Shown here one piece after another: positions 1 through 64,000 of a DNA stretch of 64,000 nucleotides; the first letter of the stretch is position 1; every line of letters starts with the position of its first letter. A program made the position numbers and the translations under genes. The notes under the pieces are model-generated. The model was given only the letters and a program-made list of their open reading frames with translations, was not told where the DNA came from and made no database searches. The stretch is taken from NCBI GenBank assembly GCA_026003935.1, contig BPIE01000002.1, positions 227,407 to 291,406 of the forward strand, written 5' to 3'. Origin of the DNA: Tepidiforma sp. Its GTDB lineage: Bacteria > Chloroflexota > Dehalococcoidia > Tepidiformales > Tepidiformaceae.

Positions 1-116
1 TGCACCTGCACCATTGGGTCGGAGCCCCGCCTACGACTGGTAGGAGCAACGAGAGCACGGGAACCGGGGCGATCGTGGTGGTAACGACGGAGAAGCGACA
101 CCGGCGCAGGCGAAGG

Positions 117-191
117 TGGTACCCCCGGCAGGAATCGAACCTGCGCACATGGTTTAGGAAACCACTGCTCTGTCCGCTGAGCTACGGGGGC
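117..191 (-). tRNA. tRNA-Arg (anticodon CCT), CCA encoded
   Basis: Reverse complement folds as GCCCCCG acceptor, GCTC/GAGC D-stem, GTGGT-TTCCTAA-ACCAT anticodon arm, GGTTCGATTCC T-arm and terminal ACCA. Confidence 0.95.
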
Positions 192-308
192 CCGGCACTG
201 CGCCTGGTCCAGTTTCTCATGGACGCGCCGCAAGACGGAACGGGCCAACCGGGGTTCTTCGAACACCGAGCGGGGTGTTGATGCTAGACTCCGTGCTCAT
301 GCCGTTGA

Positions 309-2195
309 GTGCAGTGGACACGCCGTCGGCGAGCGGGTGCAAGGCTCGTGGCTTCTGAGGCGGGCTTCCAGGCGGTAGGCGTTGTGGCTGCGGCGGCCGC
401 GGGCGGGCGGATTTTGTGTACGCGGATTCCGGTCCCGTTTCCGGTGCTTCTGCTTGGGGTGGGGATGGCGGCTGGAGTCGATGGGGCCGGCATTATCAAG
501 GTCGAGGAGCTGGGTAGCCTCGTTCCCTTTGCAGTTGCGGTGGCAGTTGCGCTCATCGTGTTCGAGGGCGGTACGAGGCTGAATCTTCGGGGGCTTCGGC
601 GGACTGGTCCGGTAGTTCGAAATCTCGTGGTTGGCGGGCTGGTGGTCACGCCGCTGGTGGGCATGCTGGCGGCGGCGCTCATCGTGGGTCTGCCGTGGAG
701 GACCGCAGCGCTCTTTGGCGCGCTCGTGTGCGTGACGGGGCCAAGTGTGATCGGGCCGCTGCTGCGCGCGGTCCGCGTCAACGACAAGATTCGTACGGCG
801 CTTTTGGGCGAGGGCGTGATTATCGACCCGTTTGGGGCACTGCTGACACTGTTTCTCCTGGACATTGCGCTTGCCGAGTCGGTTGACCCCGGAGGGCCGG
901 CGCGGTGGGTCATTTCTCGCGTTGCGCTTGGGGTGGCAACCGGTGCTGCCGGTGCGGCGGTGGTGTATGGGGTGACGCGCGTCGTTCGGCGACTGGAGGG
1001 CCATGAGGTTGCGCTGCTCGCGGTTGGTGCGGCGCTGGGAGTTTTCGGGATTTCGGAGACGCTGGGGAATGAGTCGGGGCTGACCGCGATGGTTGTCATG
1101 GGCATCGCGCTGGGGAGTCTTCCAATTCCGCATCGGGAGGCGATGGACCAGTTCCAGGAAACGATCGTGGCATTCCTGGTGGCCTCGGTATATGTCTTGC
1201 TGGCGGCGAGCGTCTCGCTGGAGAGCCTCGGTGACCTGTGGCCAGCGGGATTCCTTGCGGTCGGGGTGTTGATGGTGGTGGGGCGTCCGCTGCTGGTGGC
1301 GCTGGCAACATGGCGCAGCGACCTGAATGTTCGGGAGCGGCTCTTCCTGGCCGCGGTGGCCCCGCGCGGTGTCGTTGCTGCGTCTTTGGCGAGCGTCGTC
1401 GCGGTGGAGGCCGAAGGCCGGCTGGGGGGAGCTCAGGACCAGCTGGTGGCGCTGGTGTTTCTCGTCATCCTGATGACAATCGGCCTACAATCGGCGTATG
1501 CACCTTTGCTTTCCCGTGTGCTGCGCGTGACGCCGGAACGGTTTGTTGTCGTGGGGTTTGGCGAGGTGGGCCGGCGGGTCGCCACGAGACTGAGTGAGGC
1601 CGGTGAGCCGGTTCTCGTGGTGGATGCGGACGAGGGCCGGGTCGTCGAGGCGCGAGAAGCGGGCTTTGAGGGGGTTTTCGGAGACATCGCGACGCCCGAG
1701 GTTTTGAAGCAAATTGACGTGACTCAGGCAAAGGGGCTCATTTTTGCGACCGAGAACGACGAGCGCGCGCTTCTCGCTGCGCGGCTGGCGCAGCAGATGG
1801 CACCAGTAAAGGTGTATGCGCGAGTGATGGACCCGGCGAACATCCCGGCGTTCGAGGCATCGGGAATCACCGTCGTGAGTCCCGCGATTGCGGTCGCCGA
1901 CGAGCTGGCTTCGATGGTCACGCCATCGCCGCTGGGCGACATCATGGCGGCGGCGGAAGGGGAGTACGCGGTTCTCCGGCTGGTGGTGGCGAACCCGCGA
2001 CTGCAGGGGCAGCGGCTGAGCTCGGTAGGGGCGCTGCGGGGCGCGCTCGTGGTGCTCGTGCGGCGACGGGGCGCGGTGGCCATTCCGTCGGGAAATACGG
2101 TCATTCAACTCGGCGACGTCCTGACAGTGGTTACGCGAGACGACCGGGCCGAGGACTTGCGGGAAGCGATCGAGGGAGTTCCGGCCACGCTCTGA
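309..2195 (+). CDS. Cation:proton antiporter with C-terminal TrkA-N/TrkA-C domains
   Basis: Many hydrophobic helices, then RFVVVGFGEVGRRVATRLSEAGEPVLVVDAD (Rossmann TrkA-N) and a TrkA-C-like tail; exact start uncertain. Confidence 0.85.
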   Translation: MQWTRRRRAGARLVASEAGFQAVGVVAAAAAGGRILCTRIPVPFPVLLLGVGMAAGVDGAGIIKVEELGSLVPFAVAVAVALIVFEGGTRLNLRGLRRTGPVVRNLVVGGLVVTPLVGMLAAALIVGLPWRTAALFGALVCVTGPSVIGPLLRAVRVNDKIRTALLGEGVIIDPFGALLTLFLLDIALAESVDPGGPARWVISRVALGVATGAAGAAVVYGVTRVVRRLEGHEVALLAVGAALGVFGISETLGNESGLTAMVVMGIALGSLPIPHREAMDQFQETIVAFLVASVYVLLAASVSLESLGDLWPAGFLAVGVLMVVGRPLLVALATWRSDLNVRERLFLAAVAPRGVVAASLASVVAVEAEGRLGGAQDQLVALVFLVILMTIGLQSAYAPLLSRVLRVTPERFVVVGFGEVGRRVATRLSEAGEPVLVVDADEGRVVEAREAGFEGVFGDIATPEVLKQIDVTQAKGLIFATENDERALLAARLAQQMAPVKVYARVMDPANIPAFEASGITVVSPAIAVADELASMVTPSPLGDIMAAAEGEYAVLRLVVANPRLQGQRLSSVGALRGALVVLVRRRGAVAIPSGNTVIQLGDVLTVVTRDDRAEDLREAIEGVPATL

Positions 2196-2369
2196 GGCGG
2201 GTCGGCGGATTGGATTCTGCCGGGCTGTTGCACAGGAGCTGGCTGCGAGCGGGCCTGGCTGGGGCGGTTCCCCGGGCGCGTCGCTACGACAGGGGATGGC
2301 GCGAGTGTGTCGTACGGTCATGTCTGCCCGGGACCATGAGGTCCCGGAGGACGAAAGCCAGAGGCGCAG

Positions 2370-4059
2370 ATGTCGGACCAAGAGCAGCTGGCTGAGGGGC
2401 AGGGTGCACAGGCGGAGCGGACGAAGGTGACCGCCTCAGTCCGGGGGAACAGCGTCATCATCGAGTTTCCGAAGGTGCAGGCACTGGTCGATGCGATGCG
2501 GAGCCTGCCGGTGAAGCGGTACGACTGGAAGACCCGGCAGTGGTCGGTTCCGCTGAAGTACGCGGCGGACGCGTTTCGGGCGCTGGACGCTGCGGGCGCG
2601 GATGCGGGCGACGTGGCGCGGGCGGCGGGGCTGCACGCAGTGCGTTCGGTGAATGCGGACGACGTGGTGTCGAGGTTCCCGGACCTGTTTCCGCATCAAC
2701 GGGAGGGGGTGCGGTTCCTCGCGGCGTCGCGGGGGGCGATCCTCGCGGACGACATGGGCCTCGGAAAGACGCGGCAGGCGATTATCGCGCTGGCGGAGCG
2801 GCGGCCGGACGGCGAGCTGCTCGTGGTATGCCCGGCTTCGCTCAAGCTGAACTGGCGGCGGGAAATCCTGCGGGTGTACCCGGGCGCCGAGGTGCGCATC
2901 GTGAATGGGCCCGATGCGGTGATTCCCGCGAGGTGGACCATCGTGAACTACGACATCCTGACACGGAAGAAGCCGGAGCTGGTGAAGCACCGCTGGGCAG
3001 GCGTCATCCTCGACGAGGCGCACTACATCAAGAACCCAGCAGGCGGCGCGCTCGAAGGCTGCGATGGCGATTCTCGGCCAGGTGGAGGATCGGTATCTCC
3101 TGACGGGGACACCGGTAATGAACCGCCCAATCGAACTATTCAACCTGCTGCGGGCGGTTGGGCATCCGCTGGGAGACGATTATGTGGACTTCGGGAAACG
3201 GTACTGCGCCGGCTTCAAGGACACGTACGGGTGGGACTTCAGCGGGGCATCGAACCTTGAAGAGCTGAAGGCGAGGACGGAAGGAACGATCCTTGCGCGG
3301 CGGAAGGAGGAAGTGCTCGACCTGCCGCCGAAACTGCGCACGACGCTGGATGTCGAGCTGGACCGGGCGCGCTACCGGGCGATGACGGAGGAGCTCGTGC
3401 ACCTGGCGCGGGAGCAGTACGAGCAGAATGGCGGGAATGTCCGCTGGAACGAGCTGCTGCCCGTGTTTTCGAAGCTGCGCCACGCCATTGCGAAGGACAA
3501 GGCGAAGCATACGGCTGCGCTCGTGGAGGACACGCTGGCGGGCGGCGAGAAGGCCATCGTTTTTACGAACTTCACGGCTGTGGCCGACATGCTGCAGAAG
3601 CACTTCGGGGACGCTGCGGTGCGGCTGACGGGCGAGACGGGCCAGGCGGCGCGGCAGGAGGCGGTCGACCGGTTCCAGGAGGACCCGGCGGTGAAGGTGT
3701 CCATCGGGAACCTGCTGGCGGCAGGTACAGGCATTACGCTGACGGCCGCGACGCAGGTGTTTTTCAATGACCTCGACTGGGTACCTGCGAATCACCTGCA
3801 GGCGGAGGACCGGGCGTACCGGATCGGCCAGCAGAAGATGGTCAACGTGTACTACGTGACGGCACCGGGGACGCTCGACGATGTGGTGTGGGGCGTGCTC
3901 GAACGGAAGCTGGCGGTGCTGGAAGCGCTGGACTACACGAAGCGCGGAGCCGAGGGTGCGGAGACGGGCAGGGTGAACGAGGAAGTGCTGGAGCGGCTGC
4001 TGCGCGACTTCGAGGTACCGCTCGACCCGACGTCGGAGGCCGGGGGGACCGATTCGTAG
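2370..4059 (+). pseudogene. SNF2/DEAD-like helicase split by a single frameshift
   Basis: ORF 2370-3260 carries DDMGLGKT and DEAHYIKNP; ORF 3064-4059 in another frame continues with RYLLTGTPVMNRPIELFNLL and helicase C motifs; shift near 3037. Confidence 0.85.
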
Positions 4060-4128
4060 GCCCGGAGAGATTCGAACTCTCGACCAATGGATTAAAAGTC
4101 CACTGCTCTACCGCTGAGCTACGGGCCC
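4057..4128 (-). tRNA. tRNA-Lys (anticodon TTT)
   Basis: Reverse complement GGGCCCG..GTGGA-CTTTTAA-TCCAT..GAGAGTTCGAATCTCTC..CGGGCCT A folds as a cloverleaf; CCA not encoded. Confidence 0.95.
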
Positions 4129-4151
4129 GACGTCATTATCCCCCGGGAAGG

Positions 4152-4189
4152 CCCGAGGGGCCACGGACAGGTGTCCGCGGCCCCTCGGG
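4152..4189 (-). terminator. Strong hairpin downstream of the carboxyltransferase operon
   Basis: CCCGAGGGGCC / GGCCCCTCGGG perfect 11-bp inverted repeat with nested GGACA/TGTCC; no clear T-tract. Confidence 0.5.
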
Positions 4190-4213
4190 GCGTTCGACGC
4201 CGGGAGGCGGTGA

Positions 4214-4729
4214 CTAGTCGATGACCGCGAGGACGTCGCCCTCGGCGACGCGCTGGCCTTCGCTGACGGGGACCTCGCGGACGGTGCCGTCGGCGGGCGC
4301 CTTGATTTCGTTTTCCATCTTCATGGCTTCGAGGATGAGGAGGACATCGCCCTTTGCGACGGTCTGCCCCGCTTTGACGTTGACGCGCACGACCTTGCCG
4401 CTGATCTGGGCGGTGACCGCACCTTTGACGGCGGACCTGGCGCCGCCGGTGGGGGCGCTGGCGGCCGCGCGTTCGCGCGGTGCGGAGCTGCCGCCGAGGC
4501 GGCCTTCCCACTGGACGGTGAAGGGGCGGTAATCGACCTGCACTTCCATGCCGCTCTGGCGCTCGCCAGGGGGCGGGAGCTGGATGCGGTAGGGGACGCT
4601 GCCTGCGGTGACGGTGAGGTAGCCGGCGTCCTCGCGAACGGTTACGGGGAACTCGTGTCCATCGACGACGACGCGGTCGCCGCGGACTTCAACCTCGTAG
4701 GTGCGGCCTCCGATGGTGACCTTGGCCAT
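4214..4729 (-). CDS. Biotin/lipoyl carrier protein of a biotin-dependent carboxylase
   Basis: Biotinylation motif EAMKMENEI in a 171-aa protein, operonic with a carboxyltransferase subunit. Confidence 0.9.
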   Translation of the reverse strand: MAKVTIGGRTYEVEVRGDRVVVDGHEFPVTVREDAGYLTVTAGSVPYRIQLPPPGERQSGMEVQVDYRPFTVQWEGRLGGSSAPRERAAASAPTGGARSAVKGAVTAQISGKVVRVNVKAGQTVAKGDVLLILEAMKMENEIKAPADGTVREVPVSEGQRVAEGDVLAVID

Positions 4730-4741
4730 GGCGATTCCTCC

Positions 4742-6232
4742 TTAGCGCATCTGGCGGAGGCGCCCGAAGGAGCGCCAGTTGCTGGTGTCGCCGTTGGGGA
4801 CGATGACGGGAGCGGGTGCGGCGGACTGCTGCTTTTTCTCCGAGATGGTCATTGCGCCGACGACGGCGGCGACGAGCTCCCGCTCGGGACCGCCACCCTC
4901 CTTCCGCCACTGGAAGAATTCCCGCGCGACCTGGGGGAACATGACGTAGCTGAGGACGTCTTCGGGGCTCTCGGCAAGGTCGGCGATTTCGGCCCGGGCC
5001 TTCTCCATTTCAGGGTCAAGGTCGTCGGCGGGGCGGTGGTCGATCGGCTTCTCATCGCCAAGGAGCTGCTGGAGGATTTCGGGTGCAATGGGGACGGTGG
5101 TCCGGCCGTACATGCCTTTGGCGAGGTTGCGGGTCTCGCGGGTGACGGTGGCGTACCGCTTGCCGGTAAGGACGTTGAGGACGGCCTGGGTGCCGACAAT
5201 CTGGGAGCTCGGGGTGACGAGCGGCGGATACCCGAGGTCGGCGCGAACGCGGGCATTTTCTTCGAGGACCTCGGCGAGCTTGTGCTCGGCGCCCTGTTCG
5301 CGGAGCTGGCCGACGAGGTTGGAGATCATGCCGCCGGGGACCTGGTGGGCGATGACGCCGGCATCAATGCCGAGGAGGCCGGACTCGAACTTCCAGTACT
5401 TGCGCCTTACGCCGCGGAAGTAGTCGGCGAGCTGACGCAGCTTCTCCATGTCGAGGCCGGTGGCGTATTCGGGGAATTCATCGAGTGCCGCGACGAGGGT
5501 TTCGGTTGCGGGCTGGCTGGTGCCGCCGGCGAGCGGCGAGATGGCGCAGTCGATGACGTTGGCGCCGGCCTGGACGCCCATGAGGTAGGCCATCTCGGAG
5601 AAGCCGGACGTATCGTGGCAGTGCATCTGGATGAGGATGTCGGGGTGCTTTTGGCGGATGCCGGCGACGATGTCCCTGGCCATGGCGGGGCTAAGGAGGC
5701 CGGCCATGTCTTTGATGGCGATGGAGTCGGCACCCATGGCGATCATTTCGTCGGCGAGGCGGACGAAGGAGTCGGCCGTGTGGACGGGGGAGGTGGTGTA
5801 GCAGAGGGCGCCCTGGACGTGGCCGCCGGCCTTTTTGACGGCGCGGAAGGCGGTTTCGAGGTTCCGGGTGTCATTGAGAGCGTCGAAGATGCGGAAAATG
5901 TCCATGCCGTTCTGGACGGCGCGGTCGCAGAACTCGTAGATGACGTCGTCGGCGTAGTGGCGGTAGCCGACGGCGTTCTGTCCGCGAAGGAGCATCTGGG
6001 TAGGGGTGTTTTTGAGGCGCTTCTTGATTTCGCGGAGGCGCTCCCACGGGTCTTCCTTGAGGAAGCGGAGGCAGGTATCGAAGGTGGCGCCACCCCAGCA
6101 TTCGATGGCGTGATAGCCGATGGAGTCCATGAGCTCGAGGACGGGGATCATGTCCTCGGTGCGCATGCGCGTGGCGAGGAGGGATTGATGGCCATCGCGG
6201 ATGGCCGTTTCCATGATGCCGACTTTGGCCAT
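4742..6232 (-). CDS. Pyruvate/oxaloacetate carboxyltransferase subunit (OadA/PycB/transcarboxylase 5S-like)
   Basis: MAKVGIMETAIRDGHQSLLATRMRTEDM..ECWGGATFDTCLRFLKEDPWERLR and HCHDTSG motifs. Confidence 0.9.
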   Translation of the reverse strand: MAKVGIMETAIRDGHQSLLATRMRTEDMIPVLELMDSIGYHAIECWGGATFDTCLRFLKEDPWERLREIKKRLKNTPTQMLLRGQNAVGYRHYADDVIYEFCDRAVQNGMDIFRIFDALNDTRNLETAFRAVKKAGGHVQGALCYTTSPVHTADSFVRLADEMIAMGADSIAIKDMAGLLSPAMARDIVAGIRQKHPDILIQMHCHDTSGFSEMAYLMGVQAGANVIDCAISPLAGGTSQPATETLVAALDEFPEYATGLDMEKLRQLADYFRGVRRKYWKFESGLLGIDAGVIAHQVPGGMISNLVGQLREQGAEHKLAEVLEENARVRADLGYPPLVTPSSQIVGTQAVLNVLTGKRYATVTRETRNLAKGMYGRTTVPIAPEILQQLLGDEKPIDHRPADDLDPEMEKARAEIADLAESPEDVLSYVMFPQVAREFFQWRKEGGGPERELVAAVVGAMTISEKKQQSAAPAPVIVPNGDTSNWRSFGRLRQMR

Positions 6233-6383
6233 TGGTGCGTCCCGCGGAGAGCGATTTGGGGCGTAGGCCCAGTATTGGTTTCAGGGTAACGGGAGCGGGT
6301 GCTAGGCGCGATTGCCGGGCTGTGGATAGCGGGATGCGGTAGGCTTGCGCGGCAATCAGGCTGAGTTCACGAGGGAGTTCGCG

Positions 6384-7149
6384 ATGGAGATCGGAAAGCT
6401 GTTCAGCCTCGAGGGGAAGGTCGCGCTGGTAACGGGCGGGAGCCGGGGGCTGGGACGGGAGATGGTGCTCGCGTTCGCGCACGCGGGGGCCGATGTGATT
6501 ATTGCGAGCCGGAAGCTGGACGCGTGCGAGCGTCTCGCGGAGGAGGTGGTGCGAGAGACCGGGCGGCGGGCGTTGCCGGTTGCGTGCCACGTTGGCGAGT
6601 GGGGGCAAGTTGAGGACCTTGCGCGGCGCGCCTTCGAGGAGTTTGGGCGGGTCGATGTGCTGGTCAACAACGCGGGGATGTCGCCCATCTACGACCACGT
6701 GGCGAACGTGACGGAGGCGCTTTACGACAAGGTGCTGGACGTGAACCTGAAGGGACCGTTCCGATTGACGGCGCTGGTGGGGACGAAGATGGCGGAGGGG
6801 AACGGGGGCTCCATCATCATGATTTCGAGCACGGCGTCGCTGCACCCGGCGCCGGATGTAATTCCATACGCGGCGGCGAAGGCGGGTTTGAACGCGATGA
6901 CCGTGGGGTTTGCGCGGGCGTTCGCACCGAAGGTGCGGGTGAACTGCATCGTGCCGGGACCGTTCTTGACGGACATTTCGAAGGCGTGGGACATGGAGGC
7001 GTTCAAGGAGCGGGCACGGACGTCGATCCCGCTGCAGCGCGGGGGCGAGCCGCGCGAGATTGTCGGAGCAGCGCTCTACCTGGCGTCGGATGCTTCGAGC
7101 TATACGACTGGGCTCGCTGCTGGTGGTTTCGGGCGGCAGCGGCATTTAG
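6384..7149 (+). CDS. SDR-family oxidoreductase with an apparent 1-bp frameshift near the C-terminus
   Basis: VTGGSRGLG, NNAG, YAAAKAG motifs; after SSYTTG the +1 frame reads SLLVVSGGSGI-stop (TAG 7147-7149), a better SDR tail than the in-frame continuation. Confidence 0.8.
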
Positions 7150-7287
7150 CGGCGAGACCGGGCAGGCGAGGCGTACCGTCGGAGGGCCCCGGCGGGAGCG
7201 AGAGCCAGCGGCTATGATTGGCGGGCCTTGCGGGGACGCGCTGCGTGCACCCTGCGACCAGACCGTGAAGGGAGAACTTGAGAACCG

Positions 7288-8520
7288 ATGGCTGTTGATT
7301 TTGAGATCCCGGCGGAGGCGAAGGCGATTCGCCAGAAGGTGCGGGAGTTCGTACACGGCGAATGCATCCCGGCGGAGAAGCGGCTGCTCGATGGGGAGCC
7401 GTACAAGGAGGTGCTGGCGGAGCTTCGCCAGAAGGCGCGGTCACAGGGGCTTTGGTGCCCGTTCGTGCCGAAGGAATGGGGCGGTATGGGGCTGGGGCCC
7501 CTGGCAAATGCGCTGGTGCAGATGGAGCTGGGGGAGAGCTACCTCGGGGCGCTGGCGCTGAATACGCAGGGCCCGGACGACGCGACGATGCTCACCATTC
7601 TGCAGCACGGGACGGACTATCAGAAGGAGAAGTTCCTGAAGCCGCTGCTCAATGGTGAGAAGCGGGTGTGCTACTCGATGACGGAGCGGGCAGCGGGTGC
7701 CGATGCGACGGGGATGAAGACGACGGCGGTTCGGGATGGGGACAACTGGGTCCTGAACGGGGAGAAGTGGTTTTCGAGCGCCGCGAGCGTTGCAGATATT
7801 GCCGTGGTGATGGCGAAAACGGACCCGGACGCGCCGCGGCACCAGCAGTTCAGCACGTTCATCGTGGAGCTGCCGAACCCGGGCTACCGGATCATTCGGG
7901 ATATCCCGACGATGGCGATCGAGGGGCCGCTGAGCCACATCCTGGGGGGCGGGCACGCGGAGGTGCGGATCGAGAACCTGGTGGTGCCACACGAGAACCT
8001 GCTCGGGGGGCAGGGGAACGGTTTCAACATGGGGCAGCACCGGCTGGCGTACGGGCGGCTCCGGCACGGGATGCATAACGTCGCCATGGCGCAGCGGGCG
8101 CTCGACATGGCGGCGAAGCGGGTGACCGAGCGGGAGACGTTCGGGCGCTTGCTGGCGGACCGGCAGGGGGTGCAATGGATGCTCGCAGATTGCGCGACGG
8201 AGCTGTACATCGCGCGGCTTATGCTGCTGCACATTGCGTGGAAGGCGGAGAAGGGGCTGGACATCCGGCAGGAGAACGGCATCGCCAAGGTGTTCCTCGC
8301 CAATATGGTGCACAAGGTGGTGGACACGGCGATCCAGCTGCACGGCGCGCTGGGGTACAGCCTCGATACGCCGCTGGCGCGCTGGTACACGGCGATTCGC
8401 TCGCAGCGGCTGGTGGACGGGCCGGACGAGGTGCACCGCTGGACGACGGGGCGGAACGTCATCAAGGCATTCAAGGAGTTTGGGACGACGGCGCCGGCCT
8501 GCGGCGGGGACCTGCTTTAG
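7288..8520 (+). CDS. Acyl-CoA dehydrogenase family protein
   Basis: 410 aa; YSMTERAAGADATGMKTTAV, GEKWFSSAASVADIAVVMAKTD and HGALGYSLDTPLARWY motifs. Confidence 0.92.
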   Translation: MAVDFEIPAEAKAIRQKVREFVHGECIPAEKRLLDGEPYKEVLAELRQKARSQGLWCPFVPKEWGGMGLGPLANALVQMELGESYLGALALNTQGPDDATMLTILQHGTDYQKEKFLKPLLNGEKRVCYSMTERAAGADATGMKTTAVRDGDNWVLNGEKWFSSAASVADIAVVMAKTDPDAPRHQQFSTFIVELPNPGYRIIRDIPTMAIEGPLSHILGGGHAEVRIENLVVPHENLLGGQGNGFNMGQHRLAYGRLRHGMHNVAMAQRALDMAAKRVTERETFGRLLADRQGVQWMLADCATELYIARLMLLHIAWKAEKGLDIRQENGIAKVFLANMVHKVVDTAIQLHGALGYSLDTPLARWYTAIRSQRLVDGPDEVHRWTTGRNVIKAFKEFGTTAPACGGDLL

Positions 8521-8530
8521 GGTCGGTGGC

Positions 8531-9403
8531 TCAGCCGGGGCCGAGCCTCTCGAGGAGGCCTTCGACCTGGACGCCGGTGATGGGGCGGACAACCCGCCCC
8601 ATCCCGGTCCAGTTGGGCCATTTCCAGTCGCCGGTGGCGCGGGGCTGCTGGACGGGGAAGAGGACGGGGCGCTGGCGCGCCGCGAGCATGAGGTGGTAGT
8701 GCTCGCCGAGGGGCACGGTTTCGTTGACGAGACCGATCCAGCAGTTCATCTCTTCGCCAGGGAGGGCGAAGGTGGTGCCGAAGTAGCGGTAGTGACCTCC
8801 GATGGGGCGGGAGGCGCTGGCAACGTAGCGGACGGCGGGGCCGAAGCGCATGCGCAGGGCGGCGCCGATGAGTGCGTGGAGCCGGTTGGTCGAGAGCGCT
8901 TCGTCGAGCGGCACTTCGCCGAGGCCGAGGATGTCTTCGAGGACGAACTGGCGGAACTGTGCGGCGATAGGGTCGGGGTCGCCGTCGAGGGCTTCAACGA
9001 CTTCGTACCAGGTGATGGGGACCCAGGGTGCGGGGACGTCATCGCGGGGGAGGCCGAGCATGATGAAAGCGGGCGGCGCGCTCCACTGGCGCGCGATGGT
9101 CTCCATGGCGGGAAGCTGGGACTCATCGGCGCCGGGTTCGACCTGCACTTCGACGAGGATTCGGCGGCCGCCTTCGTAGGTGAGGAGGAGGTCGGCGATG
9201 CCGGCATCGGCGAGGCGCGGCTGGACTTCGACGAGGGCGAGGGGTTCGGTGCCGACGCCGGCGGCCTGAGCGAAGAGCGCGTTGAGCATCCGGTGGCCGC
9301 TGCGGAGGAAGTAGGCGAGAGCGCTGGTGCAGTAGTTTTCGAAGGGGCTTGCCTTGGAGCCCGGCCGATAGGCCGAGAGCATGGTGAAGAGGTTTTCGGA
9401 CAT
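8531..9403 (-). CDS. PD-(D/E)XK-superfamily-like protein (variant motif D..EVQV)
   Basis: FENYCTSALAYFLR N-terminus, then IADLLLTYEGGRRILVEVQVEPGADESQL, the arrangement seen in PD-(D/E)XK nuclease-like proteins. Confidence 0.55.
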   Translation of the reverse strand: MSENLFTMLSAYRPGSKASPFENYCTSALAYFLRSGHRMLNALFAQAAGVGTEPLALVEVQPRLADAGIADLLLTYEGGRRILVEVQVEPGADESQLPAMETIARQWSAPPAFIMLGLPRDDVPAPWVPITWYEVVEALDGDPDPIAAQFRQFVLEDILGLGEVPLDEALSTNRLHALIGAALRMRFGPAVRYVASASRPIGGHYRYFGTTFALPGEEMNCWIGLVNETVPLGEHYHLMLAARQRPVLFPVQQPRATGDWKWPNWTGMGRVVRPITGVQVEGLLERLGPG

Positions 9404-9445
9404 TGGTTCCAGTATGCACGGGGAGGGCGCGGACCGACACGCGAT

Positions 9446-10855
9446 TCAGGCACGGCGGTAGACGCGGACGTCCTCACCGTCGACGTCGATACGGTCGACG
9501 ACGTCGCGCAGGGCGGCCTGGAGGTCGTCGAAGGGGAGGGTGTCCCAATCGCGGAGGAGGCGTTCGCGCTGCTGTTCGAGGTGGCGGCGGCGCTCGGCCT
9601 CGGATTCGTGGGCGCGGATGCGGTCGCGGGCGGCGGCGAGCTCTGCTTGGAGCTGGCGGTGTTCTTCGGCGAGGTCGGCACCGAGGGCCTTGAGGCGTTC
9701 GATGGAGATGTGGCCGTGGGCGGCATCGGCGACGAGCTCTTCGACCTGGCGGCGGTTGCGCTTGATGCGGGATTCGATGCGGTCGACCTGGGAGGCGAGC
9801 TCGAGTGCGTAGGAGTCGGCGTTGCCGGCGATACGGACGCGCGGGCCGGGGTGGTCGTCGCTGGCAAGGGCGTCGCGGACGCGAGCCTCGAGCTCGGCGG
9901 CGCGATGGGTGTTGTAGCCGCAGGAACTCTGGTTGGTGCGGGTCTCGCACTGGTAGTAGCGGTAGGTGGCGGTGCGGGATTCGCCGGAGCGTGTGAGCCA
10001 GGACTGGCGGCGGCTGACGCCGATCATCTTGTTGCCGCAGCGGGAGCAATAGACGAGGCCGCTCAGCAGGAAGGGGGTCACCGAGCGCTGGCGGGCCGGT
10101 GTGTGACGAGCCTGGAGGCGGTCTTGGACGCGCCGGAAGTCTTCGGGGGAGACGAGGGCGGGGTGGCTGTCGGTTACGGTGGTGCCGAAGCGGGAGTAGT
10201 GGCCGAGGTAGGCGCGATTCCGGAGGATGTCGCGGACGGTGACCATGCTCCAGCGGCCGCCGCGGCGCGTGGGAATACCTTCGTCATTGAGGCGGCCGGC
10301 GATTTTGCGGATGCCGAGGTTTTCGCTGAGGTAGAGGCGGAAGATATAGCGAACGACGACGGCTTCTTCGGGGACGAGCTCGAGGCGGCGGCGCGGGCCC
10401 ACGCGGTAGCCGTAGGGCGGGCGGCCAAGGACTTCGCCACGGACAGCTTTGCGGCGCATGGCGGAGCGGACGCGCTCGGAGATGGGCGTGCCTTCACCGC
10501 GTTCGGCCCAAGTATCGATGAGGGATTTGAACGCTTCGGTGCCATCGTGGGCCAGCAGGACGGTGGCGCCGCAGTGTTCAAGCTCGAGGAGACGGAGGGC
10601 GGCAGCGCCGAGGTCGGGTCCGAGGGCGGCGAGGGAATCGATGACGACGACGGTGAAGGTGCGACCCGGGCGAGCGAGGAATTCGAGGAGCTGCTGGAAG
10701 CCTGGGCCGGCTGCTTCATCGGGGTCGGCGAAGGTTGCGGCGACTTCGTAGCCGGAGCGCTGGCAGAAGTCGAGGAAGGCGCGATTTTGCTGGCCAAGGG
10801 TGCGTCGTTGGCCGTTGCGGCGTGCTGTGGCGGAGAAATAGCCGATGGCCTGCAC
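9446..10855 (-). CDS. Serine recombinase family homologue, probably catalytically inactive
   Basis: Recombinase domain (GIRKIAGRLNDEGIPTRRGGRWSMVTVRDILRNRAYLG), zinc ribbon YCSRCGNKM and C-terminal coiled coil; N-terminal catalytic motifs degenerate. Confidence 0.85.
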   Translation of the reverse strand: MQAIGYFSATARRNGQRRTLGQQNRAFLDFCQRSGYEVAATFADPDEAAGPGFQQLLEFLARPGRTFTVVVIDSLAALGPDLGAAALRLLELEHCGATVLLAHDGTEAFKSLIDTWAERGEGTPISERVRSAMRRKAVRGEVLGRPPYGYRVGPRRRLELVPEEAVVVRYIFRLYLSENLGIRKIAGRLNDEGIPTRRGGRWSMVTVRDILRNRAYLGHYSRFGTTVTDSHPALVSPEDFRRVQDRLQARHTPARQRSVTPFLLSGLVYCSRCGNKMIGVSRRQSWLTRSGESRTATYRYYQCETRTNQSSCGYNTHRAAELEARVRDALASDDHPGPRVRIAGNADSYALELASQVDRIESRIKRNRRQVEELVADAAHGHISIERLKALGADLAEEHRQLQAELAAARDRIRAHESEAERRRHLEQQRERLLRDWDTLPFDDLQAALRDVVDRIDVDGEDVRVYRRA

Positions 10856-10861
10856 GGGTGT

Positions 10862-11560
10862 CTACCCGACGTAAAGGATGCGCTCGCAGTTGGGGCACTG
10901 GGGAATGGCTGAGGGGTCGAAGGATTTGCGCCGGACGCTTTCGGGGATGGCAACGCGGCAGCCGGTGCAGCTGGAGCCCTGTATCCGGGCGACTGCGTGG
11001 CCGCGGCGGCGGCGTACGTCGTCGTACAGGCGAAGTGCCGCGGGAGGAATCCGCGCGGCGTGGGCCTCGCGGCGTGCGAGAGCCGCGGCGAGACGGGCTG
11101 CGTGGTCTTCGCGCCGGGCTCGAAGGGCGGCCGTCTCCGCCTCGCGTTCGCGGCGGGCTTCAGCGAGGCGTGCTTCTGCTTCGGCGCGAGCGGCGGAGGC
11201 CGTTTCGAGGGCTTCCATCACTTCGAGGAGGCGGTCTTCGAGGGCGCCGCGCTGGGTTTTGAGGTGTTCCACCTCGTGCTGGATGGCGGTGAGCTCCTTC
11301 GGATTGCGGACTGACCCGTCGTAGAGGCGCCGTTCTTCGGGAACGATCTTCGCATTGAGGTCGGCGATGCCGGCTTCGAGGTCGCGCTGGGACCGCCGAA
11401 GCTCCTGGTAGCGTGCGTCGGCCTCGTTAAAGGCGGCTTCTGACGCTGTGAGCGCCTCGGAATGGGCGAGGCGGGCGTCGATTTCGGCGAGGGCCGTTTC
11501 GAGGGCTGCCAGCTCGTCGTCGATTTCCTGGAGCGTGCGGAGTTCGGTGGTGAGCGACAT
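10862..11560 (-). CDS. Coiled-coil protein with C-terminal C4 zinc ribbon
   Basis: Long heptad-like region, then CTGCRVAIPE..CPNCERILYVG; RNPKELTAIQHEVEHLK is typical of this zinc-ribbon family. Confidence 0.8.
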   Translation of the reverse strand: MSLTTELRTLQEIDDELAALETALAEIDARLAHSEALTASEAAFNEADARYQELRRSQRDLEAGIADLNAKIVPEERRLYDGSVRNPKELTAIQHEVEHLKTQRGALEDRLLEVMEALETASAARAEAEARLAEARREREAETAALRARREDHAARLAAALARREAHAARIPPAALRLYDDVRRRRGHAVARIQGSSCTGCRVAIPESVRRKSFDPSAIPQCPNCERILYVG

Positions 11561-11691
11561 GGGCGGTTTCCGGAGGGCTAACCCTAGCGGCAAAGCCTAG
11601 GGTGCGCGCAGGGCCTGCTCAATGGCGGCGGGGCGGAGCGGGCTGAATCATCACACTTTTGCCGACGTTATGGCGTGGTTCGGGGCGAACT

Positions 11692-11728
11692 GGGGCCTAC
11701 CGGGCGGACCAGGGATAGGGTTTACTGG
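11692..11728 (+). repeat. 37-bp direct repeat, copy 1
   Basis: ggggcctaccgggcggaccagggatagggtttactgg, identical to 11766-11802. Confidence 0.95.
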
Positions 11729-11765
11729 GTTGTTTCGTCGGTCATGATGCGTCCTCCTTGGCGTC

Positions 11766-11802
11766 GGGGCCTACCGGGCGGACCAGGGATAGGGTTTACT
11801 GG
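11766..11802 (+). repeat. 37-bp direct repeat, copy 2
   Basis: Identical 37 bp, separated from copy 1 by exactly 37 bp. Confidence 0.95.
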
Positions 11803-11832
11803 AGAAGAAGGTCACGAAGGAGGGGCGGAGGG

Positions 11833-12339
11833 ATGCGTTTCAACGTTGCGGGGCTCTTGAAATCTGAAGTCGGCGCGAGCCGGCGGTATGCCATCGAGCC
11901 GGAGGAGCCGGTCCACCGCGGGACGGTGGTGCTGGTCCGGGTGCCGCGAGGAGTCCTTGTACGGTGCGAGGCGGATGTGCTGATCGAGGCGCAATGCAGC
12001 CGGTGCCTGGTGACGTTCGCGTACCCGGAGCAGGTGGTGTTCGAGGAGTTCTATCGCCAGCAGGTGGACCTGGTCGACGGCCACCGGGTGGAGGCGATCG
12101 AGGGCGAGGATGAGGACACCTTCCTGATTGGGCTGGACAACCAGGTCGACATTACCGAGGCGGTCCGGCAATATACGGTGATGGCGGCCGCGATGCAGCC
12201 GCTGTGTCGGCCGGACTGCCCGGGGCTGTGCCCCGAGTGCGGGACGGACCTCGGCATGGAAACCTGCCAGTGCGAGCGTGCACCGATCGACCCGCGATGG
12301 GCGAGCCTGCTCACACTGCAGACTCGGAATGATGGGTAA
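11833..12339 (+). CDS. DUF177/YceD family protein
   Basis: CSRCL..CRPDCPGLCPECGTDL motif, immediately upstream of rpmF. Confidence 0.85.
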   Translation: MRFNVAGLLKSEVGASRRYAIEPEEPVHRGTVVLVRVPRGVLVRCEADVLIEAQCSRCLVTFAYPEQVVFEEFYRQQVDLVDGHRVEAIEGEDEDTFLIGLDNQVDITEAVRQYTVMAAAMQPLCRPDCPGLCPECGTDLGMETCQCERAPIDPRWASLLTLQTRNDG

Positions 12340-12359
12340 CGACCTGAAGGAGAGCCGCT

Positions 12360-12554
12360 ATGCCGCCGCTGCCAAAGCGGAAATACGCAGCTTCGCGCCA
12401 GGGAAAGCGCCGCTCGCATCTGAAGATGAAGCTGCCTCACATTATCGATTGTCCGCGGTGCAAGAGCCCGCGGCTGGCACATCACGCCTGCCCGATCTGC
12501 GGGACGTACCGGGGCCGGGAAGTGATCCAGCTGCCCGAACCGGAGCTCGACTAA
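12360..12554 (+). CDS. rpmF: 50S ribosomal protein L32
   Basis: MPPLPKRKYAASRQGKRRSH..CPRCKSPRLAHHACPICGTYRGREV. Confidence 0.95.
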   Translation: MPPLPKRKYAASRQGKRRSHLKMKLPHIIDCPRCKSPRLAHHACPICGTYRGREVIQLPEPELD

Positions 12555-12586
12555 CCTTCGGAGCGACGGCCCTGGAACCGTTCCTC

Positions 12587-13534
12587 GTGTACAGCGACCC
12601 GGTCCGCAAGGGCCGGGCGTTTGTGTTCCCGGGGCAGGGGGCGCAGGCCGTCGGGATGGGCAAGGACCTGTATGAGCAGTTCCCGACGGCGAAGGAGCTG
12701 TACGACCGGGCCGACGATATCCTGGGATTTCCGCTGAGCCGGCTCTGTTTCGAAGGGCCGGAAGATGAGCTGCAGCAGACGAGAAATGCGCAGCCTGCGA
12801 TCGCGGTGACGAGCCTGGCGCTGCTCAAGGTGGCGACTGAGGTTTCGCCGCAGCTGCTGGAGCGGCCGGCGTTCGTTGCGGGCCATTCGCTCGGCGAGTA
12901 TTCGGCGCTGGTGGCTGCGGGTTCGCTGCCGTTCGACGAGGCGATCCGGCTGCTTCGGACGCGCGGGGAGCTGATGCAGGCGGCGGGGGAGAAGAACCCC
13001 GGGACGATGGCCGCGGTGTTGGGACTCGACCTCCCGGACTGCGAGGAGATATGCCGGGAGGCGGGCGCCGAGGTGTGCAACGTGAATGCGCCGGGACAGA
13101 TCGTGATTGGCGGGCGGCGGGAGGCCGTGGTGCGCGCGCTCGACTATGCGAAGGCGCGCGGTGCGGTGAAAGTCATCCCGCTGAGCGTGAGCGGGGCGTT
13201 CCACAGCTCGCTGATGCGGCCCGCAGCCGATGGCATGGTGCAGCCGGTGGCGACGGCTTCGCTGGCGGACCCGGCGGTGCCGGTGGTGCTGAACGTGACG
13301 GCCACGCCTACGCAGGATGAGATGGCGATTCGGCACGAACTGGTGGACCAAGTATGCCGGCCGGTGCAATGGAGCCGGACGGTGGAGTTCCTTGGTGAGC
13401 AGGGTGTCGACACGTTCATCGAGTTTGGGCCGGGCCGGGTGCTAACGGCGATCATCAAGCGAATGCTGCGGAAATCGACCTGCATCAATGTGAACGATGC
13501 GGCGTCCGTGCGGGTCCAGCTGTCGGATGGGTGA
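12587..13534 (+). CDS. fabD: Malonyl-CoA:ACP transacylase (GTG start)
   Basis: FVFPGQGAQAVGMGKDLYE, GHSLGEYSAL, SGAFHSSLM motifs; the longer ORF track start overlaps rpmF and is unlikely. Confidence 0.92.
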   Translation: MYSDPVRKGRAFVFPGQGAQAVGMGKDLYEQFPTAKELYDRADDILGFPLSRLCFEGPEDELQQTRNAQPAIAVTSLALLKVATEVSPQLLERPAFVAGHSLGEYSALVAAGSLPFDEAIRLLRTRGELMQAAGEKNPGTMAAVLGLDLPDCEEICREAGAEVCNVNAPGQIVIGGRREAVVRALDYAKARGAVKVIPLSVSGAFHSSLMRPAADGMVQPVATASLADPAVPVVLNVTATPTQDEMAIRHELVDQVCRPVQWSRTVEFLGEQGVDTFIEFGPGRVLTAIIKRMLRKSTCINVNDAASVRVQLSDG

Positions 13535-14276
13535 CCTGGAAGGCAAGGCTGCGCTGGTCACCGGCGGGAGCCGGGGCATCGGACGGGCGATTTGTCTCGA
13601 ATTCGGCCGGCGCGGGGCGCGGGTGGCAGTCAATTACCGGGCGAATGCCGAGCTCGCGGAGGAGGTGGCGGCAGAGGTCCGGGCGATGGGGACCGACGCG
13701 TTCGCCGTGGGCGGTGACGTGGCGAAGGCCGACGATGCCTCGGCGATGGTGAAGGCGACCGTCGAACGGTTTGGCGGGCTGGACATCCTCGTGAACAACG
13801 CGGGGATTACGCGGGACGGTCTCCTCATGCGGATGAGCGACGAGGACTGGGATGCCGTGCACCAGGTGAACCTTCGCGGGGCGTTCCTGGTGACGCGGGC
13901 TGCGATGCGGCCGATGCTGCGGGCACGGGGCGGGCGGATTATCAACATCGCGAGCGTCGTGGGCGTGATGGGGAATGCGGGCCAGGCGAACTATGCGGCG
14001 GCCAAGGCCGGGCTCATCGGCTTCACGAGGGCGCTGGCGCGAGAGGTGGCCTCGCGGGGGATCACGGTGAATGCGGTGGCGCCGGGCTTCATCGAGACGG
14101 ACATCATCCAGGGGATGACGGAGCAGGCGGTGGAATGGGCGAAGTCGCAGATTCCGCTCGGGCGGCTTGCGGGGCCGGAGGAGGTGGCGCCGCTGGTGGC
14201 CTTTTTGGCGAGCGACGGGGCGGGGTACATCACGGGGCAGTGCATTCACGTGGACGGCGGTATGGTGATGGCGTGA
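13527..14276 (+). CDS. fabG: 3-oxoacyl-ACP reductase
   Basis: VTGGSRGIGRAI, NNAGITRDGLLMRM, YAAAKAGLIGFTRALARE; overlaps the fabD stop. Confidence 0.93.
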   Translation: MGDLEGKAALVTGGSRGIGRAICLEFGRRGARVAVNYRANAELAEEVAAEVRAMGTDAFAVGGDVAKADDASAMVKATVERFGGLDILVNNAGITRDGLLMRMSDEDWDAVHQVNLRGAFLVTRAAMRPMLRARGGRIINIASVVGVMGNAGQANYAAAKAGLIGFTRALAREVASRGITVNAVAPGFIETDIIQGMTEQAVEWAKSQIPLGRLAGPEEVAPLVAFLASDGAGYITGQCIHVDGGMVMA

Positions 14277-14785
14277 CCGCCAGCCCATATCGGCTCGTAC
14301 GTCAGCTGACTCTTGAGGCGCTGTACGAAGGCGAGACCTCCGGGCACTCGCCGGAGACGGCGTTTCGCCGCCGGCTGCGGGAGGAGCGCGAGACGACACC
14401 ATCGCTGCGAGGGGAGGAGTGGGAGCAGCGGGGGCTCGAAGCGGTTCGCGGGGTGCGGGAGCTGATTCCGGAGCTCGACCGGTATATCCAGGAGGCGGCG
14501 CCGAAGTATCCGGTGAACACGCTGGCCGTCGTTGACCGCAATATCCTGCGGCTTGCAATATGGGAACTCGTCTCGGACAATGCGGCGCCGGTTGCGGCCG
14601 TCATCAACGAGGCCGTCGAACTTGCGCATCGGTATGGAGGCGATACCTCGCCGAGCTTCGTGAATGGCGTCCTGCGGACGGTGAGCGAGCGGCTTCGCGG
14701 CCGGGCTGAGAACCCGGCGGAGGCGGCGGGTGAACCGGGCGGGAGCGCTGAGTCAACATCAACGGACTCTACCCAGCAAACGTAA
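14273..14785 (+). CDS. nusB: Transcription antitermination factor NusB (GTG start)
   Basis: VDRNILRLAIWEL, APVAAVINEAVELAHRYGGDTSPSFVNGVL. Confidence 0.92.
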   Translation: MTASPYRLVRQLTLEALYEGETSGHSPETAFRRRLREERETTPSLRGEEWEQRGLEAVRGVRELIPELDRYIQEAAPKYPVNTLAVVDRNILRLAIWELVSDNAAPVAAVINEAVELAHRYGGDTSPSFVNGVLRTVSERLRGRAENPAEAAGEPGGSAESTSTDSTQQT

Positions 14786-14806
14786 TCCCGAGGAGAAACC
14801 AGGACT

Positions 14807-15067
14807 GTGGCAACCGTATTCGAACGTGTTCGGAAGATTGTGGTCGAGCAGCTCGGCGTGGAGGAGGAGGAAGTGGTGCCGAGCGCTTCCTTCGTCGATG
14901 ACCTGAACGCGGACTCGCTGGACCTTGTCGAGCTGATCATGTCGCTGGAGGAGGAGTTCGCGAGCGACGTGGATGGGCTCGAGATCAGCGATGAAGACGC
15001 GGAGAAGATCGTGACGGTGCAGGACGCCGTAGACTACTTGAAGGACCACGGGGTCGAAGACAAGTAA
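14807..15067 (+). CDS. acpP: Acyl carrier protein (GTG start)
   Basis: [21 protein letters not shown] phosphopantetheine site. Confidence 0.95.
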
Positions 15068-15070
15068 GGA

Positions 15071-15093
15071 GCCCGCGCCGAGGGGGCGCGGGC
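15071..15093 (+). terminator. Hairpin between acpP and the tatB-like gene (terminator or attenuator)
   Basis: GCCCGCGCC / GGCGCGGGC 9-bp perfect stem 4 nt after the acpP stop; no T-tract. Confidence 0.4.
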
Positions 15094-15111
15094 AGCCCCC
15101 GGGAGGGACGC

Positions 15112-15540
15112 GTGGAGTTCCTGGGCATCGGCTACCAGGAGTTGCTGCTCATCTTGGTCCTGCTGCTGGTGGTAGTGGGGCCGGAGCGGCTGCCGCAAAT
15201 GGCGTATCAGATTGGGCGGGCGGTCCGCCAGATGCAGCTGTACGCGCGTGCGGTACGGGACGAGTTCCGCGACGAAATCGACTACCTCGACGAGCAGTAC
15301 CGCACGATGCGCGGCGAGATTGAACTGGCCCAGCGAACGCTGCGGGAGGAGCAGGCGAAGTTGAACGAGGGGCTCGCGGAGGTTGATGCGAGCCTGCGTT
15401 CGGCTGACGCCGCGGCGCAGCAGGCGCTGAGCGCGCCGGGCGGTGTCTCGGGTGCGCCTGAAGCTGTGCTTCCTTCGCCGCCGGCGGAAGCCACGGGTAC
15501 GTCGAGCCGGTCCGATGCGGGACCGCCGCTGGTGTTCTGA
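15112..15540 (+). CDS. tatB: Sec-independent translocase TatA/TatB-like protein
   Basis: Short N-terminal TM with VVVGPERLPQMAYQIGRAVRQMQ followed by amphipathic helix; upstream of tatC. Confidence 0.85.
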   Translation: MEFLGIGYQELLLILVLLLVVVGPERLPQMAYQIGRAVRQMQLYARAVRDEFRDEIDYLDEQYRTMRGEIELAQRTLREEQAKLNEGLAEVDASLRSADAAAQQALSAPGGVSGAPEAVLPSPPAEATGTSSRSDAGPPLVF

Positions 15541-15545
15541 CGCGC

Positions 15546-16349
15546 ATGGTGGCCGAGCCGATCCGCGACGGGAATGCCGGGGCGCCGCCTGCGGAGGCGG
15601 GGTACAGCGGCGGCCCGGAGATGACGCTCCTCGAGCATTTGAAGGAGCTACGGTACCGGGTGATGGTGAGCGGGCTGGCGGTGCTGGTGGGGGTCATCGT
15701 GTGCTTCTTCTTCTGGGAGACGATTCTCGGCTGGATGGTGGCCCCGGCCCGGGATCGGGTGGAGGACTTCAAGGTTTCGAGTTTTTCGCCGACGGACCGG
15801 ATCGGCATCATCGTGAAGATTGGGCTGTACGGCGGGCTGATTCTTGCCTCGCCAGTAGTGCTGTACCAGCTGCTGGCGTTCATCGTGCCGGGGTTGACAC
15901 CGCGGGAGCGGAAGATTCTTATCCCGGGCATCGTTGGGGGAGCGTTGTTCCTGCTAGCGGGCATGGCCTTCGCCTACTGGGTGATCCTCCCGGCCTCGCT
16001 CGGCTTTCTGCTCGAGCTGGGGAGTGATGAGATCGACAACGTGATCGGCATTCGGCAGTACGTCGATTTTGTGACGCGCATCATTTTCTGGGTTGGAGTT
16101 TCGTTCGAGCTTCCGATGGTGCTTGCGATTGCTGCGCGGCTGGGGCTGGTTCGGGCTCGCCAGCTGCTGGGATTCTGGCGCTATGCGGTGGTGGTGGTGT
16201 TCATCATTGCGGCAGTGGTGACGCCCACGCCGGACCCGGTGACGCAGACGTTCGTGGCCGGTCCGCTGCTGGGGCTCTATTTCGTGGGCATTCTGATGGC
16301 GTGGGCGGTGCAGCCCAAGCGTCGCGAACAGGCGGGGCAGGGGCCGTGA
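15546..16349 (+). CDS. tatC: Sec-independent translocase TatC
   Basis: MTLLEHLKELRYRV, FSPTDRIGIIVKIGLYGGLILASPVVLYQLLAFIVPGLTPRERK. Confidence 0.95.
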   Translation: MVAEPIRDGNAGAPPAEAGYSGGPEMTLLEHLKELRYRVMVSGLAVLVGVIVCFFFWETILGWMVAPARDRVEDFKVSSFSPTDRIGIIVKIGLYGGLILASPVVLYQLLAFIVPGLTPRERKILIPGIVGGALFLLAGMAFAYWVILPASLGFLLELGSDEIDNVIGIRQYVDFVTRIIFWVGVSFELPMVLAIAARLGLVRARQLLGFWRYAVVVVFIIAAVVTPTPDPVTQTFVAGPLLGLYFVGILMAWAVQPKRREQAGQGP

Positions 16350-17158
16350 AAGGGCGGGCCGGATGGTCGGCCGCCGCGGGGTTCGGCGGGGGACTGCTGA
16401 GCGGACTGCTCGGCGGGGGCGGGGGTGCAGTAATGGTTCCACTGATGACGGGCCCGCTTGGGATGCGGCAGCACGTGGCACACGGGACGTCGCTGGTGGT
16501 GATCACCGCGACGGCGGGCGTGGCGGCGGTGCTGTACGGTGCGGCGGGCCATTTCGACGTGCTGCTGTTTGCCGGCCTCGCGGCCGGGGCGATGACGGGG
16601 GCCGTGGCCGGGGCGCGGCTGGCGATGCGGGTGCCCGCGCTGCGGCTTCGGCAGCTTTTTGGGTTGTTCCTGCTTGCGGTGTCGCTCCGGATGCTGCTGT
16701 TCGCGCCTGCGGGGGGCTGGCTGACGCCGGGGAAAGGGGCCGAGCTGGCTGCGGCGGGCGCCATCGGGCTGGCCGGGGGGCTGGCGAGCGGAGCGTTGGG
16801 TGTCGGGGGAGGGGCGGTCTTCGTGCCGGCCATGGTGCTGGTGCTGGGGACGGAACAGCATGCGGCGCAGGGGATTTCGCTGGTGGTCATCGTGCTTTCT
16901 TCGGCGCTGGGTGCGCTGACGCACTACCGGCAGGGGACGGTCGACACGGTTGCCGCGCGCTGGATTGCGCCGGCGGCAGTCCCGGGTGCGGTTGCCGGCG
17001 CTGGGCTCGCGACGCAGCTGAGCGGACGGGGGCTGCAGGTAGTGTTCGCGGTGGTGCTTTCGGCGATTGGGCTGCAGATGGCAGCGACGGCGACACGGCG
17101 GCTGCGGATGCAGGTTTCGGAGCGGACCCGGCCAGCGACGGAGGGGGCCCACCCGTGA
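16346..17158 (+). CDS. TauE/SafE family sulfite exporter/permease (GTG start)
   Basis: GGGLLSGLLGGGGGAVMVPLM and GGLASGALGVGGGAVFVPAMV duplicated glycine-rich motifs. Confidence 0.85.
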   Translation: MKGRAGWSAAAGFGGGLLSGLLGGGGGAVMVPLMTGPLGMRQHVAHGTSLVVITATAGVAAVLYGAAGHFDVLLFAGLAAGAMTGAVAGARLAMRVPALRLRQLFGLFLLAVSLRMLLFAPAGGWLTPGKGAELAAAGAIGLAGGLASGALGVGGGAVFVPAMVLVLGTEQHAAQGISLVVIVLSSALGALTHYRQGTVDTVAARWIAPAAVPGAVAGAGLATQLSGRGLQVVFAVVLSAIGLQMAATATRRLRMQVSERTRPATEGAHP

Positions 17159-17895
17159 TCGCGGTGACGAAGGAGGAACGTGCGCGGGAGCTGTACGACC
17201 TCATCCGGGCGTGCCGGATGTGTGCGCTCGCGGAAACGCGGACCCGGGCGGTGCCGGGCGAGGGACCGCTCGACGCCGATGTGATGTTCATCGGAGAGGC
17301 GCCCGGGATGCATGAGGACCAGCAGGGGCGGCCGTTCGTAGGGGCCGCGGGGCAGTTCCTCACGGAGCTGCTTGCCGAGGCGGGCCTCCGGCGGGATGAG
17401 GTGTACATCTGCAACGTGCTGAAGTGCCGTCCGCCGGGGAACCGGGACCCGCTGCCGGGGGAGATTGCCGCGTGCGCGGAGTATCTCGACCTTCAGATTG
17501 ACCTGGTGGACCCGCTGGTCATCGTGACGCTGGGGCGGTTTTCGATGGCGAGGTGGTTCCCGCAGGCCGCGATTTCTCGGATTCACGGACGCCCGGCAAC
17601 GGTCGACGGCCGGGTGATCGTCCCGATGTACCACCCAGCGGCGGCGCTGCGGCAGGCGAATCTGCGGGAGGTGATGGTGGAGGACTTCCGGAGGCTCGCC
17701 GAGGTTATCGCGCGGGCGCGTTCGGGCGCGACCGCCGCCGTGGAACGCGTGCGATGGAGCGATGACACCCAGAAAACGCATTCCGCAGCCCCGGCGGAGG
17801 AAGCGGTGCAGGGACCGCCGATAGAGGACGCGTCCATCAGCGGGGCGGCCGGGGATCCGGGGACTGGTCCGCAGCAAATTCCCCTGTTCGAATAG
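17155..17895 (+). CDS. Uracil-DNA glycosylase (type 4/5)
   Basis: IGEAPGMHEDQQGRPFVGAAGQFL, NVLKCRPPGNRDPLPGEI, YHPAAALR. Confidence 0.9.
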   Translation: MIAVTKEERARELYDLIRACRMCALAETRTRAVPGEGPLDADVMFIGEAPGMHEDQQGRPFVGAAGQFLTELLAEAGLRRDEVYICNVLKCRPPGNRDPLPGEIAACAEYLDLQIDLVDPLVIVTLGRFSMARWFPQAAISRIHGRPATVDGRVIVPMYHPAAALRQANLREVMVEDFRRLAEVIARARSGATAAVERVRWSDDTQKTHSAAPAEEAVQGPPIEDASISGAAGDPGTGPQQIPLFE

Positions 17896-17901
17896 GAGCT
17901 C

Positions 17902-19560
17902 ATGACTTCAAAGACGACGCTACGTGTGATTCCGCTGGGCGGCCTTGGAGAGATCGGCCGCAACATGATGCTGCTCGAGTACGGTGAGGACATCATCGTC
18001 ATCGACGTCGGGCTGATGTTCCCCGAGGAGGAGATGCTCGGGGTCGACCTGGTCATCCCGGATTTCAGCTACCTCAGGGAGCGCAAGGAGCGGGTGCGGG
18101 CAGTGTTCCTGACTCACGGGCACGAGGACCACGTGGGTGCCCTGCCGTACTTCCTGAAGGAGTTCGATGTGCCGGTCTACAGCACACGGCTGACGGACGG
18201 CCTGGTCCGGGTGAAGCTGCAGGAGCACCGGCTGGCGCAGAAAGCAACGACGCACGTTGTGGAGCCGGGGCAGCTCATCGAGGCGGGGGTGTTCCGGGTC
18301 GAGTTTTTCACCGTCGCGCATTCGATCCCGGATGCGTGCGGGCTGATCATCCACACGCCGCTGGGGCCGGTGGTCCACACGGGCGACTTCAAGCTCGACC
18401 ACACGCCGGTGATGGACCAGCACACCGACCTGATACGGCTGGCGCAAATTGGGGCGCAGGGGTGTCTGCTGCTGCTGGCGGATTCGACGTATGCGGAGAT
18501 CGACGGGTATACGCCGAGCGAGCAGCTGGTGGGTGAAGCGCTCAAGCAGATCATGGTCAACGCGCAAGGGCGGGTGATTGTGGCGACGTTTGCGTCGCTC
18601 ATTTCGCGCGTGCAGCAGGTTATCGACGCTGCGGTGTTCACCGGCCGAAAGGTCTTCGTGACTGGGCGGTCGATGATCGACAACGTCGCCATGGCGCGCC
18701 AGCTGGGGTATCTGCAGGCGCCGGAGGGGACGATTGTTGGTGTCGAGGAGATGCGGAATACGCCTCCGTCGAAGCTGGTGGTGGTGACGACCGGCAGCCA
18801 GGGCGAGCCGACAAGTGCGCTGACGCGCATGGCGAACGGCGACCATCGGCATATCCAGATTACGAAAGGGGATACGGTAGTGCTGTCGGCATCGCCGATT
18901 CCCGGGAATGAACAGGCGGTGTACCGGAATGTGGACAATCTCTTCCGGCTGGGGGCGGACGTGCTCTACAACCGGATTTCGAACATCCATGTCCGGGGCC
19001 ATGCGAGCCGGGAGGAGCTGAAGATTATCCAGAGTCTGCTCCAGCCGGAGTATTTCGTTCCGATTCACGGCGAGTACCGCCATCTCGTGGTGCATGCGCG
19101 GCTGGCCGAGTCGGTGGGGGTTCCGCCGGGGAATGCGTTCGTGCTGACGGACGGGGACGTGCTGGAGATCGATGAAGAGGCGGCGTGGGTCTCGGACCGG
19201 GTGCCGGCGAGCTATGTGTACGTCGACGGGCTCGGCATCGGGGATGTCGACCAGCTCATCCTGCGAGACCGGGCGCATCTCTCGACGGATGGCGTGGTGG
19301 TTGTCATCGTCGCGGTGGAGAAGCAGACAGGTGCGCTGGAGCGGCCGGCGGAGATCCTAGCGCGGGGTTTCGTCGACCTGGAAGAGCGCGAGGACCTTGC
19401 GGAGCGTACGCGGGAGGTGGTGGCGAAGGCGCTGCAAGGTGCCGAACACTACGCGGAGTTCGGCGACATCAACAGCCGGATCCGGGACGCGGTGAGCAAG
19501 TTCCTCTATGATGAGACGCGCAGGCGCCCGATGGTGCTGACCGTGACAGTCGAGGTCTAG
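17902..19560 (+). CDS. rnj: Ribonuclease J
   Basis: TLRVIPLGGLGEIGRNMMLLE, LTHGHEDHVGALPYFL, IHVRGHASREELK. Confidence 0.95.
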   Translation: MTSKTTLRVIPLGGLGEIGRNMMLLEYGEDIIVIDVGLMFPEEEMLGVDLVIPDFSYLRERKERVRAVFLTHGHEDHVGALPYFLKEFDVPVYSTRLTDGLVRVKLQEHRLAQKATTHVVEPGQLIEAGVFRVEFFTVAHSIPDACGLIIHTPLGPVVHTGDFKLDHTPVMDQHTDLIRLAQIGAQGCLLLLADSTYAEIDGYTPSEQLVGEALKQIMVNAQGRVIVATFASLISRVQQVIDAAVFTGRKVFVTGRSMIDNVAMARQLGYLQAPEGTIVGVEEMRNTPPSKLVVVTTGSQGEPTSALTRMANGDHRHIQITKGDTVVLSASPIPGNEQAVYRNVDNLFRLGADVLYNRISNIHVRGHASREELKIIQSLLQPEYFVPIHGEYRHLVVHARLAESVGVPPGNAFVLTDGDVLEIDEEAAWVSDRVPASYVYVDGLGIGDVDQLILRDRAHLSTDGVVVVIVAVEKQTGALERPAEILARGFVDLEEREDLAERTREVVAKALQGAEHYAEFGDINSRIRDAVSKFLYDETRRRPMVLTVTVEV

Positions 19561-19637
19561 GTTGGCAAGTTTGTGAGCGGGCGCGTGGCCGGGACCAGCG
19601 GGGGGTTTTCGGCCGGCAGCTGAGGAGTGCAGGTCGT

Positions 19638-22106
19638 ATGGCGGCACGCACGACGAGGGGCCGGGCCCGCCCGGCGCGTTCGCCGGCCCGGCGGAGTACG
19701 AGAAGTTCCAGGCGCGGGCAGCAGTTGGTGTGGCTTCGGCGGTGGTGGAAGCCCGCGGTTGGGTGTGCCGGCGTGGCGGCGCTGGCGGCGTGGGTGGCGC
19801 TGTTCGACGGGGCGGCGGCGCTCGAACGCGGGCGCGATGCGGTGCTGCGGACGCTGGGGTTTGGGCTGGCGGTTCTGGCTGGGTGGGCGCTGTACGGGGC
19901 GGTGGTGAGCTGGCGGGCGTGGTTTCTCGACCGGGCGCTGCTCGTACGGCGGACGGCGGGGGTTGCTGCGCTGGGCCTGTTCGCGTGGGGGCTGCTGGGG
20001 CTGAACGAAGCGCGCTGGAGCGTGGGGGCGGTGGATTTCTCCGAGGTGAGCCTCGGCGGCAGGGTGGGGCAGGCGCTGGTAGCGGGCGTGCTCGGGAAGG
20101 CAGCATGGCTGAGCCTGTTCATCATCGCAGCGGCGCTCCTTGCGCCGGGGCCGACGCGGTGGGTTGCCACGCACGTGCCGCTCTGGCTGGAGGAAGCATG
20201 GCATCGGCGGCTTCCGCACCGGGCGGTTGCGGCGGTGGGACGTTGGGTGGCGTTCATCTTCCGGCGGCCGGAGCGTGACGAGGAGGTCGTCATTGGGGCG
20301 TCGGAATTCGGGCGGCTTCAGCCTGCGGGCCCGGCGCTGGAGGCGCCGCCGGTGGTGTTCAGGCCGAGGATCGACCCCGGTGCCCCGGCTTCGCCTCTCG
20401 GGGCTGGCGCGGCGGCGACGTTTGCGCCGGCGGCTGGCGACGACCTCGAGACGCCGGAGCAGGTTGAAGAGGACCTGCCGGCAGCCTTCGCACCCGAACC
20501 GGGGGAATCGGATGACGCGGCCGAGGATGCCGCGCCGGCACAACTCGACCTTCCGCTAGAGACGAAGAGCGGGTGGCATCTGCCGGCGATGGAGCTGCTC
20601 AATCCTCCGCAGCCGAGCGCGAGCCGGAGGCACGACAATGCGGCGCGCGCGCAGTTGATTGTTGACACGCTGGCGAGCTTCGGGGTCGATGCGACGGTGG
20701 TGGAGATTAACGAAGGGCCGACGGTGACCCAATTCGGCGTGGAGCCGGGCTGGGAGATTCGCTACAAGGAGGTGCCCCTCCGGGACGAGAGCGGGAAGCC
20801 GCTGGTGGGGCCGGACGGGCGGCCGCGTACCGAGCGTGTGGAGGTGTCGCGGACGCGGGTCCGGGTGAACAAGATTACGGCGCTGCAGAATGACCTTGCG
20901 CTGGCGCTGGCGGCCCCGAGCCTGCGCATCGAGGCGCCGGTCCCCGGGCGTGCCATCGTTGGTATCGAGGTGCCGAACGACAGCGCGACGGTCGTCACGC
21001 TCCGTTCGGTGATGGAGACGAAGGAGTTTGCCGAGCTGGCGAGGAAGTCGAAGCTCGCGATCGCGCTGGGCAAAGGCGTTGCGGGGGCGCCCGTGGTCGC
21101 CGACCTTGCGGACATGCCGCACCTGCTCATCGCGGGGGCGACAGGTTCGGGGAAGAGCGTCTGCATGAACGCCATCATCGCGTGCATCATGATGAACGCG
21201 ACGCCGGACGATGTGCGGTTCGTGATGGTGGACCCGAAGCGGGTGGAGCTGGTCGGGTATTCGGGCATCCCGCACATGGCGTTCAGCGAGGTCATCGTGG
21301 ACATGGACAAGGTGGTGGGGGTGCTGCAGGCGGTGGTTGGGGAGATGGAGGCGCGGTACAAGAAGTTCGCGGAGCTCGGGGTCCGGAACATCGGGGCCTA
21401 CAACAAGCACCCGCGGACGTTGAAGAAGCTGCCGTACTGGGTGGTCATCATCGATGAGCTGGCGGACCTCATGATGGCGGCGCCGTTCGAGGTGGAGAAG
21501 CTGATCTGCCGGCTTGCGCAGCTCGCCCGGGCGACGGGGATTCACCTCATCGTGGCGACGCAGCGGCCTTCGGTGGATGTCGTGACAGGGCTCATCAAGG
21601 CGAACTTCCCGACGCGGATCGCGTTTGCGGTGACGTCGCAGACGGATTCGCGGACGATTCTCGACATGGGCGGGGCGGAGAAACTGCTGGGGCGGGGCGA
21701 CATGCTCTACCTGCCTCGTGATGTGGGGAAGCCGATTCGCATCCAGGGCGTGTACCTGTCGGACGCGGAGGTGGAGCGGCTGGTGACGTTCTGGAAGGAC
21801 GACCGGTTCCGAGCGCTGGCGCCGGAGACCGCGGACCGGCTGCTGGAGGAGGCGCTTGCTGCACAGAACGGCGGCGATGCGGATATCGAGGTAGATGCGG
21901 AGGAGCCGGCGGTCGCCCAGGCGCGGGCGCTGGCGGCGAAACACCAGCGGGTCTCGCCGGCACTGCTCCAGCGGCGGCTGCGGGTGGGCTATTTGAAGGC
22001 GACGAAGATCCTCGAGCTGCTGGAGGAGGAAGGCGTCGTGGGGCCGCGCGAGGAAGGGGATTCACGGCGGGTCCTCGTGCAAGAGGGCGCCGGGGACGAT
22101 GCCTGA
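19638..22106 (+). CDS. ftsK: DNA translocase FtsK/SpoIIIE
   Basis: N-terminal TM region, GATGSGKSVCMNAII Walker A, C-terminal gamma winged helix. Confidence 0.95.
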   Translation: MAARTTRGRARPARSPARRSTRSSRRGQQLVWLRRWWKPAVGCAGVAALAAWVALFDGAAALERGRDAVLRTLGFGLAVLAGWALYGAVVSWRAWFLDRALLVRRTAGVAALGLFAWGLLGLNEARWSVGAVDFSEVSLGGRVGQALVAGVLGKAAWLSLFIIAAALLAPGPTRWVATHVPLWLEEAWHRRLPHRAVAAVGRWVAFIFRRPERDEEVVIGASEFGRLQPAGPALEAPPVVFRPRIDPGAPASPLGAGAAATFAPAAGDDLETPEQVEEDLPAAFAPEPGESDDAAEDAAPAQLDLPLETKSGWHLPAMELLNPPQPSASRRHDNAARAQLIVDTLASFGVDATVVEINEGPTVTQFGVEPGWEIRYKEVPLRDESGKPLVGPDGRPRTERVEVSRTRVRVNKITALQNDLALALAAPSLRIEAPVPGRAIVGIEVPNDSATVVTLRSVMETKEFAELARKSKLAIALGKGVAGAPVVADLADMPHLLIAGATGSGKSVCMNAIIACIMMNATPDDVRFVMVDPKRVELVGYSGIPHMAFSEVIVDMDKVVGVLQAVVGEMEARYKKFAELGVRNIGAYNKHPRTLKKLPYWVVIIDELADLMMAAPFEVEKLICRLAQLARATGIHLIVATQRPSVDVVTGLIKANFPTRIAFAVTSQTDSRTILDMGGAEKLLGRGDMLYLPRDVGKPIRIQGVYLSDAEVERLVTFWKDDRFRALAPETADRLLEEALAAQNGGDADIEVDAEEPAVAQARALAAKHQRVSPALLQRRLRVGYLKATKILELLEEEGVVGPREEGDSRRVLVQEGAGDDA

Positions 22107-22121
22107 TAGACTGGAGCGAGC

Positions 22122-23918
22122 GTGAAAGGATTGAAGGCTCTCCTGCGACGAGGCGATGGGGCTCTGCAGCCGGAACCGGAGCGGCAGCCCGAGCGCTGCC
22201 TTTCGTGCGGGGCGAATCTCGAAGGCTCGCGGCTGTACGAGCGGTTCCGGGTGTGCCATGCCTGCGGGTTTCACTTTCATTTGACGGCGCAGGAGCGAGT
22301 GGCAACGCTCGTCGACCTCGGGACGTTTCACGAGCAGGACCGGGGTGTTTCGGCGATCGACCCGCTCTCGTTCCCGGGGAGCGGGAGGGCGTCATACCGG
22401 TCGCGGGTGGTCCAGGAGCAGCGGCGAACGCGGCTGACGGAAGCGGTCGTGACGGGCCGGGGGGCGATTGGGGGGCACGATGTCGTGCTTGGGGTTGTGG
22501 ACTTCGCGTTTCTCGGGGGTTCGATTGGGGTAGCGGCTGGAGAACGGCTGGCGCGCGCGTTCGAGCGGGCGCGGGCGCGGAAGCTGCCCGTGGTGCTCGT
22601 GTGTTCGACGTCGGGCACCCGAATGCAGGAGGGGCTGCTGGCACTGATGCAGGGTCCTCGGATTGCGGTTGCTGCCGAGCGCCACGCCCGCGAGGGGCTG
22701 CCGTACATCTGTGTGCTGACGGATCCGACGACGGGGTCGGCCTATTCGGGATTCATCAACCTGGCGGATGTCCTGATTGCCGAGCCGAATGCGCTGGTTG
22801 GGTACGCGGCGCTGCGGGCGCTGGAGGCGTCGGCGAAGAATGGGCTGCCGGAGGGCGCGCACACGTCCGAGGCGCACCTGCGGCACGGGCTCATCGATGC
22901 GGTGGTCTCGCGCCCGCAGCTGCGGGACACGCTGGCGGGGCTATTGGACCTGCTGGACCGGCACAGTCCGGTCAACGGCCTGAGCGCGGGGCGGCCGGGG
23001 CACGTCCACCACACGCCACGTCCTGCGTGGCAGCAGGTGCAGCTGTCCCGGCACGAGAATCGGCCGACGAGCCGCGAGTTTATCCAGCGGATGACGACGG
23101 CGTTTTTCGAGCTGCGCGGCGACCGGAGCGGCATCGACGACCCGACCGTGGTGGCCGGGATTGGGGCTATTGACGGCGAGGCCGCAGTGTTCATTGGTCA
23201 GGTTCGGCCGCACGTCGGGGAGCACAACGGCGTCATCGGGCCCGCGGGGTTCCGGAAGGCGGCGAGGGCCATTCGGCTCGGGTCGCGGCTGGGGCTGCCG
23301 GTCGTGACCCTCGTGGACACGGCCGGGGCGGACCCGTCGCTGGCGGCTGAGGAGGCGGGACAGGGGAGTGCAATTGCGCGGTGTATGGCGGAGATGCTGG
23401 CGGCGGCTTCGCCGACCATCTCGGTGATCATCGGGGAGGGCAATTCGGAAGCGGCGATGGCGATGGCAGCCGCCGACCGGGTATTGATGCTTGACAATGC
23501 GGTGTACGAGGTGGTTCGCCCCGAGGATGCTGCCGCGGTCCTGGAGGGCGGGCCGGCGGAGGTGGCTGAGCGGCTTCGGCTGACCTCGCACGACTGTCTG
23601 CGGCTGGGAATCGTGGACCACACGGTGGCGGAGCCGGGCGAGGGTGCGCACACGGACCACGCGGAGGCGGCGGCGCTGCTGCGCCGGGCCCTGGTGCGGG
23701 AGCTTGGCCGGTTGCGGCGGATGCGGCAGCGGCGGCGGCTGGAGGCGCGCTACGCGCGCTACCGGGAGATGGGTTCGACACGGAGCTGGCTGCGGGGGCG
23801 GCTGGAGCGGCGCTGGGCGCATCTGCAGGACCGTGTCGGCGGGGCGTTCGAACGGTTGCGGGGGCGGGCCTTCGGGCGGCGGCCGGACTTCCCGGAGGAC
23901 AGCGGCATCCCCGTGTGA
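22122..23918 (+). CDS. accDA: Fused acetyl-CoA carboxylase carboxyltransferase beta-alpha (AccD-AccA)
   Basis: N-terminal C4 zinc finger CLSCGANL..CHACGFHF plus AccD core (SGTRMQEGLLALMQ), then AccA core (VTLVDTAGADPSLAAEEAGQGSAIARCMAEM) in one ORF. Confidence 0.9.
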   Translation: MKGLKALLRRGDGALQPEPERQPERCLSCGANLEGSRLYERFRVCHACGFHFHLTAQERVATLVDLGTFHEQDRGVSAIDPLSFPGSGRASYRSRVVQEQRRTRLTEAVVTGRGAIGGHDVVLGVVDFAFLGGSIGVAAGERLARAFERARARKLPVVLVCSTSGTRMQEGLLALMQGPRIAVAAERHAREGLPYICVLTDPTTGSAYSGFINLADVLIAEPNALVGYAALRALEASAKNGLPEGAHTSEAHLRHGLIDAVVSRPQLRDTLAGLLDLLDRHSPVNGLSAGRPGHVHHTPRPAWQQVQLSRHENRPTSREFIQRMTTAFFELRGDRSGIDDPTVVAGIGAIDGEAAVFIGQVRPHVGEHNGVIGPAGFRKAARAIRLGSRLGLPVVTLVDTAGADPSLAAEEAGQGSAIARCMAEMLAAASPTISVIIGEGNSEAAMAMAAADRVLMLDNAVYEVVRPEDAAAVLEGGPAEVAERLRLTSHDCLRLGIVDHTVAEPGEGAHTDHAEAAALLRRALVRELGRLRRMRQRRRLEARYARYREMGSTRSWLRGRLERRWAHLQDRVGGAFERLRGRAFGRRPDFPEDSGIPV

Positions 23919-24011
23919 GGTGCGGGCTGGACCGGGGGCACCGGGGCAGGGAAACTCGCGGTATCGGCCGCGCGAGGGAACGCACTGGAAGCGACTGACC
24001 CTCTCCTCGTT

Positions 24012-24815
24012 TTGCTCGGTTTTGCGGTTGGCGCCTTCGGCACGCTGGTGGGGGCGGGCGGCGGGTTCGTGCTGGTGCCTGTGCTGCTGCTGGTGTACCC
24101 GGACAAGGACCCCGAGACGATCACGGCGATTTCGCTGCTGGTGGTTTGCGCGAACGCGGCTTCGGGTTCGGTGGCGTACGCGCGGCAGGGCCGAATCGAC
24201 TACCGGTCGGCGTGGTGGTTCATCCTGGGGACGTTCCCGGGGGCGGTTGCCGGCGCGATTGTGGTGGGTTTCGTGCCGCGGCGGCTCTTCGATGCGGTCT
24301 TTGCGGTGCTGCTCGCGGGGGTTGGGGTGTACCTGCTGGTGCGGCGGCACGAGCAGGCGATTGTGGAGCCGGTCCGGGGGCGGGGAGTGGTGCGGCGGGT
24401 GGTGCGGGACGTGCACGGCAACACGTATGCGTATTCGTATCAGCTGTGGAAGGGGGTGGCGATCAGCACGCTGGTGGGATTCGTGAGCAGCCTGTTGGGG
24501 ATTGGCGGGGGCATCATCCATGTGCCGATCATGGCCACGGTGCTGCACTTCCCGGTCCATATTGCTGCAGCCACCTCGCATTTCGTGCTGGCATTCATGG
24601 CGGCCGAGGGGACGGCGGTCCACGTAGCGCAAGGCGTGATCGGGTGGGACCGGTCGCTGGGGCAAGCGGTGCTGCTGGCGGCGGGGGCTATCCCGGGGGC
24701 GCAGGTCGGGGCACGGCTGGCGCACCGGCTGCACGGGGGCCTGATCCTGCGGGCACTGGCGGGTGCGCTGCTGCTCGTGGCGTTCCGGCTGGCGCTAAAG
24801 GCCGGCGGCCTGTGA
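24012..24815 (+). CDS. TauE/SafE family permease (second copy; TTG start likely)
   Basis: [24 protein letters not shown] and [16 protein letters not shown] motifs. Confidence 0.82.
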
Positions 24816-24904
24816 TGGAGCGGCCGGCATGGGGGTGTTTCCGGTTACCCCTTGCGGGGTGCGCGCCTATACTCGGGAGGTGTCCACTCGGCGGAGGAGG
24901 CAGC

Positions 24905-26377
<1,473 letters not shown>

Positions 26378-26423
26378 TCAGTCGCCCAATCGTTATCGAC
26401 GCGCGGTGGTACACTTGGTGCCC

Positions 26424-27776
26424 ATGACGTGGCGCCGGGTCCGGGACCACTCAGCGCTGAAGTGGCTGTACCCGGGCATGCACATCAAGCGCTGGCTGGT
26501 GCTGCTGCTCTTCGGGGTGGTGTTGATGGGGTTGGGCATCGCCTACATCCTGCGGGAGGCGTACCTGCAGGCGCCGCTGCCGGGGATTTTTTACTACCTC
26601 ACGCTGCAGTTCATCCCGAGGTGGGTGCGGGGCCTGCTGTTCATCTCGGCGTCGTTGGGGACGGTAGGCCTGGCGGTGTACAAGCTGAACCAGTCGCTGT
26701 TGTACGCGTTCGTGCGCCCGGACTGGCGGGACCAGAACCTGGCGGAGGCGATTTACGCGAAGCGGTTCCTGAGCCGAGGGCCGAAGATCGTGGCTGTCGG
26801 CGGCGGGACCGGGCTTTCGACGCTGTTGCGCGGGCTGAAGAACTACACGAGCAACCTGACGGCGATTGTGACGGTGGCCGACGACGGCGGGAGTACCGGG
26901 CGGCTGCGGCAGGAGTTTGGGGTGGTCGCCCCGGGCGACCTGCGGCAGTGCATCGCCGCGCTGGCGGAGGCCGAACCGCTGATGACGAAGCTGTTCCAGT
27001 ACCGGTTCACGAACGGGGCCGGGCTGGAGGGGCACTCGTTCGGGAACCTGTTCATCGTGGCGATGTCGGAGGTGACGGGAAATTTCGAGGCCGCCATTCA
27101 CGAGGCGAGCCGGGTGTTGAACGTCCGCGGTACGATCCTGCCTTCGACGCTGGAGGATGTGACGCTAAGCGCCCGGACGCATGAAGACGAGGTGGTGCAT
27201 GGGGAGCACAATATTTCGGAGCGGGGCGCGGCGATTCGCGAGGTGTACCTGAATCCGTCGAACGCGGAGGCGCACCCGGACGCGGTGCGGGCGATTCTTG
27301 ACGCGGACATGGTGGTGATTGGTCCGGGGAGCCTGTACACCAGCGTGCTGCCGAACCTTCTGGTCGAAGGCATTCGAAAGGCGGTGCAGCAGACTTCGGC
27401 GCTGCGGGTGTTCGTTTGCAATGTCGCGACGCAGCACGGCGAGACGGACGGGTTTGGGGTTGCGGAGCACATCGAGGCGCTGGAGCGGCACGCGGGGCAG
27501 GGGATTGTGCAGGTGGTGGTGGCGAACAACAACATTGCGCCGGAGCTGCCAGAGGCATGGCATGCGGAGGCGGTCAAGGTTTCGGCCGAGGCCGTGAGGG
27601 CCCACCCGGGCATTCGGCTGGTGGAGGCGGATGTGGTAGCTGAGGAGAACCGCTACCGGCACGACCCGCACAAGCTCGCGGCTACGATCATGCGGCTGTA
27701 CGATCAGCGGGATTCGCTGAATATTTCACCGCGACGGGCGCTTCCGCAGGAGGAGCCGGTCGCGCTCGTACGGTAG
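26424..27776 (+). CDS. Gluconeogenesis factor YvcK/CofD-like protein with N-terminal TM region
   Basis: KIVAVGGGTGLSTLLRGLK, VADDGGSTGRLRQEF, PGDLRQCIAALA. Confidence 0.92.
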   Translation: MTWRRVRDHSALKWLYPGMHIKRWLVLLLFGVVLMGLGIAYILREAYLQAPLPGIFYYLTLQFIPRWVRGLLFISASLGTVGLAVYKLNQSLLYAFVRPDWRDQNLAEAIYAKRFLSRGPKIVAVGGGTGLSTLLRGLKNYTSNLTAIVTVADDGGSTGRLRQEFGVVAPGDLRQCIAALAEAEPLMTKLFQYRFTNGAGLEGHSFGNLFIVAMSEVTGNFEAAIHEASRVLNVRGTILPSTLEDVTLSARTHEDEVVHGEHNISERGAAIREVYLNPSNAEAHPDAVRAILDADMVVIGPGSLYTSVLPNLLVEGIRKAVQQTSALRVFVCNVATQHGETDGFGVAEHIEALERHAGQGIVQVVVANNNIAPELPEAWHAEAVKVSAEAVRAHPGIRLVEADVVAEENRYRHDPHKLAATIMRLYDQRDSLNISPRRALPQEEPVALVR

Positions 27777-27782
27777 GTTCCC

Positions 27783-28001
27783 ATGCTGATGAACTTGCTC
27801 CAGATTTTCGTTTCGGCGCTGCTGATTCTTGTCGTGCTTCTGCAGGTCAAAGGGAGCGGATTCGGGGCGGCGCTCGGGGGGATGTCGGGCGGTTCGGTGT
27901 ACCGGACGAAGCGGGGGCTGGAGCGGACGCTGTTCCAGGCGACGATTCTGCTGGTGATTGTGTTCATCTTTGTGTCATTCCTGAGCGTGGAGTGGCAGTA
28001 G
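27783..28001 (+). CDS. secG: Preprotein translocase subunit SecG
   Basis: 72 aa, two TM segments, LLQVKGSGFGAALGGMSGGSVYRTKRGLERTLFQATI. Confidence 0.92.
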   Translation: MLMNLLQIFVSALLILVVLLQVKGSGFGAALGGMSGGSVYRTKRGLERTLFQATILLVIVFIFVSFLSVEWQ

Positions 28002-28008
28002 CGGGCTG

Positions 28009-29649
28009 ATGGAAGCGAACGGTCGGGCGCGTTCGCGCCTCGCGTTCGTGGTGGTTGGGAGCATCGCTGCTGCGGTGCTGGCGGCGAGTGTGGCGCTCGG
28101 GCTGCGACTGACCGGGAACGATTCGGTCGTGCTGCCCGGCGCGGCGACCTACTCGGAGGCCGTCGCGGGCACCTGGCAGCGGGTGAACCCGCTCTTCGTC
28201 AATGCGAACGAGGTCGATGCGGACCTTGCCGGGCTGGTCTTCTCGGGGCTGGTGCGGGTGGACCGGGAGGGCCGGGTGGTGCCGGACCTGGCAGCCGAGC
28301 TTCCGGAGGTGACCGATGGAGGCACGACCTACACGTTTCGCATCCGGGCCAACGCCCGGTGGCATGATGGCGAGCCGGTAACGAGCCGGGACGTTGCGTT
28401 CACGGTGCGGCTGCTGCAAGACCCGGATTTCGATGACCCGGCGATGGCGGAGGGCTGGAACGGGGTGACGGTGGAAACGCCGGACCTGAGCACGGTGGTT
28501 ATCCGGCTGCGGCAGCCATCGGCGCCGTTCCTCGCGAGGAGCGCGACGGTTGGTGTGCTGCCGGAGCACCTGCTTGGAGGAAAGGGGGCGCAGGAGCTGG
28601 AGAACGACCCGTTCAACGCTCGGCCGGTCGGGAGCGGGCCGTACCGGCTGGAGTCGCTGGATGCGAGCCAGGCCGTTTTGACAGCGAACACGTCGTATTA
28701 TCTCGGACGCCCGGGGATCGACCGCATCGTGCTGAAGTTCTACCCCGACGAGCCGCAGGCGATTCGTGCGTTCGCCGCTGGTGAAACCGACGGGTTGTAC
28801 CTTCGGGGACCGCGGAGCCAGGCGGAGCTGGACGACGTTTCGGAGGTCGATGGCAAGCGGTTCACGGCGGCGACGAAACCGGTCCTCGCGATGCTCTACC
28901 TGAACAATACGAATTCGCTCTTCCGCGACGAGCGGGTCCGACAGGCGCTCTCGCTGGCGATTGACCGGGATGCAATCGTGCGGGAGGTGTTCAATGGGGT
29001 AGGGAAGGCGACGGCCTCGCCAATCGTGCCGGGGACTTGGGCCTACGACGGGGAGCTGGACGACATCGGGGTCAATGTGACCCGGGCGCGTCAGCTGCTC
29101 GAGGAGGCGGGATGGCAGCCCCACCCGACGACCGGCATCCTCGTGCGGGAGGGGCAGGAGTTTCGGTTCACGATTCGGACGGACAATGCACCGGAGCGCG
29201 TGGCGCTAGCCAACGCTGTAGCGAAGCAGCTGGAGGCGATTGGGGTACGGGCGACGGTTGCCAGTACGACGTTTTCGGTCCTGCGGCGGGATTTTTTGCA
29301 GGAACGGAAGTACGAGGCTGCGGTGGTGCTGTGGGACCAGGGAGCGGACCCGGACCTGTATTTTGGATGGCACAGCTCGCAGCTGGGCGCGGCGGGGCTG
29401 AACCTCGCGAACTTCGAGGACGCGGTGATGGATGAGTTGATCGCCCGGGGCCGGACTTCGACCGATAGCGAGATACGGCTCGACTCGTACCGCCAGGTCC
29501 AGGACGTTTGGCGGGGAATCCAGCCGAGCATCGTGCTGGCTGCCACGGGAGCCGTGGTGGTCCACCCGGAGTGGCTGCGGGAGGCTGAGCCGGGGGTGCT
29601 GTTTACGAGCGCGAGCCGGTTTTTCGACGTGCACCGGTGGCGCCGGTGA
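28009..29649 (+). CDS. ABC transporter substrate-binding protein, family 5 (peptide-type)
   Basis: FSGLVRVDREGRVVPDLAAELPEVTDGGTTYTFRIRANARWHDGEPVTSRDVAFTV. Confidence 0.9.
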   Translation: MEANGRARSRLAFVVVGSIAAAVLAASVALGLRLTGNDSVVLPGAATYSEAVAGTWQRVNPLFVNANEVDADLAGLVFSGLVRVDREGRVVPDLAAELPEVTDGGTTYTFRIRANARWHDGEPVTSRDVAFTVRLLQDPDFDDPAMAEGWNGVTVETPDLSTVVIRLRQPSAPFLARSATVGVLPEHLLGGKGAQELENDPFNARPVGSGPYRLESLDASQAVLTANTSYYLGRPGIDRIVLKFYPDEPQAIRAFAAGETDGLYLRGPRSQAELDDVSEVDGKRFTAATKPVLAMLYLNNTNSLFRDERVRQALSLAIDRDAIVREVFNGVGKATASPIVPGTWAYDGELDDIGVNVTRARQLLEEAGWQPHPTTGILVREGQEFRFTIRTDNAPERVALANAVAKQLEAIGVRATVASTTFSVLRRDFLQERKYEAAVVLWDQGADPDLYFGWHSSQLGAAGLNLANFEDAVMDELIARGRTSTDSEIRLDSYRQVQDVWRGIQPSIVLAATGAVVVHPEWLREAEPGVLFTSASRFFDVHRWRR

Positions 29650-30581
29650 CCGCGAGGCTGGCGTTCTTCGGCTCGCCGGAGTTTGCGGTTCCGTCTCTGC
29701 GGGCGCTGGCGGGTGCGGGATTCGAGGTGGCCGTCGTGGTGACGCAACCGGACCGACCCGTGGGCAGGGGGGGCCGGATGGCGCCGCCGCCCGTGAAACG
29801 GGCCGCGCTGGAGCTAGGGCTCCGCGTGGAACAGCCGGAATCTGTGCGGGGGGCCGCGTTCCGGGACCTCCTGAGGAAGCTGGAGCTGGACGCCGGTGTG
29901 GTCGCCGCATACGGAAAAATCCTGCCGCAAGGGGTGTTGGATGCACCGCGGCGGGGGATGGTGAACGTGCATGCCTCGCTTCTGCCACGGTGGCGAGGTG
30001 CTTCGCCGGTGACGGCGGCCATCCTTGCGGGTGATACGATCACCGGTGTGAGCATCATGGAGCTGGTGCTGCAGATGGATGCGGGGCCGGTGGTGTCGCG
30101 GGTCGAGGAGCCGATTCGGCCGGACGACACGACGGGGTCGCTCGAAGCGCGGCTGGCGGAGCTGGGCGCGGCTGAGCTGGTCCGGGTGCTGCCGGACTGG
30201 CTGGAGGGGCGGCTGCGGGCAGTTCCGCAGGACGATGCGGCAGCGACCTACTGCGGGCTCATTCGAAAGCAGGACGGGCACCTGCGCGCCTCGATGACCG
30301 CGGCGGAGGCGGAGCGGGCGATGCGGGCCTACGACCCCTGGCCCGGGGCGTACGTGCTCTACCGGGGCGACGCACTGCGATGCTGGCGGGGCCGCCCTGT
30401 CGAGGGGCCAGCGGCACCTGCCGGTACGATGGCGCTCATCGGCGGGGAACCGGCGGTGCGGTTCGCGGACGGGTGGGTAGCGTTGACGGAGGTGCAGCGG
30501 CCGGGAGGGCGGCGAATGCCGGGCAGGGCGTTCGTAGCCGGGGAGCGAGGGCAGCTGGCGCCGCAGGTTGGCCTCGCATGA
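29646..30581 (+). CDS. fmt: Methionyl-tRNA formyltransferase (GTG start)
   Basis: FFGSPEFAVPSLRAL, VVVTQPDRPVGRG, NVHASLLPRWRGASPV. Confidence 0.95.
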   Translation: MTARLAFFGSPEFAVPSLRALAGAGFEVAVVVTQPDRPVGRGGRMAPPPVKRAALELGLRVEQPESVRGAAFRDLLRKLELDAGVVAAYGKILPQGVLDAPRRGMVNVHASLLPRWRGASPVTAAILAGDTITGVSIMELVLQMDAGPVVSRVEEPIRPDDTTGSLEARLAELGAAELVRVLPDWLEGRLRAVPQDDAAATYCGLIRKQDGHLRASMTAAEAERAMRAYDPWPGAYVLYRGDALRCWRGRPVEGPAAPAGTMALIGGEPAVRFADGWVALTEVQRPGGRRMPGRAFVAGERGQLAPQVGLA

Positions 30582-31744
30582 ACGAGGCGAAGTCTTCGCT
30601 GCTTGGGCTGCTTCCTGCGGAGCTCGACACGCTGGTGGGAGAGTTCGGCGCGCCCCGCTACCGGGCGGACCAGGTGCTGCATGCGGCGTATCGTGAGCTG
30701 GCGGGCGGCTTCGAGGAGATGCGGCTGCTCCCGGCGGGGCTGCGGAAGGAGCTGGGGGAGCGGCTGACGCTGTCGCCGGCGCGGGAGGTGCGGCGGGTGG
30801 TCAGCGACGATGGGCTGACCACGAAGCTGCTGCTGGAGATGCCGGACGGGACGCTGATCGAAACGGTGTTGATGGAGTATCCGCCGTCAAGGGCGGGCGG
30901 ACGACGGCGTTCGACCGTATGTGTGTCGACGCAGGCGGGATGCGCGATGGGGTGCGTGTTCTGCGCGACGGGCCAGATGGGGTTCGAGCGAAATCTCGGC
31001 GCAGGCGAAATCGTGGCCCAAGTGGTGCACCTTGCCCGGCTGCTGCGTGCCCGGGGCGAACACGTGACGAATGTGGTCTTCATGGGGATGGGGGAGCCGC
31101 TGGCGAACTACGCGGCAACGATGCGGGCGGTGCGCATCCTGACGGACCCGCGGGCGTTCGGATTGGGGCAGCGGCACGTCACGATTTCCACGGTCGGCGT
31201 GATTCGCGGCATCGACCGGCTGGCGGAGGAGGGGCTACAGGTGGGGCTGGCGATTTCGCTCCATGCTCCGAACGACGCCCTGCGGCGGCGGCTGGTGCCT
31301 ACGGCGGGGCCGCATTCGGTGCGGGAGCTCATGGCGGCAGCGAAGCGGTATTTCGAGCGGACCGGGCGGCGCGTGACGTTCGAGTATGCGCTGATCGCAG
31401 GGGAAAACGACAGCGACGAAACGGCTCGGGAGCTGGTGCGGCTGGTACGGGGGAGCGGCGCGCACGTGAACCTCATCCCGGTAAACCCGACGGCAGGAGG
31501 CTTTCGAAGGCCATCGCGGCAGCGTGTCCTTGCGTTCGAGCGCATCCTTCGGGAAGGCGGGGTGAATTGCACGGTGCGGGTCGAGAAGGGAACCGAAATT
31601 TCGGCGGCCTGCGGCCAGCTCAGGACGGATGCCGCGGCGGAGGTAATCGGGGAGGGCGAGGTGGAGGTTATGGAAGGAGCTTTCGCGCGGCCGAGCGCAC
31701 GAGCGAAACGACCACTTTCCCCAGCACCATCCCAAAGCCGATAG
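30578..31744 (+). CDS. rlmN: 23S rRNA (adenine-C2) methyltransferase RlmN
   Basis: Radical SAM CAMGCVFCATGQMGF, NVVFMGMGEPLANY, NLIPVNPTAGGF. Confidence 0.95.
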   Translation: MNEAKSSLLGLLPAELDTLVGEFGAPRYRADQVLHAAYRELAGGFEEMRLLPAGLRKELGERLTLSPAREVRRVVSDDGLTTKLLLEMPDGTLIETVLMEYPPSRAGGRRRSTVCVSTQAGCAMGCVFCATGQMGFERNLGAGEIVAQVVHLARLLRARGEHVTNVVFMGMGEPLANYAATMRAVRILTDPRAFGLGQRHVTISTVGVIRGIDRLAEEGLQVGLAISLHAPNDALRRRLVPTAGPHSVRELMAAAKRYFERTGRRVTFEYALIAGENDSDETARELVRLVRGSGAHVNLIPVNPTAGGFRRPSRQRVLAFERILREGGVNCTVRVEKGTEISAACGQLRTDAAAEVIGEGEVEVMEGAFARPSARAKRPLSPAPSQSR

Positions 31745-32033
31745 CGACGGCAGAGCGGAGGTCGAGGAGGGTGTGGACGTCGCCCCGGACGACGGGGGAG
31801 GCAAGGATGCCGACGCGGACCTGGTCTACGGCGACGGAGCGGCCGATGAGGACGCCAGCCTGCGACTGGCGGATGGTGCCGCGGCTGAATGCAGCGGCGC
31901 CGACGGCGCTGCGCTCGATTTCGACCTGCTCGGCGGTGACGCGCCGGATGGCGCTGCGCTCGATGGAAAGCGGCAGGTCGAGGGGCGGCTCGCCGTGCTC
32001 ATCGACCTCGCCCCGGACAGGGTCGATAGCCAT
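31668..32033 (-). CDS. Conserved-looking hypothetical protein of unknown function
   Basis: MAIDPVRGEVDEHGEPPLDLPLSIERSAIRRVTAEQVEIERSAVGAAAFSRGTIRQSQAGVLIGRSVAVDQVRVGILASPVVRGDVHT; repetitive hydrophobic pattern; lies in the gap between rlmN and queA. Confidence 0.55.
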   Translation of the reverse strand: MAIDPVRGEVDEHGEPPLDLPLSIERSAIRRVTAEQVEIERSAVGAAAFSRGTIRQSQAGVLIGRSVAVDQVRVGILASPVVRGDVHTLLDLRSAVAIGFGMVLGKVVVSLVRSAARKLLP

Positions 32034-32067
32034 GGAGGCACCGTAGATCGCTGGGCATAAAGGCGCA

Positions 32068-33096
32068 ATGCTGGGGCATATGCGGACAGACGATTTCGAC
32101 TTCGAGCTGCCGGGGGAGCTGATCGCGCAGGAGCCGGCCGAGCCGCGGGATTCCGCGCGGCTCATGGTGATCGACCGGGCTGCGGGGCACATCGAGCACC
32201 GGGTGGTGCGCGACCTGCCGGACCTGCTGCGGCCGGGCGACCTGCTGGTGGTGAACGACACGCGGGTGATGGCGGCGCGGCTGTTCGGGCGGCGGGAGGA
32301 CACGGGCGGGATGGTGGAAGTGCTGCTGGTCCGGCCGTTTACGGACACGCGGTGGGAGGTGCTCATGAAGCCGGCACGGAGGGCGGCGCCGGGCCGGCGG
32401 TTCGTGTTCGAGACGCACGAGGGGCCGCTGGAGGCGGTTTGCCAGGGGCGGAACGGTGACACTGTGGTGCTGGATTTCGCGCAAGCGTTCGACCCCGCGC
32501 GAGTGGGGGAGGTGCCGTTGCCGCCGTACATCAGGGAGTACCGGGGAGACCCGGAGCGGTACCAGACGGTGTATGCGCGGGAGGCAAGGAGCGCGGCGGC
32601 GCCGACGGCGGGACTGCATTTCACGCCGGAGCTGCTGGAGCGGCTCGCAGCCGCGGGAGTGCGACGGACGGCCATCACGCTCGAGGTCGGGCCGGGCACG
32701 TTCAAGCCGGTGAACGTGGACGACCCGCGTGATTTCGACCTGCATGCGGAGCACATCACCGTACCGGAATCCGCCGCGGGGGAGGTCGCGCGGGCGAAGG
32801 CCGAAGGGCGGCGCGTGGTCGCGGTGGGAACAACGGTGGTGCGCACGCTGGAGCACGTGGCGCGGGAGTGCGGGGCGGTGGTGCCGTATGCGGGGTGGAC
32901 GTCGCTCAAGATTCTGCCCGGTGACAGCTTCAAGGTCGTGGACGTGCTGATGACGAACTTCCATTTGCCGAGGTCGACGCTGCTGATGCTGGTGTGTGCG
33001 TTTGCGGGGCGGGAGCTCGTGTTGCGGGCGTACGACGAGGCGGTTCGCGAGCGCTACCGGTTCTACAGCTTCGGCGATGCGATGCTCATCCTGTGA
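32068..33096 (+). CDS. queA: S-adenosylmethionine:tRNA ribosyltransferase-isomerase
   Basis: FDFELPGELIAQEPAEPRDSARLMV, LVVNDTRVMAARLFG, PTAGLHFTPELL; start could be ATG 32080. Confidence 0.95.
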   Translation: MLGHMRTDDFDFELPGELIAQEPAEPRDSARLMVIDRAAGHIEHRVVRDLPDLLRPGDLLVVNDTRVMAARLFGRREDTGGMVEVLLVRPFTDTRWEVLMKPARRAAPGRRFVFETHEGPLEAVCQGRNGDTVVLDFAQAFDPARVGEVPLPPYIREYRGDPERYQTVYAREARSAAAPTAGLHFTPELLERLAAAGVRRTAITLEVGPGTFKPVNVDDPRDFDLHAEHITVPESAAGEVARAKAEGRRVVAVGTTVVRTLEHVARECGAVVPYAGWTSLKILPGDSFKVVDVLMTNFHLPRSTLLMLVCAFAGRELVLRAYDEAVRERYRFYSFGDAMLIL

Positions 33097-33106
33097 GCAG
33101 AAGCGG

Positions 33107-33134
33107 CGGGGGCCCGGTTGTGCGCCGGGCCCCG
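33107..33134. terminator. GC-rich hairpin between convergent queA and the pseudogene
   Basis: CGGGGGCCCGG / CCGGGCCCCG. Confidence 0.5.
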
Positions 33135-33163
33135 CGAGGAGTGCGGTTGTTGCGGACGGGTTC

Positions 33164-33675
33164 CTACTTGATGGACGAGAGGAGCGGGCCGAGATCGCCG
33201 TCGGATGGGGCCGCACCCGTTCCGGTTGTCCAGCTGCGCACTTCAGCGGTTCCGCCGGCGAAGGGCACGTAGTAGACGGCGGCGTTGTCGCCCCGCTGGA
33301 CGGCGACCTGCTGAGGGAGCCAGTTGCAACGGGTACGAACGGGAAGACTGTTCCTCCCCACCATCCCTGACCTTACGTCCAGGTAGTTGCGGGAACGTAG
33401 TACAGCACTGGTTTCCCGGTTCGGTATCCACCGTATGCAGTGAACGACTGAATGGTGACGCCACCGGTAGTTCAGCTGACGTGAACGCTCTCCCAAAAGC
33501 GGTAACACACTTGCGACTGAGCCGGGTAACAGTACTCGGTAGCGTAAAAGTACGCCGTCTTCGTCTGCTGACTAGGCCACACCGAGAAATCCTGGATTCA
33601 ATCAGCATAGGCGATGCCGAAGGTTGCTAGAAATGCCCCCCCCGCGAGGATGACGCCCATGTTCACTCGCTTCAT
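33164..33675 (-). pseudogene. Decayed gene for a small secreted protein
   Basis: GGAGG RBS then MKRVNMGVILAGGAFLATFGIAYAD signal peptide; same frame continues as coding-like sequence through TGA (33600-33598), TGA (33474-33472) and TAA (33375-33373), then a frame change to ..CNWLPQQVAVQRGDNAAVYYVPFAGGTAEVRSWTTGTGAAPSDGDLGPLLSSIK-stop. Confidence 0.65.
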
Positions 33676-33716
33676 TTGCTGACCTCCATTGGCCAGAGTA
33701 ATGAGACGAGGTAGAC

Positions 33717-33737
33717 AGGTCAATCCAATCTTGACCT
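33717..33737. promoter_or_regulatory. Candidate operator, AGGTCAA-N7-TTGACCT
   Basis: Perfect 7-bp inverted repeat 42 bp upstream of the pseudogene start. Confidence 0.4.
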
Positions 33738-33781
33738 AGCAAGTTCCCAAATTCTCGCGGGTGCTGTGCGCAGACGGGTGC

Positions 33782-35038
33782 TCAGCCGACCAGGCGTTCG
33801 GCGCGGAACCGGGCGATTTCGGCGTCATCGAAACCGGCCTCGCGGAGGACTTCGTCGGTGTGCTCGCCGAGTGCCGGTGAGGCGCGCTGGATGCGGGTCG
33901 GGGTGGCGGACATCTGGACAACTGGGGCGGGCCCGCGCATGGGCCCGAGGAGGGTGTGGTCGTACTCCTCAATGAAGCCGTTGGCGGCGACCTGGGGGTC
34001 GTCGAAGAGTTCTTCGACGAAGCGGACGGGGCCGCAGGCGATGTCGAACTGGTCGAGGTAGGCGAGCCACTCGGCGTTGGTGCGCTGGAGGAACTTTTCC
34101 TCGCAGACGCGGACGAGCTCGGCGGCGACGTCGTGGAGGCGTGCGGGGTCGAAGCCGGGTTCGTAACGGGGGTCGGTAATGCCGAGGGCGTCGCGGAAGC
34201 GGGCGCGGGGGCCGGGGCCGAGGCAGCCGACGACGAGGTAGGAGTCGCGCGTCTTGTAGGGGCGGTAGTAGATGTTGCCGGAGAGCTCGGGGGTGAAGCG
34301 GCGGCGTTCGCGGATGATCTCCTCCATGGACGCGCCGCGGGTGCGTGCTTCGGCGAGGTGTTCGAGCTTCTGCTTGCGGATGGGTTCGTCGAGGGCGACG
34401 ACCTCGCGGGAGCCGGCCTGGAGTGCGAGGGCGGAGAGGAGGAGGCTGGAGTTGATGGCCTGGCCTTCGCCGGTCCGTTGGCGGTGGTAGAGGGCGGCGG
34501 TGATGGCCCAGGCGAGGGCGTAGCCGGTAACGACATCGGCCGGGGCGAAGGCGACGGGCATGGGGAGGCCGTTCTGGAGGTTGGGGTTGGAGGTACTGAG
34601 GCCGCTCATGGCCTGGGCGACGATGTCGTAGCCGCGCCGCATGGCATCGGGGCCGTGCTTTCCGAAGGCAGTATTTTCGGCGTAGATGATCGTCGGGTTG
34701 ACGCTGCGGGCGGATTCGTAGTCGATGCCGAGTGCCTCGGGAACGCCCGGGCGGTAGTTGGTGATGAGGACATCGGCGGAGGCGATGAGGCGGTCGCGGA
34801 TGGGCGCGGCGCGCGGGTCTTTGAAGTTGAGGGCGATGCCGCGTTTACCGCGATTTTGGACGAGGAAGTTCTTGCTTTCTTTGGGAATGACCTCGGCCTG
34901 GAGGCGCCAGGGTTCGCCTTCGAGGGGTTCAACTTTCACGACATCGGCTCCCATTTCGGAGAGGAGGGAGGCGGCGAGGGGACCGGCGATGATCTGGGTG
35001 CAATCGAGGACGCGGATGCCTTCGAGGGCGCCTGGCAT
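33782..35038 (-). CDS. CaiB/BaiF (class III) CoA-transferase family protein
   Basis: LEGIRVLDCTQIIAGPLAASLLSEMGADVVKVEPLEGEPWR, ALNFKDPRA..LITNYRPGVPEALGID. Confidence 0.93.
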   Translation of the reverse strand: MPGALEGIRVLDCTQIIAGPLAASLLSEMGADVVKVEPLEGEPWRLQAEVIPKESKNFLVQNRGKRGIALNFKDPRAAPIRDRLIASADVLITNYRPGVPEALGIDYESARSVNPTIIYAENTAFGKHGPDAMRRGYDIVAQAMSGLSTSNPNLQNGLPMPVAFAPADVVTGYALAWAITAALYHRQRTGEGQAINSSLLLSALALQAGSREVVALDEPIRKQKLEHLAEARTRGASMEEIIRERRRFTPELSGNIYYRPYKTRDSYLVVGCLGPGPRARFRDALGITDPRYEPGFDPARLHDVAAELVRVCEEKFLQRTNAEWLAYLDQFDIACGPVRFVEELFDDPQVAANGFIEEYDHTLLGPMRGPAPVVQMSATPTRIQRASPALGEHTDEVLREAGFDDAEIARFRAERLVG

Positions 35039-35062
35039 AGATGCGCTCCATGGCTGGAATAG

Positions 35063-35365
35063 GTGGGGGCAGGATACAGGAGTTCGGGGGCGCGGGGCGG
35101 AGGTTGGTGGCCGAGGGGTTGGCGCCGGATACTGGTGGCGTGGAAGGCGAGGCGAGGCGCGTGGGGCTTTGCGCAGAGCTGCGCGTGGGCGCGGCGCGTG
35201 GTGAGCGGGCGCGGTTCGGTGTTTTGGCTGTGCGAGCGGTCGCGCACGGATGGGAGGTTCCGGAAGTATCCGCCGCTGCCGGTACTGGCGTGCTCGGGTT
35301 TCGAGCGGCTACGCCCGGGGGTCGAAGATGCAGGCGGTGCGCGAGAATCTGACGAGCTGCGTTAG
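35063..35365 (+). CDS. Small hypothetical protein
   Basis: 100-aa ORF ending GSVFWLCERSRTDGRFRKYPPLPVLACSGFERLRPG; plausible small-protein composition, start uncertain. Confidence 0.35.
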   Translation: MGAGYRSSGARGGGWWPRGWRRILVAWKARRGAWGFAQSCAWARRVVSGRGSVFWLCERSRTDGRFRKYPPLPVLACSGFERLRPGVEDAGGARESDELR

Positions 35366-35389
35366 GCCGTATTGCAGGAGATGTCTGGT

Positions 35390-35543
35390 CAGCGGGATGG
35401 CGGGTATGTTACGTTACGCCTCCGGCTGAAAGCGGGGGAGCTACCGGCGGGGTAGCCGTCGCGACAAGAGCCAGGGGCTCGATGCCATCTCCCATTGCAT
35501 CGAGCCCCCGCTTCCCGAAAGGGGAGTGTCCTTCCGGGCTTTT
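35390..35543 (+). ncRNA. Candidate structured RNA ending in a terminator-like hairpin
   Basis: AGCTACC/GGTAGCC stem (35439-35457), perfect GGGGCTCGATGC/GCATCGAGCCCC 12-bp stem (35474-35508), then CCCGAAAGG/CCTTCCGGG stem followed by CTTTT (35514-35543). Confidence 0.4.
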
Positions 35544-35585
35544 GCGCGTTCGGTTAGGTAGTTCCCTCCTTTCAGCCCGTTGTCT

Positions 35586-36710
35586 TTAGCGGAATCGTGC
35601 GACGCGACCGAGCTGGTCGGCGTCGGTGGTGTTGAGGGAGCGGAGGTTGCGGCGGAGGAATGCTGGGAGTTCTGCGTCCTCCATGTTGCTCACACCGGGC
35701 AGATTGAAATCGCGGATGCGGCCGGAGCTCGTTTCGAGCGGGTCGCCGATGGTGGCGACGCGAGGCGTGAAGCCGGTCGCGATGACGGTGATGTGGACTT
35801 CGTCGCCGACGCGGGGGTCCACGACGGTGCCGAAGATGATGTTGGCGGAGGGGTCGACGACCTCGGCGATGACGCGGGCCGCGGCATCGAGCTCGCGGAG
35901 GCCGAGGCTGCCGCTGTGGGTGACGTTGAAGAGGACGCTGTGGGCGCCTTCGATGGACTGGTCGAGGATGGGGCTCTGGGTGGCCGCGCGCGCGGCTTCG
36001 ACGGCGCGGTTCTCGCCGCTGGCCTTGCCGACAGCGAGGAGGGCCGGGCCGGCTTCGCTCATCGTGGTGCGGACGTCGTTGAAGTCGAGGTTGATGGAGC
36101 CGTTCTGGCTGATGATGTTGGAGATGGACTGGATGGCCTGGCGGAGGACGTCGTCGGCGGTTTCGAAGGCTTCTTCGACGGTCGCGTTCGGGGGGCAGAT
36201 TTCGATGAGCCTGCCGTTGGGGATGGCGATGAGGGTATCGACTTTGTCGCGGAGGCGGGCGATGCCGTCTTCGGCCTGCTTCATGCGGCGGGAGCCTTCC
36301 CAGGGGAAGGGTTTGGTGACGACGCCGATGGTGAGGGCGCCGCATTCCTTGGCGATCTCAGCGACGACGGGTGCAGCGCCGGTGCCGGTACCGCCGCCCA
36401 TTCCTGCCGTGACAAAGACCATCTCGGTGCCGCGGAGGAGGTCGTAGATTTCGTCGCGGCTTTCGTCGGCTGCGCGTTCGCCGCGGGTTGGGTCGCCGCC
36501 GACGCCGAGGCCCTTGGTGAGTTTTTCGCCGATGCGGAGGCGGGTTGGGGCTTCGGAGCTGGCGAGCGCTTGGGCGTCGGTATTGCAGGCGATGAACTGG
36601 ACGCCGGGGATCTTGGCGCGAACCATCCGGTTGACGGCATTGCAGCCGCCGCCGCCAACACCGATGACTTTGATATCGGGCAGCAGGTCGAGGTCGTAAC
36701 GCGTGCTCAT
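35586..36710 (-). CDS. ftsZ: Cell division protein FtsZ
   Basis: IKVIGVGGGGCNAVNRM, GMGGGTGTGAAPVVAEIAKE, SISNIISQNGSINLDFNDVRTTM. Confidence 0.97.
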   Translation of the reverse strand: MSTRYDLDLLPDIKVIGVGGGGCNAVNRMVRAKIPGVQFIACNTDAQALASSEAPTRLRIGEKLTKGLGVGGDPTRGERAADESRDEIYDLLRGTEMVFVTAGMGGGTGTGAAPVVAEIAKECGALTIGVVTKPFPWEGSRRMKQAEDGIARLRDKVDTLIAIPNGRLIEICPPNATVEEAFETADDVLRQAIQSISNIISQNGSINLDFNDVRTTMSEAGPALLAVGKASGENRAVEAARAATQSPILDQSIEGAHSVLFNVTHSGSLGLRELDAAARVIAEVVDPSANIIFGTVVDPRVGDEVHITVIATGFTPRVATIGDPLETSSGRIRDFNLPGVSNMEDAELPAFLRRNLRSLNTTDADQLGRVARFR

Positions 36711-36781
36711 TTCGGTTGTCCTTCCCTTGTGACGAATGAGGCTATGGTGTGGTGCGGGGGCTGGGCGGTTCGGCGCGAGGG

Positions 36782-38029
36782 TTACTTTTCGGGGATGAGC
36801 GACCTCCCAATGCCGAGGATGCGGTCGAGCAGGGTGCGTCCTCTGCCTTCGAACGCGGGGGCGGGGAGCTCTCCGGGGCGTTCGCGGCTGGCGAGGGCGT
36901 AGCGAATGAGGCCGATGGAGGTGGCGAAGGCCGGGGTACCGATGAGGTCGGAGAGGCCGGTGTAGCCATGGGGCCTGCCGAGGCGGGCGGGGAGGTTGAG
37001 GCGTTCTTCGGCGACTTCGGCGAGGCCGCGGAGCTGGCTGGAGCCGCCGGTAAGGACGAGCCCGGCGGCGATGCGGTCGAGGTAGCCGACGCGCTTGAGC
37101 TCGACGCCGACCATTTCAAGGATCTCCTCGGTGCGGGCCTGCAGGATGGCGCAGACGTGTTCGAGGGGGACGTGCTTGGTCGCCTTCGAGCCGAAGGCTT
37201 CGAGTTCGACGGTTTCGCCGGTCATGGAGGGGTCTGCGTAGGCAGCGCCGACGGTGCATTTGACGTGCTCGGCGCTCTCCCAGGGGCAGCGGAGGACGCG
37301 GGCGAGGTCGGTGGTGAGGTGGGAGCCGGCGATGGGGAGGCAGGCGGTGTGGGCGACGGCGCCCTCATCGAAGACGGCGATGGATGTCGTGCTGCCGCCG
37401 ATATCGACGAGGGCGACGCCCTGTTGTTTCTCCTGTTCGGTGAGGACGCTCTCGGCGGAGGCGAGGCTCTCGAGGATGATTTCGTCGACCTGGACGCCGG
37501 CGCCTTCGACGCACTTGGTGAGGTTTTGGATGGCTGAGACGGCGCCGGAGACGATGTGGACTTCGGCGTCGAGGCGGGAGCCGTACATCCCGACGGGGTC
37601 GGAGACGGGTTCGGTGCCCTCCACCCAATAGGTGCGGGGGACGACGTGGATGACCTGCCGGTTGGTGGGGATGGCGATTTGGCCGGCGGCTTCGAGGACG
37701 CGTGCGCGGTCGTCGGGTGAGATGGGCCGGGTGCGGTCGGGGATGGCGACGATGCCGCGGTTGTTTTGGCTGGCGATGTGGCCGCCGGAGATGCCGACGA
37801 CGGCGGAGAGGATGCGCATGCCGCAGGCCTGTTCGGCTTTCTGGACGGCGATGGTGATGGCTTCGCGGGCGCTCTGGATGTTGTCGATGACGCCGCGGGA
37901 GAGGCCGGCAGCGGGTGCGACACCGACGCCAAGGATGCGAGTCTCGCCGGTTTCGGCGATGTCGCCGACGACGACGGCGACCTTGGTGGAGCCGACATCG
38001 ATGGCTGCTACGGTTGAGCGTCGACGCAT
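36782..38029 (-). CDS. ftsA: Cell division protein FtsA
   Basis: VAAIDVGSTKVAVVVG, VALVDIGGSTTSIAVFDEGAVAHT, AAGLVLTGGSSQLRGL. Confidence 0.93.
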   Translation of the reverse strand: MRRRSTVAAIDVGSTKVAVVVGDIAETGETRILGVGVAPAAGLSRGVIDNIQSAREAITIAVQKAEQACGMRILSAVVGISGGHIASQNNRGIVAIPDRTRPISPDDRARVLEAAGQIAIPTNRQVIHVVPRTYWVEGTEPVSDPVGMYGSRLDAEVHIVSGAVSAIQNLTKCVEGAGVQVDEIILESLASAESVLTEQEKQQGVALVDIGGSTTSIAVFDEGAVAHTACLPIAGSHLTTDLARVLRCPWESAEHVKCTVGAAYADPSMTGETVELEAFGSKATKHVPLEHVCAILQARTEEILEMVGVELKRVGYLDRIAAGLVLTGGSSQLRGLAEVAEERLNLPARLGRPHGYTGLSDLIGTPAFATSIGLIRYALASRERPGELPAPAFEGRGRTLLDRILGIGRSLIPEK

Positions 38030-38054
38030 GGTGTTCCCCCTTTCCTCACGTCCG

Positions 38055-38930
38055 CTACTGCAGCACCGGGCGATTGCCGTAGCGCAGGTCGATGGTGGTG
38101 TAGCTGATGTGGCGCTCGCGGGCCTCGGCGGCGAGTGCGGCCCAGACGGCGAGCTTGTAGGCGATGGAGCTGGAGTCACCGAAGAGGGCGATTTGGCCAT
38201 CGGCGGTGGTGACCTGGACACCTTTGCCTTTGATGAAGGCGACTTCGGAGACGGTGGTGCCGAGCTGGCGCGGGAGCAGCTCGTAGATTTCGGCGGCGGC
38301 ATCGACGGCCTGGTAGTCGACGCGGTCGCCGACGAGGCGGGAACCGGGCTCGGAGCTGCGAATGGCGGGGGCGCCGGGTTCGAGGCGTTCGCCGACGGCG
38401 ATGACGACGCCTTCGCGGTCGATGAGGTAGTCGACGCCGGCCTGTTCCCAGGTGCCCCAGGGGCGGCGTTCTTCGACGACGATGCGGATGGAGGAAGGCC
38501 ACTCTCGTTCGATGTGCACGGCGGCGACGAGCGGGAGCGCGTAGATGTTGCGCTGGGCGGCGGCGAGGTCGGCGGTGAACATGCTGTCGCCGAGGACGGC
38601 GGCGGCCTCGACGACGGTCCTGTCGGACATGCGCTCCAGGCCAACGACTTCGACGGTCTCGACGCGGAAGTAGGGCGAGCGGTAGAGCCACGCGCCGCCG
38701 GCGAACAGGGCAGCGAGCACCGCCGCGAAGCTGAGCGCGAAGAGGGCCCGGCGTGACGGGAGGAACGAACGCCGACGCGGGGCGGCAGCGGGGACAACGC
38801 CGACCCCGATGACGCGTTCGCGGCGGACGATCTGGCGCGGGGCGGCTTCGCCACCCACCACGGGGCGGCTGCGGCGGACGATGGTGCGGACAACGCCGGG
38901 GCGGGGATTGCGGTTGCGGCGGATGATCAT
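38055..38930 (-). CDS. ftsQ: Cell division protein FtsQ/DivIB (POTRA)
   Basis: Single TM, then SPYFRVETVEVVGLERMSDRTVVEAAAVLGDSMFTADLAAAQRNIYALPLVAAVHIEREWPSSIRIVVEERRPWG. Confidence 0.9.
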   Translation of the reverse strand: MIIRRNRNPRPGVVRTIVRRSRPVVGGEAAPRQIVRRERVIGVGVVPAAAPRRRSFLPSRRALFALSFAAVLAALFAGGAWLYRSPYFRVETVEVVGLERMSDRTVVEAAAVLGDSMFTADLAAAQRNIYALPLVAAVHIEREWPSSIRIVVEERRPWGTWEQAGVDYLIDREGVVIAVGERLEPGAPAIRSSEPGSRLVGDRVDYQAVDAAAEIYELLPRQLGTTVSEVAFIKGKGVQVTTADGQIALFGDSSSIAYKLAVWAALAAEARERHISYTTIDLRYGNRPVLQ

Positions 38931-39979
38931 GGCCGGGGCCTCCGCCGGTGGCGTTCGAAGGCGAGCTCGAGGATACGGGTGAGGAGCTCGGAATAGGGAA
39001 GGCCGGAGGCTTCCCAGAGCTTGGGGTACATGCTGATGCTGGTGAAGCCGGGGATGGTGTTGACTTCGTTGGCGAGCAGGCGGTCGGATGGCGTGAGGAA
39101 AAAGTCGACCCGTGCGTAGCCTTCGCAGCCCATGACGCGGTACATGCGGAGGGCGAGCTCGCGGGCCTCGGCGGCGACGGCTTCGGTGATCGGCGCGGGG
39201 ATGTAGAGCTCGGTCTGTGAGGCCGGGTCGTACTTAGAGTCGTAATCGTAAAACTCGCGGTCGGGGACGATTTCGCCGACGACGCTGGCTTCGGGGTTTT
39301 CGTTGCCGAGCACGGAGCATTCGAGCTCTCGGCCGGTGATGGCTTCTTCGACGATTGCCTTATCGTCGCAGGCGAAGGCTGCCTCGAATGCCCGGGGAAG
39401 GTCTTCGCGGGAGCGGACTTTGGTGATGCCGACGCTGGACCCTCCGTTGGCGGGCTTGACGAAGCAGGGATAGCCGATCGCGTCTTCGATGAGGGCCATA
39501 GACGAATTCTGGTGAAGTGTATACTCCCATGATCGGATTACGGAATAGCGGGCAACGGGAATGCCTGCCTCGCGGAAGATGGCTTTCATGAGCGCCTTGT
39601 CCATGCCGATGGCGGAGGCGGCGACGCCTGCGCCGGCGTACGGGATGCCGGCCATTTCGAGGAGCCCCTGGAGCGTGCCGTCTTCGCCGAAGGTGCCGTG
39701 GACGAGCGGAAAGGCGACATCGCACGCGGCGAGTGCGGCGAGGGTCTCGCCGGCGGTGAGGAGGGGCCGGCCGAGACCGGCGAAGGCGCGCAGGCCGGCA
39801 TCGAGCGCTGCCTGCGTCTCGGCAGGCGTGAGCCACTCGCCCGAGCGGGAGATACCGAGCGGCACGGGCTCCCAGCGGTCGGGGTCGAGGGCGGCCATGA
39901 CGCTGCGCGCGGAGACGATGCTGACCTCGTGCTCGCGGGAGCGGCCGCCAAAAATGACTGCGACGCGCTGACGGCTCAT
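38927..39979 (-). CDS. ddl: D-alanine--D-alanine ligase
   Basis: VAVIFGGRSREHEVSIVSA, PCFVKPANGGSSVGITKV, ANEVNTIPGFTSISMYPKLWEASG. Confidence 0.95.
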   Translation of the reverse strand: MSRQRVAVIFGGRSREHEVSIVSARSVMAALDPDRWEPVPLGISRSGEWLTPAETQAALDAGLRAFAGLGRPLLTAGETLAALAACDVAFPLVHGTFGEDGTLQGLLEMAGIPYAGAGVAASAIGMDKALMKAIFREAGIPVARYSVIRSWEYTLHQNSSMALIEDAIGYPCFVKPANGGSSVGITKVRSREDLPRAFEAAFACDDKAIVEEAITGRELECSVLGNENPEASVVGEIVPDREFYDYDSKYDPASQTELYIPAPITEAVAAEARELALRMYRVMGCEGYARVDFFLTPSDRLLANEVNTIPGFTSISMYPKLWEASGLPYSELLTRILELAFERHRRRPRP

Positions 39980-40883
39980 GACCAGTCCCCTACGAACTCG
40001 ACTTCGGGCTCGAGGGTGATGCCGAACTGTTCCGCTACGCGGCGCCGCGCTTCATCGATGAGCCAGCGGACGTCGGCAGCGGAGGCGTTGCCCTCGTTGA
40101 CGAAGAAGTTGGCGTGCTTTTCGGAGATGGCCGCGTCGCCGCGGCGCATGCCGCGCATGCCAACGGCGTCGATGAGTTTCCAGGCAGGCGCTTCAGGGGG
40201 ATTCTTGAAGGTCGAGCCGGCGCTTCGACCGCGTGGCTGGGCAGCGAGCCGCTTTTCGTCGTAGGCGGCGGCGCGGCGAAGGAGGTCGGCGGCGTCGCCG
40301 GGGGCGAGCTCGAGCTCGCATTCGAGGACGGTGCGGCCCCGGAGCTCGCCGCGGGTGAAGCGGCTGCCGCGGTAGACGAGCCGGAGGTCGGCGGCATCGA
40401 CCCATTCGATTCGGCCGCCGGGCAGCTGGAGACGGACCCTTCGGAGGACGTCGGCGAGGCAGCCGCCGTAGGCGCCGGCGTTGTAGACGACGGCGCCGCC
40501 GAGGGTGCCAGGGATGCCGACAGCCCAGGCGAGGCCGTCGAGTGCGCGGCGGCACATGCGGCGGGCGAAGGCGGCGAAGCTTGCTCCGCTTTCGATGCGG
40601 ACGACGGTTCCTTCGAGGTGCTCGGCGCGGGCGCGATTGTCGATGACGAGGCCGCGGATGCCGGCATCGGCGACGAGGATGTTGCTGCCGGAGCCGAGGA
40701 CGAAGAGGGGCACGCCCTCGTCGGCGGCGGCTGTCGCGGCAGCGGCGAGCGCTTCTCCGGAGCGAACGGTCAGGAAGAGGTCGGCGGGGCCGCCGATGCC
40801 GAAGGTGGTGTGGCGGGCGAGCGGCTCACCCCGGCGGAGCTCGCCGAGGGGCTCGACGAAGGCGGCGAGACGTTCGAGGGCGC

Positions 40884-40887
<4 letters not shown>
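39976..40887 (-). CDS. murB: UDP-N-acetylmuramate dehydrogenase
   Basis: RHTTFGIGGPADLFL, LGSGSNILVADAGIRG, SAGSTFKNPPEAPAWKLID. Confidence 0.95.
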
Positions 40888-42256
<1,369 letters not shown>

Positions 42257-42260
<4 letters not shown>

Positions 42261-43345
42261 CGTGCCACCTCCAGGAGGAGCGCTGCGATGTCAGAGGCGG
42301 CCGCGGGGCGGGCCAGGGCGCGGGCGGCCGCGCGCATGGCGTCGAGGCGGGCGGAATCGGCGAGGAGGGCCGTGATGCGCCCGGGCAGGAGCGCAAGGTC
42401 GGACTCTTCGAGCAGTTCGGCTGCGCCCTGTTCGACCAGCCAACGGGCGTTGTCGCGCTGGTGGGCGCCGGCAAAGGTGCCGGGCACAAGGATCGACGGG
42501 AGCGCGGCAGCCGGGAGCTCGCCGAGTATCGAGGCACCGGCACGGAACACGCCGAGGTCGGCAGCAACCATGACGGCGGGGAGGTCGCGGCGGAAGGGTG
42601 CGGGGTGGTAGCGGCCGGCGAGGTGGGCGGGGAGCGAGTCGCGGCGTCGAAGGGCCTCGTCGAGCCCGGCCTGGCCGGTAACGTGGACGAGAATCGCATG
42701 CTCGAGGACGGTCTCGAGGCCGGCGAAGACGGCGTCGTTGAGCGCGCGCGAGCCCTGCGAGGCTCCCGCGGCGACGACCACCGGGACCCCATCCGGGAGA
42801 CCGGCTGCGGCACGGGCGGCGGCCCGGTCGAGGGCGAAGAACTCTGGCCGGACCGGGTAGCCCGTGACGATGGTCTTGGCACGGGGGAGGTGATTCAGGG
42901 CGGCCGGGGTGGAGGTGGCGATGCGGGCAGCGAGGCGCTTCTCGACGCGCACGGCGAGTCCGGGTGCGACGTCGGGGAGAAAGACGACGAGCGGCCTGCG
43001 AAGGAGCCACGCGGCGAGGCTGACGGGGAAGCTGCCGTAGCCGCCGGTGCTGAACACGGCGGCCGGGCGGTGGCGGCGGAGGCGGGCAAGCGCGGCTATG
43101 GTGCCCCGGGCAAGGGTGAACAGGCTCCGGATGAGCCCGAGCGGGGAGCGGCCGCGGACGGGGGCTGCGGGGACGGGCTCGAAGGGGATGCCCGCAGCGT
43201 CGATCGTGGCGCGCTCGCCGCGGTTTTCGGGACCGAGGAAGACGAGCCGCGGCGGGCGCTCGCCGCCGCGCAAGGCCTGCGCCACCGCGATGGCGGGGAA
43301 GAGGTGGCCGCCGGTGCCGCCGCCGGTGAGGACGATGGTGGTCAC
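42257..43345 (-). CDS. murG: UDP-GlcNAc:MurNAc-pentapeptide GlcNAc transferase (GTG start)
   Basis: VLTGGGTGGHLFPAIAVAQAL, GGYGSFPVSLAAWLLRRPLVVFLPD. Confidence 0.93.
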
Positions 43346-44529
43346 GGTTCGCGCTCCCGGCGGACGATGGTTCCGCGCGGCCGGGCGTCGGGCGGGTGCT
43401 GGTCCATGTACCCGCCGCGGTCGTTGCCGTAGCGGGAGATGTTGATGAGCACGCCCATGGCGAGGAGGAGTGCTGCGAGGGCATTGCTGCCGAAGCTGAC
43501 AAACGGCAGCGGGACGCCCGTGAGGGGAATGACGCGGAGGATGCCGCCGATGTTGAGGAAGGCCTGAACAGCCACCCACGTGGTGATACCGGTAGCAACG
43601 AGCTGGCCGAATTCGTCGCGGGTGCGGCGCGCAATCTGGTAGCCGCGAATCATGAGCAGGATATAGAGGAGAAGCAGGCCGAGGCCGGCGAGGAGCCCGA
43701 GCTCTTCGCCGATGATGGCGAAGATGCCGTCGGTGTGGGCTTCGGGAAGGTAGAAGAACTTTGCGCGGCTGGCTCCGAGGCCAAGGCCGGAGACGCCGCC
43801 GTTGCCGACGGCGATGAGCGCCTGGAGGGTTTGGAAGCCGATACCGTCGGGGTCTTTTTCGGCGTGGAAGAAGGCGGTGAGGCGCTCTGCGCGGTAGCCG
43901 GCGCCGAGGGCGAGGACGACGATGGCGAAGAGGCCGCTGCCGAGGAGGGCGAGCATCTGGAGGAAGCTGGCGCCGGCGACCCAGAACATGGTGACGGTGA
44001 TGGCGAGGATGATGAGGGTGGTGCCGAGATTGGGCTGGAGAAGGATGAGGGCGCTAACGCCGCCGATGATGAGCACAAACGGGACGAGCCCGTGCTCCCA
44101 GCTGCGCAGAGAGCTGCCCTTTGAGGCGAGCCATGCCGCGAGGTAGATGATGACGGTGAGCTTGGCGAACTCGGCGGGCTGGAGCGTGAGCTGTCCAACG
44201 CCGATCCAGCGCCGGGCACCGCCGCCTTCGACGCCGATGACGATAACGGCGATAAGGAGGGCGATGGTGACGGCCATGAGGGGCACGGCAAGGCCCTGCA
44301 AGTTTCGGTAGTTGAAGCGGGACATGAGGAACATGCCCACTGCACCGCCGACGGCCCAGATGGCCTGCCGGATGACGAAGTAGTAGGGGTCGCCGAAGTC
44401 GACGAGGCTTCGAACGAAGGAGGCGCTGTAGACCGCGACGAGGCCGAACGCCGTGAGGATGCAGACGATGGCGACGACGACGTAGTCGGGGCGGCCGGGG
44501 GACCACTCACCGGTGCGTGCGGCGGCTAT
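43342..44529 (-). CDS. ftsW: Peptidoglycan glycosyltransferase FtsW; apparent ATA start
   Basis: SEDS protein (IPEAHTDGIFAIIGEELG-like segment YLPEAHTDGIFAIIGEELGLLAGL, PLPFVSFGSNALAALLLAMGVLINISRYG); the N-terminal helices lie upstream of the first GTG at 44340. Confidence 0.88.
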   Translation of the reverse strand: MAAARTGEWSPGRPDYVVVAIVCILTAFGLVAVYSASFVRSLVDFGDPYYFVIRQAIWAVGGAVGMFLMSRFNYRNLQGLAVPLMAVTIALLIAVIVIGVEGGGARRWIGVGQLTLQPAEFAKLTVIIYLAAWLASKGSSLRSWEHGLVPFVLIIGGVSALILLQPNLGTTLIILAITVTMFWVAGASFLQMLALLGSGLFAIVVLALGAGYRAERLTAFFHAEKDPDGIGFQTLQALIAVGNGGVSGLGLGASRAKFFYLPEAHTDGIFAIIGEELGLLAGLGLLLLYILLMIRGYQIARRTRDEFGQLVATGITTWVAVQAFLNIGGILRVIPLTGVPLPFVSFGSNALAALLLAMGVLINISRYGNDRGGYMDQHPPDARPRGTIVRREREP

Positions 44530-45932
44530 GGCGACACCTCCTCGGTGAAGCCCGGCAGGGCGCGGACCAGCTCCCGGAAGCGAGCGCCGCGGGCTTCGAA
44601 GTTGGGGAAGCGGTCGAAGCTGGTCCCGGCGGGGGAGAGGAGAACGATGTCGCCGGGGCGGACGAGGCCGGAGGCCGCTTCGACGGCGGATTCGAGGGAA
44701 TCGACGAGGATGGCGACATCGACGAGACCGGCGACAGCCTCGTGGAAGAGGGGGCCGGATTCGCCGAAGCAGACGACGGCGCGGCAGCGCTCGCGGACCG
44801 CGTCCTGAAGCGTGTCGAGCGGGAGGTGCTTGTCGCGACCGCCGAGGAGCAGCACGACGGGTTCGGTGAATGCGCGGAGGCCGGCCACGGTGCGCTCGGG
44901 GCTCGTGGCGATCGAGTCGTTCACCCAGAGCGCGCCGCCTGCACGGCCGACCGGTTCGAGGCGGTGGGGGACGCCGGCAAAGGTGCGGATGGCGCGGGCC
45001 ATGGCAGTGACGGGCCAGCCCGCCTCAGCGGCGATGGCGCAAGCCATGACGGCATTTGCGAGGTTGTGGCGGCCACGGAGGCGGATTTCGCTGACGGCGA
45101 CGACGGGGGTCACGCGGGAACCGCGGCGGATGACGATCTCGCCGTCTTCGACGCAGGCGCCGTCGGCAGCGAGCGCCGTCTCGATGGAGGTGGCGACGAG
45201 GCGGCCGCGGACGGATGCCATGAACGTGCGGGTGACGGGGTTGTCGTGGTTGAGGACGGCGACATCGGCGCGGCCCTGGTGTGCGATGTGGTTGCGCTTC
45301 AGGCCGACGTATTCGTCCCAGGAGAACTGGTCGAGGTGGTTGGGCGTGACGTTGGTGACTGCGGCGATGTGGGGGGAGCGGTCGGTGTACTGGAGCTGGG
45401 TGTGGCTGATTTCGAGGATGACGTCGGTGGTTGGGCGAATTTCGTTGAGGCGGGCGAGGAGCGGCTCGCCGATGTTGCCGCCGAGGACGAATTCGGCGCC
45501 GGCTTCGCGGGCGATGGCGCCGACGAGGGCGGTGGTGGTCGACTTGCCGCTGGAGCCGGTGATGCCGATGGTGCGGCCGGGGCAGAGCTGGAGGAAGAGG
45601 CGCATCTGCGAGGTGATGGGGATTCCGAGTTCGCGTGCGCGGGCGAGTGCCGGGTCGTAGCGGAGGATCGACTGGGAGACGGCGAGGAGGCCGAATCCTG
45701 CGGGGTCGAGCAGGGGCTGGCCGGTCACGACGCGTTCGACACCCTCGGGGACGGAGGCGCCAGCTTCGGCGAGGGCAGCGTCGGTGCGGGTGTCGGAAAT
45801 GGTGACGCGGGCACCGCGGGCGATGAGCCAGCGGGCGAGGTCGCGCCCTTCGATGCCGAGCGAGTAGACGAGAACGGGAAGGCCCTCGAGGGGAGGGAGG
45901 CCGGGTGCGACGGCGTCTGCCGGGGCGTTCAT
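44526..45932 (-). CDS. murD: UDP-N-acetylmuramoylalanine--D-glutamate ligase
   Basis: IGITGSSGKSTTTALVGAIA, VTNVTPNHLDQFSWDEYVGLKRNH, NDSIATSPERTVAGLRAF. Confidence 0.93.
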   Translation of the reverse strand: MNAPADAVAPGLPPLEGLPVLVYSLGIEGRDLARWLIARGARVTISDTRTDAALAEAGASVPEGVERVVTGQPLLDPAGFGLLAVSQSILRYDPALARARELGIPITSQMRLFLQLCPGRTIGITGSSGKSTTTALVGAIAREAGAEFVLGGNIGEPLLARLNEIRPTTDVILEISHTQLQYTDRSPHIAAVTNVTPNHLDQFSWDEYVGLKRNHIAHQGRADVAVLNHDNPVTRTFMASVRGRLVATSIETALAADGACVEDGEIVIRRGSRVTPVVAVSEIRLRGRHNLANAVMACAIAAEAGWPVTAMARAIRTFAGVPHRLEPVGRAGGALWVNDSIATSPERTVAGLRAFTEPVVLLLGGRDKHLPLDTLQDAVRERCRAVVCFGESGPLFHEAVAGLVDVAILVDSLESAVEAASGLVRPGDIVLLSPAGTSFDRFPNFEARGARFRELVRALPGFTEEVSP

Positions 45933-46894
45933 CGTTCCGGGACCTCCAGCGCGAGGGCAACGCCGAGCATGGCTGCGGCGATGCCGATGATCCAGAAGCG
46001 GGTGACGATTTGCGTTTCGGCCCAGCCGATGAGCTCGAGGTGGTGATGGAAGGGGGCGCGGCGGAAGATGCGCCGGCCGGTGAGCCGGTAAGACCCGATC
46101 TGGAGGATGTTGGAGCCGGCTTCGAGGACGAAGATGATGCCGATGAGGGGAAGCAGCAGCCACTGGCCGGTCATGAGGGAGACGACGGCGAGGGAGGAGC
46201 CGAGGGCGAGAGCGCCGGTGTCGCCCATGATGACACGAGCCGGGTGGGCGTTGTACCAGAGGTAGCCGAGGTTGGCGCCGGCGATGATGAAGGCAAAGGT
46301 GGCGACGAACTCCTGGCCCTGGATGAAGCCGATGATGCCGTAAGCGATGAAGGCGATGAGGGTGGTGCCGCCGACGAGGCCGTCGAGGCCATCGCTGACG
46401 GCGACGGCGCTGGTGGTGGCGACGATGATGGCGGCGGCAAGGGGGATGTAGAGGAGGCCCAGGCCGTAGGAGCCGACGTAGGGGATGTTGATGGATTCGA
46501 CCTCGATGTAGCGGTAGAGGACGATTGCGGCGCCGAGGGCAAAGACGGCGGTGAAGCCGAGCTTGAAGCGCCACGAGAGGCCGCCCTGGCGGCGGTCCTG
46601 GAGAGTGCCGAGGTCATCGACGAAGCCGGCGGCCGCGGTGACGGCGATCATGCCGAGGGGGAGGAGGATGGACTGGTGGTTCCACCAGTCGACGGCGACG
46701 GCGGTGACGAGGAGGGTCGGAAGCCAGATGATGAAGCCGCCGAAGGTTGGAGTGCCGGCCTTCTTTTGGTGCTCGGGGAGGTATTCGGAGATTTGCTTCC
46801 CGATGCGGCGGCGGCGGAGGTAGCGGACGATGGGCTCGCCGAGGGCAAGGGCGAGGAGGAAGGTGGCGAAGCCGGAGAAGAGGGCGTGGATCAT
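45929..46894 (-). CDS. mraY: Phospho-N-acetylmuramoyl-pentapeptide transferase
   Basis: HQKKAGTPTFGGFIIWLPTL, VSDGLDGLVGGTTLIAFIAYG, MGDTGALALGSSLAVVSLMT, RRAPFHHHLELIGWAE. Confidence 0.95.
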   Translation of the reverse strand: MIHALFSGFATFLLALALGEPIVRYLRRRRIGKQISEYLPEHQKKAGTPTFGGFIIWLPTLLVTAVAVDWWNHQSILLPLGMIAVTAAAGFVDDLGTLQDRRQGGLSWRFKLGFTAVFALGAAIVLYRYIEVESINIPYVGSYGLGLLYIPLAAAIIVATTSAVAVSDGLDGLVGGTTLIAFIAYGIIGFIQGQEFVATFAFIIAGANLGYLWYNAHPARVIMGDTGALALGSSLAVVSLMTGQWLLLPLIGIIFVLEAGSNILQIGSYRLTGRRIFRRAPFHHHLELIGWAETQIVTRFWIIGIAAAMLGVALALEVPER

Positions 46895-48273
46895 GGTTCG
46901 CCCTCTAGCAGGGGGATGAGAGTTTCGAACTCCTGGGAGCGGGAGGCCTTCAGCAAGACGGTGTCGCCGGGGCCGAGGATATCGCGGACGAAGCGAGCGG
47001 CTTCGTTCTTGTCGGCGAACCAGTGGACCTGTGCGAGGCCGGCCTCGCGGGCTGCCTGGGCCATGACGCGGCAGGTTTCGCCGACGGCGACGAGCACATC
47101 GGCGCAGTCGGCGGCGAGGGCACCGGCGGCGCGATGCTCCTGTTCTTCGAATGCTCCCAGTTCCGCCATCTTGCCGAGGAGGGCGATGCGGCGGCCGCTG
47201 GAGTCGCGGAGGAGGCGGAGTGCGCCTGCGAGCGATGCCGGGCTGGAGTTGTAGCGGTCGTCGAGGATGGTGGCGCCGGTGTCGCTCTTCCGGACGGTGA
47301 TGCGGCGGTCGGGCAGCTCGGCAGTCGAGACTGCGCGGGCCATTTCCGGCAGGTTGCGGCCGAGGGCGAGGCCGGCGGCGATGGTGAAGAGGGCAGCGGG
47401 GATAGTGTGGAGGCCGGGGAGGGGAGAGCGCACGACCTGGTGCTCCCCCTCGAATGCGACGGTGAATTCGGTGCCTTCGAGGCCGCGGGCGTGCGCATCG
47501 GTGACGACGAGCGCGGCACCCGAGCCCGGCGAACCGAAGCCGATGACGCGGCAGGGGAGGCGGGCGGCCTCGGGTGCGATGCGGGGGTCGTCCATATTGA
47601 GGATGGCGGTGCCGGCGCGCGGGAGGGCGCGAGCGAGGGAGAGCTTTTCCTCGGCGATGGCTTCGATGGAGCCGAGCTTTTCGATGTGGGTGAGGCCGAT
47701 GTTGAGCACGCCGCCGATTTCGGGGAGGGCGATGGAGGCGAGGTAGGCGATTTCGCCCCGGCTGTCCATTGCCATTTCGAGGACCGCGACTTCATCGTTT
47801 CGGCGGAGGCCGAGCAACGCAAGGGGCAGCCCTTCGCGGGAGTTGTAGTTGCCGCGGCGGCTGAAGACGCGGAAGAAAGGGGCGAGCGCGGCTGCGCAGA
47901 GGTCCTTGGCGGTGGTCTTCCCGACGGTGCCGGTGACGCCGATGACGCGGGGTGAGCAGGCGAGGCGCCAGGCGCGGGCGAGCTCACCGACGGCGCGGGT
48001 GGTATCAGGGGCAACGACGACGGTGCGGCCTTCGGGGATGACGGCGGGCTCGCGGGAGCAGATGACCGCGATGGCGCCTGCGCGAAGTGCGGCATCGACG
48101 AAGTTGTCGCCGTGGGTACGCTCGCCCGGGAAGGCGCAGAAGAGCTCGCCGGGGCGAACGGCACGGGAATCGGCGGAACCACCGGAGACTTCGGCGGTGC
48201 CGCCGAAGTGGACGCGGTAGCCGCGGCGGGACATTTCCTCGGCGATGAAGTCAGTGGTGAGGTGGCCGGTCAT
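46891..48273 (-). CDS. murF: UDP-MurNAc-tripeptide--D-Ala-D-Ala ligase
   Basis: GVTGTVGKTTAKDLCAAAL, GNYNSREGLPLALLGL, ILDDRYNSSPASLAGAL. Confidence 0.92.
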   Translation of the reverse strand: MTGHLTTDFIAEEMSRRGYRVHFGGTAEVSGGSADSRAVRPGELFCAFPGERTHGDNFVDAALRAGAIAVICSREPAVIPEGRTVVVAPDTTRAVGELARAWRLACSPRVIGVTGTVGKTTAKDLCAAALAPFFRVFSRRGNYNSREGLPLALLGLRRNDEVAVLEMAMDSRGEIAYLASIALPEIGGVLNIGLTHIEKLGSIEAIAEEKLSLARALPRAGTAILNMDDPRIAPEAARLPCRVIGFGSPGSGAALVVTDAHARGLEGTEFTVAFEGEHQVVRSPLPGLHTIPAALFTIAAGLALGRNLPEMARAVSTAELPDRRITVRKSDTGATILDDRYNSSPASLAGALRLLRDSSGRRIALLGKMAELGAFEEQEHRAAGALAADCADVLVAVGETCRVMAQAAREAGLAQVHWFADKNEAARFVRDILGPGDTVLLKASRSQEFETLIPLLEGEP

Positions 48274-50015
48274 CGCGCGCTGCTCCTGGTGCCCTTCTCG
48301 GGGGGCACGCCGAGGTAGCGGAGGGCTTCGTCGACGAATCGGGCGAAGATGGGGCCGGCTGCCTGGGTGCCGGTCAGGAGGTTGCGGTTGCGGTCGAGAC
48401 GGACGAGGACGAGGAGGCGCGGGTTTTCGAGGGGAGCGAAGCCCATGAAGGAGACGATTTGCTGGTCATCGGTATAGGTGCCCCACACGGGGATGTTGGC
48501 GGTACCGGATTTGCCGCCCGCGGTGTAATGGGCAGGGTTGCGGCCCCATCCGTCCGGGTCCTGGGCGACGACTTCGCCCATCATGCGGCGAACGGCATCG
48601 CTCGTTGCTTCGGAGATGACGCGGCGAACGACGGTCGGCTGGACGTCGATGCGGGAGCCATCGGGGAGGATGCGGGCTTTGACGATGTGGGGAGTGATGA
48701 GGTTGCCGCCGTTAATGCAGGCAGCGATGGCCTGCATCATCTGGATGGGGGTGACGCTGATGGACTGGCCGAAGGACTGCGTGGCAACGTCGACGGGGGA
48801 GTAGCCGGGGTCTTCGGGGCGGCGGAAGAAGCCGGCGGCCTCGCCGGGGAGGTCGACGCCGGTTTTCTGGCCGAATCCGAAGGCTTCGAGGTAGGACTGA
48901 AAGAGGCGGGTGCCGAGCTTCTGCTGCATGAAGACGGCGCCGGTGTTGATGGAGTGCTGGAGCACGCCGGTCATCGTCTGCTCGCCGTAGACGCCGTCGT
49001 CCCAGTTTTTGAGGAGCACCCCCTCCACATCCACAACGCCATTATCCACGTAGGTGGTCTCAGGGGTGACGACGCCGGCGTCGATGGCGGCGGCGGCCGT
49101 GACGACTTTCATGACGGAGCCCGGTTCGTAGGTGTCGGTGACGGTGATGTTCTTGAACGGGCTGCGCGCTTCGGAGGCGCTGGCGAGGTCCTGTTCGAGG
49201 GTGGAGTAGCGCACGCTGGGCAGGGTGGCGTTGGCGAGGATTTCGCCGTTGGCCGGGTCCATCACGAGAATGGTGCCGCCGGCGGCGCCGTGTTCCTTGA
49301 CGGCCTCGGCGAGCATCTGCTCGGCGAGGCGCTGGAGGTAGCGGTCGATGGTGAGGACGAGGTCGTCGCCGGGGACGGGCTCGGTGGCGACGTAGCGGCC
49401 GTAGGGGATGGGGTCGCCGAGGGTATCGCGCTCGTAGACGGCGCGGCCGGGCTTTCCCTGGAGGATGTCGTTGTAGTACTGCTCGATGCCGGCGAGGCCG
49501 GTATTGTCGAGGCCAATGAAGCCGAGGACAGCGGCGGCGAGGTCGCCTTCGGGATGGATGCGGGCGGTGTTTGGGAGGAGGACGACGCCCGGGAGGTCGG
49601 CTTCGATAAGGCGCTGGCCGAGGTCGTAGTCGAGGTCAACTGCGATGCGGATTTCGACTCCCGGGGAGCTTGCGAGAGCGGCTTCGACCTGGTCGCGGGG
49701 GATGCGGGTGATTTCGGAGACTTTCTGGAGGGTGGTTTCGCGGGAGGCTGCATCCCGCCAGGCGCGGGTATTGAGGTAGAGGTCCCAGGTATCGACGGAG
49801 GTGACGAGGACGCCGCCGTTGCGGTCGAGGATGGCGCCGCGGCGGGCATAGAGGGTGGAGTCGCCGAGGAGCTCGTTGCGGGCCTGGGCGGCGTAGGCGG
49901 CGTGCTGGAGGACCTGGAGCTGGACGAGGCGCGCGGCGAGGAGGGCCCCGAAGAGGCCGAGGAAGAACGCGGGGAGCCAGACGCGACGGGTGGGCCGCGC
50001 TTTCTGGATGCTCAT
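48270..50015 (-). CDS. ftsI: Penicillin-binding protein/FtsI-type transpeptidase
   Basis: EPGSVMKVVTAAAAIDAG (SxxK), QHSINTGAVFM, GKSGTAN motifs; N-terminal TM. Confidence 0.93.
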   Translation of the reverse strand: MSIQKARPTRRVWLPAFFLGLFGALLAARLVQLQVLQHAAYAAQARNELLGDSTLYARRGAILDRNGGVLVTSVDTWDLYLNTRAWRDAASRETTLQKVSEITRIPRDQVEAALASSPGVEIRIAVDLDYDLGQRLIEADLPGVVLLPNTARIHPEGDLAAAVLGFIGLDNTGLAGIEQYYNDILQGKPGRAVYERDTLGDPIPYGRYVATEPVPGDDLVLTIDRYLQRLAEQMLAEAVKEHGAAGGTILVMDPANGEILANATLPSVRYSTLEQDLASASEARSPFKNITVTDTYEPGSVMKVVTAAAAIDAGVVTPETTYVDNGVVDVEGVLLKNWDDGVYGEQTMTGVLQHSINTGAVFMQQKLGTRLFQSYLEAFGFGQKTGVDLPGEAAGFFRRPEDPGYSPVDVATQSFGQSISVTPIQMMQAIAACINGGNLITPHIVKARILPDGSRIDVQPTVVRRVISEATSDAVRRMMGEVVAQDPDGWGRNPAHYTAGGKSGTANIPVWGTYTDDQQIVSFMGFAPLENPRLLVLVRLDRNRNLLTGTQAAGPIFARFVDEALRYLGVPPEKGTRSSAR

Positions 50016-50064
50016 ACCGAACGCGCCTCCGGCCGCCGGGGTTCGACGGCGGTGGTGGTGCTGG

Positions 50065-50499
50065 CTACCAGGGTCGCCAGCTGAGGAGGGACTTCCACCA
50101 GGAGTCTTGCGGCGCGGGCGTGGGCGCCGGGTCGGGGAGATACTCCGCGGGAAGCTTCGCCGGCGCGGGGCCGGGTTCCTGGACGGTGACGTAGATCGGG
50201 TCGGCCGCTGGCACCATGCCGATTTCCTGTGCGCGGCGCTCGATCCGGGACTGGGAGGTGAGACGGGCGACATCGGCTTCGAGGAGTGCGATCTGGGAGC
50301 GGAGCTGGGCCTGTTCGCGCTGGGAGGCCTGGATATCGAAGCCGCGGGAAGTGACGAAGCTGTTCTGGACGACGGGCAGGAGGGCAGCGAAGAGGAGGAA
50401 GGCAAGGGCCGCAGCCACCGCCCAGTTGACGCGCGGGGACGGCAATGGGAGGCCGATGGGACGGCGAGCGCCGCCGAGCGGGTGGTTGATGGCAGCCAT
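50065..50499 (-). CDS. ftsL: FtsL/DivIC-like septum formation protein
   Basis: Single TM plus coiled coil (QREQAQLRSQIALLEADVARLTSQSRIERRAQEIGMVPAADPIYV) in the dcw position. Confidence 0.8.
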   Translation of the reverse strand: MAAINHPLGGARRPIGLPLPSPRVNWAVAAALAFLLFAALLPVVQNSFVTSRGFDIQASQREQAQLRSQIALLEADVARLTSQSRIERRAQEIGMVPAADPIYVTVQEPGPAPAKLPAEYLPDPAPTPAPQDSWWKSLLSWRPW

Positions 50500-50501
50500 G
50501 G

Positions 50502-51470
50502 CTAGGACCTCCGCTCAGCGGCCCGGAGGACGGCGCTGCGGGCGCGGGGGTTACGGGCGACTTCCGCAGGGGAGGGGCGCACTGCGCGCCGGGTGAGGAT
50601 GCGAAGCGTGGGCCGGTGGCCGCAGCGGCAGACCGGGAGCCCCGGCGGGCAGATGCAATCCGAGGCTTCGCGGGCGAAGTACTGCTTGACGATGCGGTCT
50701 TCGAGGGAGTGGAAACTGATGACCACGAGCCTGCCGGGGCGGCGGTCATCGTTTCCAGGGTCGAGCAGGCCGTGGGCGAGCGGAAGCACCAGGCGAAGGC
50801 TGTCGAGTTCACCGTTCACCTGGATCCGGAGCGCCTGGAAGACTTTGGTGGCGGGGTGATTTGGGGTGCGTCTCCCGGCACCCCCCACGGCCTGCCCGAC
50901 GACACTGGCGAGTTGGGTAGTCGTTCGCAGGGGCTGGCGCATGCGTGCGGCAACGATGGCGCGCGCGATGCGCCGGGCATGCCGCTCTTCGCCGTATTCG
51001 AAGAAGAGCGCTGCGAGCGACTGTTCGTCCCAGGTGTTCACGATGTCGGCGGCGGTTGGGCCGCCGGCCGACGGGTCCATGCGCATGTCGAGGGGGCCGT
51101 CGTGAGAGAAGGCGAACCCCCGACGCGGGGATTCGACCTGGAAGGACGAGAAGCCCAGGTCGAAGAGGATACCGTCGGCGGATGTGACACCTGCTTCCGC
51201 GGCGACCCTGTCGAGTTCGCGGAAGTTCGCGTGGACGAAGCTGACCCGCCTCCCAAACGGTGCCAGCCTCGCGCGCGCGAACTCCAGCGCCTCGGCGTCC
51301 TGGTCGATGCAGAGGAGCCTGCCGGCGGTGCCGAGTTTGCGGGCGATGGCCTCGGCATGGCCGCCGAGACCGGTGGTGCCATCGATGTAGGTGCCGTCCT
51401 CGCGGACATCGAGGAAGCCGAGGGCTTCTTCGAGGAGGACGGGCTGGTGGAGCGGCAGGGAGGATGTCAT
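50502..51470 (-). CDS. rsmH: 16S rRNA (cytosine1402-N4)-methyltransferase
   Basis: HQPVLLEEALGFL, YIDGTTGLGGHAEAI, GILFDLGFSSFQVESPRRGFAFSHDGPLDMRMD. Confidence 0.96.
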   Translation of the reverse strand: MTSSLPLHQPVLLEEALGFLDVREDGTYIDGTTGLGGHAEAIARKLGTAGRLLCIDQDAEALEFARARLAPFGRRVSFVHANFRELDRVAAEAGVTSADGILFDLGFSSFQVESPRRGFAFSHDGPLDMRMDPSAGGPTAADIVNTWDEQSLAALFFEYGEERHARRIARAIVAARMRQPLRTTTQLASVVGQAVGGAGRRTPNHPATKVFQALRIQVNGELDSLRLVLPLAHGLLDPGNDDRRPGRLVVISFHSLEDRIVKQYFAREASDCICPPGLPVCRCGHRPTLRILTRRAVRPSPAEVARNPRARSAVLRAAERRS

Positions 51471-51480
51471 GACGACCACG

Positions 51481-51954
51481 TTACGCTCCTCCCTGGGGTT
51501 GCGGCGGGCGCCCAGCGCTGAAGCCGGATGCGGCGACCTGGGCGCGGGCGCGCTTGCGTTCGGCTTCGCGGGCGGCGTAGACCGCGGCGTTCCAGATTTC
51601 GATGCGGCGACCAACGCCGACGACTTTGATCTCGCGCGCGTCCTTGGTGATGCCGGCGCGAGCGGCGAGGTCGTCGGGCAGGTTGATGCGGCCCTGAGAG
51701 TCGATCTCGGTTGGCCAGAAGTTGGCGTAGAAGTCGCGGCGGGCGTCCTCGGCGACGGGGTCGCCCTCGGGGAGGGCATCGAAGAGCGCTGCCTGGCGGT
51801 CGAATTCTTCGCCGGAGTAGAGGTGGAGGCAGTCGTCGGCGCCGGCGCCGAGGTAGCAGGCCTCCTTGAGGGCAGCCCGGAAGGCCGGGGGGATTGGCAC
51901 CCTGCCCCGGTCGTCGAGCTTGTAGTCGTAAGCGCCCGAGAAGCGCGTTTGCAT
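51481..51954 (-). CDS. mraZ: Transcriptional regulator/division protein MraZ
   Basis: FSGAYDYKLDDRGRVPIPPAFR, DSQGRINLPDDLAARAGITKDA. Confidence 0.93.
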   Translation of the reverse strand: MQTRFSGAYDYKLDDRGRVPIPPAFRAALKEACYLGAGADDCLHLYSGEEFDRQAALFDALPEGDPVAEDARRDFYANFWPTEIDSQGRINLPDDLAARAGITKDAREIKVVGVGRRIEIWNAAVYAAREAERKRARAQVAASGFSAGRPPQPQGGA

Positions 51955-52007
51955 GCCCTCATGAGCCTTTCCGGGTGTCGGATGGGAACTGAACTCGGAG
52001 GATGGGC

Positions 52008-52047
52008 TGAGACTCCACTATCTCCCATTTGTCCCCATCTGTCCCCC
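52008..52047 (-). promoter_or_regulatory. Probable MraZ-binding direct repeats upstream of mraZ
   Basis: Minus strand GGGGGACAGA-TGGGGACAAA-TGGGAGATAG-TGGAGTCTCA: 10-bp-period TGGG-type repeats. Confidence 0.75.
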
Positions 52048-52127
52048 GCGGGCATAGTAGGTGCCCCCTGAAGGGCGTGTCAATACGTTTTTTTGGCCGC
52101 GGCCACCGGGGGGCGTAGGATCGGTGC

Positions 52128-52622
52128 GTGGCGCGGATTGCGGTATTGACGGTTTCGGACCGGGGTGCTGCGGGGGAGCGGGAGGACCTCGGGGGGCCGC
52201 TGATTGCCGAGCTGGCAGCGGCTGCCGGTCATGCGGTGGCCGCGCGGGCGATTGTCCCGGACGAGCTGGAGCAGATTGCCGGGCAGCTGCGGGCGTGGGC
52301 CGACGGCGGGGTCGCGGATGTGGTCATTACGACGGGGGGAACGGGGCTGACGCCGAGGGATGTGACGCCGGAGGCGACGAGGAGCGTGGCGGAGCGGGAG
52401 GTGCCGGGTATTGCGGTGGCGCTGGTGGCGAACGGACTGCAGTACACGCCGTTTGCGGCGCTAACGCGGGGGGTTGCGGTGACGCGGGGTCGGACGCTGA
52501 TCGTGAACCTCCCGGGGAATCCGAAGGCTGTACGCGAGGGGATGGAGGTGCTGCTGCCGCTGCTCAACCACGCGGCGGAGCTGCTGGCGGGGCCGGTGGA
52601 GCATGGGCCGGGGGCAGGCTGA
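52128..52622 (+). CDS. MogA/MoaB family molybdopterin biosynthesis protein
   Basis: [53 protein letters not shown]. Confidence 0.93.
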
Positions 52623-52672
52623 GCCGCTCGAGAGTTGCCCGGGGAGGCGGCATCGTTGATCGTGGAGATGCG

Positions 52673-53419
52673 ATGCGGGTCGATGTCCTGACGCTCTTCC
52701 CTGAGGCTTTTCGCGGACCGCTCGACGTGTCGATTGTGAAGCGGGCGCGGGAAGACGGGCTGCTCGACCTTCACGTTCACGACATCCGGGAGCACGCGAC
52801 GGACCGGCACCGGACCGTGGACGACTACCCGTTTGGCGGGGGACAGGGGATGGTGATGCGGGTCGACGTGCTGGACCGTGCGCTGGAGTTCGTGCGCGCG
52901 CAGGCACCGGAGCGCGGGCTGGTGGTGTACCTGACGCCGGCAGGGGAGCGGCTGAATGACCGCATCGTGCGGGAGCTGGCTGCGGAGCCGCGGCTGATTC
53001 TGGTGTGCGGTCGGTATGAGGGGGTCGATGAGCGGTTCGTGGAGCACTGCGTCGACCGGGAGATATCAATTGGCGACTACGTGCTGACGGGAGGTGAGTT
53101 GCCCGCGATGGTGCTGATCGACGCCGTGACGCGGCACATCCCCGGGGCGCTCGGGGATGCGGCATCGCCGGAGGAGGAGTCGTTTGCGGATGGGCTGCTG
53201 GAGCATCCGCAGTACACGCGGCCCGCGGTGTACCGGGGCTGGGCGGTGCCGGACGTGTTGCTGAGCGGGCACCATGCGCGGATCGAGGCGTGGCGGCGGG
53301 CGCAGCGGCTGGCGCGGACTCGTGAGCGCCGGCCGGACCTGCTGGGCGAGCCCAATGATGGGGCGCAGCCGGGAGGGCGGCGGGAGCGGCTAGGCGCGCC
53401 GGATGAGGTCGACGAATGA
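52673..53419 (+). CDS. trmD: tRNA (guanine37-N1)-methyltransferase
   Basis: [62 protein letters not shown]. Confidence 0.97.
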
Positions 53420-53893
53420 GGCGTTGGAGAGTGCGCCAGGACGTGCTGCCCTGATCTGCGCGATGGCGGCTTCGGCATTGAAGCCGAGGCGGCGGAGCAG
53501 GAGGCCGGTGATGAGGCCGCTGCGATTCATGCCGTGGGTACACATGATGTAGACGGCTGCAGGGGCCGTCGCGGGCTCGGCGAGGGCAGCGGCGAGGCGG
53601 TCGACGATGGGGAGGATGTGGCGGGAAGGAAGGGCGAGGACCTCGACGTCGGAGAAGACACAGGCGAGGTGGGCTGCGGCGGAGGCCCGGTAGGGGTGGG
53701 GCATGTCCCCGGCGCAATCGACGAGCCAGGCGGCATCGAGTGCCGCTGGGGAGAGGGGCTCGCCGAGGAGACTGTGGGCCCCGCCCATCCAGATGGAGGC
53801 ACGGAGGGAGGGGAGAGCGCCGCGGGGGAGGACGAGGGAGGCGCGGGGCGGCAGGGCGTGTGCGGGCAGTTCGAGCGAGGGCTCCTGGAGCAC
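53390..53893 (-). CDS. Dual-specificity/tyrosine phosphatase-like protein
   Basis: [24 protein letters not shown] matches the CX5R phosphatase loop; start GTG 53893 or TTG 53938. Confidence 0.75.
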
Positions 53894-53934
53894 GGGGAGA
53901 TGGTAACGGGCGGTGGTGAGCGGGGATACTGAAA

Positions 53935-53946
53935 GCAAGTGCTTGC
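53935..53946. promoter_or_regulatory. Candidate TetR operator GCAAG-TG-CTTGC
   Basis: Inverted repeat 8 bp upstream of the tetR-like start, between divergent genes. Confidence 0.45.
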
Positions 53947-53954
53947 ATGATAGG

Positions 53955-54569
53955 ATGGCGGGGATGGATGCGACGACGGAGCGCCTGCTGGCTGCGGCGC
54001 GGGAGATCTTCGAGGAGGAAGGGTTTCGCGGGGCGACGACGAGGAAGATCGCTGCGCGCGCGGGTGTGAATGAGGTGACGCTGTTCCGGCACTTTGCGAA
54101 CAAGGAGGAGCTGATCGGTGCGGCGATCGAGCGGGGGCACCGGGAGGCCGTGGAGCGGCTTGCGGCCCACCCGCTGCCCGCGGCGCCGCGCGACCTCGAG
54201 GCGGAGCTGCGGCCGTATCTGCGGCTGGTGCTGCGCGCGTTCTCAGCTTCGGGTCGGGGGGTGCGGACGGCGCTCGCGGAGTGGGAGCACCTCCCCGCGT
54301 TCCATGCGTGGCTGATGGGGCCGAGCGAGGCGGTGCTCGCCGAGATTGAGCGATATCTGCGGGCAGCTGCCGGTTCGGGGCTGCTCCGGCCGGGGGCAGA
54401 CCCGGCGGCCGTGACGCATCTGCTGGTGGCAGCGCTGTTCTCGCACGGGCTGCTGCCCGCGATGATGCCTGAGCGGTTCGAAGGGGGCGCTGAGGCGTCG
54501 TTTGAGCGGTGCGTGGACGTTGTCCTTGACGCGATTCGTCCCGACAGGGACAGGAGGAGTGACCAATGA
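53955..54569 (+). CDS. TetR family regulator
   Basis: LLAAAREIFEEEGFRGATTRKIAARAGVNEVTLFRHFANKEELI HTH. Confidence 0.93.
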   Translation: MAGMDATTERLLAAAREIFEEEGFRGATTRKIAARAGVNEVTLFRHFANKEELIGAAIERGHREAVERLAAHPLPAAPRDLEAELRPYLRLVLRAFSASGRGVRTALAEWEHLPAFHAWLMGPSEAVLAEIERYLRAAAGSGLLRPGADPAAVTHLLVAALFSHGLLPAMMPERFEGGAEASFERCVDVVLDAIRPDRDRRSDQ

Positions 54570-55669
54570 TTGGGTTTCTCGAGATTCGGCGGCGGAAGCT
54601 GCAGTTTGCGCTGGTCGGCCTGATCGTGACGCTCATCAGCTTCCTGGTGCTGATGATCAATGGCCTTGGCGTGGGCCTGAACGAGCAAGCGGGGCGGGCG
54701 CTGCGGAACTTCGATGCGGACGCGATTGCTTACTCGGACCGTGCCGGGCTGAGCGTGATCCGCTCGGAGTTGAGCGCGGAGACGGTGGAGCGTATCGGGG
54801 AGGAGTCCGGTGCGCGCGAATCGGCGCCGCTGGGGTACATGGCGGTGAACTACCGGCGAGACGACGGGCGGGTAAAGTCGGCGGCGGTGCTGGGTTTCGA
54901 CCCGGGGAGCATCGGCGAGCCGCCGGTGCGGGCGGGCCGGGCGCTGACGGCCGATGACGTGAACGGACTGCTGGCGGACCGGCAGTTCCTCCGGGCCTCG
55001 GGGCTGAAGGTCGGCGACACGGTACGGCTGAGCGTGCGGCTGCAGGAGCGGGAGTTCACGATCGTCGGGGAGCTGAACGAGGGCGCGTTCTTCTTCCAGC
55101 CGTCGGTGTACATGCTGCGCAGCACGTGGCGGGAGATGAAGTACGGGATGGTAACCGAGAACACCCCTTCGGCGTCGATTGTGCTGCTGAAGGGGGAAGG
55201 GCTGGCGGGGAAGCGTGGCACGGGCTGGGAGGCGGTTTCGAAGAGCACGGCGTTCGCGAATATCGAGGGGGTGGCGGGGCAGCAATCGACGGTGCAGGCG
55301 CTGCGCGTGTTCGGGTACCTAATCGGGGGCTTGGTGGTTGGGGTGTTCTTCTATGTTTTGACGCTGCAAAAGACGCCGCAGATCGGTGTCCTGAAGGCGG
55401 TGGGAGCGAGCACGGGGTTCATTTTCCGGCAGTTGCTGGTGCAGGCGCTGCTGGTGGCGCTCGGGGGTGTGGTCATCGCGGTGCCGCTGGCGTGGCTGAC
55501 GAACGAGGCAATCAAGCAAGCGCCGGACCCGGTGCCCATCGCGTTTACGACGGGGACGTTCGTCACGACGAGCGTGCTGCTGCTCTTGATGGCGGTCGTT
55601 GGGGTGCTGTTTTCGGGCCGGCAGGTGGCGAAGGTGGACCCGATCATCGCGCTCGGGCAGCAGCAGTAG
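54566..55669 (+). CDS. FtsX-type ABC permease (DevC/HrtB-like)
   Basis: Four TM helices with large extracytoplasmic domain; KTPQIGVLKAVGASTGFIFRQLLVQ; operonic with ATPase. Confidence 0.88.
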   Translation: MIGFLEIRRRKLQFALVGLIVTLISFLVLMINGLGVGLNEQAGRALRNFDADAIAYSDRAGLSVIRSELSAETVERIGEESGARESAPLGYMAVNYRRDDGRVKSAAVLGFDPGSIGEPPVRAGRALTADDVNGLLADRQFLRASGLKVGDTVRLSVRLQEREFTIVGELNEGAFFFQPSVYMLRSTWREMKYGMVTENTPSASIVLLKGEGLAGKRGTGWEAVSKSTAFANIEGVAGQQSTVQALRVFGYLIGGLVVGVFFYVLTLQKTPQIGVLKAVGASTGFIFRQLLVQALLVALGGVVIAVPLAWLTNEAIKQAPDPVPIAFTTGTFVTTSVLLLLMAVVGVLFSGRQVAKVDPIIALGQQQ

Positions 55670-55696
55670 CAGCGCAGGCAGGGAAAGGAGCACGAG

Positions 55697-56392
55697 ATGG
55701 GTATTCGGCTGACGGTGCGCGACCTGGACAAGGTGTACGGGGAGGGGGAGCGTGCGGTGCATGCCGTGCGGGGCGTGAGTTTCGCGACGGAGCCAGGCGA
55801 GTTCGTCGCGATTGTCGGGCCGAGCGGTTCGGGGAAGACGACGATGCTGGCGATGATCGGCGGGCTGCTGACACCGACGCGGGGCACGATCGACGTCAAC
55901 GGGCGCGATATCGCGCAGTTGCGGGGGAAGGCGCTGGCGGAGTACCGGCGGACCAAGGTGGGGTTCGTCTTCCAGGCGAACAACCTGCTGCCGTACCTGA
56001 CGGCGCGGGAGAACCTGCTGGTGATGGCGCGCATCAACCGGAGCGACATGAAGGCGGCCCGGGCGCGGGCAGACCAACTGCTGGAGGAGCTGGGGCTGAC
56101 GGCGCGGCGTGATGCGCTGGCAACGGAACTCAGCGGGGGCGAACGTCAGCGCGTGGCGATTGCGCGGGCGCTGATGAACGACCCGGAGCTGGTGCTGGTC
56201 GATGAGCCGACGGCGAGTCTCGATTCGGCGCGGGGGAAGCAGGTGGTGCAGTCGCTGATCGCGGAGGTGAAGGGCCGGGACAAGCTGGGGCTGATGGTGA
56301 CGCACGACATGGCGATGGCGGAGCTGGCAGACCGGGTGCTGGAGATGCACGACGGGCAGCTGGTGGGGCAGGCAGTGGCCGCACGGGGCTGA
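55697..56392 (+). CDS. ABC transporter ATP-binding protein (LolD/DevA/HrtA-like)
   Basis: GPSGSGKTTMLAMIGG, ELSGGERQRVAIARALMNDPELVLVDEPTASLD. Confidence 0.93.
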   Translation: MGIRLTVRDLDKVYGEGERAVHAVRGVSFATEPGEFVAIVGPSGSGKTTMLAMIGGLLTPTRGTIDVNGRDIAQLRGKALAEYRRTKVGFVFQANNLLPYLTARENLLVMARINRSDMKAARARADQLLEELGLTARRDALATELSGGERQRVAIARALMNDPELVLVDEPTASLDSARGKQVVQSLIAEVKGRDKLGLMVTHDMAMAELADRVLEMHDGQLVGQAVAARG

Positions 56393-56452
56393 CCATCGGC
56401 TGCTGTCGGCGTACCATGCGCTGCATGCCGCGGGTGATGCGGGTGATGACGC

Positions 56453-57538
56453 GTGTGGCTTGAGCTCGGTTCGGCGCTGGCGGCGTTTGCGGTGGCGCTG
56501 CCGCTGACGTGGGTGCTTCGTCTGCCGACGAAGCGCGGTCGGCGCGGAGAGCTGATGCCGCGGATTGGGGGCATCAGCATCCTGGCGGGGTTCGTTGCGG
56601 CGCCGTTCGTGATGGCGGCCTTTTCAGAGCAGGCGCGGGAGTTCGTGAGCGAGGACCGCCAGCAGTTCCTGATGCTGGGGGTATGCGGCGGCATCGTCTG
56701 CGCGATGGGGGCGCGGGACGACTTTCGGGACCTGGACTGGAGGTTCAAGTTCGGGACGCACGTTCTCGCGGCGGCAGCGCTTTACCTTTCGGGGTTTCAC
56801 GTCGACCGGATGACGCTCCCCGGGGGGGAAGCGGTGGCGCTGGGGCTGCTCGACCCGGTGGTGACGGTGGCGTGGATCGTGCTCGTGACCAATGCGGTGA
56901 ACCTGGTGGATGGGAAAGACGGGGTGGCGGCTGGGATGGCGGCGATGGTCTCGGGGACGATGTCGTACATCGCGTGGGACTTGGGGCACGACCTGATTGC
57001 GATGCTGTTCGCTGCGCTGTGCGGGGCTTCGCTAGGGTTTTTGCCCTTCAACCTTGGGCGTGCGCGGAGGTTCCTTGGCGATTCGGGGGCGTACTTCCTC
57101 GGGTTTACGATGGCGGGGTTGAGCGTTGCCGGGGCGCTGGACGAGACGGGGCGTGTGCCGCTGTACATTCCGCTGGTGGCGCTGGGGCTGCCGGTCCTTG
57201 ATACGGCGGTGGCGTTTTTGCGCCGGTTCCTCGATGGGCGGCACCCGATGCATGCGGATTTTGACCACTTCCATGACCGCCTGGAGCGGATGTTCGGGCT
57301 ATCGGGACTGCGGGTGACGCTTACGGTGTACGCGCTGACGGCGGTGTTTTGCGGGGGGGCGCTGCTCGCCCACACGTGGTACAAGAATGTCGGGTCGGCG
57401 GTGGTAAGCGCCGGGGTGCTGGCGTTTGGGGTAGGGCTGGTGGTGGTGCTCGGCTACGGGCGAACGATGTGGAATTCGGCGCGGGTGCTTGGCTGGCGTG
57501 GTCGGGCGCCAGCGGCGGGAGAGGGGGACGTGCGATGA
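56453..57538 (+). CDS. MraY/WecA-family polyprenyl-phosphate sugar-1-phosphate transferase
   Basis: RIGGISILAGFVAAPF, VLVTNAVNLVDGKDGVAAGMAAM, FLGDSGAYFLGF, HADFDHFHDRL. Confidence 0.88.
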   Translation: MWLELGSALAAFAVALPLTWVLRLPTKRGRRGELMPRIGGISILAGFVAAPFVMAAFSEQAREFVSEDRQQFLMLGVCGGIVCAMGARDDFRDLDWRFKFGTHVLAAAALYLSGFHVDRMTLPGGEAVALGLLDPVVTVAWIVLVTNAVNLVDGKDGVAAGMAAMVSGTMSYIAWDLGHDLIAMLFAALCGASLGFLPFNLGRARRFLGDSGAYFLGFTMAGLSVAGALDETGRVPLYIPLVALGLPVLDTAVAFLRRFLDGRHPMHADFDHFHDRLERMFGLSGLRVTLTVYALTAVFCGGALLAHTWYKNVGSAVVSAGVLAFGVGLVVVLGYGRTMWNSARVLGWRGRAPAAGEGDVR

Positions 57539-57903
57539 ATATCTTTTTCGACGTGGACCAGACGCTGGTCCATATCGACCAGCACACGAACGCGCTGAGG
57601 CCGGGTGCGCGTGAGGCGATGCAGCGGCTGAAGGCGGCAGGGCACCGGGTCTACGTGTGGAGTGCGGCGGGGCTCGCGCATGTCGAGCGCGTGGTGCACC
57701 TGCATGGGCTGGCGGAATGGGTGGACGGGATGTTCGACAAGGACCCGCGCGTCGAGCCGCGGCCGGATTTCATCATCGACGACGACTGGTACCTCGTTGA
57801 GAAGTACGGGGGGCACTGCGTCCGGCAGTACCGGGCGGTTGACCCGGACGACCGGGAGATGGAGGCGGCGCTGGCGCGGCTGGCGGAGCTCGGCCACCTG
57901 TAG
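57535..57903 (+). CDS. HAD-like protein
   Basis: MNIFFDVDQTLVHID, GHRVYVWSAAG, FIIDDDWYLVEKYGG. Confidence 0.75.
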   Translation: MNIFFDVDQTLVHIDQHTNALRPGAREAMQRLKAAGHRVYVWSAAGLAHVERVVHLHGLAEWVDGMFDKDPRVEPRPDFIIDDDWYLVEKYGGHCVRQYRAVDPDDREMEAALARLAELGHL

Positions 57904-57909
57904 GCTGGG

Positions 57910-59025
57910 ATGATGCTGCGCGGGTTGTTCCTGCAGCCGTTCGACGGCGGAAGTCATCGGGCGTTCCTCGAGGGGCTGCTGCGGCACACGCGGGTCGCGT
58001 GGACCGTCCTCTCGCTACCTGCGGGGGAATGGCGGAAGCGGATGCGGCGGGGGGCGGAGGAGCTGGCCGCGCGGCTTGAAGCGACGCCCGGGACGTTCGA
58101 TTTCGTGGTGGCGACGGACCTGGTGGACCTGGCGGTGTTCCTTGCGCTGGCCCGGAGGAGGGTCGGGGGCGTGCCGGCGATGGCGTATTTCCACGAAAAC
58201 CAGGTGACGTACCCGCGGCTGCGGGGAACGAAGTTCAATTCGTGGTTTGGGCAGGTGAATTACCACAGCGCGCTGGCAGCCGACGCGGTGGCGTTCAATT
58301 CCGCGTTCCACCGGGAGGACCTGCTGGGTGCGTTCGAGACATTGCGCAAGGAGCCCAACAACTGGCTCACGGACCAGGGCATTGCGGCCATCAGGGAGAA
58401 GAGCGCGGTGGTGCCGGTGGGTGTGGAGCTGGGATGGCTCGATGGGCCGGAAGAACGGGGGGAGGGACCGCGGAGGCTGCTGTGGAATCACCGCTGGGAG
58501 TTCGATAAGTCGCCAGAGCTGTTCGAGCGGGCGTTGCGGAGGCTTGCGGAGGATGGGGTTGATTTTCGGCTGATCATCGCAGGGGAGCCGGGGGACAACC
58601 CGAGCCCGGCGATGTGGCGCATCCGGGAGACGTTGGGGGAGCAGGTCGAGCACTTCGGGTATGCGGAGTCGCGGGAGGAGTACGGAAGGTTGCTGCGGCG
58701 CGCGGACATTGTGGTGAGCACGACACGGCACGAGTTTTTCGGCATTGGGATGGTGGAGGCGATGGCTGCGGGGTGCATCCCCTGCGCTCCGAGAAGGTAC
58801 GCGTACCCGGAGCTTGTGCCGGCGGAGTTCCACGCACTCCTGTGGGACGACGAGGCCGGGCTGGTGGAGCGGCTGCGGCGGCTGTTGACCGGTTCGCTGC
58901 CGCCGCGGGAACCGTTCCGGGCGGCCGCGCGCCGGTTCGCGTGGGAACAGGTGGGGCCAGCCTGGCAGGAGGTGCTGGAGGGGCTGGCAGCGGGACGGTT
59001 CCCGCGGGGCGAACCTGCGCCCTAA
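57910..59025 (+). CDS. Glycosyltransferase of the DUF3524/GTDC1 (tRNA-queuosine mannosyltransferase-like) type
   Basis: FLQPFDGGSHRAFLEGL, FHENQVTYP, NSWFGQVNYHSALAADAVAFNSAFHREDLL, RLLWNHRWEFDKSPELF, EFFGIGMVEAMAAGCIPCAPRRYAYPEL. Confidence 0.75.
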   Translation: MMLRGLFLQPFDGGSHRAFLEGLLRHTRVAWTVLSLPAGEWRKRMRRGAEELAARLEATPGTFDFVVATDLVDLAVFLALARRRVGGVPAMAYFHENQVTYPRLRGTKFNSWFGQVNYHSALAADAVAFNSAFHREDLLGAFETLRKEPNNWLTDQGIAAIREKSAVVPVGVELGWLDGPEERGEGPRRLLWNHRWEFDKSPELFERALRRLAEDGVDFRLIIAGEPGDNPSPAMWRIRETLGEQVEHFGYAESREEYGRLLRRADIVVSTTRHEFFGIGMVEAMAAGCIPCAPRRYAYPELVPAEFHALLWDDEAGLVERLRRLLTGSLPPREPFRAAARRFAWEQVGPAWQEVLEGLAAGRFPRGEPAP

Positions 59026-59034
59026 GATGGAGCG

Positions 59035-59982
59035 ATGAGGGAGCGCGCCCGGCGAAGCTGGCGGGCGGTGCCGGGACCCGTACGCACGCCGTTTGAAGTT
59101 GTGGCGGCTGCCGTGCGTTGGTACCTGGACGACGACTGTCCGACGTACGCGGCGGCGATCGCGTACTACGGCATCTTTTCCGTGATTCCGCTGGGGCTGA
59201 TTACGCTTTCGGTATTCGGGTTGTTTGCCGACCGCGAGGCGATTGTGAACTGGGTGTTCGAGCAGGTGCCGCTCGAGCAGACGGTGCAGGTGCGCGGGAA
59301 CGTTGAGGCGGTCGTGCGGCGGGCCCAGGAATTCAGCCCGGCGAGCCTTGGTTTCGGGATCCTCTTCCTGGTCTGGTCATCGAGCGGCATCTTTGGCGCG
59401 GTACGGAACGGACTAAATGCTACGGCGCACGTGAAGGGGAAACGGCCATTCTGGCGGAGCAAGCTCATCGACATCCTGCTGGTGGCCGTCGTGGGTGCGC
59501 TGGTGACGGTGTCGGTGGCGGCGACCGCGACGGCTCGGGTGGTGGCTGCGAAGGTGGACGGCAACGCGCCCTTTCCGTTCGACCGGCAGGCGGCAACCGA
59601 GGTGACCGGGCTGGTGCTGGCGCCTGTGGTCACGTTCACGATGTTCGTCGTGCTGTACCGTCTGACGCCGGCTATTCGGCCGGCGTGGCGGGATGCGCTG
59701 GCTGGCGCTGTTCTTGCGACGGTCCTGTTCGAGGCGGCGAAGAATGTGGTGGCGGTGCTCGTGGCGCAATCGAGCTTTTCACGGGACACGGCGATTTACG
59801 CTGGGTTCGGCTCGGCGCTGGCATTTTTGCTCTGGATGTACATCAACGGAACGATTCTGCTGTTTGGCGCGGAGTTTGGGCGGGCGCTGCGGATGCGGCG
59901 GATGCGGGATTCGGAGGCGTTGACGCCCGATGTGGTGGCGGCGTGGAGCGGGAGCGGCGGTTCTGAGCTTTCGCAACATTGA
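59035..59982 (+). CDS. YihY/BrkB family inner membrane protein
   Basis: YAAAIAYYGIFSVIPLGLITLSVFGL, YAGFGSALAFLLWMYINGTILLFGAEFGRAL. Confidence 0.9.
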   Translation: MRERARRSWRAVPGPVRTPFEVVAAAVRWYLDDDCPTYAAAIAYYGIFSVIPLGLITLSVFGLFADREAIVNWVFEQVPLEQTVQVRGNVEAVVRRAQEFSPASLGFGILFLVWSSSGIFGAVRNGLNATAHVKGKRPFWRSKLIDILLVAVVGALVTVSVAATATARVVAAKVDGNAPFPFDRQAATEVTGLVLAPVVTFTMFVVLYRLTPAIRPAWRDALAGAVLATVLFEAAKNVVAVLVAQSSFSRDTAIYAGFGSALAFLLWMYINGTILLFGAEFGRALRMRRMRDSEALTPDVVAAWSGSGGSELSQH

Positions 59983-59993
59983 AGTTGCGAAAG
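59968..59993. promoter_or_regulatory. Probable SufR operator
   Basis: CTTTCGCAAC-ATTGAA-GTTGCGAAAG, perfect 10-bp arms containing CAAC-N6-GTTG, 26 bp upstream of the sufR-like start. Confidence 0.85.
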
Positions 59994-60019
59994 TCGTGGA
60001 AGGGGGCTAAGGTGGAGGC

Positions 60020-60667
60020 ATGCAGGGCACGCGCGACCGGATTCTCGCGTACATCGTGGACCACCGCGGCGCGCGGGCTGAGGAGCTGGCAGAGCAGTTC
60101 GACATCAGCCCGGCGGCGGTGCGGCGCCACCTGGAGAACCTGCGCGCGGATGGGCTGGTCGAGGCGCGGGCGGTAAAGCAGGCGACGGGGAGGCCGTACT
60201 ACGCGTTTTTCCCGACGGAGAAGGCATTCGGGACGATTCCGCCGGCGTACGCAGACCTGATGGCGCGGATGCTCCGCGGGCTGGAGCAGCACCCGGACGT
60301 GGTGGCGGAGGTGATGGCGAACGTGGCTGAAGCGCTCGCTTCGCGGCACCGCGACGAGGTCCCGGACAGCGGGGCAGTGGAGGAGGTTGTGGCGCGGGTG
60401 ACGGAAGTGCTGCGGCGGGAGGGGATCCTGGAGGCGTGGCGATTGGAGCCCGACGGGATTCACCTGATCAACTCGTCGTGCCCGTACCACGCGGCGGCGC
60501 AGATTTCGGACCTGCCGTGTGAGGCCGACCGGAAGGCGATCGAGCTGCTGCTCGGCCGCGATGTGGAACAGCTCAATCGGATTGTCGATGGGGCACCGTG
60601 CTGTGAGTACCTGGTCCGGGGTTCGCCGGGCCAGCGGCAAATCATCGAAACCGTCGAATTGCGGTAA
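60020..60667 (+). CDS. sufR: SufR-like Fe-S-sensing transcriptional regulator
   Basis: N-terminal wHTH ([31 protein letters not shown]), C-terminal Cys cluster [18 protein letters not shown]; upstream of sufCB. Confidence 0.85.
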
Positions 60668-60701
60668 CGCACCAAGAATCAAGAATAAGGAGAAGAACCT
60701 G

Positions 60702-61454
60702 ATGAGCACACTCCTGGAGATTCGCGACCTCCGGGCGAAGATCGGCGAGAAGGAGATCCTGAAAGGGGTCAATCTCGTCATCAACGCCGGTGAAATTCAC
60801 GCGATCATGGGGCCCAACGGCTCGGGCAAGAGCACCCTGGCGAACGTGCTGATGGGCAACCCGGCGTACGAGGTGACCGGCGGGGACATCGTGTTCAAGG
60901 GCGAGTCGGTCCTGGAGATGTCACCCGACGAACGGGCGCGGAAGGGGCTGTTCCTTGCATTCCAGTATCCGGTGCCGATCCCGGGGGTGACGCTGGTGAA
61001 CTTCCTGCGGCAGGCGGTGAACGCGGTGCGCGGGGAGGAGGTGCCGATCCGGGAGTTCCGGGAGAAGCTCTTCAGCAAGATGGAGTTGCTGAAGGTAGAC
61101 CAGGATTTCGCCCGGCGGTACGTGAACGACGGTTTCAGCGGCGGCGAGAAGAAGCGAGCGGAGATGCTGCAGATGGCCGTGCTGGAGCCGGCGATGGCGA
61201 TTCTCGACGAGACGGACTCGGGGCTGGATATCGACGCGCTGCGGACGGTGGCGGATGCGGTGAACAAGCTGATGAATCCGAACATGGGGCTGCTGCTGAT
61301 CACGCACTATCAGCGGCTGCTCAACCACATCCGGCCGCAGTTCGTGCATGTGCTGGTGGACGGGCGGATTGCGCGCTCGGGCGGGCCGGAGCTGGCCGAG
61401 TACCTGGAGGCCCGGGGGTACGACGAGTTCCTCGCGGAGCTTGCGCGGGCCTAA
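60702..61454 (+). CDS. sufC: Fe-S cluster assembly ATPase SufC
   Basis: [52 protein letters not shown]. Confidence 0.96.
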
Positions 61455-61509
61455 GCCAAGACCGGGTGTCGGTGCACCCGGCCGTCAGCAGAGAGGAGTT
61501 CGAGGGGAA

Positions 61510-62913
61510 ATGACGACGGCACCTGAAGCGATCGTTGGCGAATACAAGTGGGGGTTTTACGACCCGGAGGAGGCCCTGTTCAAGGCGAACAAGGGGCTGA
61601 GCCGGGAGATCGTGAACGTGATCTCGGACATGAAGGGTGAGCCGCAGTGGATGCGGGAATTCCGGCTGCGGGCGCTCGAGATTTTCTGGCAGAAGCAGGA
61701 CCCGCCCTGGGGCAGCCCGCAGCTGAAGGAGATCGATTTCGACGACATCCACTACTACGTGAAGGCAACGGACCGGGACGAGCGGTCGTGGGACGATGTG
61801 CCCGAGTACATCCGGCGGACGTTCGACCGGCTGGGCATTCCCGAGGCTGAGCGCAAGTACCTTGCGGGTGTCGGGGCGCAGTACGACTCGGAGGTGGTGT
61901 ACCACAACATCCGCGAGGACCTGGAGAAGCAGGGGGTTATCTTCCTGGGCACCGACCAGGCGCTCAAGGAGCACGAGGACATCTTCAAGGAGTACTTCGG
62001 GACGGTCGTTCCGCCGGGGGACAACCGCTACGCGGCGCTGAACAGCGCGGTGTGGAGCGGCGGGTCGTTCATCTACGTGCCGAAGGGCGTGAAGGTGGAG
62101 ATTCCGCTGCAGGCGTATTTCCGCATCAACACCCAGAACATGGGGCAGTTCGAGCGGACGCTGATCATCGCGGACGAGGGGAGCCAGGTGCACTACGTGG
62201 AAGGGTGCACGGCGCCTATCTACCGGAGCGACTCGCTGCACAGCGCGGTGGTGGAGATCATCGTGAAGCGCGGAGCGCGGGTGCGGTACACGACGATCCA
62301 GAACTGGTCGAACAACGTGTACAACCTCGTGACGAAGCGGGCGGTGGCCTACCAGGACGCGGTGATGGAGTGGGTCGACGGGAACCTCGGGTCGAAGCTG
62401 ACGATGAAGTACCCGAGCGTGTACCTGATGGAGCCGGGCGCGCACGGTGAGATTCTTTCGCTGGCGTTTGCCGGGAAGGGGCAGCACCAGGATGCCGGCG
62501 GGAAGATCGTGCACGCAGCTTCGAACACGACGTCGACGATCATCTCGAAGTCACTGAGCAAGGACGGCGGGCGGACGAGCTACCGGGGCCTGCTGAAGGT
62601 GTACGAGGGCTGCGAGAACGTGAAGTCGACGGTGCGGTGCGATGCGCTGCTGCTCGACGAGGAATCGCGGTCGGATACGTACCCGACGATGGAGATCGAT
62701 GCGCCGGACGTGCACATCCAGCATGAGGCGTACGTTTCGAAGCTCGGCGAGGACCAGCTGTTCTACCTGATGAGCCGGGGGCTTTCGGAGGAGGCGGCGG
62801 CGAAGATGATCGTGAACGGCTTCGTGGAGCCGATCGTGAAGGAGCTCCCGATGGAGTATGCGGTGGAGCTGAACCGGCTCATCGAGCTGCAGATGGAGGG
62901 TGCGGTCGGCTGA
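61510..62913 (+). CDS. sufB: Fe-S cluster assembly protein SufB
   Basis: [67 protein letters not shown]. Confidence 0.96.
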
Positions 62914-62974
62914 GGCCGGCCGCCGGGCTTCGCTGATATGAACGCGGCGCGTTGTGCGCTGGCGGAGGAGTTGC

Positions 62975-63258
62975 ATGGGACCGACTACCGAGGAACGGGT
63001 AAAGATTGCGGCGGTGAGCCGCGAGCTTGGGGCCCAGCTTGGCGACCCCGAATGGCTGGCGCGGCTGCGGGCGGAAGCTGCGCGCGCTGCGGATGACCTG
63101 GACTGGCCGGACAGCTACCAATCGCGGCCGTGGAAGTATTACGACGCGCGGTCAATCGACCTCGCGCGCTACTCGGCGGAGCATGACGAGTCGATCGCGA
63201 TCGAGGCGGGCGATGAGGTGAGCGTCACGACGCTTGGCTTCGCGGAGGGCGCGGCTGC
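62975..63258 (+). pseudogene. Truncated SufD N-terminus (copy A)
   Basis: MGPTTEERVKIAAVSRELGAQLGDPEWLARLRAEA..DSYQSRPWKYYDARSIDLARY..GFAEGAA, then broken by the sufB fragment at about 63260. Confidence 0.8.
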
Positions 63259-63261
63259 CGA

Positions 63262-63657
63262 GCGGCGAACACGACGTCGACCATCATTTCGAAGTCGCTC
63301 AGCAAGGACGGCGGCCGGACGAGCTACCGGGGCCTGCTGAAGGTGTACGAGGGGTGCGAGAACGTGAAGTCGACGGTGCGGTGCGACGCGCTGCTGCTCG
63401 ATGAGGAGTCGCGCTCGGACACGTACCCGACGATGGAGATCGACGCGCCGGACGTGCACATCCAGCACGAGGCGTACGTTTCGAAGCTTGGCGAGGACCA
63501 GCTGTTCTACCTGATGAGCCGCGGGCTTTCGGAAGAGGCGGCGGCCAAGATGATTGTGAACGGCTTCGTGGAGCCGATTGTGAAGGAGCTCCCGATGGAG
63601 TACGCCGTGGAGCTGAACCGGCTGATCGAGCTGCAGATGGAGGGCGCGGTCGGCTGA
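63262..63657 (+). pseudogene. Start-less duplicate of the SufB C-terminus
   Basis: [51 protein letters not shown]-stop, same amino acids as the sufB 3' end. Confidence 0.92.
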
Positions 63658-63721
63658 GGCCGGCCCGACCGCCGAACCCGCAATGCGAGCCCGGCACGAT
63701 GCGTGCCGGCGGAGGAGCTGT

Positions 63722-64000
63722 ATGACATCAACAACCGAGGAACGGGTCCGAATTACGGCGGCCGCGCGGGCGCTGGGCGAACAGCTCGGCGACCCTGCCT
63801 GGCTGGCCCGCCTGCGCGCCGAGGCTGCAGCGCTGGCTGATGAACTCGAGTGGCCCGACAGCTACCAGTCGCGGCCGTGGAAGTACTACGACGCGCGGTC
63901 GATCGACCTGGCGCGCTACCCGGTCGAACAGGATGAATCGATTGCAGTCGAGGCCGACGACGCCGTCACGGTGACGACGCACGGGTTCGCGGAGGGCGCG
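63722..64000 (+). CDS. sufD: SufD (copy B), runs off the window end
   Basis: MTSTTEERVRITAAARALGEQLGDPAWLARLRAEA..WPDSYQSRPWKYYDARSIDLARY..GFAEGA, open to the last base. Confidence 0.85.
   Translation, partial: MTSTTEERVRITAAARALGEQLGDPAWLARLRAEAAALADELEWPDSYQSRPWKYYDARSIDLARYPVEQDESIAVEADDAVTVTTHGFAEGA

Follow-up and report, generated by a model that had tools for sequence, protein, structure and literature searches.

What keeps a serine recombinase gene on a bacterial chromosome once its catalytic residues are gone? As a rule, serine integrases belong to mobile elements, and their genes do not last long. In the window (the whole stretch of 64,000 nucleotides analyzed here, from a genome of the genus Tepidiforma, class Dehalococcoidia, Chloroflexota), an initial annotation described a homologue of the large serine recombinases (LSRs) that had lost its catalytic residues, and proposed that it was retained as a DNA-binding or structural protein and was not decaying at random. 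We refer to this protein as dLSR, and ask what it is by descent, how widely and how strictly it has been kept, and what it may do.

Domain architecture and loss of the active site

The dLSR gene comprises the following features.

9446..10855, minus strand: catalytically dead large serine recombinase (dLSR), 469 aa, GTG start
10436..10855, minus strand: dead N-terminal resolvase-fold catalytic domain, residues 1-140 (AlphaFold2 model; profile matches to 1gdt, 3guv and 6dgc; PF00239 in 19/37 orthologues)
10823..10840, minus strand: remnant of Y-x-R-V-S, residues 6-11, YFSATA (R8→S, S10→T; alignment)
10613..10639, minus strand: remnant of LDRLGRD, residues 73-81, DSLAALGPD (positions of D67, R68 and R71 are A, A and P; alignment)
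10109..10372, minus strand: Recombinase DNA-binding domain (RD), PF07508, residues 162-249 (Pfam), the most conserved part of the protein
9866..10069, minus strand: zinc-ribbon DNA-binding domain (ZD), PF13408, residues 263-330, with Cys 270, 273, 303 and 312 (Pfam and alignment)
9611..9823, minus strand: coiled-coil hairpin within the zinc-ribbon domain, residues 345-415 (AlphaFold2 model; placed as in A118 integrase, PMC3783163)

The reading frame is uninterrupted and intact over 469 codons, as initially annotated. Pfam detects Recombinase (PF07508, 4e-23) and Zn_ribbon_recom (PF13408, 4e-12) in the window copy, and both domains in 37/37 orthologues. Resolvase (PF00239) has no Pfam match in the window copy and is matched in 19 of the 37 orthologues (best 3e-14); in the window copy this domain is too diverged for Pfam detection. 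The dLSR family profile aligns to γδ resolvase (1gdt) across the entire N-terminal domain (E 2e-4) and matches 3guv and 6dgc in the same domain. An AlphaFold2 model built on a 37-sequence alignment (pLDDT 84) shows an N-terminal domain folded like a resolvase, together with RD and ZD, and has residues 345-415 as a two-helix coiled coil. Its top Foldseek matches in the PDB are the DNA-bound SPbeta, Bxb1, A118 and phiC31 integrases (E as low as 1e-20). Over the whole chain TM is low, as differing domain orientations would produce; the N-terminal domain alone matches the catalytic domain of TP901-1 integrase (TM ~0.6 of target). Matches to the NCBIfam XisF/Ccr models lie below cut-off. By descent and architecture, dLSR is a large serine recombinase, and the annotated resolvase-like fold, Recombinase domain, zinc ribbon and coiled coil are all present.

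The active site is lost. Intact LSRs of the same class, used as controls, keep R8, S10, R68 and R71 in 20/20 cases. Aligned with these, the window copy carries the substitutions R8→S, S10→T, R45→G, D67→A, R68→A and R71→P, and retains Y6, the conserved Gln of SLxxQ, D36 and all four zinc cysteines (C270, C273, C303, C312). Both annotated motif losses thus held, namely the missing R8 and the Ser-to-Thr replacement in the Y-x-R-V-S region and the loss of D67, R68 and R71 in a segment reading IDSLAALGPD. Since the nucleophile S10 and the R8, R68, R71 set are absent, dLSR, judged by its residues, fails the defining test of a functional serine recombinase.

It could be argued that dLSR is still a recombinase that uses unconventional residues, because its fold and all DNA-binding parts are intact and C31 is conserved in 41/47 aligned members. 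We consider this very unlikely. Across the family, residues 1-120 contain no invariant Ser, Thr, Arg, Asp, Glu or His. C31, a residue of the first helix, is shared by 4/20 active LSRs, and it is in the N-terminal domain that the protein evolves fast. A catalytic Ser and Arg triad elsewhere in this domain would have refuted the annotated loss and none was found: in both Foldseek and HMM alignments the domain falls on resolvase and integrase catalytic domains, its active-site positions replaced, and a relocated active site was rejected on these grounds.

Distribution and descent in Dehalococcoidia

Full-length dLSR orthologues were identified in all five other Tepidiforma genomes (5/5) and in nearly all genomes of the family. 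Across the class, 169/294 genomes match the dLSR profile at E < 1e-40; after removal of 31 genomes with a best match below 200 bits, 138 were counted. Orthologues scoring above 200 bits are therefore present in at least 138/294 Dehalococcoidia genomes from 34 families, one per genome; the same profile gives ordinary LSRs of the class less than 175 bits. Among 47 aligned members, 20 keep none of R8, S10, R68 and R71, 25 keep one and 2 keep two; the complete set is found in 0/47.

A tree built on the DNA-binding region places the dead proteins in one clade (support 98/94), apart from the 20 intact LSRs of the same class. The dLSR clade thus has a single origin, and the active site is lost throughout. 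Within it, members of one GTDB family mostly cluster, as expected under vertical inheritance. We conclude that catalysis was lost before the dLSR families diverged and that the gene has been inherited vertically as an ordinary chromosomal gene. A mobile-element integrase should be patchily distributed and move with its element; dLSR fails this test, being single copy and at the same locus across families.

Orthologues outside Dehalococcoidia were sought in a sample of 349 genomes of the phylum Chloroflexota and rejected: outside the class, only ordinary LSR copies, with YTRIS and YRVDRL(C/S)R motifs, were found (genomes G382 and G339). The copy in G339 (locus L152) is an LSR with intact catalytic motifs split into two ORFs, an ordinary decaying copy that contrasts with dLSR. 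In the divergent lineages represented by loci L126 and L128-L131 (families f6, f54 and f67), the N-terminal domain of dLSR is almost unrecognisable and RD and the zinc ribbon are well conserved.

Selective constraint and DNA-contact positions

Within Tepidiforma, dN/dS of the whole dLSR gene is 0.06-0.16 by a simple NG86 estimate, with the lowest values in the helix E linker and RD. Distant dead pairs share 32% identity in the N-terminal domain versus 54% in RD-ZD, and all 461 pairs differ in that direction; active LSR pairs show the reverse (66% versus 47%). The reversed order indicates that constraint has moved from catalysis to DNA binding. Thus, dLSR is under purifying selection with an inverted domain constraint. 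At the level of sequence this lends good support to the proposed retention as a DNA-binding protein, with no experiment behind it. The least conserved region is the coiled coil (26% identity).

A decaying pseudogene or an assembly artefact, which the missing catalytic residues might suggest, is all but excluded. Intact ORFs occur in dozens of independent genomes and form one clade, the same losses recur in 34 families, and both the dN/dS values and the conserved operon synteny described below speak against a one-off decaying copy.

The A118 integrase contacts bases through Tyr207, Thr288 and Tyr297 (PMC3783163). Mapped via the alignment, the equivalent dLSR positions are W202 (47/47), W286 (45/47) and Y298 (45/47). 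Neighbouring positions are also nearly fixed (R282 in 46/47, R208 in 43/47, R222 in 44/47, and Q284), as are the Cys ligands, so that both the DNA-contact surface and the zinc site are intact. Most of the contact-equivalent and neighbouring positions vary or are gapped in active LSRs. The exception is W202, which is conserved in 18/20 active LSRs as well, so that this position alone says little. Judged from sequence alone, the pattern is that expected of a protein with a conserved target and is no proof of binding. An equivalence of M133 with A118 Met136 was dropped, as the spacing does not fit.

These positions also bear on an immunity-like decoy role, in which dLSR would occupy attB or form inactive heteromers and so block related mobile LSR elements. 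Active LSRs are present in many Dehalococcoidia genomes, and a dead relative could be dominant-negative. However, the contact positions that are nearly fixed in dLSR vary in mobile LSRs, long matches between dLSR and the resident active LSRs are mostly only 25-34% identical, and dLSR is kept in genome G000 (72.55% complete) without any other LSR match, other genomes likewise having one match only. We regard the decoy role as unlikely. PADLOC, searched for membership in a defence system, gave no match for dLSR.

The CT398-dLSR-RNase HI operon

Directly upstream of dLSR, in the same operon, lies the following gene.

10862..11593, minus strand: CT398/CdsZ-like protein with a coiled coil and a C4 zinc ribbon (PF24481, 2e-20; NCBIfam CdsZ, 2e-7)

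The CdsZ match falls below its NCBIfam cut-off. The ORF finder places the gene start at a TTG at 11593, and the ATG at 11560 is likelier. In 73 of the first 80 loci, a set that includes near-duplicates, dLSR starts within a few nucleotides of the CT398/CdsZ-like stop, with gaps mostly of 1-8 nt. A strict count in a mostly non-redundant set gives adjacency in 62/74 loci. The gap is 236 nt in one locus, and in some divergent families no CT398 gene could be recognised next to dLSR. No CT398 gene was found near the 20 active LSRs within the fetched flank of ~0.5-1 kb per side. In most Tepidiforma-related families the next neighbour is the divergently transcribed yceD-fabD-fabG-nusB-acp-tatBC cluster.

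The sequence downstream of dLSR was long enough to judge in 77 loci; in 39 of these the next gene is RNase HI, with its usual motifs in nearly all cases. Among 20 loci sampled from lineages that lack dLSR, 11 have RNase HI immediately after CT398. Both genes persist without dLSR in many Dehalococcoidia, which means that dLSR is not essential to them; and since many of these lineages have CT398 and RNase HI side by side, the recombinase gene probably began as an insertion into an operon that already existed, and was retained. The simplest history that we infer is insertion of an LSR between CT398 and RNase HI, loss of catalysis and retention of the gene, with a later loss of RNase HI in Tepidiforma, which kept dLSR. 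On a CT398 tree, which has weak resolution, dLSR must have appeared or disappeared 6 times. RNase HI (PF13456) was not found in the Tepidiforma genomes G000 and G005, though both keep dLSR; G000 is only 72.55% complete.

Many lineages related to these two genomes keep RNase HI beside dLSR. Tepidiforma lacks RNase HI at that position, and it alone has next to dLSR, on the downstream side, a 290 aa ORF (8531-9403, minus strand) that looks by eye like a PD-(D/E)XK nuclease and has no Pfam, NCBIfam or PADLOC match.

The gene order raises the possibility that dLSR is a DNA-bridging, architectural or genome-maintenance factor working with CT398 and RNase HI, for example at sites of RNA:DNA hybrid processing, where it would mark the DNA or hold it. 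In its favour are the CT398-dLSR-RNase HI order itself and the coiled-coil synapsis motif present in the AlphaFold2 model. An operon of a CT398-like gene and RNase HI also exists in M. tuberculosis (Rv2229c and Rv2228c; PMC7466739); the CT398 member is of unknown function in mycobacteria, and its M. tuberculosis homologue is reported to be essential (PMC5947703). Against it, genes that share an operon need not encode interacting proteins, no region is less conserved than the coiled coil, and the two Tepidiforma genomes without a detected RNase HI retain dLSR.

Candidate promoter elements

A conserved element precedes the likely ct398 start.

11576..11588, minus strand: GCTAGGGTTAGCC element, candidate operator or leader, conserved in Tepidiformaceae

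Its family-wide form, GCTAnGGTTAG, closely follows the inferred -10 of the ct398 promoter and has 0-2 mismatches in all Tepidiformaceae loci examined with flanks. The exact 11-mer core occurs once each in G000, G004 and G005, and the 11-base core of the window element has no second copy in the source genome, which is incomplete. Beyond this family the element was not found at better than 2 mismatches. Several other families have at the same place a different, unusually conserved 30-bp promoter or leader element, AGTCTATAATCCnGCnnCnnnnnTTGTCnA (16 loci), which is single copy in 4/7 genomes, those where it was found. Upstream of ct398 in loci L046-L070 the 30-bp element reads AGTCTATAATCC...TTGTCnA, again single copy in the 4 genomes where found. 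Where a locus has no dLSR, the region before ct398 contains neither element.

It is possible that these elements are operators for local regulation and that dLSR binds them, a hypothesis for which there are no binding data. In the corresponding reading, dLSR would be an autorepressor or transcription regulator: bound to a single operator across the ct398 promoter, and perhaps also over the divergent yceD-fabD-fabG-nusB-acp promoter, it would determine how strongly the locus is expressed. The position of the elements just downstream of the inferred -10, their single copy where found and their absence from ct398 promoters without dLSR support it. However, they are lineage specific and show no clear LSR-type dyad, so the operator stays a hypothesis; another factor or an RNA-level effect could account for them, and their absence in other lineages is confounded with phylogeny. 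On balance we regard a regulator as possible and less likely than not. A universal operator was rejected, since the Tepidiformaceae element is limited to one family and the second covers only 16 loci.

Proposed role of dLSR

The explanation that we consider likely is that dLSR is an ancient exapted, non-cutting, site-specific DNA-binding protein, possibly a DNA-bridging one; DNA binding, dimerisation, bridging, insertion history and biological output are inferred. In an early ancestor of the Dehalococcoidia, a mobile LSR would have integrated into the chromosome between the CT398-like and RNase HI genes and lost its catalytic residues, and selection would have kept it as a vertically inherited operon gene. 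The protein would act like an integrase halted at the stage of binding or synapsis: a dimer held by the dead N-terminal domain would read a fixed DNA site via RD and ZD and could touch a second DNA-bound dimer through the coiled coil, without cutting or joining DNA. As to its output, we slightly favour regulation of its own operon or locus over genome maintenance with CT398 and RNase HI, because the conserved promoter element is single copy in genomes where found; this preference is an inference.

Several observations weigh against this explanation. The binding site is unproven and has no experiment behind it. The promoter elements differ between Tepidiformaceae and other families despite nearly fixed DNA-binding residues, a poor fit with one universal operator. 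The badly eroded N-terminal domains of a few members (L126, L128-L131) mean that dimerisation through this domain may not be general. Finally, CT398 and RNase HI persist without dLSR, one locus has the 236-nt gap, and some families lack a recognisable CT398. A bolder reading, which remains no more than a possibility, is that of a class-wide DNA-bridging or regulatory 'frozen synapse' protein, derived from a phage-type integrase, that has CT398 and RNase HI as its partners at one fixed site of the chromosome.

Relation to known systems

dLSR shares a resolvase-fold N-terminus, a Recombinase domain, a four-Cys zinc ribbon and a coiled-coil insertion with large serine recombinases and integrases (SPbeta YokA, A118, phiC31, Bxb1; XisF and CcrA/B/C by NCBIfam). 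It differs from them in that S10, R68 and R71 are lost throughout as a set and R8 and R45 often, in being chromosomal, single copy and vertically inherited in a conserved operon, and in having DNA-binding domains more conserved than the catalytic one. Like the domesticated transposase-derived transcription factors FHY3/FAR1 of plants (PMC13306707), it represents a mobile-element enzyme turned host gene with the DNA-binding part kept; unlike them, it is bacterial and serine-recombinase derived, and its function is only inferred. Its operon partner belongs with CT398/CdsZ, HP0958 and MSMEG_4306, coiled-coil and C4 zinc-ribbon proteins (PF24481) with an RNase HI neighbour; a recombinase-derived gene between CT398 and RNase HI was seen here only in Dehalococcoidia.

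The open-licence PMC literature that we searched contains no description of this family, or of inactive or domesticated serine recombinases matching it, and prior mention elsewhere is possible. Within that limit, dLSR is a previously undescribed, ancient, exapted LSR spread across about half of Dehalococcoidia. The clade is a clear bacterial case of recombinase exaptation, in which loss of catalysis before family divergence was followed by strong selection in a conserved operon. It shows the binding and synapsis half of an integrase set apart for use by the cell. The clade is also a natural source of LSR DNA-binding modules that do not cut, and it opens the CT398(CdsZ)-RNase HI gene pair to experimental tests. 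If the bolder reading is true, dLSR would be a frozen-synapse protein of a kind not previously described in bacteria.

Elsewhere in the window, a HARP/SNF2 helicase gene appears as two overlapping ORFs in different frames (2370-3260 and 3064-4059, plus strand), a frameshift that is either real or an assembly error.
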